Virus record (IMG/VR): IMGVR_UViG_3300032116_000645 | Span: 1-36,402 of that record | Length of the DNA stretch: 36,402 nt | From: a virus | Reading direction: 5' to 3' (one strand) | Shown here: positions 1 through 36,402 of the stretch, piece by piece | Layout of the letters: each line of letters opens with the position of its first letter | Position numbering within the stretch: the first letter of the stretch is position 1 | Translations under genes and position numbers: made by a program | Notes under the pieces: model-generated | What the model was told of the DNA's origin: nothing | Databases searched by the model: none | What the model saw: only the letters and a program-made list of their open reading frames with translations

Positions 1-700
1 GGCCGCTAGAGCTACACTCCCCCTCTCCGCACGATGTTGACTCCCCCCTATATTGTTCATTCCTATCCTTGCATCCTGAAGAGTTGGTGTTGGAAGCATC
101 CCATGGAATATCTGCTCCGTTAGACTCCCCGCTACCCATTTCCTTCCTATTGATTCCCTGTACTCTGTCCTTTTTTGGAATCTCTCCTCGGTTGGTGTTA
201 TGTCCATTGTCGTTGGAGTGAGCAACAAACCAGACTCTGTCTCTCCTGTGTGGCGCATTGACGGCTGCAGCTGGAAGTACATACGGTTGGACTTCGTACC
301 CTTGAGCTTCCAGGTCAGCCTGCACCTCATCGAAGACCATCCCTCCATTCCAATTAATAAGCCCGAAAACATTTTCGCCCACAATCCATGTCGGCTGAAT
401 TTCCCGAATTGCTCTAAGCATCTCTGGCCAGAGATGTCTCTCATCTTCTTTTCCAAGTCTTTTTCCTGCCATTGAGTATGGCTGGCATGGGAATCCTCCT
501 GTGAGAATATCAATTCTGTTTGCATACTTTGTAAAGTCCGATTTAGTGATGTCTGTAAATTGTTCAGCTTCAGGCCAATAATAGTGAAGCACCTTCTGCC
601 CAAATGGATTCCATTCGCAATGGAACACATTATCCCATCCCATCCATTGTGCAGCTAAGTCAAATCCTCCTATGCCTGAAAATAGTGAGCCATGCCTCAT
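1..700 (-). CDS. DNA cytosine-C5 methyltransferase, N-terminal part (runs off the left edge)
   Basis: Methylates cytosine C5 in phage DNA, probably to evade host restriction. The ATG at 700 overlaps the stop of the upstream gene (ATGA), and the frame stays open for 233 codons to the edge. Visible motifs in order are SAM-binding motif I LFSGIGGFDLA (residues 6-16), catalytic motif IV GGFPCQPYS with Cys72, motif VI GENV (about 108-111) and motif VIII RRDRVWF (152-158). Motif IX, the full target-recognition region and motif X are absent here. A C-terminal motif X fragment lies on the same strand at the right edge of the window. From about position 221 down to 1 a second frame is also open and reads LLLTPTTMD and MLPTPTLQDA, phrases I recall from the ends of related enzymes. 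The family call is very secure; the true downstream frame is not. Confidence 0.93.
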   Translation of the reverse strand, partial: MRHGSLFSGIGGFDLAAQWMGWDNVFHCEWNPFGQKVLHYYWPEAEQFTDITKSDFTKYANRIDILTGGFPCQPYSMAGKRLGKEDERHLWPEMLRAIREIQPTWIVGENVFGLINWNGGMVFDEVQADLEAQGYEVQPYVLPAAAVNAPHRRDRVWFVAHSNDNGHNTNRGEIPKKDRVQGINRKEMGSGESNGADIPWDASNTNSSGCKDRNEQYRGESTSCGEGECSSSG

Positions 701-981
701 GACCTAACACACCAAGCGAATAAGACAGTCATTGCTAATGCATAGGAGGACATGATGATGGCATAAATCATCCATCCACGATGGTGCATCTGGCACTCGC
801 TTAATTGAGCATCTAAATCTGAATGCTCTTTGTGCCACCATTCAACTGACTCTTGCAGCTCAATAATTTGATTTCTGAGCTTAAAAGCTGTCTCCTTGTG
901 ATAGTCTCTGCTACGCCTGTGATTGTCTGCATGCCTCCGGCATTGAGCCAAATCAGCCTGAAGTTTAATCAGTTCTTCCAT
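697..981 (-). CDS. Small coiled-coil protein with C-terminal membrane helix
   Basis: 94 residues of unknown function. Residues 1-65 are rich in Glu, Gln, Arg and Leu with heptad-like spacing, suggesting a coiled coil. Residues about 70-91 form a hydrophobic stretch (WMIYAIIMSSYALAMTVLFAW) that should cross the membrane and leave a very short basic tail. The start codon shares its A with the preceding gene's TAA (TAATG), and its own stop overlaps the methyltransferase start, so the three genes are translated from one message. The topology recalls tail-anchored accessory proteins or spanins, but it sits far from the lysis genes. No function is assigned. Confidence 0.7.
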   Translation of the reverse strand: MEELIKLQADLAQCRRHADNHRRSRDYHKETAFKLRNQIIELQESVEWWHKEHSDLDAQLSECQMHHRGWMIYAIIMSSYALAMTVLFAWCVRS

Positions 982-1718
982 TAGTATCTCAGGTTTACTT
1001 TTTCTCTGCGCTTATAGTTATAGATTTCCTCAATAAGGCTTAGATATTGAGAAACATTGGTGCAATCCTGAAGTGCTGATGGCTGAATTGATAACTTCTG
1101 AATGAATTCTGTAAAGCTGAATTGAGGCTTGTTAAATAATTGAAGCATACACCTTACAAAAATTGTGCGCTTATATCCTGAATAAAAAGGCCTAATCAAA
1201 TTAATTAACTCAGCCTTTCTTTTTGCCTCTGACAAATCAAAAATTTTAAAATTTCCATTAGCAAATTGCTTGTATGCTGCACCATTATCGTGATCTAATA
1301 ATGCCATACAACTTTTATGGTCAAGGCCGTAATCCTCCTTAAACTGTCTATAATTGATATAATCAGTCTTGCCAAGGTCACAATATGCCTCTAAAAAATC
1401 ATCAGCAGTCCAGGTCTTAGAATTGGCATTTAATCGCTGAACCTCTGGTAAACCATAACCATTACAAATTACATAATTTAAAGGCAATCCAAGTTCCTTG
1501 ATGATTTCGAACCTGTGCTGTCCATCAATTATCTCATAGGCCTCATTAACAGTAATGATGGTAAATAGATAATTTTCCATCATTGAGTTTTTAAGCCTCT
1601 TTAGATGTAAGGCATTTTTTTGCCTATTACCATCTAATGGCTTGAACATAAAGTAATCTGTTGTTGTGTGAACTTGGCTACTAACCTTTGCCAGTGGTTC
1701 ACTAAATAAGTTTTTCAT
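981..1718 (-). CDS. ParB/sulfiredoxin-like domain protein
   Basis: 245 residues. The N-terminal third carries the signature of phage ParB-like nuclease domains: a short Lys/Arg-rich segment, then IITVNEAYEIIDGQHRFEI (about 54-72), where IDGQHRF is the usual nucleotide-binding or catalytic turn. The remaining two thirds are helical and not recognised. Such proteins occur in early regions of many phages, where they may nick DNA or bind CTP; the activity here is inferred from the motif only. It is followed directly by the coiled-coil gene (TAATG overlap). Upstream lies a 70-base AT-rich gap with the leader AAACCAAT just before the ATG, a motif shared by several unit-first genes here. This is the first of two ParB-like genes in the window. 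Confidence 0.75.
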   Translation of the reverse strand: MKNLFSEPLAKVSSQVHTTTDYFMFKPLDGNRQKNALHLKRLKNSMMENYLFTIITVNEAYEIIDGQHRFEIIKELGLPLNYVICNGYGLPEVQRLNANSKTWTADDFLEAYCDLGKTDYINYRQFKEDYGLDHKSCMALLDHDNGAAYKQFANGNFKIFDLSEAKRKAELINLIRPFYSGYKRTIFVRCMLQLFNKPQFSFTEFIQKLSIQPSALQDCTNVSQYLSLIEEIYNYKRREKVNLRY

Positions 1719-1788
1719 AAAATTGGTTTAAATATTTTTGCAAATAAAATGCAAAAGAATTGAGACGGAAAAACTATCATAAAAAAAA

Positions 1789-2346
1789 TCAGATAAAAAC
1801 CATGATGGTGTTCTTGAACCACCTTAGGCTACTGGCCTTGCGCAGCTGATTGGTCAGGGAATTCTCAAGATAGTAGCCACGCTTCTGCATCTCCTGCATG
1901 ATATAGTCATTAGTCTGGCAATTTACATGCCCATCACCACCTTGCCCAGGGATTGCCCAAGAGAGAATGATGATGCCTCCCTCAAGTGAATGCCTGACAA
2001 TGTTGTCAAGGAATGTCTGCTCAAACTCTGCCGGGATATGCTCACCCACTTCAAGACTCATCACGCATTTAAACTGCTTTTGCAGGTCAAACTCCCGGCT
2101 TAGGTCTTTGACCTTTGCTATGCCCCCTGATAGCTGCTCAGTATATGGGTTGCCATCATAGGCCTCCACTACCAGATTATGCCTGCGGAAGAACTTGGCA
2201 TATTCGCCTGTGCCACATCCAAAGTCCACCAATGTATCGCACTTTCGAGCTTTGAGAATCTTGAGCATAGCTCCTGCCAGCCTGCCATCATGGGCATGGC
2301 CTTCTCTTGTGGGATTCTCCCAATAGCCTACTTTATTTATCTTCAT
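1789..2346 (-). CDS. Class I SAM-dependent methyltransferase
   Basis: 185 residues. The Rossmann-fold SAM-binding motif I is clear: LVDFGCGTGEYAKFF at about residues 38-52, followed by an acidic strand end (VEAYDGNP) that usually holds the ribose. A later segment, VMSLEVGEHIP, matches the loop before motif IV seen in small-molecule and macromolecule methyltransferases such as the UbiE/Methyltransf_11 and _23 groups. No DPPY or PC motif is present, so DNA N6-adenine or C5 activity is unlikely. The substrate is unknown; modification of a base, sugar or host metabolite is possible. The start overlaps the end of the upstream VRR-NUC gene by 14 bases, placing it in the leftward operon that ends with the C5 methyltransferase. 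Confidence 0.82.
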   Translation of the reverse strand: MKINKVGYWENPTREGHAHDGRLAGAMLKILKARKCDTLVDFGCGTGEYAKFFRRHNLVVEAYDGNPYTEQLSGGIAKVKDLSREFDLQKQFKCVMSLEVGEHIPAEFEQTFLDNIVRHSLEGGIIILSWAIPGQGGDGHVNCQTNDYIMQEMQKRGYYLENSLTNQLRKASSLRWFKNTIMVFI

Positions 2347-2740
2347 GTGCTGTATTTAGTTCGTAGTACCAATCGATTGCCTTAATAACCTCTTCCAATG
2401 ACCAGCTTACCACAACCATCCAGTTGCGGATGACCAGCTTATCGAATTGCTCATACTGCTGTTCTGATGGCTTGTTGTAACCTACCTTAAGCTCAATGGC
2501 TAAACCTGAGTAACCTCTTCGCTGATCTAATATAAGACAGTCAGGGATGCCTGGCTTTACTCCCATTGCCTTGAGCTTAGCAGCTTCTATTCCATTCCTG
2601 CTGCCTCCATTAGGACAGTGAAACCAGAATGAGCCTATAAGGTCAAGATAGCGAGCAACTGCCTTCTGTAAGTTGTCCTCGCTGCCTTTATATCGTGGGA
2701 ACTTGTCTGAGGACTTTAATCTGATTTTTGGCTCAACCAT
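2333..2740 (-). CDS. VRR-NUC domain nuclease
   Basis: About 135 residues. It has the VRR-NUC pattern of the PD-(D/E)XK superfamily: KAVARYLDLIG near the N-terminus, a Gly/Asn-rich turn (CPNGGSRNG), then GIPDCLIL with the catalytic Asp, and AIELKVG with the Glu-x-Lys pair, followed by the S-x-x-Q segment typical of the family. Stand-alone phage VRR-NUC proteins are thought to cut branched or nicked DNA during replication or packaging. I chose the ATG at 2740. A longer frame reaches a TTG at 2761, but the leftward promoter-like box at 2758-2765 would put the transcript start near 2752, downstream of that TTG. It is the first gene of the leftward early operon, divergent from the rightward gene at 2802. 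Confidence 0.87.
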   Translation of the reverse strand: MVEPKIRLKSSDKFPRYKGSEDNLQKAVARYLDLIGSFWFHCPNGGSRNGIEAAKLKAMGVKPGIPDCLILDQRRGYSGLAIELKVGYNKPSEQQYEQFDKLVIRNWMVVVSWSLEEVIKAIDWYYELNTAHEDK

Positions 2741-2754
2741 CTCAAATATTATTC

Positions 2755-2783
2755 TTGCCAAACTATTTTTGCAGTTAGTTTTG
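2755..2783 (+). promoter_or_regulatory. Rightward Bacteroidota-type promoter for the gene at 2802
   Basis: TTG at 2755-2757, an 18-base spacer, then TAGTTTTG at 2776-2783, which fits the -7 pattern TAnnTTTG. The start codon at 2802 follows about 18 bases later, leaving a short A-rich leader (AAACCAAAAG) without a Shine-Dalgarno sequence. The 14-base sequence TATTTTTGCAGTTA at 2764-2777 recurs, with one T/A alternative, upstream of two other rightward units (3178 and 9374). Confidence 0.6.
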
Positions 2784-2787
2784 CAAA
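2758..2787 (-). promoter_or_regulatory. Leftward promoter, interleaved with the rightward one
   Basis: On the minus strand TTTG at 2787-2784 is followed by 18 bases and TAGTTTGG at 2765-2758, one mismatch from TAnnTTTG. It occupies nearly the same 30 bases as the rightward promoter, so the two should exclude each other or share a regulator. The implied transcript start is near 2752, just before the ATG at 2740. Confidence 0.5.
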
Positions 2788-2801
2788 CCTAAACCAAAAG
2801 T

Positions 2802-3164
2802 ATGGACTTGTTAAAGATTTCTGACTTCTGCCGGAAGTACAATTTGCCTCCGCATAGATTCACCAGGTACAAGAGGCTATTTCACACCGAAAAAGTGGAT
2901 GGCTATAAAGTGCCTTGGGTAAAGCTGGATGACTGGAACTTGGCAATGGTGGCTGACATCCTCCAGCACACCGGCACTCGCAGGCACAAGGAGAGACTTA
3001 CTCTTGAGGCATTCTGCGAAAAGTATGACTTGACTACTGAATACTTTAATAAGGTGTGCCACCGCATGACTCTGGAAGATCACAATGGGCAGATGATGGT
3101 GGTTGACAGCAAGCACAATTATGCCCTCCTGAAGCATGGGAGGCTGATTCGAAAAAAAATATGA
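2802..3164 (+). CDS. Hypothetical early protein, possibly DNA-binding
   Basis: 120 residues, rich in Lys, Arg, His and aromatic residues. The sequence looks like two copies of a short helical unit: MDLLKISDFCRKYNLPPHRF near the N-terminus and LTLEAFCEKYDLTTEYFNKV near residue 68. Both read as a helix-turn-helix-like 'F-C-x-K-Y-x-L' segment followed by Arg/His-rich residues. This suggests a tandem DNA- or RNA-binding fold, but I do not recognise a family. It is the first gene rightward of the divergent promoter region and ends about 90 bases before the next promoter. A Bacteroidota-type promoter directly precedes it. Confidence 0.72.
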   Translation: MDLLKISDFCRKYNLPPHRFTRYKRLFHTEKVDGYKVPWVKLDDWNLAMVADILQHTGTRRHKERLTLEAFCEKYDLTTEYFNKVCHRMTLEDHNGQMMVVDSKHNYALLKHGRLIRKKI

Positions 3165-3192
3165 AAAAAATGTAAAATATTTTTGCAGATAA

Positions 3193-3223
3193 TTTGCAGA
3201 TATAATTTCTGTGCTTACCTTTG
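3193..3223 (+). promoter_or_regulatory. Bacteroidota-type promoter for 3254 and following genes
   Basis: TTTG at 3193-3196, exactly 19 bases, then TACCTTTG at 3216-3223. This is a perfect match to the TTTG-N19-TAnnTTTG consensus. The 14-mer TATTTTTGCAGATA lies just upstream at 3178-3191. The first start codon (3254) is about 30 bases downstream. Confidence 0.75.
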
Positions 3224-3234
3224 TCTCAACATTT

Positions 3235-3267
3235 ACCAATAACAATTACAGACATGACAACAGCACA
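3235..3267 (+). repeat. 33-bp direct repeat, copy 1 (leader plus first codons)
   Basis: An exact 33-base sequence covering the untranslated leader, the ATG and the first codons of the gene at 3254. It is identical to 3542-3574, which does the same for the gene at 3561. It begins ACCAATAACAATTACAGAC before the ATG and encodes MTTAQ in both copies. Confidence 0.9.
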
Positions 3268-3532
3268 GAGAATCGAAGAATTAACAGTAGTAGTTAATAA
3301 CGCATTTACAGCCAACGCAAACGAGAGAGAGCAAGTGGCTAATGCTTGCAGAGAATTGTATAATCTGATTGAAGAGGATGTATATAATGCAGACAAAGAG
3401 TGGATGCTGAAGGGAATGTACACAGACCTTTGCTGCGGAAATTTTGCCGAGCCTTTTTATTGCGAAAGGAAAAAAATAGATTTTAACGCAATTGTTGAAA
3501 TCTACAACACGAGAGTAGTACCATTTATTTAA
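3254..3532 (+). CDS. Hypothetical small acidic protein (MTTAQ family, copy 1)
   Basis: 92 residues, acidic and mostly helical, function unknown. The ATG at 3254 is preferred over an upstream start at 3221. Position 3221 lies inside the -7 promoter box, and the 33-base leader repeat places the same ATG context before the sister gene at 3561. The protein has a Cys-Cys pair (LCCGNF) and a C-terminal aromatic and basic segment. It shares MTTAQ-I-E with the 3561 product at the N-terminus, but the remaining sequences diverge. It is the first gene after a consensus promoter, so it is expected to be expressed early. Confidence 0.72.
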   Translation: MTTAQRIEELTVVVNNAFTANANEREQVANACRELYNLIEEDVYNADKEWMLKGMYTDLCCGNFAEPFYCERKKIDFNAIVEIYNTRVVPFI

Positions 3533-3541
3533 TCATCTATA

Positions 3542-3574
3542 ACCAATAACAATTACAGACATGACAACAGCACA
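3542..3574 (+). repeat. 33-bp direct repeat, copy 2 (leader plus first codons)
   Basis: Exact copy of 3235-3267, spaced 307 bases from it. It supplies the leader, ATG and first codons of the gene at 3561. Only the leader and start are duplicated; the upstream promoter box is not. Confidence 0.9.
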
Positions 3575-3770
3575 AATCATCGAATCAGTTAAGGCTATCC
3601 GTGACCAAATCTTTTTGATTCAGAATCAGTATGACAATTCTGAATTTAATGAGAAACTTGGGCATGCCTTTGGTCAAATTTCCGACAATTCAGTAGAGTC
3701 AGAACTCTTTGATGCTATGGAATCCCTTGGCAATGTACTTAGCATGATTGAACCTAATCCTTACAAGTAA
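3561..3770 (+). CDS. Hypothetical small acidic protein (MTTAQ family, copy 2)
   Basis: 69 residues, acidic and predicted helical, with no recognised domain. The first five residues, MTTAQ, and the leader are identical to the gene at 3254 because of the 33-base direct repeat. After that there is only weak resemblance (IIESVKAIRDQI against RIEELTVVVNNA). This looks like either an old gene duplication whose start region was kept, or a reusable translation-start cassette. It follows the 3254 gene by 28 bases and precedes a small membrane peptide by 2 bases. Confidence 0.7.
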   Translation: MTTAQIIESVKAIRDQIFLIQNQYDNSEFNEKLGHAFGQISDNSVESELFDAMESLGNVLSMIEPNPYK

Positions 3771-3772
3771 TC

Positions 3773-3871
3773 ATGAAAGACTTCCCTCAAATGCCACTCA
3801 AGGAACAGATTATCCTTTTCGGCAAACTCTTCGCAGTGTGGATACTCTGCGCTATCGTAAATGCACTTTAA
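3773..3871 (+). CDS. 32-residue membrane peptide
   Basis: A very short gene starting two bases after the stop of the 3561 gene. The first 14 residues are polar (MKDFPQMPLKEQII), followed by a hydrophobic helix of about 18 residues (LFGKLFAVWILCAIVNAL). It is therefore a single-pass membrane peptide with its N-terminus probably inside. Function is unknown; small phage membrane peptides of this kind can act in host takeover, superinfection exclusion or lysis control. The coding call rests on tight spacing, an intact start and stop, and the clear polar-then-hydrophobic composition. Confidence 0.5.
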   Translation: MKDFPQMPLKEQIILFGKLFAVWILCAIVNAL

Positions 3872-3901
3872 TTTTTGTTCAATAAATAAACCAATAGAAG
3901 T

Positions 3902-4597
3902 ATGGCAATTATTGCTAAATCTACCGGAGAAAGCACTCAGAGAGAGCTTATCCCTGCTGGCACTTATGTGGCCAGATGTTATTCAGTTGTTCACCTCGGT
4001 CATGTGACTCAGAAGTACATGGGCGAGGAGAAAGTGGTGGACCTGGTCAGGTTTACTTGGGAACTTCCTACTGAGCTTAAGTGCTTCAATCAGGACAAGG
4101 GCATGCAACCTTGCGCCATTAGTAAGGAGATGACATTCAGCCTGAATGAGAAATCAAACCTCAGAGCCATGCTTAATGCCTGGAGAGGTAAGGCACTAAC
4201 AGAGGAGGAGGCTAAGGCCTTTGACCTTGCCAAGCTCATTGGCGCACCTTGCATGATTAATCTGATTCATCAGCCATCCAAGAGCAATCCTGAGCGAGTC
4301 TATGAGCGCATAGCAGCTGTGATGCCTATGATGAAGGGCATGACATGCCCACCGCAGCACAATCCATCAATGGAGTTCTCAGTGCTTGACTTTGACCGTG
4401 ACAAGTTCATGAGCCTACCGGCTTTTCTTCAGGAGATGATTACTGACAGCAAGGAGTACAAGGCAATGATGCAAAGCCCTGCTCCGGCAGCACCTGTACG
4501 CACAGGTTATGAGGACAAGGTTGGTCATGTTGTGACAAATGCCACTGAACAGCGCATGGCACAAGTTGAAGATGATTTTTCAGACCTTCCATTTTAA
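3902..4597 (+). CDS. Single-stranded DNA-binding protein-like (phage type)
   Basis: 231 residues. The N-terminal two thirds read like the beta-rich phage proteins that bind single-stranded DNA or support recombination (DUF669-like): IPAGTYVARCYSVVHLG, then FTWELP, MTFSLNEKSNLRAMLNAW and GAPCMINLIHQPS. The C-terminus is a flexible Pro/Ala segment ending in EDDFSDLPF, an acidic tail with a terminal aromatic residue like the partner-binding tip of bacterial SSB. The role is probably to coat single strands during replication and recruit phage proteins. It is followed after 3 bases by the Gp157-like gene, a common pairing. The leader AAACCAATAG at 3888-3897 precedes the ATG. An imperfect promoter-like TAATTTTTG lies upstream. 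Confidence 0.7.
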   Translation: MAIIAKSTGESTQRELIPAGTYVARCYSVVHLGHVTQKYMGEEKVVDLVRFTWELPTELKCFNQDKGMQPCAISKEMTFSLNEKSNLRAMLNAWRGKALTEEEAKAFDLAKLIGAPCMINLIHQPSKSNPERVYERIAAVMPMMKGMTCPPQHNPSMEFSVLDFDRDKFMSLPAFLQEMITDSKEYKAMMQSPAPAAPVRTGYEDKVGHVVTNATEQRMAQVEDDFSDLPF

Positions 4598-4600
4598 GTC

Positions 4601-5104
4601 ATGGCAACACTTTGGCAACTAACACAAGATGAACTCTCCTTCATCGCAATGATGGAGGAGAACGGAGGCGAGGTCAATGATGAAATCATGGAGGAACTTG
4701 CCATCCGCAGGGATAACTTCCAGGCTAAGGCTGAAGCCTATGCCAAGTTCATCCTCAAGCTGGAATCTGAGGCAGAGCAAGCTGCTGCTGAGATTAAGCG
4801 CATACAGGCACTCAAGAAATCCAAGGAGAATACTGTGCTGCGCCTGAGAGAGTCATTGCTCGCTGCGCTTATGGTGTTCACTCAGGAGGATGCTAAAGGC
4901 ATCAGGAGGTATGAGACACCATTGGCTAAGCTCAGCACTCGCAAGAGTCTGGCAGTGGAAGTCCTTGATGAGACAGCAATTCCGGCTGAATTTTGGGTAA
5001 TTAAGAAAGAGGTAAGCAAATCCACAATTGGACAGGCCATCAAGGATGGCGCAGAAGTACCAGGTGCGCAGCTGAAAGAGAACATAGGTCTGAGCATCCG
5101 GTAG
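4601..5104 (+). CDS. Siphovirus Gp157-like protein
   Basis: 167 residues matching the Gp157 family (PF05565) of siphophages. It starts with a helical region with a long coiled coil (about residues 35-90, with AEAEQAAAEIKRIQALKKS-type spacing). The conserved C-terminal part reads ETPLAKLSTRKSLAVEV, AIPAEFWV, then KSTIGQAIKDGAEVPGA and the final IGLSIR. The family was first linked to phage resistance in Streptococcus thermophilus phages and usually sits beside SSB or recombination genes, as here. The molecular role is unknown. It is the last gene of the rightward early block and is followed by a terminator that also faces the capsid gene. Confidence 0.85.
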   Translation: MATLWQLTQDELSFIAMMEENGGEVNDEIMEELAIRRDNFQAKAEAYAKFILKLESEAEQAAAEIKRIQALKKSKENTVLRLRESLLAALMVFTQEDAKGIRRYETPLAKLSTRKSLAVEVLDETAIPAEFWVIKKEVSKSTIGQAIKDGAEVPGAQLKENIGLSIR

Positions 5105-5135
5105 TTTTATTGGTTAAATGTAAACTGGTGTAATG

Positions 5136-5170
5136 AAAAAGGGAGGCTTTTGGCCTCCCTCTTTCTTTTA
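5136..5170. terminator. Bidirectional intrinsic terminator between convergent operons
   Basis: The stem GGGAGGC (5141-5147) pairs with GCCTCCC (5153-5159) around a TTTTG loop. A run of A lies on the left and a T-rich run on the right, so it can stop transcription from both sides: the rightward early block ending at 5104 and the leftward capsid gene ending at 5185. Confidence 0.85.
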
Positions 5171-5184
5171 GTCCTTAGTTTCAA

Positions 5185-6309
5185 TTAAGGAGCAGCAGTA
5201 ACAAACTCAGCAGTGAATACACCATTCACACCATCATTCACATCTCCGGCAGGGAACATAGAAGTGCCAGGAGTATAGGTGTCATAATAGTGGCTCATGA
5301 AGAAAGAGTAAGTTTCCTCACACTCGCTTGGCAATATTCTGGCGTCAATTGATACACGCTCAAGGCCTGGGACAGGCATCGTGAAGCGAGTCATTGTGCC
5401 GATGTTGCCAAAGTTGCCAACATACTCAAGGAACGGAGTGTAAACAATTGAACCAGGAGCAAACACGATGGCTGAATTTTCATCCCCCAGAATTGTGTTG
5501 GCATTAGGATCAAAGTAGAACTCAGCAAGACCTGTATTCTCACGAACAGTCGCAAAGTTAATACCGTTAGCACCCTGACCAAAGTATCGAGAATCATTCA
5601 TCCACACACGCTGAAGCGCACCTGCACCACCGATGATGATGGGCGCACCATTGAATCCTGTGTTCATGTAGTTCTGCTTCATGGCAAAGAGACCAGCAGC
5701 ATAGATTGAACCATCAACACCCTCAACAGTATAAGAAGGGTTAGTTGCTCCACCATACCAGTTACCGGCAGCAGCCTGAATCTGAGTCAGCAGGTCATCA
5801 TTGATAGCCTGAACAAGAGCATTAGCAGAAAGCTGGATGTCAATGAACATTTCACGGACAACTGAAAGCGCACCTTGAGCAGCACCAATACCATTTGCTC
5901 TTTGGGCAATTTGTCCCGGTTGATTTGTCCCCGTTATTTCGGTAAGGGCCGAATATGCCTCACAATATGCCCTTAATTGAGCCTCAGACATGGTGAAGGA
6001 AACCTGCTTAAAGTTGTTCACAGTAAGAGTTTCCTCAATGTAGTTAAGCTGTGGGCCAGCCTCGCAGGACTTAGTATCAACTGCTGAAGAAGGAAGCTGA
6101 CGCTGCTTGTAAACTACACGCACCTCACGGTTATGGCCTGTACCATTGTCATTAGCCTGACGAATGATTTGGCCTGCACGAAGGTTTGAAGGGTCTGTCA
6201 GGGCAGCAAGAGTGCCACCCATAAGCTGCACATTGGCAGGGTTGTTTATTAGATTGTCGCTCAGTGAGGTCAAAACCGCTGGGCAGACATTAGCTGTTGA
6301 TAATGACAT
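5185..6309 (-). CDS. Probable major capsid protein
   Basis: 374 residues. Assigned mainly by context and composition. It is the last gene of the leftward virion block, directly after a Lys/Glu/Gln-rich coiled-coil protein of scaffold type, and it ends at a strong terminator. It has no signal peptide or membrane helix and looks like a mixed alpha/beta shell protein with many Asn, Gly and Ala residues. One region resembles the capsid spine and axial domains (LSVVREMFIDIQLSANALVQAINDD-type helix followed by loops), and a later segment reads LPSECEETYSFFMSHYYDTY. The fold is presumably HK97-like, but no diagnostic motif is visible. The alternative is another abundant virion protein such as the tail tube. 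Codon use resembles its neighbours. Confidence 0.6.
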   Translation of the reverse strand: MSLSTANVCPAVLTSLSDNLINNPANVQLMGGTLAALTDPSNLRAGQIIRQANDNGTGHNREVRVVYKQRQLPSSAVDTKSCEAGPQLNYIEETLTVNNFKQVSFTMSEAQLRAYCEAYSALTEITGTNQPGQIAQRANGIGAAQGALSVVREMFIDIQLSANALVQAINDDLLTQIQAAAGNWYGGATNPSYTVEGVDGSIYAAGLFAMKQNYMNTGFNGAPIIIGGAGALQRVWMNDSRYFGQGANGINFATVRENTGLAEFYFDPNANTILGDENSAIVFAPGSIVYTPFLEYVGNFGNIGTMTRFTMPVPGLERVSIDARILPSECEETYSFFMSHYYDTYTPGTSMFPAGDVNDGVNGVFTAEFVTAAP

Positions 6310-6324
6310 TTTAGTAAATGAGTT

Positions 6325-7224
6325 TTAACGCATTTTTGTCGCTATATTATCCATTTGTGCAAGGGCAGATTGGATAGAAAGCGGAAGTTGTGTGCCTTGG
6401 CTAACCACAGGGGCAGCCGGGAAGTTGGGTGTGCCTGCTGCATATTGACCAGGGTTAGAGCCACCTGACCCCTGTTCTTTAAGCAGCTTATTCTCTTGCA
6501 AAACTAATGCAGAAAGGTCAGAATATGAAAACTCTCTGCCATTGTGAACAAGAGGCAATGTAGGGTCTTTGGCATTTACCAGGCGAGCAGTATTGCGCTC
6601 GGCATCATAAATGATTTGTCCATCAAGTTGAGCCAGCTTGCGGTCAAGGACTGCCTGATAAGCTGGCACTCGTGCTGCCTCCGGTATCTGGTCATTCCAC
6701 TGAATGCCGTTAAGCTGTGTCTGCTCCCAGAGTGATTTCATCTTGCTGACATATCTCTGCTCAATTAGATTCTTGTCTGCCTCTGCCTTACTGACCAGGT
6801 CATCATACTTGGCCTGAGCCTCTGCCATCTTCTTCAGGAACTCCTCAGACTGATTGCTGTTGGTAGCATTCTTAGCTTTCTCCTCAAGTTCCTTCAGCTT
6901 CTTGAGTGCCAGCTTTATCTTGTCTCCTGAGTTCTTGGTGACCTTTAGCTCTTCGATGCTATTAGAGTCAAGACCGTACTCTTTAGCCATGCGCACTATC
7001 TCTTCATCATAGCCCATCATGTAGTTGCTGATGAAGTGCTTTTTGAGGTCAAGGCTGGTCTTGGCAAGTTCAAAGTCATAAAGATTAGTATTGAACTTAT
7101 TGCTGACTGCCTCTGGCACTTGGATGTCATTTAGCGCAGAAGCTGAGATCATCAAATTGAACTCAGGGTCTTCGCTAACTCCGGCTCTTTTTGCTTGCTG
7201 AATTAAAAATTCTTTAATGTTCAT
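6325..7224 (-). CDS. Probable head scaffolding protein
   Basis: 299 residues. A long charged helical region (about residues 85-160) is rich in Lys, Glu, Ala and Gln with coiled-coil spacing. It is followed by a segment with paired acidic and aromatic residues and a disordered Gly/Pro/Gln tail (about 240-275) ending in a short helix (LSIQSALAQMDNIATKM). This arrangement, helical core plus flexible tail plus terminal helix, and the position immediately before the probable capsid gene fit a scaffold that is removed after prohead assembly. It is not confirmed by any motif. It starts 3 bases after the stop of the 7228-7689 gene. Confidence 0.55.
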   Translation of the reverse strand: MNIKEFLIQQAKRAGVSEDPEFNLMISASALNDIQVPEAVSNKFNTNLYDFELAKTSLDLKKHFISNYMMGYDEEIVRMAKEYGLDSNSIEELKVTKNSGDKIKLALKKLKELEEKAKNATNSNQSEEFLKKMAEAQAKYDDLVSKAEADKNLIEQRYVSKMKSLWEQTQLNGIQWNDQIPEAARVPAYQAVLDRKLAQLDGQIIYDAERNTARLVNAKDPTLPLVHNGREFSYSDLSALVLQENKLLKEQGSGGSNPGQYAAGTPNFPAAPVVSQGTQLPLSIQSALAQMDNIATKMR

Positions 7225-7227
7225 AGA

Positions 7228-7689
7228 TTATAGCGGTAAATCGTTAAGGTCTTGGTCTGGGTGAATAAAGTTGGCAGGACTATCCAGGTCATTGCTTACC
7301 TCTGATTCTGCTACTGCTTTCTTCTTGCGCTTTGGCTTCTCCTCTTCCATTTCTGCCTTCATTTCTGCCTCAATCTCAGCCCTTAACTGTGCTTTCAGGT
7401 CTTCCTTCATTTTGCTCAGAAGTTCAGGATTGCTGAGTGAGTTCTGGTCAGTTGGCTGCATTACCTTGCCTATGTAAAGCTCGCCCATTGGCCTGATTCT
7501 GGCCCATGAAAAAGAACGCTTATTGACTGGCTTAGATAGCTCACGAAGCGCACCAGCAGCATTTACTGTAACCTCATAAGGTATGTCCTGCGCTCCTGTT
7601 GCAGGATTGATTTGCCAACGAATTACTTTGACTAAAGCCCGATTGCCACCCTTCCTGATAGCATCACGGATGTACTGAAGATTATCCAT
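7228..7689 (-). CDS. Hypothetical virion-region protein with charged tail
   Basis: 153 residues. The N-terminal half is compact (ALVKVIRWQINPATGAQDIPYEVTV). From about residue 95 there is a highly charged helix with alternating Glu/Lys/Met (AEIEAEMKAEMEEEKPKRKKK), followed by an acidic disordered end. It could be a head-assembly accessory factor, given its place just before the scaffold-like gene and 18 bases after the glycosyltransferase. I do not recognise a family. Confidence 0.65.
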   Translation of the reverse strand: MDNLQYIRDAIRKGGNRALVKVIRWQINPATGAQDIPYEVTVNAAGALRELSKPVNKRSFSWARIRPMGELYIGKVMQPTDQNSLSNPELLSKMKEDLKAQLRAEIEAEMKAEMEEEKPKRKKKAVAESEVSNDLDSPANFIHPDQDLNDLPL

Positions 7690-7707
7690 TTATGTTATTT
7701 AATTAAG

Positions 7708-8370
7708 TTACCCTGTATGATGAATCTGGCTTCGCATAAGGCCAGATGAATTGCGGTCTTGTCCGCAGATGTGAGGCCTGAAGCCATAGGCATCGCAATA
7801 GCTTTGCATATCGGCTGTCATTCCATCCAAGCCATTATTCTGCACCATAGTCCTATTGAACCAATCTAATGCGCACCAATTGGTCATGATGTAGGCATGA
7901 GTAAGCCACATTCCATCTCCTTTCCATAGACCAGGCAGCTCAGGAATATCTACTGCCTCAATTGTCTGCTCCTTGTAGCCGGCATAATAGTTCCAGCCAA
8001 GATGCAGGAAGTCAAAGTGAGGTAGCTTGTGCCAATTGTTTACCAGATTGGTTAGCTTAGCCATATCAAATCTGGCATCATCCTCCAAGACAAGGGCAGT
8101 CTGATGGCCCTCCTGTATTATCTTGTTCCAGACTTCCCGGTGAGAAGCACAGCAGCCTATTTCTCCCAGAGACATATTAGGCCTGTTCCTGCTTCTCTTC
8201 AAAGTATTATCAACTCTGTGGCTTACATTGTTGCCATCGTTGGCAATGTGCCACTGAGCTTCTTTACCATTAATGTCAGTAATGCCTTTTAGGTGATCAA
8301 GTAGCTTCCTCCTCCGGTGGACAGCTTTACTCAGGCTAATAAAGTAAATAGCATCAACAGGTAACTTCAC
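7708..8370 (-). CDS. Glycosyltransferase family 25-like protein
   Basis: About 220 residues. It matches the GT25 (LPS glycosyltransferase) pattern: the N-terminal strand AIYFISLSKAVHRR, then the conserved GCCASHREVWNKII helix, followed by ALVLEDDARFD with the metal-binding acidic pair, and a later HLGW segment. It transfers a sugar from a nucleotide donor, and the target may be virion proteins or host surface sugars. The frame is open back to 8487. However, that would overlap the upstream gene by 134 bases, so a GTG at 8370, giving MKLPVDAIYFISL as in family members, is preferred (17-base overlap). Finding a sugar-transfer enzyme inside the neck/capsid gene string is unusual and hints at glycosylated virions. 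Confidence 0.8.
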   Translation of the reverse strand: MKLPVDAIYFISLSKAVHRRRKLLDHLKGITDINGKEAQWHIANDGNNVSHRVDNTLKRSRNRPNMSLGEIGCCASHREVWNKIIQEGHQTALVLEDDARFDMAKLTNLVNNWHKLPHFDFLHLGWNYYAGYKEQTIEAVDIPELPGLWKGDGMWLTHAYIMTNWCALDWFNRTMVQNNGLDGMTADMQSYCDAYGFRPHICGQDRNSSGLMRSQIHHTG

Positions 8371-8842
8371 AACTGATGCGCTCGGTAACGGTGAAGTCCA
8401 TTGCGAAAAAGTAGGTCTCAAAGTTTCTCTCCTGAAGACCGAAGTATTGGCTTGCGATTGCTTTTGAGTTGAAATCTGTACCCGCATAGGTTATGCCTTT
8501 TGTGCGATTGATAATTGAGGTGATGCCAAACTCGGCATTTTCGAAGGTTGAGTTAGCAATGAGCTTAAAATTGACTGTCCTGAGTAGGCTATTGGCCCTC
8601 CCTCCGGCAGCTGCTGCCTCAACTGAGGCTGACTCTCTGACAAAGAACAGCACCAAAGGATAAGTGTCATTGACAGCACAATAAGTGTTGCCATCCTTGG
8701 TCACATAGTTGCCTGCACTGCCTTCAATAATGGTCTCCACGGCCTCGCCATAGTTGAGCATGGTGTTGCCAGCAAAAGTTCCTGCCAGATTCTGGCATAG
8801 GTCTTTTAATGCGCTCTCAACTGTTACCTTAGTGACTGTCAT
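8354..8842 (-). CDS. Hypothetical neck/tail-terminator-like virion protein
   Basis: 162 residues, beta-rich. It begins with a helix (VESALKDLCQNLAGTF), then has strands with the segment TYPLVLFFVRESASV, an Asn/Arg-rich loop and a final strand region YFFAMDFTVTERISCEVTC. It directly follows the gp10-like gene with a 4-base ATGA overlap. In siphophages that position is usually taken by the tail terminator or another head-tail completion factor. The assignment is by position and general fold only, so it is a weak proposal. Confidence 0.55.
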   Translation of the reverse strand: MTVTKVTVESALKDLCQNLAGTFAGNTMLNYGEAVETIIEGSAGNYVTKDGNTYCAVNDTYPLVLFFVRESASVEAAAAGGRANSLLRTVNFKLIANSTFENAEFGITSIINRTKGITYAGTDFNSKAIASQYFGLQERNFETYFFAMDFTVTERISCEVTC

Positions 8843-9357
8843 TTGCTCAGGAATTGTGTGGCAAGTCGGTTAATGATCTGAAGTGATTGCTCAAGTTCTT
8901 CCTTAGATAATTCAAAGGTAGTGCCAAATCTGCTTTCCAATGAATTAGCAATCTGAAGCTGCTCAGATGTTGTAAATGTAATGCCATAAGCAGTGTCAGA
9001 AATAGGAACAGGCTTCCATGATTTCCACATATCACCAGAGAAAGTGAAATCAATGTAAGCGGTCTGAAGGCCTAACTTTTGGCGGAGTTGCTTATAGCTA
9101 TCCGTGCTGCTTAATGTCTTGAGTCGTTTTTTGCTGGCAAAGCTCTGAGCCTTACCAAAAGCTGAAGGAATAACTCTCTGCCCATATTGACCAATTTGAG
9201 AGCCATCTGACTTTTCACCATCCTGCTGCACTCTTGCTTGCACAGCCGGAGCAGCATAAAGGGCAGCAGCTCTAAGCACCTTGTCTGCTTTGCTTGCCTC
9301 CTTAAGGTTTTTTAATTGCTGCTTCAGGAAGGCAGCAGTGGAATCATAGACTGGCAT
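8839..9357 (-). CDS. HK97 gp10-like neck / virion morphogenesis protein
   Basis: 172 residues. The last third has the recognisable pattern of gp10/gpG-type tail completion proteins: YIDFTFSGDMWKSWKPVP, then AYGITFTTSEQLQIANSLESRFG and TFELSKEEL, where a strand-rich core is followed by the 'RFG-x-x-F-x-L-S-x-E-E' end. These proteins join head and tail after packaging. The N-terminus has a helical Lys/Ala-rich region (FLKQQLKNLKEASKADKVLR). It is the first leftward gene after the embedded rightward cassette, and a 75-base AT-rich gap separates it from the divergent gene at 9433. I see no good leftward promoter match in that gap. Confidence 0.7.
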   Translation of the reverse strand: MPVYDSTAAFLKQQLKNLKEASKADKVLRAAALYAAPAVQARVQQDGEKSDGSQIGQYGQRVIPSAFGKAQSFASKKRLKTLSSTDSYKQLRQKLGLQTAYIDFTFSGDMWKSWKPVPISDTAYGITFTTSEQLQIANSLESRFGTTFELSKEELEQSLQIINRLATQFLSK

Positions 9358-9373
9358 AAACTTTTTTTTAAAA

Positions 9374-9387
9374 TATTTTTGCAGTTA
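9374..9387 (+). promoter_or_regulatory. Shared 14-mer upstream of the embedded rightward cassette
   Basis: TATTTTTGCAGTTA, identical to 2764-2777 and one base different from 3178-3191. All three copies lie upstream of the first gene of a rightward unit. A TATTTTTC box (9386-9393) and the string GTGCTTA, also seen before 3254, follow. The exact -7 and -33 elements here are less clear than at 3193-3223. Confidence 0.5.
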
Positions 9388-9432
9388 TTTTTCCTTTGTG
9401 CTTATTGCATCACAAATCTAACCAATAATATT

Positions 9433-9738
9433 ATGAATTTTGAGAATCCGATTGTAAGAATGGACACTACCAATCGCATGTGGGTGGACATTAAAGTGAA
9501 GGACATACAGGTCATTCACAAGGCCTCGCTGATGGGAGGCAGGTTTTGCATCTATGAACTCTACGGCCAACACTACATGAACTTTGTTCATCAGGCTGAG
9601 AGAGCTTTCTTCAATTTCTATGGCCTTCAGATCACCGAGGAGCAGTACCTGTTCCAGATGCAATCCTGGGGCAATGACTCATTTGAAGTCAGACCAGGCA
9701 CTGAGTTAATCCTTGCAGACAACCTTTACTTTATTTAA
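9433..9738 (+). CDS. Hypothetical early protein
   Basis: 101 residues of unknown function, predicted mixed alpha/beta. The ATG at 9433 is preceded by the leader AACCAATAATATT, the same leader type as at 3254, 3561 and 3902. An upstream in-frame start at 9316 is rejected because it lies inside the divergent gene and before the promoter-like sequence. The first residues MNFEN match those of the DnaB gene at 35086, which also has this leader, so start-region sequence seems to be reused. The protein has many aromatic residues (HYMNFVHQAERAFFNFYG). It is the first gene of the embedded rightward cassette. Confidence 0.72.
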   Translation: MNFENPIVRMDTTNRMWVDIKVKDIQVIHKASLMGGRFCIYELYGQHYMNFVHQAERAFFNFYGLQITEEQYLFQMQSWGNDSFEVRPGTELILADNLYFI

Positions 9739-9740
9739 TT

Positions 9741-9863
9741 ATGTTCAATAGAGAAATGAGAAGGGAGGTCAAGAATGGATTATCGGCTGGCTTCTTCTGG
9801 GTGCTTTATGCCATCCTTGTGAGCTTATTACTAATCAAATTAATTGCCTACATAAATGGATAG
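9741..9863 (+). CDS. 40-residue membrane peptide
   Basis: It starts two bases after the previous stop and overlaps the next gene's start by 8 bases. The sequence is basic at the N-terminus (MFNREMRREVKNG) and then has a hydrophobic helix of about 22 residues (FFWVLYAILVSLLLIKLIAYI). That gives a single-pass membrane peptide with its N-terminus inside by the positive-inside rule. It lies immediately before a glycosyltransferase gene. Membrane peptides beside glycosyltransferases can take part in surface modification, but that link is only inferred. Tight packing and composition support it being real. Confidence 0.55.
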   Translation: MFNREMRREVKNGLSAGFFWVLYAILVSLLLIKLIAYING

Positions 9864-10554
9864 AGACATAAGCATCTGCCTGACCTCATGCGGTAGGTTT
9901 GCCGAACTTGAGCGCACCATTGTTAGCCTGGTTAAGTTTTGGGATGGGCCACCACCGGCAGCATTTTACATCCATGAAGACAGTGGTCAGAATCCAAAGG
10001 ACTTGATTCAGCGTATGGATAAGCTACTCCTTGACCATTGGAACATCATGGCTGATTGGACATTCAGCACTTATGCTGGACAAGTGCATGGCCTTGATGT
10101 TACTTACGAGCAGGTAAAAACTCCTTATATATTTCACTGCGAAGATGATTGGGAGTTTTTCAAGACCGGCTTCATTGCTGCCTCTCGGTCAGTTCTTGAG
10201 CATGACCACAGGATTCACACTGTCTGGCTCAGAAATCCAGATGACCGCAATGGGCATCCAGCACAGCACACCAAGTACAACACAAAGAACGGAGTGCGCT
10301 ATCAGCTCATGGCTACCAATTACAGAGGAGTATGGCATGGCATGACCTTTAATCCTGGTCTCCGTAGGCTATCAGACTACAAGGAGATAGGCAGATTCAC
10401 CACTTTCACAGAATGGAATCCCAAGAATGCCATTACAGCAGAAATGGCCTACAATAGGAGATACAACTTAGCTGGCTTTTACGGAGCAACCTTAATGGAA
10501 GGCTATGTTAAGCACATAGGTTATCACAATTCCACTAAAATGAGAAAGGCATGA
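9856..10554 (+). CDS. Glycosyltransferase family 2-like (GT-A fold)
   Basis: 232 residues. The N-terminus ISICLTSCGRFAELERTIVSLVKFW is the nucleotide-sugar strand-helix of GT-A enzymes. YIHEDSG follows, and then TPYIFHCEDDWEFF (about residues 90-103) with the metal-binding acidic cluster that acts as the DxD motif. The C-terminal half is rich in Tyr, Arg and Asn and probably forms the acceptor site. It would add a sugar to an unknown target; host O-antigen or modified phage DNA or virion are the main options. It overlaps the membrane-peptide gene upstream by 8 bases and the 10551 gene downstream by 4 (ATGA). Together with the GT25-like gene at 7708, the phage encodes two distinct glycosyltransferases. 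Confidence 0.8.
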   Translation: MDRDISICLTSCGRFAELERTIVSLVKFWDGPPPAAFYIHEDSGQNPKDLIQRMDKLLLDHWNIMADWTFSTYAGQVHGLDVTYEQVKTPYIFHCEDDWEFFKTGFIAASRSVLEHDHRIHTVWLRNPDDRNGHPAQHTKYNTKNGVRYQLMATNYRGVWHGMTFNPGLRRLSDYKEIGRFTTFTEWNPKNAITAEMAYNRRYNLAGFYGATLMEGYVKHIGYHNSTKMRKA

Positions 10555-10781
10555 AAGCAACACTAATTTTTAATATGAATGACCTGGATGATGAAATGGA
10601 GCATCGCAGGTGCATGAAGAGCCTTGACATGGCTCTGTTCATCTTTGATTTTACCAATAAATTAAAGAGGCTTGAGGACACTTCAGAAGATGGTAAATAC
10701 ATCAATGAGGAGCATCTGTGGAAGGCTTGGAATGAAACTCTGGAGGCCTATGACATTAACATCGACCGGCTATTAGTATGA
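10551..10781 (+). CDS. Hypothetical small acidic protein
   Basis: 76 residues with ATGA overlaps on both sides. The N-terminal strand (MKATLIFNMNDLDDEMEHRRCMKSLDMALFIFDF) and following helices read NKLKRLEDTSEDGKYINEEHLWKAWNETLEAY. Small phage proteins with the pattern 'M-K-A-x-L-x-F-x-L-p-e-E' and an embedded 'D/E-x-x-x-A-x-x-G' are common in early regions, and this resembles them, but their function is not known. It sits between the glycosyltransferase and a 63-aa gene in one tightly packed message. Confidence 0.7.
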   Translation: MKATLIFNMNDLDDEMEHRRCMKSLDMALFIFDFTNKLKRLEDTSEDGKYINEEHLWKAWNETLEAYDINIDRLLV

Positions 10782-10969
10782 CACAGCTTGAGCAAGTAAG
10801 ATTGATAATCCTTAAAGACATTAGGCAGAAGGAATATCTGAAAGGGATTAATTCTGACTTAAAGTGCAGCAGTGCCTACTTTAGTGGATGCCTTGCCTCA
10901 CTCAGATACCTTAAACATGTAATTGACAATTTGATTAACGAAAACAAAGATGAAAGAGCAACTGATTAA
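10778..10969 (+). CDS. Hypothetical small protein
   Basis: 63 residues, predicted all-helical, basic in the middle (LKDIRQKEYLKG) and with a Cys-containing central turn (KCSSAYFSGCLASL). No domain is recognised. It starts with a 4-base overlap (ATGA) and ends 20 bases into the next gene. The case for coding is the unbroken overlap chain and the lack of competing frames. Confidence 0.65.
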   Translation: MTQLEQVRLIILKDIRQKEYLKGINSDLKCSSAYFSGCLASLRYLKHVIDNLINENKDERATD

Positions 10970-11282
10970 AATACTTAAAGAGAACATTGACCTGACCTAT
11001 AATTCAGTTGAAGATAGGATGTCAATCAACTTCGAATATTTGGCAGAGAAAATCCATGACTATGTCACTGATGATGGCCTCACCCAGATAATCACTCCAA
11101 TAAATCTGCGAGGCATTAGAGGCAAGGGAGAGCAGTCATTCATTGATGGCTGCGACTTGGATGACATAAAGGAGAGCTATCCAGATAAAGACTACGAGAA
11201 AGAGATTTATGTTGATGGCTTTTGGCAGGGCTACATTGAAGCCTACCAGGACACCACAGGAATAGACCTACCACTGCCATGA
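10950..11282 (+). CDS. Hypothetical early protein
   Basis: 110 residues, acidic, mostly helical, with an N-terminal Lys/Glu/Ile-rich helix (MKEQLIKILKENIDLTYNS) and a central Gly-rich turn (INLRGIRGKGEQSF). The C-terminal part reads YVDGFWQGYIEAYQDTTG. No family is recognised. It overlaps the preceding gene by 20 bases and shares an ATGA overlap with the next. Confidence 0.7.
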   Translation: MKEQLIKILKENIDLTYNSVEDRMSINFEYLAEKIHDYVTDDGLTQIITPINLRGIRGKGEQSFIDGCDLDDIKESYPDKDYEKEIYVDGFWQGYIEAYQDTTGIDLPLP

Positions 11283-11506
11283 ATGAGCAATCACCAATTG
11301 AAGAACTCATTGCCTTCATGATTGACAATGAGGGCAAGATTGATGTCAATGACATTCTGATAAAGGCAGAGCTAATAAATATGCGCTCAAAGCCAAGGCA
11401 AGCAGGCTGGTACTTTAACGGAGGCCTATACCGTGACCTTGACCAGCTCAGAGGCAGAACAATGTCAGAAAATAATCACCCTAAACCATTATTCTATTTC
11501 CCATGA
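11279..11506 (+). CDS. Hypothetical small protein
   Basis: 75 residues. The N-terminal half is acidic and helical (PIEELIAFMIDNEGKIDVNDI) and the C-terminal half is basic and aromatic (SKPRQAGWYFNGGLYRDLD). It has no recognised domain. It is joined to both neighbours by 4-base overlaps. Confidence 0.68.
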   Translation: MNEQSPIEELIAFMIDNEGKIDVNDILIKAELINMRSKPRQAGWYFNGGLYRDLDQLRGRTMSENNHPKPLFYFP

Positions 11507-11733
11507 CAGCAGTAGAATTTCTTGAGAACATCCTTCATGATTTCATCCATCCTGAACATGCGGCAGAGTTTTTTCCTTATGTTGAGAAAGCCAAAGCAAT
11601 GGAGCGTGAGCAACATGGACAAACATGGGATGATGCAATAACTGCATTTAAGGGCAGAGGATTGGTTGAGTCCAGGGCAATATGTGATTTTGATGAATAT
11701 TACGAATCAACCTATGGCACAAACAGCAATTGA
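11503..11733 (+). CDS. Small phage protein, tandem paralogue A
   Basis: 76 residues. It has the pattern of a widespread short phage protein: TAVEFLENIL at the start, YVEKAKAMEREQ in the middle, then an 'A-F-x-x-G' step and a terminal DFDEYYESTYG. The product of the next gene (11714) has the same order of elements, so the two are tandem paralogues. Function is unknown. The genes overlap by 20 bases. This copy has an extra segment (HEHAAEFFP-type) before the central helix and DDAITAFKGRGLVESR instead of the other's IIDAFNAGQAKEAN. Confidence 0.75.
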   Translation: MTAVEFLENILHDFIHPEHAAEFFPYVEKAKAMEREQHGQTWDDAITAFKGRGLVESRAICDFDEYYESTYGTNSN

Positions 11734-11932
11734 TTGGCTACTTGAGCAGACAATGTACATGCGATCAACAAAGTGGCCCGACATCATTGAACAAGCCAAA
11801 GCAATGGAGCAGCAACAAATCATTGATGCCTTCAATGCCGGTCAAGCAAAAGAGGCCAATGAGCCATTCTGGACAAAAGGAAACTATTATTACGAGCAGA
11901 AATATGGGAAGCATACTGACAGCAATCTATGA
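11714..11932 (+). CDS. Small phage protein, tandem paralogue B
   Basis: 72 residues. Starting at the ATG at 11714 gives MAQTAIDWLLEQTMYM, which aligns with the start of the preceding gene's product (TAVEFLENIL). Further shared elements are EQAKAMEQQQIIDAF (against EKAKAMEREQ) and a terminal YYYEQKYG (against EYYESTYG). A longer frame reaches 11666, but it would overlap the upstream gene by 68 bases and add residues without match in paralogue A. The family is common in Bacteroidota phages; its role is not known. Confidence 0.75.
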   Translation: MAQTAIDWLLEQTMYMRSTKWPDIIEQAKAMEQQQIIDAFNAGQAKEANEPFWTKGNYYYEQKYGKHTDSNL

Positions 11933-11936
11933 TGAT

Positions 11937-12158
11937 ATGATGGAGAAGCATGAGCAACTTCAGGCAGTAGATCATCCTGCCCACTACGGAGGAGCAGACA
12001 ATACCTATGAGGCCATTAAGGTCATTGAGGCTTGGGAGCTTGGCTTTAACCTGGGCAATGTGGTGAAGTACATCAGCAGGGCAGGCAAGAAGGGCAGCAA
12101 GCTGGAGGACTTGAAGAAGGCGCAATGGTATCTTAATCGTGAAATCAATAAGTTATGA
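11937..12158 (+). CDS. DUF3310 family nucleotide kinase-like protein
   Basis: 73 residues in the frame starting at the ATG at 11937, after the preceding stop at 11932. It matches DUF3310, short phage proteins with the pattern 'D-H-P-x-H-Y-G-G' (here DHPAHYGG), then YEAIKVIEAWELGFNLGNVVKYISRAGKK and DLKKAQWYLNREI. The family is often annotated as nucleotide kinase, but it is too small for that and its activity is unproven. The longer frame, up to 11730, overlaps paralogue B and reads as non-conserved sequence, so it is rejected; an ATG at 11904 is another possible start. Confidence 0.85.
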   Translation: MMEKHEQLQAVDHPAHYGGADNTYEAIKVIEAWELGFNLGNVVKYISRAGKKGSKLEDLKKAQWYLNREINKL

Positions 12159-12409
12159 TAAACATAGAAAAACAACAGCAGTACATTATTGATGCTATTG
12201 ATAATGAGCGCAAAAAAACTCACAAATGGGATTTGCGAAATACATTTAGACAGGCAGTTTATTTTGAGCCTGCTTCTGGTCGATTCCTTTTTGATGATAC
12301 TTATATCAGATATGAAGTGATTGAGCCACTTATAGCTAATGGCACTTTGGTGTATAAGGAGTTTGCAATGCATCAGGGAGACAAAATGCTAAAGTATGTA
12401 CTTGCATAA
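12155..12409 (+). CDS. Hypothetical protein, last gene of the embedded cassette
   Basis: 84 residues with a 4-base overlap with the DUF3310 gene. It starts with a helical region (IEKQQQYIIDAIDNERKKT), then has a strand-turn (FRQAVYFEPASGRFLFDDTY) and ends hydrophobic. No family is recognised. A 21-base inverted repeat follows one base after its stop, between it and the convergent gene ending at 12442. Confidence 0.68.
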   Translation: MINIEKQQQYIIDAIDNERKKTHKWDLRNTFRQAVYFEPASGRFLFDDTYIRYEVIEPLIANGTLVYKEFAMHQGDKMLKYVLA

Positions 12410-12410
12410 T

Positions 12411-12431
12411 TGTACGGCAATTGCCCGTACA
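12411..12431. repeat. Inverted repeat at a convergent gene junction
   Basis: TGTACGG and CCGTACA flank a short GCAATTGC-type centre, giving a compact hairpin between the rightward gene ending at 12409 and the leftward gene ending at 12442. No T-run follows on either strand, so a factor-independent terminator is not convincing. Alternatives are a protein-binding operator or a Rho-type or RNA-processing site. Confidence 0.6.
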
Positions 12432-12441
12432 TGCCGTAGGT

Positions 12442-13476
12442 CTATGGCCTCACAAATCCCTGTTGAATCAGGCCAGCATTATCGCAGTTGAAGCACAGTC
12501 CTTCACCTCTTAGATTCAGTTGTCTTGCCCAGATTGCCAAGCTCTGCTGATAGCCATCTAAGAAGGTAGCCATAGCTCGCTCAGTGAACTCTCTGTTGCC
12601 CTGACTGAAGTAGTTAGCTCTTGGGCTGGCTACCTTCTGCCAAAGTATCTGGTAGCACAGAAGATTTGCCCAGGCATCAACCAGAAACTCCCTCTGCTGG
12701 CAGATGAATGAATCAAGTGAGCATACAAGCTGAGCATCTATGTATATTCCTGACTGACTACTATCCTGACTCCACTGACTGCCAAAGCCATAGTCAAGCG
12801 GAGCAGTCACGGGGAAGATGCTCCAGCCATTGCGCCAAAGGTAAGTGAAGCGAGTAGCACATTCAATATCCATCTGATTCCATCCCCAATCAGTGAACAT
12901 TCCTGTGGTGGTTGGCAGAGTTGTGCAATCAACTGCCACCATGATGTTAATCTTGTCAAAGTCGGAATAGAACTCATTATTGATAGGCACATAATTCATG
13001 CCCTCAGTCAGGTCAGCAGTTCCTTGGTCAAGTATCTTGCCATCCTGAGTCTGGAATACATACCAAGGCACTCCGGCAACAGCAGGGCCAGCATTATAGA
13101 TGTAGATTTGCTTTACTCGCAGGGCCAGATACTTGCTGCCTTGGATGCTTACAAATGCTCCCTTCAGGATAGCCTCTTCAGGCACAACCTGAATCTGCTG
13201 CCACTGCTGCACAAATTGCTTGCGAGTCTGGAATAGCACTTGATCTAATTGAGCCTCTGCTGAAGTGAACAGTGCAGCTTGCACATCACGCTTCATCCTG
13301 ACATAGCTCACAGCCTGAGCTGAATCCCACATGCCTACATAAGAGGCCTGCTCAGGAGTGGCAATCTTATCCAGAAGCTCCGAACTCATGCCCGGATAGT
13401 CATTGATGTATAGGCCAGACAGAGGAGCATCCACTGTGCATCCTTTTAGTCCAATGTAGTCTTGCAGGCAATTCAT
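12442..13476 (-). CDS. Hypothetical virion protein (possible head-tail connector)
   Basis: 344 residues from the ATG at 13476. A TTG at 13494 overlapping the upstream stop is an alternative. The start (MNCLQDYIGLKGC) and a Cys-containing end (LCFNCDNAGLIQQGFV) bracket a mixed sequence rich in Gln, Trp and Tyr, with no signal peptide. A helical first part (SYVRMKRDVQAALFTSAEAQL) is followed by beta-like stretches (SKYLALRVKQIYIYNAG) and a final helical region. In transcription order it lies between the lysis genes and the gp10-like gene, separated from the latter only by the rightward cassette. A connector or neck role is possible but not shown. Confidence 0.6.
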   Translation of the reverse strand: MNCLQDYIGLKGCTVDAPLSGLYINDYPGMSSELLDKIATPEQASYVGMWDSAQAVSYVRMKRDVQAALFTSAEAQLDQVLFQTRKQFVQQWQQIQVVPEEAILKGAFVSIQGSKYLALRVKQIYIYNAGPAVAGVPWYVFQTQDGKILDQGTADLTEGMNYVPINNEFYSDFDKINIMVAVDCTTLPTTTGMFTDWGWNQMDIECATRFTYLWRNGWSIFPVTAPLDYGFGSQWSQDSSQSGIYIDAQLVCSLDSFICQQREFLVDAWANLLCYQILWQKVASPRANYFSQGNREFTERAMATFLDGYQQSLAIWARQLNLRGEGLCFNCDNAGLIQQGFVRP

Positions 13477-13490
13477 AGTCACAAAAATAG

Positions 13491-13721
13491 TCAATTATCG
13501 TGACTGCCTATATTAGGGGCAGTGATGCGAAATATCTTGTTAGTCAGGGCAACCCATGCCGATAGCACTTGCCCCAGAATGAACATCAGGACAGAATCTG
13601 ATGGCTCTACTTTCTCAATTTTATAGAGCCAACCGACTCCAACAAGCAAGCCAACAAGCACAACAGAGGTGCAGGTGTAGGCATAGACTTGCATGCGCTT
13701 ACTGAATAAGGCATGGCTCAC
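13491..13721 (-). CDS. Holin-like membrane protein
   Basis: 76 residues from a GTG at 13721 whose last two bases start the upstream gene's stop (GTGA overlap). Two membrane segments are visible: about residues 12-34 (YTCTSVVLVGLLVGVGWLY) and 45-62 (SVLMFILGQVLSAWVAL), with a short charged loop between them and a polar C-terminus. Two to three membrane helices in under 100 residues beside an endolysin and a spanin-like gene fit a holin, the pore former that times lysis. The second helix plus its 'LGQ-x-x-x-A' turn resembles phage 3TM-type holins. A longer reading from 13811 overlaps the upstream gene by 94 bases and is not favoured. No experimental support. Confidence 0.6.
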   Translation of the reverse strand: MSHALFSKRMQVYAYTCTSVVLVGLLVGVGWLYKIEKVEPSDSVLMFILGQVLSAWVALTNKIFRITAPNIGSHDN

Positions 13722-14038
13722 ATGCCCGGGAACAGGCCTTTCAGAAGCCCTCCCACGAATCTGCCCCTGCGTTCCGCCCTTTCCTGCTTGTGATTCTTCG
13801 CCTGGTTGCATGAGTCGATATAGATAACTGACTTTGCAAGCGCATTAATTTGCCTTCTAAGGCTATCAGCTGTGTCTTCATTTCGCAGCAATCGCACGGA
13901 TGAGGCAATAATGTACGCATCATTCTGCCTAATAGTGTTTTCCAACTTCTTATGTTCAACTCTGGCTGTGTAAATGTCTCCGCCAATATAGACAATGAAG
14001 AGGCAGAATAGAATGAAGGTGTCTTTACTTATTTCCAT
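13718..14038 (-). CDS. Membrane-anchored coiled-coil protein, possible inner spanin
   Basis: 106 residues. An N-terminal membrane helix (about residues 8-23, FILFCLFIVYIGGDIY) is followed by a charged periplasm-like helix with Lys/Glu/Arg/Leu (HKKLENTIRQND) and a Gly-rich basic C-terminus (RGRFVGGLLKGLFPGM). This layout, one N-terminal anchor and a long helix in the lysis region, is what i-spanins look like, and Gram-negative hosts need one. A second open frame nested inside (13741-13995) lacks a lipoprotein signal and so is not an o-spanin. The function is therefore tentative. Confidence 0.55.
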   Translation of the reverse strand: MEISKDTFILFCLFIVYIGGDIYTARVEHKKLENTIRQNDAYIIASSVRLLRNEDTADSLRRQINALAKSVIYIDSCNQAKNHKQERAERRGRFVGGLLKGLFPGM

Positions 14039-14328
14039 AACAGCAGCTTTTTTATCTGTAAAAATAATTTAGCATATCCTGTCATAGGCACAAGGTCACC
14101 AATCTCATTATACCACAGCACCTGCTCCTTGTAGCCTCTGTGAATATCCAGAATCATGCGGTAAATGCGATACAATAGTATCAATGACCAACCGTGATGA
14201 TATAGCCATTCTTCTCCGGCATTGTAAAATTGTGGGTCTGGGTTTGCCATTTTAGTTAGTATGATAGCTCCATAAGCAGGAGTATCATAAATAAACTTTA
14301 CCAGCTCCTCCTTTAATTCATGTGTCAT
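14029..14328 (-). CDS. Hypothetical protein in the lysis region
   Basis: 99 residues from the ATG at 14328, which lies two bases after the endolysin stop. A longer start at 14379 would overlap the endolysin end by 49 bases. Aromatic and hydrophobic residues are frequent (HHGWSLILLYRIYRMILDIHRGY), but no clean membrane helix of 20 residues is visible, and the end is basic (LQIKKLLLWK). It might attach to the membrane peripherally. It lies between the endolysin and the spanin-like gene, so a lysis role is plausible on context alone. Confidence 0.6.
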   Translation of the reverse strand: MTHELKEELVKFIYDTPAYGAIILTKMANPDPQFYNAGEEWLYHHGWSLILLYRIYRMILDIHRGYKEQVLWYNEIGDLVPMTGYAKLFLQIKKLLLWK

Positions 14329-14330
14329 TG

Positions 14331-14696
14331 TTAGTATGTCCAGATCACCTGGGCAGGCTTTGTTGGGTCGCAATCGCAATGAATAAATGAGCTTGCAATC
14401 CCAATGCGAGTAAATCCTGCCTTTAGCAGGGCATTCACAATAGTAAACTTAGTTGTGCCGGAGTTAGCAGCTATATCTGCTGCCCATCCTTGAACATGAC
14501 TGCTATCTGCCACTCCTCCCACCTTTAGATTGTGAGCAGCAGTGCGGAAGCCTGAATTAATCTTAAATGGTATTCCAGCAATGGCTCTGGCATTGTCAAT
14601 CCTTTGCAGAAATTGTGGCTGCATCTTAGCCCCTGAACCAGGAGCATCAGGAGAGTCAAACTCTGCAATCTTGAAGTGCTTGAGTGGCTGAGTCAT
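14331..14696 (-). CDS. Peptidase M15-type endolysin (D-Ala-D-Ala carboxypeptidase fold)
   Basis: 121 residues. It has the zinc-peptidase pattern of the M15 family as used by phage lysins: SGFRTAAHNLKVGG (about 48-61), SSHVQGWAADI with His67 and Asp74 as metal ligands, and FIHCDCD with His106 as the third ligand. These enzymes cut the peptide bridges of peptidoglycan. There is no signal peptide or binding domain, so a holin is needed for release; a holin-like gene lies 0.6 kb downstream. The compact single-domain form with a short N-terminal strand (KHFKIAEFDSP) is usual for Gram-negative phages. Confidence 0.87.
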   Translation of the reverse strand: MTQPLKHFKIAEFDSPDAPGSGAKMQPQFLQRIDNARAIAGIPFKINSGFRTAAHNLKVGGVADSSHVQGWAADIAANSGTTKFTIVNALLKAGFTRIGIASSFIHCDCDPTKPAQVIWTY

Positions 14697-14705
14697 GAAG
14701 TAAAA

Positions 14706-14939
14706 TTACTTAATACGAGTGAATTTTTTAGCTGCACTTTTTACGGACTTTTTGCCAACGCATCCCCATGCCTTTCGGCTCAAATCATTTGCACAAGGAG
14801 GATTCTTACACTTCTTTATGCCAGATGAACGAGCGCAATAGTTGTCTCCCTTGGCTGTGCCAGGTGCAATGGAGTAGCCCTTTGCCCCGAACTTTACGGT
14901 CTTGCCATTGACCTTTGTCTTAAACTTCTTGTCAGCCAT
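14706..14939 (-). CDS. Small basic Cys-rich phage protein (possible DUF5872-like)
   Basis: 77 residues, strongly basic (Lys about 25%). Four cysteines occur in the pattern NYCARSSGIKKCKNPPCAND and KAWGCVG. The GDNYCARSSGI segment and the Pro-rich turn are recalled from small proteins of phages and some giant viruses annotated DUF5872-like; I have not verified this. The cysteines could bind zinc or form disulfides. Its position beside the endolysin and among virion genes would allow packaging with DNA or a virion role. The function is unknown. Confidence 0.65.
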   Translation of the reverse strand: MADKKFKTKVNGKTVKFGAKGYSIAPGTAKGDNYCARSSGIKKCKNPPCANDLSRKAWGCVGKKSVKSAAKKFTRIK

Positions 14940-14968
14940 TTTACAAATAGTTAGGTATTCACTTTACA

Positions 14969-15091
14969 TTATCTGCCCTGACCTTTGTAGGCCTTCTGTC
15001 TTGCCGCCTTTGGCTTTCTGGACTTACTATGCTTGCCTTCTCTTCGCTTACCAAAGCTGACTTTAGATTGTGACTCTTTCGCCTTTTTCAT
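14969..15091 (-). CDS. 40-residue very basic phage protein
   Basis: 40 residues, of which about 16 are Lys or Arg. It reads SKVSFGKRREGKHSKSR and ends AYKGQGR. The same type of tiny 'S-F-G-K-R-x-x-G-x-x-S-K-S' protein is common in phages of this group, usually beside other small basic proteins, as here. It probably binds nucleic acid. It lies 29 bases upstream of the 14706 gene on the same strand and starts 51 bases from the divergent nuclease-like gene at 15142. Confidence 0.6.
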   Translation of the reverse strand: MKKAKESQSKVSFGKRREGKHSKSRKPKAARQKAYKGQGR

Positions 15092-15116
15092 AGTGTAAAT
15101 ATCAATTATTTAAGCC

Positions 15117-15124
15117 TAATTTTG
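15117..15124 (+). promoter_or_regulatory. -7 promoter box for the lone rightward gene
   Basis: TAATTTTG matches TAnnTTTG and lies 17 bases before the TTG start at 15142. No clear TTTG is found 19 bases upstream, so only the -7 element is supported. Confidence 0.4.
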
Positions 15125-15141
15125 TTAATCCTATATGCGAG

Positions 15142-15642
15142 TTGAAGATAACATTTACACCCAGAGAAATGGAGCTGCTCCATGTGCTTGCCAAGGGCAG
15201 GCACTTCCTGAAGGATCAGGCTAATCCTAATCGCCCACAGAGGCAGTGGGGCAATGACCGAGAGACAATTGACCTCCTCGGTGTCATGGGTGAATACGCA
15301 GTCAGTAAGGCTCTAAAAATTCCAATGGATATGTCTTGCGGTCTGGAAGGTGATGGAGGCACTGACCTGATGATGGATGACTATAATATCCAGGTCAAGA
15401 CAACCAAGTATAAGACAGGAAGGTTAGTATTCAATATGAATGACAAGTTGGACGCTCACATCTACATCCTATGCTTTGCCCCAGAAGGAGGAGCAGATGT
15501 TATCCTTCAGGGGTACATCAGAAGGCAAAGCATGGATGAAGTCATGACTACGCAGAACTTAGGCTATGGCCTTCGCAAGGTCATTGAGCAAAAGCACCTA
15601 AAGCCTATCTCCCTACTTCTCGCATATAGGGAAGGAAAGTAG
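15142..15642 (+). CDS. PD-(D/E)XK nuclease-like protein
   Basis: 166 residues when read from a TTG at 15142; the first ATG (15169) gives a shorter form starting MELLHVLAKG. The core resembles PD-(D/E)XK nucleases: a helix with Glu (LLGVMGEYAVSKAL), then the active-site strands GDGGTDLMMDDYNIQVKTT, where GGTD supplies the Asp and QVKT takes the place of the E-x-K pair. The later half is beta-rich. A homing, repair or host-DNA degrading activity is possible but not shown. It is the only rightward gene between 12.4 kb and the right end, with a -7 promoter box of its own. It lies between two leftward virion genes, which suggests a late-arriving insert or 'moron'. The start codon is uncertain. Confidence 0.62.
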   Translation: MKITFTPREMELLHVLAKGRHFLKDQANPNRPQRQWGNDRETIDLLGVMGEYAVSKALKIPMDMSCGLEGDGGTDLMMDDYNIQVKTTKYKTGRLVFNMNDKLDAHIYILCFAPEGGADVILQGYIRRQSMDEVMTTQNLGYGLRKVIEQKHLKPISLLLAYREGK

Positions 15643-15687
15643 GGTGAAAAAGGTAGGGTGAAAGCGTGACAAATTGGAACGGGTTGC

Positions 15688-15755
15688 AACTTAGTCGGTA
15701 CTAAGTCTGGACTAAGTTGGCGTCAAGTTGTAGCCACCTGGGGACAAATTGTCCC
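15688..15755. repeat. Cluster of short inverted repeats and a palindrome at a convergent junction
   Basis: ACTTAGT (15689-15695) and ACTAAGT (15700-15706) form an inverted repeat, and a further ACTAAGTT follows at 15711-15718, so the left arm can pair with either. The palindrome GGGACAAATTGTCCC lies at 15741-15755, directly before the stop of the leftward gene at 15758. Two copies of GTAGGGTGAAA occur just upstream (15639-15649 and 15653-15663). The region could hold operators or a non-standard bidirectional terminator. Confidence 0.6.
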
Positions 15756-15757
15756 TA

Positions 15758-16624
15758 TCACCTCAGCCCTGCTCTGTCCTTCTCCTTTGCAGCTTCATAC
15801 TGCTCTTTACTTACAGGCCATAGCTGATGCCGGCAATTGTAACCTCCACGATAGATAAATATTGTGCTGCTGTTTGTGCCAGCCATGCGCCCCTGCCAGC
15901 CCTTGAGATTGGGCCATGCCTTCACTTCATCAGTAGTGAAGTATCTGCCTGCTCTGCTTACACAGAAAGGCCTTGAGTCAGCAATCAGTGTGCCTTGGTA
16001 GTAATAATGGTCAACATCAAGATCAGCAGCAATTGTCTGAATGTACTCACTATTAAAGGTCATCACAGCATCATTGGTAGTTTGCTTGATGTATCTGTTG
16101 AGAAATGGCGCATCCTGTGGACTGCCTTCAATAAACTTTCTGAGTGTCTTATTTAGTTCAGACCTTGAACCTATGCCAGCAATGTTATCCTTCAGAACTT
16201 CCTGAATGGCTGTGCCAAAGTTCTCTCTGATGCCTGCACCGAGCAGAGCATCCTTAGTAGTGGCTATGTTGGCCTCCAGGATGGCCTTGTAAAGTTCCTT
16301 CTTAGGCTTGAAATCACCTATGGCAATGGTAATGTACTCATTGCTCAGTTCAGCCAGCATCTCAAAGCCCTTAATTACCTCAGCCACTTGCAGCTGGTAT
16401 GGCGCATTGGTGACAATGGTATTGGCAATGTCCTTCTTGAGCTTAATCAGTTCTTTAAGTGACTTAGCCCTATCCTTTGGGTCAAGTGACAAGTCAGAGG
16501 CCAAGTCAATCACCTGGTCTGATAGCTTGGCAAAAACTCTGGGCAGAGCCTCATCCATCCGGCTTTCAATTGCCAGCTGAAGTTCCTGAATTTGCTTGAT
16601 TAGTTGCTCAGGAGTTTTAGCCAT
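15758..16624 (-). CDS. MuF-type head morphogenesis protein
   Basis: 288 residues. The C-terminal third shows the MuF signature: YYYQGTLIADSRPFCVSRAG, then YFTTDEVKAWPNLKGWQGRMAG and IFIYRGGYNCRHQLWPVS, including the conserved Cys, Arg-x-Gly and C-R-H residues. Most of the N-terminal two thirds is helical (about residues 1-190). MuF proteins are minor head components that bind the portal and may be injected with DNA. It lies one base after the portal gene stop, the typical portal-MuF order. Confidence 0.87.
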   Translation of the reverse strand: MAKTPEQLIKQIQELQLAIESRMDEALPRVFAKLSDQVIDLASDLSLDPKDRAKSLKELIKLKKDIANTIVTNAPYQLQVAEVIKGFEMLAELSNEYITIAIGDFKPKKELYKAILEANIATTKDALLGAGIRENFGTAIQEVLKDNIAGIGSRSELNKTLRKFIEGSPQDAPFLNRYIKQTTNDAVMTFNSEYIQTIAADLDVDHYYYQGTLIADSRPFCVSRAGRYFTTDEVKAWPNLKGWQGRMAGTNSSTIFIYRGGYNCRHQLWPVSKEQYEAAKEKDRAGLR

Positions 16625-16625
16625 A

Positions 16626-18431
16626 TCATAGGCCTTCTGGCATTATTGGCACAAGTCCGGCATTGATTTGAGCCTGCTTCTCAGCGGCCAGAGCATAGAC
16701 CTCTGCCCTCTGAATAGCGAATGGTTTATCATACCATGTGGCATCCTCCTCCACTTTTTGAGTGATAAAGGCTGCGAGATTACCACTTAGGATGTAATCC
16801 AGCTGAGAGCAGCCATTGCTTGCCAGCAGCACTGTCTTTTCATCTGTGGTCTTGAATGGCAATGGATCAAGGCTACTCAGGAGCTTTAGATATGTCTTCT
16901 GGATGCTATTCTCGCCATATAACTTTTCCACATAGTCCATCTCAATGCCGGCAGTAATCAATGGATTGAACTTGCTATCTACTGCCTTCTTGAGCTGCTC
17001 CGCTACCATGTCGGCAGTCATTACATCATAATCAGTAGGCACAGTGATTTGCGGAAGTGCTGCCTGAATCTTGTCACTATCCATCAGACTGCTGGCAAAG
17101 AGGCTATTGTACCTCTGAAGCATGATGTAGAAGCAGACTTTGCGATAAACCTGAGCCAGGTGAACAGTCACAGAGAAGCAGAAGGTGTTTAGCTCTTTTC
17201 TGTCATACTCCTTTGCTATCCCTGACTGAGCAGCAGGAATTTGCCCAAGCAATTCTAAGCCTATTGCCTTAAATCCTTGAAACTCTTTCTGAAGGATGTC
17301 CTCCTGGAATAGCTTTACGGTTTCCACAGGCCTCTCAATGTAGCCTGCCGGAGGCACAGGAGGCACAAGCGGAGTCGGGTTGACAGCACTTACTCTGTCA
17401 ATATTGATTTCCATCAGGCCAAATGGTGAGCTTGATGCCCTACCTGAGCCTGAGCAGTCATTACAACTGACTTTCTCCTCCTTCCTGTTTACTCTTATGC
17501 CTGTGCCATTACAGGTCTTACAAGGAGACATCTTCAATGCCCACTTCTGAGGCAGTGCATGCATTGCCCAAAGTATGTTCAAATCATCAGTCCTGAATAG
17601 CACTTCATTCCATGAGGGCAGACAAGGAGCAAGGACTGAATCATAAACCAGCTTGCCATCTTCTTCCTCATAAATGATGTTGCCTACTTTACACGCAGGC
17701 AGATAGCCAAACTGATATGGCAGAATGAATACCTGGAATGGCTGGTCATAGGTGTACTGATTAACCTGCCTGAAGAGCATCAAGCCTTCTGTGGTTATGC
17801 AGAGGAACTGATCCCACTTCTTGCGATTAATATCAACATAATCATCAACCTTAGTAATCACAAAGTCCTCTTCTTCCCAGATTAAATCCTCGCTCTCAAT
17901 AATCTGAGGGTAAGGCTTTGCCCAATCAAGAGTAGTAGTGCCGGATGGGTCTTCGATAAAGTCCTCATAATCTGGAAGCGTTACCACTACGGCATTTGCA
18001 TCCATCAAATAGGTTTTTAGGAAGACATTAAAGAGCCATTTTTCAAGGCTTCCTGTCTTTGGAAGTTCCTCCTCTACATAGTGCTTTAAGGTGTTGTTTT
18101 GTAAACCTATGCGCTCTGCTATTCCTGTCTTCTGAAAGTCAGATTCAAAGGTAATCTTGAAGTCATCAGCCTGCTGAATCTTTTGCAGGAAAGTGTAAAC
18201 TCTCCCTGTGGCAGTGGTAGTTGGAGCTTGCCATCTGCGCTTTCTGTACTCCTTCATCCATGGCTCTTCGCTCGGATGTTGAGCATTCAAGAGCTTCTCG
18301 GGGTACTCATTTTCGAAGTGGTACTCCAATTCTTCAGCTTTTTCACGAGCCTCTTCAATGTAGTCGTGCCTGCCTTCCCGAATCTTACGGTCAAGCAACT
18401 TCGATAGTAGTACCCCGATTAACTCTTCCAT
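16626..18431 (-). CDS. Portal protein with an inserted CxxCxGxG pair
   Basis: 601 residues. It is assigned as the portal by length, by position directly before the MuF gene, and by its acidic, helix-rich N-terminal region (IEEAREKAEELEYHFEN) followed by a mixed core and a late helical stem region with LQEDILQKEFQGFKAIG-type spacing. An unusual feature is two motifs, CKTCNGTG (304-311) and CNDCSGSG (323-330), separated by a basic linker. This is the CxxCxGxG pattern of DnaJ-type zinc fingers and should bind one zinc. A Pro-rich linker (about 350-362) follows. The portal forms the 12-fold ring at the head vertex through which DNA moves. The zinc-finger insert is uncommon in described portals. 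Confidence 0.75.
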   Translation of the reverse strand: MEELIGVLLSKLLDRKIREGRHDYIEEAREKAEELEYHFENEYPEKLLNAQHPSEEPWMKEYRKRRWQAPTTTATGRVYTFLQKIQQADDFKITFESDFQKTGIAERIGLQNNTLKHYVEEELPKTGSLEKWLFNVFLKTYLMDANAVVVTLPDYEDFIEDPSGTTTLDWAKPYPQIIESEDLIWEEEDFVITKVDDYVDINRKKWDQFLCITTEGLMLFRQVNQYTYDQPFQVFILPYQFGYLPACKVGNIIYEEEDGKLVYDSVLAPCLPSWNEVLFRTDDLNILWAMHALPQKWALKMSPCKTCNGTGIRVNRKEEKVSCNDCSGSGRASSSPFGLMEINIDRVSAVNPTPLVPPVPPAGYIERPVETVKLFQEDILQKEFQGFKAIGLELLGQIPAAQSGIAKEYDRKELNTFCFSVTVHLAQVYRKVCFYIMLQRYNSLFASSLMDSDKIQAALPQITVPTDYDVMTADMVAEQLKKAVDSKFNPLITAGIEMDYVEKLYGENSIQKTYLKLLSSLDPLPFKTTDEKTVLLASNGCSQLDYILSGNLAAFITQKVEEDATWYDKPFAIQRAEVYALAAEKQAQINAGLVPIMPEGL

Positions 18432-18445
18432 GTTTACTTACTTAA

Positions 18446-19327
18446 TTAGTCGCAAGCTACGGTAATTGTTACTTCCTGCTGACCGAATACACAGCCATAT
18501 TCATTGGTAACTGTTACCATAAATGTGTAAGTACCATCCACAATTGGATTCCAAGTGACTTCACCTGTTGCTGGGTCAATTGCGAACTCAATGTCCACAA
18601 GGTCATCACTTCCGCTTACTGCTTCAGCAGACCAGACAAGAGCAGGCGCACCTGAGATAGCACCAATGTTCAGCACTGCCTCAAAGGTTGCAGTCTGGCC
18701 CTCTCCGCAAGCAGAGTTCCAATTGAATCCAGAATAAGAACCCCCGGTAGCAACTGAGATGATGTAGTAGAGACCCTCAAGGAATGTATCAGTATCAAAC
18801 TCGTAAGGCAGAGGATTGACCTTACTCACCCAGTTTACAGTTACCTCAGCCATCTGGTAAGTGTTAAGGTCAGCAGTGATGATTGGGTCACCGATAACTG
18901 TCACATAATAGCCAGAGGCATCCCAGATGCGACCAGGAGTGAAGTAGTAAAAGTCAAAGTTCTGAGCAGTTGCAAGGATGTCATTGTAAAACTGAACATT
19001 GTTCTGAACTACACCTTGCTGATCTTGATAAGTAAGAGTGTGAGTCTTGGCAAGAGCCTTAGTGTTCTGCATACCACGGCCAGCAACAGTGGCTGTCTCA
19101 GGCCTTGGCTTTTCGCCTGATGTGTTAAACACAAGGTAAGCCTCGCCATTCAGATAGCGGTCATACAGAGCAGCAATCCAGAGGTCAGCAGTTGATTTCT
19201 CCTGCGCACTTAGTGCAGCAGATTTGCGAACATAAGCCACAGCGACAATCTTATTCTGAAAGTCTGGGTCGCAAAGAAAATTCTGATAGCACCCTACATC
19301 GGGGCATGTTAGTGAGAAAATAGACAT
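18446..19327 (-). CDS. Possible major tail (tube) protein with C-terminal Ig-like domain
   Basis: 293 residues. The N-terminal 200 residues are beta/mixed, beginning MSIFSLTCPDVGCYQNFLC with several cysteines, and contain a helical stretch (SAQEKSTADLWIAALYDRYL). The last 85 residues look like an immunoglobulin/cadherin-type fold: ATFEAVLNIGAISG, ALVWSAEAVSG, then IDPATGEVTWNPIVDGTYTFMVTV and a final strand VTITV. The pattern 'D-P-A-T-G-E-V-T-W-x-P' followed by 'Y-T-F-x-V-x-V' is typical of phage Ig-like domains that decorate the capsid or tail. It is adjacent to the portal gene (14 bases). The tube assignment is a proposal based on place and domain layout only. Confidence 0.5.
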   Translation of the reverse strand: MSIFSLTCPDVGCYQNFLCDPDFQNKIVAVAYVRKSAALSAQEKSTADLWIAALYDRYLNGEAYLVFNTSGEKPRPETATVAGRGMQNTKALAKTHTLTYQDQQGVVQNNVQFYNDILATAQNFDFYYFTPGRIWDASGYYVTVIGDPIITADLNTYQMAEVTVNWVSKVNPLPYEFDTDTFLEGLYYIISVATGGSYSGFNWNSACGEGQTATFEAVLNIGAISGAPALVWSAEAVSGSDDLVDIEFAIDPATGEVTWNPIVDGTYTFMVTVTNEYGCVFGQQEVTITVACD

Positions 19328-19333
19328 TGTTTA

Positions 19334-21937
19334 TTAGCAGTTTAAACAGCTTGAGTTCTTGGGCTGAAAGCCCTGAAGGAGTGCCTGAAACTTCATTTGT
19401 GATAAAGTCTCAAAAGAGCTTTGTGTCGTGAAGTCTTGAATGGTGGCTACTTCAATGTCTCCCTTCACAAAGATTGGTTTTCCTGACCAGACTAAGTACG
19501 CATGCCGGGTGGCATCGGTCATAGCGAGCTGTGTCTCTAAGTCGAAGAAATCCGTATGCAAATCTAATGATAAATCCTGCTTGTTCTGAGGCCGCCTGTG
19601 GACACCATTGCTCTGCCTGTATAGGTTTTCCTCAATGATTGGCTTCTCGCCTCCCCCATTAAGGCCTATTCTTACCTTCTGCTTCCAATTGTCAAAATAC
19701 TCAAAGCCCTGGGCCATTGTGTTGTTATCTGACCAGAACTCAAGCATGGTGCTGAAGCAATCAGAGGGGTCAATGTTGATGATGTTGCTCAGTGAGTAGA
19801 GTGAATAGGCATTCAAATCAACTACTTCACAGGAGCAGCTTTGCGTTTCTGTGGCGAATAGAAGGTCAATAAATGAGCCTGACTCTGTCATGATGTAATT
19901 ACGCATCATGTACTCCACATTGCAATCAACGGTGACTGTCCAGCTCCATGCAAGTGTCACTGTCTCCTCATCATAGGTGCAGTTCATGCCCGGAATAGTA
20001 TTGGAGAAGTCAATAATGTCCTGCAATGTAAAGCCACCAGGAGGAGGCACAGGAGGAGGGACTTGAGTATTGTAAACTTGAGAGTAAGTAACTCCATCAT
20101 ATAAACCAAAGCCATAGAATCGACCTATGTACTCAGGATTCTCATTGATGCCATCAATGTAAGCATTCACTCCATCAACTATCTCATAGGTAAATGTCAG
20201 CTCGCATGTTGTGCCTCCTCCTGTTTCTTGGGCATTGTAAAGGCCCATCCTGTAACATCCTGCCCTGACTGCTGGAATTGTCACTGAGGCCTGCATTTGG
20301 GTGGGAGCGCAGCATAGCTGCTGAATGTAGCTGCTGTAAAAAGTAACCTCATCAACTATTGACCTTGTCTGGATAGTTGGATAGTCGGCTGACTGATAAT
20401 TGCAGAAGTTTAGCTGCACTCTCTCAACTCCATCCACAACTACTATCTCACCATTGACTTCTATGCCAGCAGGCCAGGTCAGAGCCACAACAGCATCAAT
20501 GAAGTCCTGCTTATCATAAGTAGTCACAGTGCCTGCCGGAAGTGTGGCAATTGAAATGCCAAGCTGCCCTGTTATCTCAGTTGCTGCTCCTGTGCCTGTG
20601 TAATTAGTAGTGGCATTTGAGAAGAAGAACTGAAGTCCGGCAGGGCCAACAAGAAGGTCAATAAACGAATCCCAATCATCATAAGCTGGCTCTTCCTCAT
20701 CTACTGTAATGTAGGCCATCAATAATGACATGCAGCAATTTCTGCTTGCCTCGCCTATCTTTTGAATGAATTGCCCATCCTGCTCGAATAGGCCTACATC
20801 CACGGAGTTTATGCCTCTGAGATTGCCATTAACAACATTAAATTGATACTGATCTCCTGGCTTGGCAGGCATAGCATAGAACTCAGGACTTACATAGCAA
20901 CCTGATGTAAAATCTATAAACTCAAAGTCAAAGGTATCATCATTGTAAATCCATCTGCCTGCTTGTAATGGCTCATATGGCATTGCTGTGACTTCTGAAT
21001 AGGCAGTCATGAAGTTGTACGGAGCATTTCCGTACTCATCAGAAACAAACCTTTGCCACTTCCATCCACCATCCAGCCTACCCACCAGAATAAACTTGCG
21101 CCTGTTGGCATTTACAAAATTGAACTGAACACGCTCATAAACTGAATAAACAGGATGGTCTCCTGACTTAACCCAGCCATCAGGCATTGAATAGGCATTA
21201 AATTCAGACAGAATCAAATTGCCATAAACAGGGTCAATCAATGATGCCTGAATGATGCGCTCCATTACGCTGATGATGTAAGTGTCATCACCATTGAGAG
21301 CAGGCAGCTCAAATGTGCGCCTGTTCTCATAAGGCAGATTAGGCACAGGCTGCCGGTCTGGATTGCCATTGCCATCCAAAAACCAATTGTCTCCTCTGGC
21401 TAATCCTGATGTGGCTACATTGGTAGTGGGATTGAATGAGTAAGTTATAGGGAAGATGGCAGAGCCATTGATATTAACTATCTCTAATGCCTCACTAACC
21501 TTAACTTCCTCCTGAATTAGAGGCTCGGCAAATGATCCTGAGAATGAGCCAGGGGTGAAGGCATTGACATTAGAATTAACTACAATCTTGGTAGTAGGAT
21601 TGTAAAAACCATTAACAGTAAAGCCTGCCCCTGACAAATTAAGGGCAGCCATGTCAGGGTTAAATACATTGATGTTATACTCGTTATTTGGAGTTTGTAG
21701 TATCTTCTGAATAGTAAAATCAAACCTGCCAAAATATGGCAACTCCTCATAAGTCTTCACCCATTGCTTAATCGCATAATAAAGGCCATCAATTGTCTTA
21801 CCCGGCCAGATGCTTGGCAAATCAATTGTCAATTGCCCGACCATCTCATTTATGAGGTCAGTCATTATCTGGTTATCAGGGTAAAACCCTGCATTCCATG
21901 CTTGCTTAAATCTGTAGAATGGATTAGGATTGCCCAT
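19334..21937 (-). CDS. Large structural protein, likely baseplate or tail-tip
   Basis: 867 residues, beta-rich, with many Asn, Thr, Gly and Tyr and scattered Cys pairs (RNCCMSLL, QQLCCAPT, CSCEVV). It has a short N-terminal helical region (FYRFKQAWNAGFYPDNQIMTD) and no signal peptide. The segments SFIDLLVGPAGLQFF (near residue 415) and SFIDLLFATETQSC (near 685) look like the start of two repeated domains, each followed by strand-rich sequence. This suggests a multi-domain tail-tip or fibre protein. No known receptor-binding motif is seen. It overlaps the 73-aa gene upstream by 14 bases. Confidence 0.6.
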   Translation of the reverse strand: MGNPNPFYRFKQAWNAGFYPDNQIMTDLINEMVGQLTIDLPSIWPGKTIDGLYYAIKQWVKTYEELPYFGRFDFTIQKILQTPNNEYNINVFNPDMAALNLSGAGFTVNGFYNPTTKIVVNSNVNAFTPGSFSGSFAEPLIQEEVKVSEALEIVNINGSAIFPITYSFNPTTNVATSGLARGDNWFLDGNGNPDRQPVPNLPYENRRTFELPALNGDDTYIISVMERIIQASLIDPVYGNLILSEFNAYSMPDGWVKSGDHPVYSVYERVQFNFVNANRRKFILVGRLDGGWKWQRFVSDEYGNAPYNFMTAYSEVTAMPYEPLQAGRWIYNDDTFDFEFIDFTSGCYVSPEFYAMPAKPGDQYQFNVVNGNLRGINSVDVGLFEQDGQFIQKIGEASRNCCMSLLMAYITVDEEEPAYDDWDSFIDLLVGPAGLQFFFSNATTNYTGTGAATEITGQLGISIATLPAGTVTTYDKQDFIDAVVALTWPAGIEVNGEIVVVDGVERVQLNFCNYQSADYPTIQTRSIVDEVTFYSSYIQQLCCAPTQMQASVTIPAVRAGCYRMGLYNAQETGGGTTCELTFTYEIVDGVNAYIDGINENPEYIGRFYGFGLYDGVTYSQVYNTQVPPPVPPPGGFTLQDIIDFSNTIPGMNCTYDEETVTLAWSWTVTVDCNVEYMMRNYIMTESGSFIDLLFATETQSCSCEVVDLNAYSLYSLSNIINIDPSDCFSTMLEFWSDNNTMAQGFEYFDNWKQKVRIGLNGGGEKPIIEENLYRQSNGVHRRPQNKQDLSLDLHTDFFDLETQLAMTDATRHAYLVWSGKPIFVKGDIEVATIQDFTTQSSFETLSQMKFQALLQGFQPKNSSCLNC

Positions 21938-22145
21938 TGCTCAAGGTGTCAATTATCATCTGTGCCGATGTCTGAAGGACACCATTGATGGTTGTTTCGT
22001 TAGCAACTAAAATAACATCGAAATCATTATTATCATTTAGAAGGTTAATTATACAAGCACCCCCCTCAATGTATGATTGACCACATTTAAATTGATTGTC
22101 TTTAAATGTCAATAAGTTGTCTGTAAATATTAAATCAATTATCAT
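21924..22145 (-). CDS. Hypothetical small protein between tail genes
   Basis: 73 residues, acidic and Asn-rich (LLNDNNDFDVILVANETT). Its predicted strands match the length of small tail accessory proteins. It shares 4 bases with the end of the tail-fibre gene upstream and 14 with the start of the next gene, so it is transcribed and translated with them. No family is recognised; a fibre chaperone or capping role is possible. Confidence 0.6.
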   Translation of the reverse strand: MIIDLIFTDNLLTFKDNQFKCGQSYIEGGACIINLLNDNNDFDVILVANETTINGVLQTSAQMIIDTLSNGQS

Positions 22146-23776
22146 GTTGGTGTTACTGCGATTAAGAGGTTAGTGATATTTCTATTTGCCGAAGGGCCGC
22201 ACCACAGAATCAAGTACTGATTAACACTCCAATCAATAACAACTGTCGAAGAACCGACGGATGCAATATTAGTCCACGGACTGGAAATGTATCTCGTAGT
22301 GTCTCCACTTAACCCTCCATACAAATTAAATCCTAATGTTCCATTAAAACCCTGTATGCCTGCATTAAGAAGGTGTGCGCCTGAAATTTGCAAAGCCCCT
22401 GATAGACTTATGGTGGTATTTATTGATAGATAAACATTTACTCCTGTTGTTGCATTTGAGCTAAATGTTTTAAAATTGGCAACAAATGAATTATTAAGGG
22501 TAAATGTTCCGGCAGGAATCAATAAAGACTGAATAATTGTATTAGCAGCAGGGTTGGTTATTGTGGTCGCAGTTGTTTCTTTAAAATACTGAAGTGCAAT
22601 TGCTCCTCCATTATTAACCCATGATAATACTCCTGAGCCATTGGTTTGAATTACCGTACCTGAAGTGCCATCTACATTCGGTAGTGTCCATGTAACAGGT
22701 GTACCGATACTGCTTGGTGCTTTAATGCCAACATAATCATTTCCTCCTGCCTCTTTAAACCTTATCTCTCCGGCACTTGCGCCATTACTGAATGAAGGCA
22801 CTGTGGTGTCAATGACAACATTACCTGAAGCATCTGGTAGAGTCAGAGTTCTGTCGGCAGTAGGTGCAGTCAGTTGGATGTATGTCTCATGAGTGTCTAA
22901 TTCAGACCTAAATCCAAGCACTCTGGTTGCCTTCTGCCAGAACATAGTCAGATAATCCGTAATGCCTGAGGGCGCACTATTGGCGGAGTGAATGTGCAGA
23001 TGTCCATTACCATTACTTGAACCTATTTTAGGGTTTTTAATTACCACAAATTTAGTCGGTGACCCCTCATAGGTTAGGTCAGGCACTCCATTGAATGCTC
23101 CAGTATCATTATATTGAATCTCTCCTGGATTGCCTCCCGGTGTGCCTGAACCTGCCGGAGTTGCCCATTGGTTATCGCCTCTTAAAAATGTAGTTGCCGA
23201 TGGTGTGCCTGTTGCGGATAACATTGGAATATCAACTGCACCATTGGCAATCGTTGCGGCAACAGAGCCAGTACCTGATGCAGTTACATCACCAGTAAGA
23301 GCAGTAATGCCTCCTCCTCCTCCTCCAGAGATTGGAAAGTAGGCCACAACTCGCCAATTGGCTGAACCTTCTGAAATAATCAGGCAACAATCTCCGGCAG
23401 CAGTCGTGATGTTGGCAGTTCCTGGCAGAATTAGACTCGTTGCATTATAGGTCAGAGTTAAAACTCCATCAAAGCATAGAATGAATCGTGAGCCTGCTGA
23501 TGCGCTTCCAAAGCTGGTGATGTTGGTTGTGCCTGTAATGTGGACAAAGTTGCCATTAGCACTTGATAAATTAACTGTTGCCCCAGATGCTAAGGCTGTT
23601 GATCTATTCTCATAAAAGGCATTCTCAAAGGTTGATTTGTCCTTCTGAGTTACAAAGCTCTCAATGCCACTTGTCAGCCAATCACGGAGGTCTTGTGGTG
23701 TGATTAGCTGACTATTATTGTCAGGAAATAAGCTAAGTGAGTCTGTGCTTAGTTGGGTTCTGGTACTATTCGCCAT
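22142..23776 (-). CDS. Tail fibre / receptor-binding-type protein
   Basis: 544 residues. It begins with a helical N-terminal anchor (ITPQDLRDWLTSGIESFV), then Ser/Thr/Gly/Ala-rich repeats typical of phage fibres. A six-glycine hinge lies near residue 158, followed by ITALTGDVTASGTGSVAATI and NGAVDIPML, the 'T-A-L-T-G-D-V-T-A-S-G-x-G' element found in many fibres. Near residues 295-315 the phrase APTADRTLTLPDASGN, another common fibre element, precedes two further repeats of the 'I-x-x-x-x-P-S' type. The C-terminus is strand-rich and probably carries the binding tip. It is expected at the tail end, contacting host surface sugars or proteins. Confidence 0.78.
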   Translation of the reverse strand: MANSTRTQLSTDSLSLFPDNNSQLITPQDLRDWLTSGIESFVTQKDKSTFENAFYENRSTALASGATVNLSSANGNFVHITGTTNITSFGSASAGSRFILCFDGVLTLTYNATSLILPGTANITTAAGDCCLIISEGSANWRVVAYFPISGGGGGGITALTGDVTASGTGSVAATIANGAVDIPMLSATGTPSATTFLRGDNQWATPAGSGTPGGNPGEIQYNDTGAFNGVPDLTYEGSPTKFVVIKNPKIGSSNGNGHLHIHSANSAPSGITDYLTMFWQKATRVLGFRSELDTHETYIQLTAPTADRTLTLPDASGNVVIDTTVPSFSNGASAGEIRFKEAGGNDYVGIKAPSSIGTPVTWTLPNVDGTSGTVIQTNGSGVLSWVNNGGAIALQYFKETTATTITNPAANTIIQSLLIPAGTFTLNNSFVANFKTFSSNATTGVNVYLSINTTISLSGALQISGAHLLNAGIQGFNGTLGFNLYGGLSGDTTRYISSPWTNIASVGSSTVVIDWSVNQYLILWCGPSANRNITNLLIAVTPT

Positions 23777-26045
23777 TATCGAAGCCTGTGCTGAATCCGT
23801 CTGTAAATGCTCCTCCTATGCCTGATGCAGTTGCTGCCATCAGTAGAGTGAACTTAGTTGTACCACCGGAAGCATCCTCTGGCTGATTGGTGGCCTCGGT
23901 GATGAAACCTTGGACATCAAGACTGCCTGAAGTGAGCCTAACTTTCCGGTACTGCTCATCCTGTGACAAAGTTAAGAAATCGCAGAGACTTTGAGGGTAT
24001 GAGAACTCAATGCCTATTGGCTTGAATAGGTAGTCCTTGTAGGCTACATTAAGGATGTCGGCATAGATGTCTGAGTTCTCAACAATCTGCCCATTGATTA
24101 TCTCAATGCAGCTTTCAGTCTCATCATCACCGTTGATTGTGCTGCTATAATTAGTCTGATACTGCCCCACTTGAAAGCGCAGCCTTGGGTTAATTGTGCC
24201 ATAAGTGTGCATGCCCAGCACCTTCCACCATCGGCAGGCTACCCTTGCCGGAGTGTGGTAAATGTTGTAGAGGCCTGACAATGGCCCACTGCTGGCAGTG
24301 ATGTAGTTAGATGGCATGCTGACTTCGCCAGGGGCAAATGTTACTGCACCCGTCTCCTGTGGCAGATTAAAAATGGTGTTCTGAATTGGATCAAATGATA
24401 GTGAAAACCTATTAAGCCAGATAATGAATGTCTCATAATCATTAGGCCTGTCAGATGTTGCTCCACCAAAGGTGATGCCTGAGAGCCTTCGGCTGAACTC
24501 AATGGCATAGCCTTCTGCAATAGTTCCTGAGCGCAGGTCTTCCTTTGCACTGCTGGCCTCATTCATTGCCTTATTATCCACAAAGTAATTGCGGTCAGTA
24601 TGGATGGCATAGACACCACTCAGCTGAATGTTCTTCCACTTATCATCATAGCCAAGTGTCATGTTGTTCTTGAGCAAATCAACCTTAGCCATCTGATCTA
24701 CCTCCCCAACATTCTCAAAGCTCTGGCTGATGCTATCCTGGTAGAAGTATTCCCTCGGCTCTACTCTGATTTTCCACTCTGTGCCATCCCATTCAAAGGC
24801 CCATCCAAGACAGAATATCTTATCGAGGTCATCAAAGGTTTTCTTCCAGCTTGTTTTCAATGCGCCTAAGTTATCCTGACCATCTGCCTGCCTTATTCTT
24901 AGGCCATTGGTCAGGGCATTGTTCCAATAGCAGCCATTGCCTGACTCACTAAAGGCATCAGAGAGCAGCTTGTTATTGCTGCCTGTCATCAGGTAGATTG
25001 CCCTGCGAAGCCATTGCTCAATGGTCAGGCAGTTGGCGGTAGAGGCATACTCTCCGGCATTTATTTCGCTGATAGTTATTTGATATCCTTTTTCAATATC
25101 AACCGTGACACCATTAAGGACAGTGCTAAAGGTGTCCTGCACAAAGAATAGCGAAATTGTGTAAGCTGTTGGTATTGTGAATGAGCCTGTAAATGTCTGA
25201 TTTACATTGATTGTTTGGCTCGGTGTAAGGTCAATTGTGTATAAATTAGTGCTGCCAGCGGGAATATTGCCATTAAGAGCAATAAAGGCCAGAGTTATTT
25301 GAATGTTCCCCGCTGTGTCATTATTGGTAAGTGTAAAATCAATTGTTACCTCATAGTTCCATGTCCGAGTAGTGGTAGCATTATTCTTTAAAATTGGAGT
25401 TGTCTCCCAATTGATTCTGGTAATGAATATAACATTGGTATCAAAGGTGCTGCCATAGTTCTCCTTAAAATCACTCTGCTGCCAATAGGTAGGAACAACT
25501 GCAAATCTCTGCGCAAGTGGGCCAAGAGGGCCATTGTAAGTTGTAGTGCTGCTATCAGCCAAGTTCTTACCATTGGCCTGAAGGTACAAGTCCTGCCTGT
25601 GCAGCCTAATCTCCTTCTGAGTCAGGGCAGTAATGGCATTGCCATTCAGGTCTGTTGTGCTGGTCAGGTCAATCTCTACATCCTGCCGGGCCTTAAACTG
25701 CTCCCTGAAGTTGTCATCAATGATGCCTACCGTTACCTCCCAGCTATCAGTGTCGCAGACATTATGCTCCTGATAGATAGACAAATTGAGCATGCCTATA
25801 AACTCAAATGGCGCACCATTGTAGCCTACATCAGAGGTTATCTTAATCTCAATCTCTGCATTGATGAAGTATAGGTCATAGAGTGCTTTAATCAGCTTTG
25901 CGCCCTTGCCATAGAACCTAACCTCTGTGCTGAATGGCTGGTCAATGCCATGACTCTCCATTCTAATTGCAGTGAACTCAATTGCATCCCAGCCAATAGG
26001 TTCTTCAACCTCATCATTATTTAAATAGAATCTCCAGCCTGCCAT
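23766..26045 (-). CDS. Large tail/baseplate protein
   Basis: 759 residues. The N-terminal region (about 1-150) has strands and turns of the type found in distal tail and baseplate hub proteins (WRFYLNNDEVEEPIGW, FSTEVRFYGKGAKLI). A long central part has repeated Asn/Thr-rich strands (about 190-330) and a mixed C-terminal section. It directly follows the tape measure gene in transcription, the usual place of the Dit/Tal-type tail-tip proteins, but no peptidase or lysozyme motif is visible. It overlaps the fibre gene by 11 bases. A TACCTTTG box lies 4 bases before its ATG, directly after the terminator of the preceding gene. Confidence 0.65.
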   Translation of the reverse strand: MAGWRFYLNNDEVEEPIGWDAIEFTAIRMESHGIDQPFSTEVRFYGKGAKLIKALYDLYFINAEIEIKITSDVGYNGAPFEFIGMLNLSIYQEHNVCDTDSWEVTVGIIDDNFREQFKARQDVEIDLTSTTDLNGNAITALTQKEIRLHRQDLYLQANGKNLADSSTTTYNGPLGPLAQRFAVVPTYWQQSDFKENYGSTFDTNVIFITRINWETTPILKNNATTTRTWNYEVTIDFTLTNNDTAGNIQITLAFIALNGNIPAGSTNLYTIDLTPSQTINVNQTFTGSFTIPTAYTISLFFVQDTFSTVLNGVTVDIEKGYQITISEINAGEYASTANCLTIEQWLRRAIYLMTGSNNKLLSDAFSESGNGCYWNNALTNGLRIRQADGQDNLGALKTSWKKTFDDLDKIFCLGWAFEWDGTEWKIRVEPREYFYQDSISQSFENVGEVDQMAKVDLLKNNMTLGYDDKWKNIQLSGVYAIHTDRNYFVDNKAMNEASSAKEDLRSGTIAEGYAIEFSRRLSGITFGGATSDRPNDYETFIIWLNRFSLSFDPIQNTIFNLPQETGAVTFAPGEVSMPSNYITASSGPLSGLYNIYHTPARVACRWWKVLGMHTYGTINPRLRFQVGQYQTNYSSTINGDDETESCIEIINGQIVENSDIYADILNVAYKDYLFKPIGIEFSYPQSLCDFLTLSQDEQYRKVRLTSGSLDVQGFITEATNQPEDASGGTTKFTLLMAATASGIGGAFTDGFSTGFDNGE

Positions 26046-26056
26046 GTCGCAAAGGT

Positions 26057-26086
26057 AAAAAGAAAAAGCCCCTGCATTGCAGAGGC
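26057..26086 (-). terminator. Intrinsic terminator after the tape measure gene
   Basis: On the minus strand GCCTCTGC pairs with GCAGGGGC around a 3-base loop (one G-T pair), followed by TTTTTCTTTTT. It lies between the tape measure stop (26119) and the next start (26045). Directly after it comes TACCTTTG (26057-26050) and then the ATG. Confidence 0.85.
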
Positions 26087-26118
26087 TCTTTACCCCGTTC
26101 TAATCTAAACCAATAGTT

Positions 26119-28761
26119 CTATGATGCGGAGCTTCTGAATCGATTGTTCAATATTTTAGTTGTCCTTCTTGGTGTCCTGATGAACTTCTCAAAGCCTCGC
26201 TCATCCATGTTGAGCTGAGTGATGGGCAATGACCTAATGATGCTGCCTAACTCCTTGAGTTCACCCACCACCGGAGAGGCAGAGCTGCTTCTGTTGGCAT
26301 AGTGGTTAGCCAGGAATAGCTCTTGCTTGCTGAGTGCATGGTTAGGAATAACCTGTGAGCCTTTTGGCAGATCAACCAGAGTAGCAGTTGGTGGTGTGAA
26401 GTACACCTTACCTGACTCAGTAACCACCTTTTCAACTCCTCGCTCACCTACAATTGCTCTTCCTCCCTCAAATGGCTTACCTTTTGTACCTTCTGCAAAC
26501 TCAGGCACTGGTTGAGACATAATAAAGCCAATCTGAGCAGCCTGATTGAATAAGGTAAGGGCAGCAAGAGGCAATGTCACAGGATTGCTTGACCATTTAG
26601 CCACTATTGAGGCAGTTTCAAATATTACCCTTGCAACGGCTGCTGTCTGTTCTGCCTTCCATGCCTTCATTTTTAGCTCTTTCTCCTTCTCTGCCTTGCG
26701 CTGATTAATTTCATCAATCTTCTGCTGATTGCCATCGGCCAGCCTGATTTGCTCCTCTGATTGCCTGTCTAATGCAGTTAGCTGCTTGTCAATGTTGGCC
26801 GTGTATAGACTTGTGAAGCCATTTGTAAGAGTTGATGCAAGGTCAATGGTTGCCTGAATCCTTCTCTGCTTTTCTTCCTCTGCTTCTTTTGTGTCTTTTG
26901 CTTCTGATTTTTTGATTTTTAAAAGCTCTAATCTTAGCCTCTTATTCTCCTCAATCAGCTGTTCATTAACACCAACAGCATCCTTTATGCCTTTCTTTCT
27001 TGCCTCCTCATTGATTCTGATTAGCTCGTTATTGTAGGCAATCTGATTTTGGATAAGGATGTCTTTTTCAGTCTCATCATCCATGATTGTTGCCTTAGTT
27101 ATGGCATCATTTAGCTTCTTTTGCCTTTCTGCTGACTCAAGAGATGCCTTGTAAAGTCTCTGGTCAGTATCAATTTCTGATTGAATTATTTCTTTAGAGT
27201 TTTTGTCATATTCAGCCAGGATGTCTTGCTGTTGCGTTTTAAGAATAGCAACTGTTGTTCTTGCCCTATCCTTAGCGGCCTGAACTCCTCTGTCTCCATA
27301 CTCCTTTGACAACTTTAAGACCTCCGCGCTATTGGCTGCTTCTGCCTCCAGATTGGCAACTGATTGCTGTTGCAAATCAACCGTCTGCTTTATGCGTTCC
27401 AGAGTTATTAGTTTATCAATATTGAGCAGCTCCAGTTTTCTGTTGTATTCAAGTTCAAGTGCCTTTCGCTGCTTTTCAAGTTCTTCTGGAGTCATCGCTT
27501 TAGGTGCAGTAGGAGCATTGGCTACTACACCAACAATCTTAATGTATTGCTCCTCCATTGCCTGAAGTACCTTCAGTTCATTCTCCTGCTTTGTCAGATT
27601 CATCTGAAGCCTGCTGCTCATTGTGCCAGCAGCAGCAATGCGAGCTTCAGCAACTTTCTGCATCTGAGCATCAATCCTTGCCTCAAATGTCAGTAGCTGA
27701 TTTCGGGCAATCTGCCTTCTTATGCCTTCAAGATTGGCAGCAGTTATTCTGATTTGATTCTGCTGGTCTAACTTTATTGTCTCTCTTGTCAGCTCAGTCT
27801 CAATGCGCTTTTGTGCCACTGCTTCGGCATTGAACTTAGCCTGCCTCTCTGCTGCTGTTGTGCTTCCTGCCTTAGCAAGTTCAGCTGCTATGCCTGCTGC
27901 CAGGTCATACGCACCTTTGAGGAATGGATTGAGTTTATTGCCAATTGCCAGAATAAGCTGGTCAATGGATGAGTTAAATCGGTTCTGGGAGGCTGCAAGT
28001 GAGGTCACCTGTGTATTACCCTTACCGAATGTATTTTCAAGCTCAGTGGCAAACTTAGGCAGGAAGTCAGCAGCAAGTACCTGACCTTTCTGGAGCATCT
28101 TGTTGAGTTCTCCTGTTGTCACTCCCATTGCCTTAGCAGCTATGCCAAATGCGCCTACGAGTCGCTCACCAAGTTGGCCTCTAAGTTCTTCAGCCTGCAC
28201 ATTTCCTTTGGACATCATCTGTCCAAGTGCCAGGAATGCGCCTTTAGTGTCTTCCGCAGTCAGACCCATGACTTGTGCAGCCTTGGCAACTGCTGCAAAT
28301 TGTCTGTTAGTCTCCTGACTGCTCTGCCCGGCTAAGTTGGCAGCAGAGGCAAAGGTCTTATAGCCTTCTACTGCTCCTCTTAGATCAAGTCCTAACTTCT
28401 GTGCTGTCTGCCTGATGAACTCAAAGTTCTTATTGCCCATCTCGGCAGAACCAGAGGCAAAGTCAATGGCTTTCTTCATTGACTCAAACTTTACAGTAGT
28501 TTCTACAACAGCAGCAGCAAACTGTTTAATCTGACTTACTGCAAACAGGCCACCAAGCACACCACCTACCTTGCCAGCAATGCTGCCAAGTTCGCCCATT
28601 GACTTGTTGGTGTTGTTGCTCTCCTGGTTGAATTTCTTGAGTTCAGCCAATGCCTGCCTCTCTTCTACTGATAGCTTGTCAAAGGCCTGAGCAGCAGCCT
28701 CAAGGTTGGAAGTCTCAACGACATACCTAATCTTGATGTCATTATTACTTAGTGTTGCCAT
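26119..28761 (-). CDS. Tape measure protein
   Basis: 880 residues from the ATG at 28761; an upstream reading to 28857 would run through the terminator and is rejected. It sets tail length: at about 0.15 nm per residue it would give a tail near 130 nm. The N-terminal part has FAAAVVETTVKFESMKKAIDFASG, QMMSKGNVQAEELRGQLGERLVGAF and related phrases of the tape measure domain (about 70-230). The middle consists of long charged coiled coils (about 300-680) rich in Gln, Lys, Glu and Ala. The C-terminus has a hydrophobic stretch (LPLAALTLFNQAAQIGFIM) and then EGTKGKPFEGG with VGERGVEKV, typical of tape measure ends. It is flanked by intrinsic terminators on both sides. Confidence 0.93.
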   Translation of the reverse strand: MATLSNNDIKIRYVVETSNLEAAAQAFDKLSVEERQALAELKKFNQESNNTNKSMGELGSIAGKVGGVLGGLFAVSQIKQFAAAVVETTVKFESMKKAIDFASGSAEMGNKNFEFIRQTAQKLGLDLRGAVEGYKTFASAANLAGQSSQETNRQFAAVAKAAQVMGLTAEDTKGAFLALGQMMSKGNVQAEELRGQLGERLVGAFGIAAKAMGVTTGELNKMLQKGQVLAADFLPKFATELENTFGKGNTQVTSLAASQNRFNSSIDQLILAIGNKLNPFLKGAYDLAAGIAAELAKAGSTTAAERQAKFNAEAVAQKRIETELTRETIKLDQQNQIRITAANLEGIRRQIARNQLLTFEARIDAQMQKVAEARIAAAGTMSSRLQMNLTKQENELKVLQAMEEQYIKIVGVVANAPTAPKAMTPEELEKQRKALELEYNRKLELLNIDKLITLERIKQTVDLQQQSVANLEAEAANSAEVLKLSKEYGDRGVQAAKDRARTTVAILKTQQQDILAEYDKNSKEIIQSEIDTDQRLYKASLESAERQKKLNDAITKATIMDDETEKDILIQNQIAYNNELIRINEEARKKGIKDAVGVNEQLIEENKRLRLELLKIKKSEAKDTKEAEEEKQRRIQATIDLASTLTNGFTSLYTANIDKQLTALDRQSEEQIRLADGNQQKIDEINQRKAEKEKELKMKAWKAEQTAAVARVIFETASIVAKWSSNPVTLPLAALTLFNQAAQIGFIMSQPVPEFAEGTKGKPFEGGRAIVGERGVEKVVTESGKVYFTPPTATLVDLPKGSQVIPNHALSKQELFLANHYANRSSSASPVVGELKELGSIIRSLPITQLNMDERGFEKFIRTPRRTTKILNNRFRSSAS

Positions 28762-28779
28762 GCCCCAAAGATAGCAATT

Positions 28780-28808
28780 AAAAAAGCCACCAGATTCTGA
28801 TGGCCTTT
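28780..28808 (-). terminator. Intrinsic terminator before the tape measure gene
   Basis: On the minus strand GCCATC pairs with GGTGGC around a 7-base loop and is followed by TTTTTT. It separates the 28873-29625 gene from the tape measure start at 28761. A TATCTTTG box (28773-28766) follows, 4 bases before the ATG. A run of T on the other strand makes it partly bidirectional. Confidence 0.75.
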
Positions 28809-28872
28809 TACCCTCGAAAAACAAATCACTTACCCTTTTTACTTTTCTGGGCAGCAATATAGCTGCTCACGA

Positions 28873-29625
28873 TTAGATAGTATTCATAGATTGGCCTTTC
28901 GACCAGGAATTTAAGTTTGACAGCATCTCCACCTGCGACTCTAAACTGCTCATCAAAGCGGAGTCTGTGCTGTCGTGTAATTGAAGTCCAATAATGTGTT
29001 TCAGGTTGTTTAGGCTTTGCAGAGTTTCTGCCCGCAAATAAGTCGGGAAATTCGTGCTGTATTCGGTCAAAGAGGGCAGATAGGCGTACTCTGGCAGTGT
29101 CAAAAAAAAACCCTCTACATCATTGTGCTTCATCCAATGCTCCAGCTTAGTCTTGTTGTATGGGTACTGATAATCCAAAGGATTCTCATGCTCATCAAAG
29201 TAAACAACTGTTGCCAGCTTCAGCTGCCGGAGCAGGCTAACGCTCATCTCCATTTGCTCTTTCAGCCTTGAGGCCAGCACACCAATCTCATATAACTTCT
29301 TATCATCCTTCTTCTTCTTGTCCATGAGCAAGTTTATTAGCCCATTGTTCCAGCCTCTCAGGAAGTCTGGGTTGATTTGCCAAAGTTCCTCGGTGAAGAT
29401 GTCCCGGGCAGCTACTGCTCTTTGGAATGGCACATTGACCTCAGCTACGAATTTAAAGTAGTTGACTCCACCTGAGCAGAAGGCAAACTCAATTTGATCC
29501 CATCGGTCTTTTGGGGCTACTCCTTTGTAAAGTATTCTGCCTGCTTCTCCCTGAACAGGAGCTTCTTCTGCCACCGGTTGAACAGGAGCAGGAGCAGATG
29601 GTTTGCGCCTAAAAATATTGAGCAT
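28873..29625 (-). CDS. Hypothetical protein preceding the tape measure (possible tail assembly factor)
   Basis: 250 residues. A disordered Pro/Ala/Glu-rich N-terminus (about 5-30, APAPVQPVAEEAPVQGE) is followed by a helical globular region with aromatic residues (DQIEFAFCSGGVNYFKFVAEV) and the basic stretch LLMDKKKKDDKKLYE. It then has a helical C-terminal half with EQMEMSVSLLRQLKLATVVYFD. No family is recognised. In many siphophages the gene before the tape measure encodes the tail assembly chaperone, often with a frameshifted product; here no slippery site with a second open frame is obvious. Its start lies within the end of the upstream membrane gene (109-base overlap). Confidence 0.65.
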   Translation of the reverse strand: MLNIFRRKPSAPAPVQPVAEEAPVQGEAGRILYKGVAPKDRWDQIEFAFCSGGVNYFKFVAEVNVPFQRAVAARDIFTEELWQINPDFLRGWNNGLINLLMDKKKKDDKKLYEIGVLASRLKEQMEMSVSLLRQLKLATVVYFDEHENPLDYQYPYNKTKLEHWMKHNDVEGFFLTLPEYAYLPSLTEYSTNFPTYLRAETLQSLNNLKHIIGLQLHDSTDSALMSSLESQVEMLSNLNSWSKGQSMNTI

Positions 29626-29912
29626 AGATAAAACGGATAGTCAAACATAAGCCAGGAGATGACAAGGAACTGCCAAGCTCCTGAGCAGAAAGGGCATTCA
29701 CCAAGTGGCTTCGCCCAATTCATGGGCAGCTTCTGAATCTGAGAGAGATACCACTGCCCAAGTGGGTGATCCTCCAGCAGGTAATCCAGAAACAAAGAGA
29801 AGGATGCGCTGAGTGCGCTGATGAGCAACAACTTCAGCAGGCTCTCCATCGTGTGGAAGCTCAATGAGGCAACAGCCTCTGCGCTTGCCTCCGCAACTTG
29901 CATCAATATCAT
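29517..29912 (-). CDS. Membrane protein with CPFC motif
   Basis: 131 residues with hydrophobic segments at about 24-44 (SLLKLLLISALSASFSLFL), 77-96 (AWQFLVISWLMFDYPFYLC) and 97-111 (IFLGANHLLLLLF), so two or three membrane passes. GECPFCSGAWQ contains a CxxC motif before a helix, as seen in phage membrane proteins of DUF1360 type; this family link is tentative. The start lies 6 bases after the upstream stop, and ATGs at 29903 and 29849 are alternatives. A second frame (29698-29922, 74 residues) is also open here and begins overlapping the upstream stop, but its composition looks like an out-of-frame reading. The 3' end overlaps the next gene by 109 bases, an unusually long overlap. Confidence 0.65.
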   Translation of the reverse strand: MILMQVAEASAEAVASLSFHTMESLLKLLLISALSASFSLFLDYLLEDHPLGQWYLSQIQKLPMNWAKPLGECPFCSGAWQFLVISWLMFDYPFYLCSIFLGANHLLLLLFNRWQKKLLFREKQAEYFTKE

Positions 29913-29918
29913 AATTCA

Positions 29919-30326
29919 TCATGGGTAAAGTATTGGCTGATTATCGTTGAATATGTTTAGGATGACTAAGTTATCATCTTGGTTTGTGTAGGTCTGTGAG
30001 AAGCTCATGCAGATGTCTGTGTATTGCTTGCCATCACCGGCAGTGAATGTCACAGGCTGCAATGTAGCAGAATTTGTGAAGCTCAATGTGTAGCTGCCAC
30101 CCCAAGGATTCAGGAAGCCTTCAGGCATGGCCTCAAAGTCAGCATCAACAAAGCCATCTAAGTCAATAGTCAGCAGTTGCTGAACGCGCACATTTACTCC
30201 TGGCTTAGTGATATTGAGCAGTATTTCAGGCTCAGTGTAATCGTTAGGCACTTGAATGTAGAATGCAGTCGGGCAAGCATTGAGAGGCTCGCAGACCTTG
30301 AAACAATCATTGCAGCATTGTGCCAT
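29919..30326 (-). CDS. Hypothetical virion-region protein
   Basis: 135 residues from the ATG at 30326, which overlaps the end of TerL by 20 bases. An N-terminal Cys-rich segment (MAQCCNDCFKVCEPLNAC) could bind metal. The rest looks like a beta-rich fold with Asn, Thr and Phe repeats (ILLNITKPGVNVRVQQLLTIDLDG, SYTLSFTNSATLQPVTF), suggesting a structural or tail accessory protein. A longer reading to 30437 would run back through the TerL reading frame and is rejected. No family is recognised. Confidence 0.65.
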   Translation of the reverse strand: MAQCCNDCFKVCEPLNACPTAFYIQVPNDYTEPEILLNITKPGVNVRVQQLLTIDLDGFVDADFEAMPEGFLNPWGGSYTLSFTNSATLQPVTFTAGDGKQYTDICMSFSQTYTNQDDNLVILNIFNDNQPILYP

Positions 30327-31641
30327 ACTTCTCCAGGTTAAAGTTGCTTGTAATTTCAGCAAAGTTAGAGAAAATGAAGTAGCGAAAAGCATCCAATGCG
30401 TGAGACTTGTCAGGGTTCTTATTCTTCCATGCATCAAGGCTGCCCTGCCGGTCTACCTTGGCCTCCTTGAGGTCAGTTACAAGTTCATCACATCGCTTGC
30501 TGCTAATCTGAACCTTGGCCTTCTGAAAGGTCAGGATTGTCACAAGCCTGCTGGCTATGTGGCTCGGATTTGAGCGAGGAACTTGCAGTTGCATGTCTGG
30601 GATGCCCAGATAGTTCTTGATGAGGGCATAGGCACTGATGTTGTCCTGAGTGAAGGCATTGCGAGAAGCACCTGAGGCATCACCATTGATGATGTAGGGA
30701 ATGTTTGGGAACTCTTGACGGATGGTTTGACATAGGCTTGCCAGGTCTCCCACCCGATACACCTTGATGATGTTGATGGTGGCATAGAAGATGCCCTCCT
30801 CTGAGTTCTTGATGTATTGGCTGACTACGCATGTGTTAGTCACATTGAAGTCAAAGGAGAGGTACAGGTTATGCGTAGGCGAGGCCTTGATGTAGCCATC
30901 ATAGACATGCTTGCTGTAATCGAATGAAGTGGCAAAGAGGCTTTCCCTATCCCAGATGCCCCACTGACCAAGGGCATAGACTTCGTAATAAGTCTGGCTG
31001 ACTGACTTCAGTGCCTCCATCCTTGTGACATACTCATCATCAAGAAAGCTCAGAGCATCCTTGTAAGTGCCATGCAGCCTGAGTATCTGGTTCTGCTCCT
31101 TTGCCGGCACATCGTCAAAAAATCGCTTCTTTATCCAGTGGCTATCGGAGACTGGATTGAAGGTCAGGAAGAATCTCTTTGGTGTCTCTGACTTACCTCT
31201 GAGGCGCAAAGTGATCTGAGTGAAGTCCTCCAGACTTAGCTCAGTAGCCTCCTCAATCCAGATGTACTTAGCCTGGGAGAGTGACTTTAGCTTCTCAGGA
31301 TCATCACAGCCAAGGAAAACAATCTTATTGCTGCCGGATTGCAGCTCAAGGTATCCTGTCTTGGCCTTAACCAACTTCTCAAAGCCCCATTGGCTTATCT
31401 TGTTCCTAAAGTCAGCAAAGACTGAATTACGCAAAGTGCTGGCAACCTTCCTGATGACAAAGTAAGTCTGGAATTGGTTGGCCTTATGATTGCATATCTC
31501 AGCCAGAAGCAGCTGGATCATGGTCTGACTCTTTCCACTTCCTGCTCCTCCCCATAAGATGTTGTAGGTCTTAGGCTCAACCAGAGCAGGCAAGTACTTC
31601 TGACTCCACAGGTCAGGAGATGACAAGTCAACTGTTATCAT
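30307..31641 (-). CDS. terL: Terminase large subunit
   Basis: 444 residues. It packages DNA into the head through the portal. The ATPase half shows Walker A GGAGSGKS (31-38), an Arg-containing segment (TYFVIRKVASTLRNSVF) and Walker B YIWIEEATEL (about 126-135). The nuclease half shows the metal-binding acidic strands LSFDFNVTNTC (near 265), INGDASG (near 318) and the final HALDAFRYF (near 412), the RNase H-like fold of the Terminase_3/PBSX type. It starts within the 3' end of the DUF5681-like gene (14-base overlap), the common TerS-TerL order. The end overlaps the next gene by 20 bases. Confidence 0.95.
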   Translation of the reverse strand: MITVDLSSPDLWSQKYLPALVEPKTYNILWGGAGSGKSQTMIQLLLAEICNHKANQFQTYFVIRKVASTLRNSVFADFRNKISQWGFEKLVKAKTGYLELQSGSNKIVFLGCDDPEKLKSLSQAKYIWIEEATELSLEDFTQITLRLRGKSETPKRFFLTFNPVSDSHWIKKRFFDDVPAKEQNQILRLHGTYKDALSFLDDEYVTRMEALKSVSQTYYEVYALGQWGIWDRESLFATSFDYSKHVYDGYIKASPTHNLYLSFDFNVTNTCVVSQYIKNSEEGIFYATINIIKVYRVGDLASLCQTIRQEFPNIPYIINGDASGASRNAFTQDNISAYALIKNYLGIPDMQLQVPRSNPSHIASRLVTILTFQKAKVQISSKRCDELVTDLKEAKVDRQGSLDAWKNKNPDKSHALDAFRYFIFSNFAEITSNFNLEKYGTMLQ

Positions 31642-31945
31642 CGGATGCTTGGCCTATTGGCTTGGGCAGAATGACTGTTGTTAGATTAGCCTCTACATCA
31701 ATGTCTTGCTTTGGCTTCCCATAAGCTCTATCAAATAGAACCTCAGCTGCTCTTACATCTCCTCTTACTGCTTTTGCTCTTAATGCAATTAAAATTGCCT
31801 CAGCAGCAGTTTTTCCATCCTTCTGATCTCCAAGGACATTAGCAAGTAATTCCCTTAATTCAGGGATTTTCTTAGGTCTTCCAGCAGGATTGCCAGACTG
31901 TCCTTTTTTCCATTTACCTTTTTCAAGATTCTCCGGTCTTGGCAT
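31628..31945 (-). CDS. DUF5681-like protein, candidate terminase small subunit
   Basis: 105 residues. The N-terminal half has the DUF5681 signature: KKGQSGNPAGRPKK, followed by LRELLANVLGDQKDG. After a helical region there is LIALRAKAVRGDVRAAEVLFDRAYGKPKQ, which resembles the core of proteins encoded directly before TerL in many phages. It is therefore a good candidate for the DNA-recognising small terminase subunit. DUF5681 is also found outside phages, so the role is inferred from gene order (14-base overlap with TerL) and general composition (basic N-terminus, acidic tail). Confidence 0.72.
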   Translation of the reverse strand: MPRPENLEKGKWKKGQSGNPAGRPKKIPELRELLANVLGDQKDGKTAAEAILIALRAKAVRGDVRAAEVLFDRAYGKPKQDIDVEANLTTVILPKPIGQASDDNS

Positions 31946-31981
31946 CCTTGTTTTGTCCTTGTAAAGTACCTTGTGACATTA

Positions 31982-32344
31982 TCACTTATTATCTGCGTAA
32001 AATCTGCGAGCATAACGGCCATATTTTTGTAGCCGATCGGTTAATTGTTTGCTCTGCGTAATATTCCAATTCATTGGCTGACCTGACTGTGTAAATACAT
32101 TTACTTTCCCAGTCTTGACATCAATGTATGCTGTCTGTTTTACTTTTTTGGTATTATAAACAGGCCCACCATTGATGTATAACCTCTTCTGGTCTCCTTT
32201 TTCCCAATATCTAACATCTGCGCCCATTTTTTTGCCAACTGATTTAGCAAGTTCCTGTCCTTCAACTCTGCGAAATCCTGGGCCTGATGCTGCTCCACCG
32301 CCTCCGGTTGCTTTTTTGCGTACACCGCCTGATGCTTTAGCCAT
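31982..32344 (-). CDS. Hypothetical basic protein
   Basis: 120 residues, Lys/Arg-rich with a Gly/Ala-rich disordered N-terminus (ASGGVRKKATGGGGAASGPG). A middle region is strand-rich: KRLYINGGPVYNTKKVKQTAYIDVKTGKVNVFT. The last 25 residues are basic and aromatic (LTDRLQKYGRYARRFYA). It may bind DNA. No family is recognised. It overlaps the end of the ParB-DUF4417 gene by 8 bases. Confidence 0.65.
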   Translation of the reverse strand: MAKASGGVRKKATGGGGAASGPGFRRVEGQELAKSVGKKMGADVRYWEKGDQKRLYINGGPVYNTKKVKQTAYIDVKTGKVNVFTQSGQPMNWNITQSKQLTDRLQKYGRYARRFYADNK

Positions 32345-33329
32345 TTTTTAAGGTCATTATATTGTCTTGCCAAATTAAGTTTTTTTCTTGGCAAAACTTA
32401 TGTACTTGCTTGCCGCCTCCATACACCACCATAAATGGGTTGTCAAGGCCAGATATTTCTTTAGCTATATGATATTCAGCTTCTAAATCATCAAATCTAT
32501 TAGCATAAGCACGGGTTGCAAAGGCATTATAGCCTTTGGGAATGCCTAATTGATTAAGCTCTCTAAACTTCTTGCTGACATTAAGATCAACCAATACTTT
32601 AATTTCATTGGATTGCAGGAATCTGGCAATCCATCGCTTCTTGTAAATTAGAAATAAGCCATAGCTCTTAGGTGTCTCATTGAATAGACTAAGGTTAGGT
32701 TCAACAATAGCCTTACAACCTGACTTAATTAGCTTATATGGGTCATCCCAAAGCGCATCGAACCGATAGTCATCTACATAGAAGTGATAAGTACCTGGAT
32801 TACCATTATCCCTGCTCTGAAAGCCATAAGGAGCAAAAGGAATATCAAGCATTGAAACCGGATAAAGTGGTAACAATGTTGGTATATCATATTCATTATC
32901 AGAAGGGAATAAGCAATCTGGAATCCAAGGTGCTTTTTCTTGCTCCTCAAATCCATCTGGATCAGGTTCATCAAATCCTGGTACATCTAATCCCCATTCT
33001 GCCAATTCCTCTGGCATGTATTCATTGGCTAACGAATCCCAATCCCACTCACCGAATCCAACATTGTCTTTAATAATGAACTCACGCTGTTTGGCCTCAT
33101 CCCAATCAACTACCTCAACAGGCACTTGCTTCCACATGGCTTCCTTCATGGCTTTGAATCGCATATTGCCTCCAAGGATAACCATGTCCTGATTAACCAC
33201 TATTGGCCTGACATTTGCCATCTCTGGGAAGTCCTTAAGCGACTGAACGAGCTTCTTGAACTTATCATCCTTAATAAGTCTGGGATTGCTCGGATTGGGC
33301 TTAATTTCTGAGATTGAAACTACTTGCAT
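32337..33329 (-). CDS. ParB nuclease-like domain fused to a DUF4417-like domain
   Basis: 330 residues with two parts. Residues about 1-100 are a ParB/sulfiredoxin fold: SISEIKPNPSNPRLIKDD, PIVVNQDMVILGGNMRFKA with the GG-N-x-R turn, and QREFIIKDNVGFGEWDW, as in phage ParB-type DNA-modification partners. An acidic linker (DEPDPDGFEEQEK) follows. From about residue 170 the sequence resembles DUF4417: VDDYRFDALWDDPYKLIKSG, AIVEPNLSLFNETPKSYGLFL, IYKKRWIARFLQSNEIKVLVDLNV and a late FMVVYGGGK. DUF4417 proteins are also common as separate phage genes. The fusion suggests a targeted DNA or RNA role, but neither activity is known for certain. It is the second ParB-like gene here. Confidence 0.72.
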   Translation of the reverse strand: MQVVSISEIKPNPSNPRLIKDDKFKKLVQSLKDFPEMANVRPIVVNQDMVILGGNMRFKAMKEAMWKQVPVEVVDWDEAKQREFIIKDNVGFGEWDWDSLANEYMPEELAEWGLDVPGFDEPDPDGFEEQEKAPWIPDCLFPSDNEYDIPTLLPLYPVSMLDIPFAPYGFQSRDNGNPGTYHFYVDDYRFDALWDDPYKLIKSGCKAIVEPNLSLFNETPKSYGLFLIYKKRWIARFLQSNEIKVLVDLNVSKKFRELNQLGIPKGYNAFATRAYANRFDDLEAEYHIAKEISGLDNPFMVVYGGGKQVHKFCQEKNLIWQDNIMTLKNG

Positions 33330-33335
33330 GCAGGA

Positions 33336-33503
33336 TTATTTCATCTTTGGCTTCATGCTTGGCATCTTAGGCTTTGCCGCTTTCTTAGCCTTTTTAGCCA
33401 CAGACAGAGCAATAGCTACTGCCTGCTTCTGAGGCTTGCCTGCCTTCATTTCGGTCTTGATGTTTTTGCTAATGGTCTTAGCGGAGTAGCCTTTCTTTAG
33501 CAT
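33336..33503 (-). CDS. Small basic protein (DUF6496-like)
   Basis: 55 residues, very basic. It reads GYSAKTISKNIKTEMKAGK, then PQKQAVAIALSVAKKAKKA and a Lys/Pro/Met tail. The pattern 'S-x-x-T-I-S-x-N-I-x-x-E-x-x-x-G-K-P-x-x-Q-A-x-A-I-A-L-x-x-A' is that of small phage proteins of the DUF6496 type; DNA binding is likely but untested. It starts 4 bases after the stop of the upstream gene at 33508. A TATCTTTG box, perhaps fortuitous, lies upstream at 33527-33520. Confidence 0.75.
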   Translation of the reverse strand: MLKKGYSAKTISKNIKTEMKAGKPQKQAVAIALSVAKKAKKAAKPKMPSMKPKMK

Positions 33504-33507
33504 AGTC

Positions 33508-33765
33508 TTAAAGTTTATGCAAAGATAAGTATTTCAAAATTGCCTCATAAACTTCAAGCTGATTGCGCCATCTGCGCTTGTGTCCAGGAGCAGCATCTTG
33601 GATTAATAGCTTATTTTTTAGCTGAGTTATTTTTCTGCCAAGATAATCCCGGCAGTCTTGACTTGTCATCATAGTTGGTTTAAGTTCGTAAATAAGATCG
33701 CTGCTGTAAGTGCTTTTGCCTTCCCACTGTTGAGGCACTTGACTAATATGGATTTCCTGAATCAT
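33508..33765 (-). CDS. Hypothetical basic protein after DnaB
   Basis: 85 residues from the ATG at 33765 (23-base overlap with the DnaB end). Another in-frame ATG at 33792 adds nine residues but lies further inside DnaB. It is helical, with a basic central region (DYLGRKITQLKNKLLIQDAAPGHKRRWRNQLEVYEAIL). Position after the helicase suggests a replication accessory role such as a loader; nothing in the sequence proves it. Confidence 0.6.
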   Translation of the reverse strand: MIQEIHISQVPQQWEGKSTYSSDLIYELKPTMMTSQDCRDYLGRKITQLKNKLLIQDAAPGHKRRWRNQLEVYEAILKYLSLHKL

Positions 33766-35086
33766 AGTCTGTAAGCTGCATGAGTGGACCATTGAATCGC
33801 AAAGGTATTATTCCTGTGCTGCCAGAGCGCATCTTAACCTGGTCAATCAGGCAAAGGCCAGCATTATGCAATTCTGCGCTGCCGACTTTGGTGGTGGCTG
33901 TTGGCTCAAAGTAGTACTCAGGCCTCATCATCATCCAGATGACATCAGCATCCTGCTCAACTGAACCAGACTCTCGGAGGTCGCTCATGAGTGGCATTTT
34001 ATCACCTCGTTCATCCACTCTGCGGCTAAGTTGAGACAATGCCACCACCGGAATCTGGAGTTCTTTGGCAAGCAGCTTTAGACCTCTGCTTATTTCGCCT
34101 ATGATGTTCACTCGGTTTGTTTCTTTTGGATTGACTGAGTTAATAAGGCCAATGTAATCCACAAACAGCACTCTGATGTTGTGCTTGTTTTTCCACATGG
34201 TGGCCTTAGTTCTGATTTTAGAGATATTGACATATCCTTCATCGCTTATCTTGATAGCCCAAGCCTTCATTGCCTGGATTGCTTCATAGAGATTGTTGCG
34301 GTCAAGGTTAGTCAGTTCACCTTGCTTGATTTTGTAGGCCCAGACATTGGACTCCTGAGAAGCCAACCTCTGCACAAGCTCATGCTTTGTCATCTCAAGG
34401 CTGAACATTCCGCAACCTATGCCCTGCTTTGCCAAATTGCGGATAAGTGTAACCACAAGGGCAGTCTTGCCTTGCCCTGGTCTTGCACCTACAACAGTAA
34501 GCTCGCCATTGGTCAAGCCTCCGCATAAAGTGTCCAAGGCATTGATGCCTGTCCGGTAGCCAGCTATTTCTCCAGGTTTGGCATTAAGCCACATCTTTGC
34601 CGACTCATTGAGCTGCTTCAGGAAGTCATCATCCTGATTGGTGATCGCAGAGGCAAGGAGGTTATCAAACTTGTTCTGATACTGGGCAAAGATTTCAAAG
34701 ATGTCACCTGAGTCGCTCTGAGTGTGCTGATGCAGCTCAATGCTGAGTGCATAAAGTTTTGCCTTCAGATAGTTTTCAATCAACAGTCTGCAATGTGTCT
34801 CCACATGACCAGGAGATTTGAGTGAAGCATAAACTTTGGCAATTGCTTTCACCCCTCCGGCTTCCTTGATTAGGCCCGACTTCTTGATGGTGGCAACTGT
34901 TGTCTCAAGATCAACATGTTCTCCGGCATCTTGCAGTGCAAGAATAGCCTTGGCAATAATCTTGTGCTGTTCAATCTGGAAGCAATCGAGATTAGGCAAA
35001 GTTGAGAATGCCATGAGCCTATCTTCGGCTGATAGCATCATTGCGGAAAGGACTTGCCTCTCCAGTTCTTCATTTTCAAAATTCAT
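33743..35086 (-). CDS. dnaB: Replicative DNA helicase, DnaB family
   Basis: 447 residues, the usual length for a phage DnaB. The N-terminal helical domain (about 1-150) has ERQVLSAMMLSAEDRL and is followed by a linker and the RecA-like domain. Walker A GARPGQGKT is at 200-208, and RNLAKQGIGCGMFSLEMT follows. Walker B VLFVDYIGLI is near 307-316, then VVALSQLSRRVDERGDKMPLMSDLRESGSVEQDADVIWM with the conserved Gln and Arg residues. It unwinds DNA ahead of the polymerase; the phage has no polymerase in this window, so it presumably uses the host's. The start follows the leader AAACCAATAG, which includes the upstream stop codon, 2 bases before the ATG. The first codons MNFEN match the gene at 9433. 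Confidence 0.95.
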   Translation of the reverse strand: MNFENEELERQVLSAMMLSAEDRLMAFSTLPNLDCFQIEQHKIIAKAILALQDAGEHVDLETTVATIKKSGLIKEAGGVKAIAKVYASLKSPGHVETHCRLLIENYLKAKLYALSIELHQHTQSDSGDIFEIFAQYQNKFDNLLASAITNQDDDFLKQLNESAKMWLNAKPGEIAGYRTGINALDTLCGGLTNGELTVVGARPGQGKTALVVTLIRNLAKQGIGCGMFSLEMTKHELVQRLASQESNVWAYKIKQGELTNLDRNNLYEAIQAMKAWAIKISDEGYVNISKIRTKATMWKNKHNIRVLFVDYIGLINSVNPKETNRVNIIGEISRGLKLLAKELQIPVVALSQLSRRVDERGDKMPLMSDLRESGSVEQDADVIWMMMRPEYYFEPTATTKVGSAELHNAGLCLIDQVKMRSGSTGIIPLRFNGPLMQLTDYDSGNPY

Positions 35087-35088
35087 AG

Positions 35089-35760
35089 CTATTGGTTTGA
35101 GGTAAATGTAAAGGATTCGTGGAATCGGTGCGACCGGCCGGCCGGAACTTCTACGGTTTGCTCGTTATTTTTTCTTTTAGGATAATTCGATTGATTCCTT
35201 GCCCAAGTTGCCAACCTTCTTGAAATGTCAAAGAACTTCTCAGCTTGATATCTCATCTTGCCTTTGCCATCCTTCTCCATCCAATAGGCCTGAAAGTCTG
35301 CCAACATTTGCTTGTCATATTTAGACTCGAATAGTGAGAGGTCTGAAAGGTCTATTCCCTCATTCTTTAGTTCTTTAGTTCTATAGTTCTTTAGTTCTTC
35401 TATGTAGGGCAGTGCTTCGTGCTGTGCTTTGGTCAGTGCTTCAGGCAGTGCCTCAGTATCTGCTTTGGTATTTTTGCCCCAAGCAACTACCACAGCTTGA
35501 TGCTGATTGATGGCCTTCTGGACTATTCGTATAAAGCCAAATTCAGCAAGATCATTTAGGCATTTTGAGTATGTCTTATAGTTGCGGATGCCTGTGGCTT
35601 CCATTGTAATTGCTGATGGAAGGCCAAACTTATCCTTTTGACTTAGCTTGTTCCAATGATAGACTAAGTAGAAGTAAAGCTCCGTGTGAGCATGAGTTAC
35701 TTTTTCAGGATGCTGGAATCTGAACTCAAACCAGGCATCTGTTAATTGATAGCCATTCAT
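35089..35760 (-). CDS. Replication initiator-like protein (DnaD/O-like) with internal iterons
   Basis: 223 residues. The N-terminal part has a winged-helix-like region (AWFEFRFQHPEKVTHAHTELYFYLVYHWNKL). Next comes LPSAITMEATGIRNYKTYSKCLNDLAEFGFIRIV, typical of phage initiators that contact origin DNA and hand over to DnaB. The central segment is a tandem of four-residue units (TKAD, TEAL, PEAL, TKAQ, HEAL), which are 12-base iterons at DNA level (35410-35466), and is followed by ELKNYRTKELKN, encoded by 8-base iterons (35365-35396). The C-terminal half has LADFQAYWMEKDGKGKMRYQAEKFF, as in DnaD-type domains. It sits directly before DnaB, with its stop 2 bases from the DnaB start. Its own start overlaps the stop of the 57-aa gene upstream. 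Confidence 0.75.
   Translation of the reverse strand: MNGYQLTDAWFEFRFQHPEKVTHAHTELYFYLVYHWNKLSQKDKFGLPSAITMEATGIRNYKTYSKCLNDLAEFGFIRIVQKAINQHQAVVVAWGKNTKADTEALPEALTKAQHEALPYIEELKNYRTKELKNEGIDLSDLSLFESKYDKQMLADFQAYWMEKDGKGKMRYQAEKFFDISRRLATWARNQSNYPKRKNNEQTVEVPAGRSHRFHESFTFTSNQ
35365..35466. repeat. Iteron cluster, putative replication origin
   Basis: Two sets of tandem repeats inside the initiator gene. The first is four 8-base units CTTTAGTT (35365-35396; the third is CTATAGTT). The second is five 12-base units of CAGTGCTTC type (starting at 35410, 35422, 35434, 35446 and 35458, allowing mismatches). Origins with iterons inside the initiator gene are known from phage lambda O and several siphophages, so this is the leading candidate origin. 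The activity is inferred only. Confidence 0.6.
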
Positions 35761-35930
35761 AGGTATATTCCACTATCAAGTAATATTTGTTCAACTGAAG
35801 GCATATCTAAAAAATTATCGTAAACACCCTCTGCAACAATAGACTCATCCAGCCACACCATAACCTTTACATTGTTAAGTTCTGGACTGTGAGTAATCTC
35901 AATTTTTAATTGTTTAAAAACTAAATGCAT
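35757..35930 (-). CDS. 57-residue hypothetical protein
   Basis: 57 residues, acidic and amphipathic (IEITHSPELNNVKVMVWLDE, then DNFLDMPSVEQILLDSG). The stop overlaps the initiator start (ATGA), so it is the first gene of the replication operon. Its ATG follows the terminator-like stem and T-run of the folded element upstream by about 1-11 bases, so transcripts reaching it must read through or start at the T-run; a TATTTTTA sequence just before it resembles the -7 box. No family is recognised. It could be a small regulator. Confidence 0.6.
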   Translation of the reverse strand: MHLVFKQLKIEITHSPELNNVKVMVWLDESIVAEGVYDNFLDMPSVEQILLDSGIYL

Positions 35931-35940
35931 AAAAATAAAA

Positions 35941-36046
35941 AGTCCTTTGTTCGCCGTTCGGGGTAGCAGACCCTACTAAGCGGACAAAGGACATTAAATA
36001 ATTAAAACTACGCTGCTGCTACCCAGCGGTCTTTCGACATGCAATA
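35941..36046 (-). ncRNA. Folded RNA element with kissing-loop and terminator potential
   Basis: Read on the minus strand after the stop of the 97-aa gene, the region contains three parts. (a) A small hairpin GTC-GAAA-GAC (36038-36029). (b) A hairpin with stem CGCTG/CAGCG (36028-36011) and 8-base loop GGTAGCAG. (c) A long stem of 13 base pairs (35992-35980 with 35954-35942, one G-T pair) whose loop holds CTGCTACCC (35969-35961), exactly complementary to the loop of (b). The long stem is followed by TTTTTATTTTT, so it can also act as an intrinsic terminator. Loop-loop pairing could compete with or stabilise termination. The family is not recognised. Whether it is a riboregulator, a terminator/attenuator or a DNA-level origin or packaging structure is open. 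Confidence 0.55.
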
Positions 36047-36050
36047 ATAA

Positions 36051-36344
36051 CTACTCTTTCTGAAAGTTGTTTATATGCTCTGTGAATTTTGTGAGAGTCT
36101 CATCATCCATTTCAAAAATCTGCCAGACCAGGTCTATGATGGAGTGGTTGATGCTCTCCTCTGCCTTAATCATCTCCTGGTCAAATTGCTGATGTAGAAA
36201 CTTCTCAAACTGAGCAGCATCATTCATGAGCCTATTGAAGTGCAGCTTTACATCCTGCCTTGGCTTACGGTCAGAATACCTTATCACAGTGCCTACTTCG
36301 AGCAGGCCTTTCACGAAGAAGGTGAATTTGCTAAAGTCGTTCAT
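36051..36344 (-). CDS. Hypothetical acidic protein
   Basis: 97 residues, mainly helical and acidic with an N-terminal strand region (FSKFTFFVKGLLEVGTVIRYSDRK). The C-terminal half reads FEKFLHQQFDQEMIKAEESINHSIIDLVWQIFEMDDETL. It looks like a four-helix type protein. No family is recognised. The ATG overlaps the end of the methyltransferase C-terminal fragment by 14 bases and is preceded by the short leader GACCAAT. The folded element at 35941-36046 lies just downstream. Confidence 0.68.
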   Translation of the reverse strand: MNDFSKFTFFVKGLLEVGTVIRYSDRKPRQDVKLHFNRLMNDAAQFEKFLHQQFDQEMIKAEESINHSIIDLVWQIFEMDDETLTKFTEHINNFQKE

Positions 36345-36402
36345 ATTGGTCTATTGCTTTAAAAATCTGTAACGCTACTTGAGGCACTATGGCATTTCCT
36401 CC
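36331..36402 (-). CDS. DNA cytosine-C5 methyltransferase, C-terminal fragment (enters from the right edge)
   Basis: 23 codons plus a TAG stop. The sequence GGNAIVPQVALQIFKAIDQY is motif X of C5 methyltransferases, which folds next to motif I and usually ends the protein. It runs off the right edge in the direction in which the N-terminal part at the left edge would continue if the genome were circular. The reading frame of the second (LPTPT) frame at the left edge meets it in frame without any added base, but the frame containing the N-terminal motifs does not. A stretch of typical length (about 50-100 residues, the target-recognition end and motif IX) appears to be missing. Confidence 0.85.
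   Translation of the reverse strand, partial: GGNAIVPQVALQIFKAIDQYERL

Follow-up and report, generated by a model that had tools for sequence, protein, structure and literature searches.

We describe a kissing-terminator element in phage DNA: a small hairpin and, behind it, a terminator hairpin whose loop is complementary to the loop of the first. The element heads the DNA-replication genes of many phages apparently infecting Bacteroidota, and it probably decides whether those genes are read. Specifically, the explanation that the sequences lead us to consider probable is a cis-acting transcription attenuator at the entry to the replication operon, in which the 5' hairpin would clamp the terminator by loop–loop pairing. 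The case under study lies in a viral DNA stretch of 36,402 nucleotides (IMG/VR record IMGVR_UViG_3300032116_000645, positions 1 to 36,402), called the window here. At the start of the window (1-700), a DNA methyltransferase gene is cut off, and its C-terminal part seemingly continues at 36402, as in locus L001; because this gene appears split across the window ends, the record seems to be nearly complete and circularly permuted.

Bacteroidota phages are abundant in water and in the gut, and the literature searched revealed no known RNA control of their switch from infection to replication. The element occupies that very point in many of these phages. Lab-cultured phages are among them, so direct testing is feasible.

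Parts of the element

On the minus strand, between a 97-aa gene and the replication operon, the element comprises, in order, a promoter-like box, a GNRA hairpin (P1), a second hairpin (P2), a linker, a terminator hairpin, and a U-tract (Table 1). All of these except the promoter-like box form one structured RNA. The original prediction had named the GNRA hairpin, the looped hairpin, the long stem with a complementary loop, and the U run, and each was located; it had passed over the promoter box before P1 and the U-tract abutting the ATG at 35930. The long stem, counted there as 13 bp, comprises 12 pairs and one C.A mismatch.

Table 1. Minus-strand features of the kissing-terminator element and its neighboring genes in the window
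Feature	Position	Strand	Remarks
97-aa gene	36344-36051		precedes the element
Kissing-terminator element	36049-35931	-	all parts, box to U-tract
Promoter -7 box TATTATTG	36042..36049	-	3 nt before P1; differs from Bacteroidota TAnnTTTG at one position
P1, 3-bp hairpin GUC-GAAA-GAC	36029..36038	-	GAAA tetraloop; putative transcript 5' end
P2 hairpin CGCU-[GGGUAGCAGC]-AGCG	36011..36028	-	loop GGGUAGCAG
Kissing strand GUAGCAG	36022-36016	-	in P2 loop
Linker, 18 nt, A/U-rich	35993..36010	-	P2 to terminator stem; variable in type A
Terminator hairpin, P3 plus inner stem P5	35942..35992	-	P3 = 12 bp plus one C.A mismatch; terminator loop carries CUGCUACCC
P3 stem GUCCUUUGU.CGC / GCG.ACAAAGGAC	35992-35980 with 35954-35942	-	
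P5 inner stem GGG/CCC	35973-35971 with 35962-35960	-	loop UCUGCUAC
Kissing strand CUGCUAC	35963..35969	-	in P5 apical loop; complement of 36022-36016
U-tract UUUUUAUUUUU	35931..35941	-	directly followed by ATG at 35930
57-aa ORF	35757..35930	-	first gene after terminator; no Pfam, no PHROG match; exchangeable small cassette gene
223-aa protein	35089..35760	-	likely replication initiator; weak match PHROG 18020, replication initiation O-like, E 2e-5; no Pfam
DnaB-type replicative helicase	33743..35086	-	PF03796, E 1e-76

The complementarity of the two loops, predicted to be perfect, holds over 9 nt (GGGUAGCAG and CUGCUACCC), and each 9-mer is unique within the window. Three observations place the element beyond chance: the 7-mer pair at 30-60 nt spacing is expected 0.01 times in the window; the predicted fold of 181 nt reaches -47.1 kcal/mol (z = -3.7, with 0/200 shuffles as good); and compensatory changes keep the pairing in relatives. 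The element also has the makeup of an intrinsic terminator, a G+C-containing stem followed by a U-tract.

Three types with one architecture

Relatives carry the same arrangement with other letters. Locus L003, whose 97-aa protein is 69% identical, has the same order of parts with the loops UACGACC and GGUCGUA, and wherever upstream DNA is present for relatives of the 223-aa protein, the element lies at the same place. Pattern scans yielded 57 distinct elements of two types. Type A, the window's type, is represented by 15 distinct sequences and type B by 41; type C, with 12, was recognized by reading loci of the phage replication protein DUF6291 that covariance models R1 and R2 had left unmatched.

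In type A (alignment A2, n=15), 100% of 435 cells are paired, kissing included, against 40-48% in the slid control, and six pairs show double changes. The middle pair of P1 covaries between C-G and U-A. The kissing helix is paired in 15/15 and only one of its seven pairs varies, by compensation: a G-C to C-G change sets the window and L263 apart from the others. In type B, the terminator has two inner stems and a side bulge that pairs with the P2 loop. Here (alignment A1, n=41), 99.9% of 1353 cells are paired (slid control, 28.9-49.5%), with 12 pairs and 148 cells doubly changed; the P2-loop/bulge helix alone shows full pairing (100%) and has 36 doubly changed cells across three pairs. A second covarying pseudoknot joins the linker just before the leader AUG to the P5 loop (mean -5.34 kcal/mol versus -2.35 +/- 0.25 with permuted loops, 0/5000). 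Type C shares the design with no sequence similarity to the other types. Its kissing helix (alignment A5, n=12) is 100% paired, with 5/7 pairs doubly changed (slid control, 26-41%), and P2 and P3, too, emerge from RNAalifold with compensatory pairs. Cell counts are inflated by relatedness among the sequences; independent kissing alleles, of which more than 25 were counted, give the better measure.

Since the pairing persists while the letters change, the alignments identify the kissing contact as a real part of the RNA; the covariation check proposed with the original prediction thus found the loop–loop pairing conserved. Common to types A, B, and C is an architecture and no core sequence, and they display no ligand core of the riboswitch kind. 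At the gathering score, Rfam 15 gave 0 matches for the window and four type B loci (best sub-threshold E 0.66-3.8, implausible), in line with the original prediction, in which the element was not recognized as a known RNA family. Only architecture and complementarity are kept, which shows that a conserved RNA can escape both sequence search and covariance models. Hairpin 2 of L267, in which GATTCGAACC resembles an inverted T-arm, invited comparison with a tRNA; this reading was set aside as the other members do not show the likeness.

Type B also carries a leader ORF. In 40/41 sequences, an AUG in the linker opens a frame of ~31 codons that crosses the terminator. This ORF ends past the ATG of the next gene in nearly all cases (two end just before it), and in about half it overlaps the next start by 4 nt, as ATGA (e.g., L003 3350-3463). 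The leader frame stays open in all 38 distinct sequences even though its phase against the stem takes three values, and the other frames are closed in 16 and 36. Such a pattern suggests that type B terminators are translated through. Type A does not conserve the leader ORF: the window has an overlapping ORF of 26 aa, which was rejected because its start codon is absent from other type A members.

Strand and start of the RNA are indicated by the promoter box. PMC7366714 gives TAnnTTTG as the consensus -7 box for Bacteroidota sigma factors. Among 66 distinct type A/B upstreams, 57 carry it perfectly and 9 with one mismatch (background, 1% perfect), and in 66/66 it ends 3-5 nt before P1; in the window, the promoter overlaps the end of the preceding gene. 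G.U-type pairs are conserved on the transcript strand only, with type B pair 72-126 being U.G in 39/41 and type A pair 49-99 a further case. The position of the box and the restriction of U.G/G.U pairs to one strand together point to an RNA that begins at P1.

These features bear on the suggestion, made as an alternative in the original prediction, that the element acts as DNA, as an origin, packaging, or recombination site. Inverted repeats do adjoin initiator and helicase genes here. Nonetheless, we hold a DNA role to be very improbable, because the element starts with an oriented promoter box and ends in a U-tract, and because the conserved U.G/G.U pairs would be A.C on the other strand. 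Detector matches, furthermore, fall on the sense strand only (0/77 opposite), and one genome can hold several copies before different genes.

The same promoter box and terminator could delimit a free-standing small RNA of ~100 nt that would act in trans on host or phage, with kissing serving to compact and protect it and the downstream genes living on leak-through. Bacteroides small RNAs usually combine a promoter with an intrinsic terminator (PMC7366714), and the 5' end of this RNA would be tucked into P1. We consider this unlikely. The terminator always lies before an ATG, 4-5 nt past the modelled end in most type B members and up to ~50 nt in others. The next ATG follows the U-tract immediately or within ~50 nt, there is little or no space for a second promoter, and none is seen. 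A conserved single-stranded seed is lacking as well, because the loops pair with each other and their letters vary freely from type to type; elsewhere in the genome, nothing matches the window's kissing 9-mer; and the position before replication or HNH genes is kept while the adjoining small genes swap.

Genes behind the element and phages that carry it

The element stands at the entry to the replication operon, as originally predicted for the window, in every type A/B phage with readable downstream genes. The usual order behind it is a swappable small ORF, a replication initiator (the window's 223-aa protein, DUF6291, or a helix-turn-helix protein), and then DnaB, Prim-Pol/DnaB, or VapE-like proteins. 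The type of RNA is exchanged independently of the flanking genes. The small-ORF slot (35757-35930 in the window) holds many unrelated proteins of 55-110 aa across the relatives; these are possible early accessory or anti-defence genes.

Extra copies elsewhere precede HNH endonucleases. Copies lie directly before NUMOD4-type HNH genes in L455 (13733-13822), L130 (6351, minus), and L216 (3705, minus), so the module does not belong to replication genes alone. Tandem copies also occur: phages G015, G016, and G017 have a type A and a type B element ~350 nt apart, each with its own gene and with different kissing letters. In loci L314, L315, L317, and L322, type A and type B elements likewise lie in tandem at a distance of about 350-600 nt, and every element there has a promoter box and a small gene to itself.

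A search by protein alone, with a DUF6291 query from element-bearing phages, gave 79 new loci and one previously found. Models R1 and R2 match many of these directly upstream of the gene, and the architecture was present upstream of DUF6291 in 53/66 distinct loci, compared with 0/76 downstream and 0/77 opposite-strand control stretches. Four of the 13 detector-negative upstreams (L377, L389, L404, and L420) carry the element on reading, and ~9/66 have no recognizable element. Two DUF6291 leaders, in L397 (upstream of 2501) and L402 (~1930), show a promoter box or terminator-like hairpin and no kissing complement; they are possibly degenerate or alternative. An agnostic detector gave 5 matches in 2.05 Mb of other viral DNA, versus 2 in 3.8 Mb of triplet-block shuffles. 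Reading by eye recognized three of the five as members, situated in front of a NUMOD4-type HNH gene or where a contig ends, and placed another ahead of a DUF6291-like protein. Those loci came from a loop-complementarity pattern fetch and are not an unbiased sample.

Cultured phages with the element include Flavobacterium phages 11b (kissing pair CGGGCAGG/CCUGCCCG), and elemoA (UGAGAGC/GCUCUCA), and the Moomin phages; Cellulophaga phages phi13:2 and phi19:3 (CUCUCACAA/UUGUGAGAG); Croceibacter phage P2559S (GUGCAG/CUGCAC); and Olleya phage Harreka (GUGGUGG/CCACCAC). Flavobacterium phages tooticki9-1, filifjonk9-1, and hemulen6-2 share the pair GUGAGACG/CGUCUCAC, and tooticki9-1 and hemulen6-2 have a second copy, GUCGUCG/CGACGAC, before an HNH-type endonuclease. 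P2559S is the weakest named case because its contact is 6 bp only, and the scan at k>=6 has a background of 7 in 3.8 Mb of shuffled DNA.

The element was not found in Nonlabens phage P12024S, Flavobacterium phage 6H (first 40 kb), Cellulophaga phage phi17:1 (first 34 kb), or tant8-1; in three gut phages of the RepA type from Bacteroides, Parabacteroides, and Alistipes; or, read by eye, in Riemerella phages with DUF6291 (L424 and L425). Models R1 and R3 returned nothing real over 395 sampled Bacteroidota genomes, and blastn of the elements against named phages gave only the query's own record and one 29-nt chance match. Of the scans set aside, those for palindromic patterns gave mostly unrelated inverted repeats, yet L130, L170, and L216 among their hits later proved to be members, and one of genome contigs gave simple terminators only.

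We suspect, at somewhat short of even confidence, that these elements exemplify a general class of gene-control RNA in which a 5' hairpin reads the terminator loop of its own transcript by kissing, with exchangeable recognition sequences (over 25 variants seen), deployed as plug-in modules across Bacteroidota phages. The searched literature, which covered few subscription journals or preprints, holds no description of the element; that kissing-read terminators as a class had gone unrecognized is a claim we put forward with the same reserve, as nearly an even call. If the class is general, replication and homing-endonuclease cassettes would share plug-in control modules. Copies within one genome would be mutually orthogonal and, if kissing controls termination, the many natural loop pairs, apparently orthogonal, would make a ready set of parts.

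A possible mechanism and its known counterparts

How might the element work? It would make up the opening ~100 nt of the transcript for early replication, with RNA polymerase starting, as the promoter box suggests, within a few nucleotides of P1. The 5' hairpin P2 would fold at once. As the terminator emerges, its apical loop (in type B, its side bulge) would pair with the P2 loop over 6-9 bp, and this kissing contact would clamp the terminator into a compact RNA. Transcription would then mostly stop at the U-tract, with read-through into the initiator and helicase genes confined to a regulated fraction of transcripts. The clamp might either help or hinder termination, and candidate signals are a protein that reads the kissed loops, ribosomes on the leader ORF, or loops that compete in trans. 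In type B, where the leader ORF runs through the terminator as far as the next start codon, ribosomes translating it could melt the structure and pass on to the next gene by coupling.

The original prediction proposed an RNA switch. A conserved RNA element at the operon entry is borne out; the alternative pairing of a switch is not, since complementarity of the 5' part to the 5' strand of the terminator, as in an anti-terminator, was not found (mean z +0.10 over 29 elements). Thus, the element is not a classical anti-terminator, and its sequence reveals no step at which it would switch. The kissing pair is the sole long-range contact common to the elements. For these reasons, we favor a clamp that would set the level of read-through, and if kissing does control termination, this would be attenuation without an anti-terminator helix.

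Might the element simply be a passive 5'-UTR and insulator, in which hairpins stabilize the mRNA, the terminator blocks upstream transcription, and kissing adds mechanical stability with no regulation? The overlap of the window's promoter with the end of the preceding gene fits this notion, as does the placement of structure at the extreme 5' end. We regard it as improbable: the terminator lies downstream of the element's own promoter and therefore blocks that promoter too, and the covarying long-range kissing, the distinct tandem copies, and the open leader ORF of type B exceed what stability needs.

One variant of the clamped attenuator would tune itself. The terminated RNA carries both kissing strands, and its loops would compete in trans with the contact forming in the next nascent transcript, providing copy-number feedback by analogy with antisense-controlled plasmid rep leaders, the antisense being built into the terminator. 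Placement before replication initiators, as in pT181-type plasmids, and strong predicted duplexes (-9 to -16 kcal/mol) are compatible with such feedback, and different kissing sequences among the copies in one genome would avoid cross-talk. However, the loop sequences within each type are few, widely shared alleles, and intramolecular pairing should win kinetically. We therefore give self-tuning only a slim chance.

Several known RNAs share individual traits with the element. HEARO and IscB omega RNAs adjoin HNH genes, as do those copies of the element that precede NUMOD4-type HNH endonucleases. The element differs from them in size and fold, no IscB gene was seen, and most copies lie before replication genes. 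Purine-type riboswitches have a loop–loop contact in the leader and expression-platform terminators. The element, likewise a leader with a loop–loop tertiary contact upstream of genes, is unlike them in that no ligand pocket is conserved across its types, its 5' loop kisses the terminator, and Rfam offers no match. The put RNA of phage HK022 makes RNA polymerase ignore downstream terminators and is not known to make a kissing contact with a terminator. Types A and B resemble put in that two small hairpins lie side by side where an early phage transcript would begin, but type C lacks the hairpin pair, and the sequences give no indication of RNA-polymerase modification by the element.

With respect to kissing itself, the RNAI/RNAII complexes of ColE1 are read by the Rom/Rop protein, and their loop–loop contacts of ~7 bp control replication. 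The contacts of the element are of similar length; ColE1 kissing joins two RNAs and controls a primer, whereas the element is one leader RNA ending in a terminator. By function, the closest known system is the pT181-type rep attenuator, in which an antisense RNA makes a loop–loop contact with the first hairpin of the leader, the hairpin that holds the anti-terminator sequence (PMC3753616). Both systems place a 5' leader hairpin, loop–loop kissing, and an intrinsic terminator before a replication initiator gene. No leader anti-terminator complementary to the 5' strand of the terminator was found among the 29 elements compared and, finally, while the partner loop of pT181 resides on a separate antisense RNA, that of the element is present in cis, in its own terminator.
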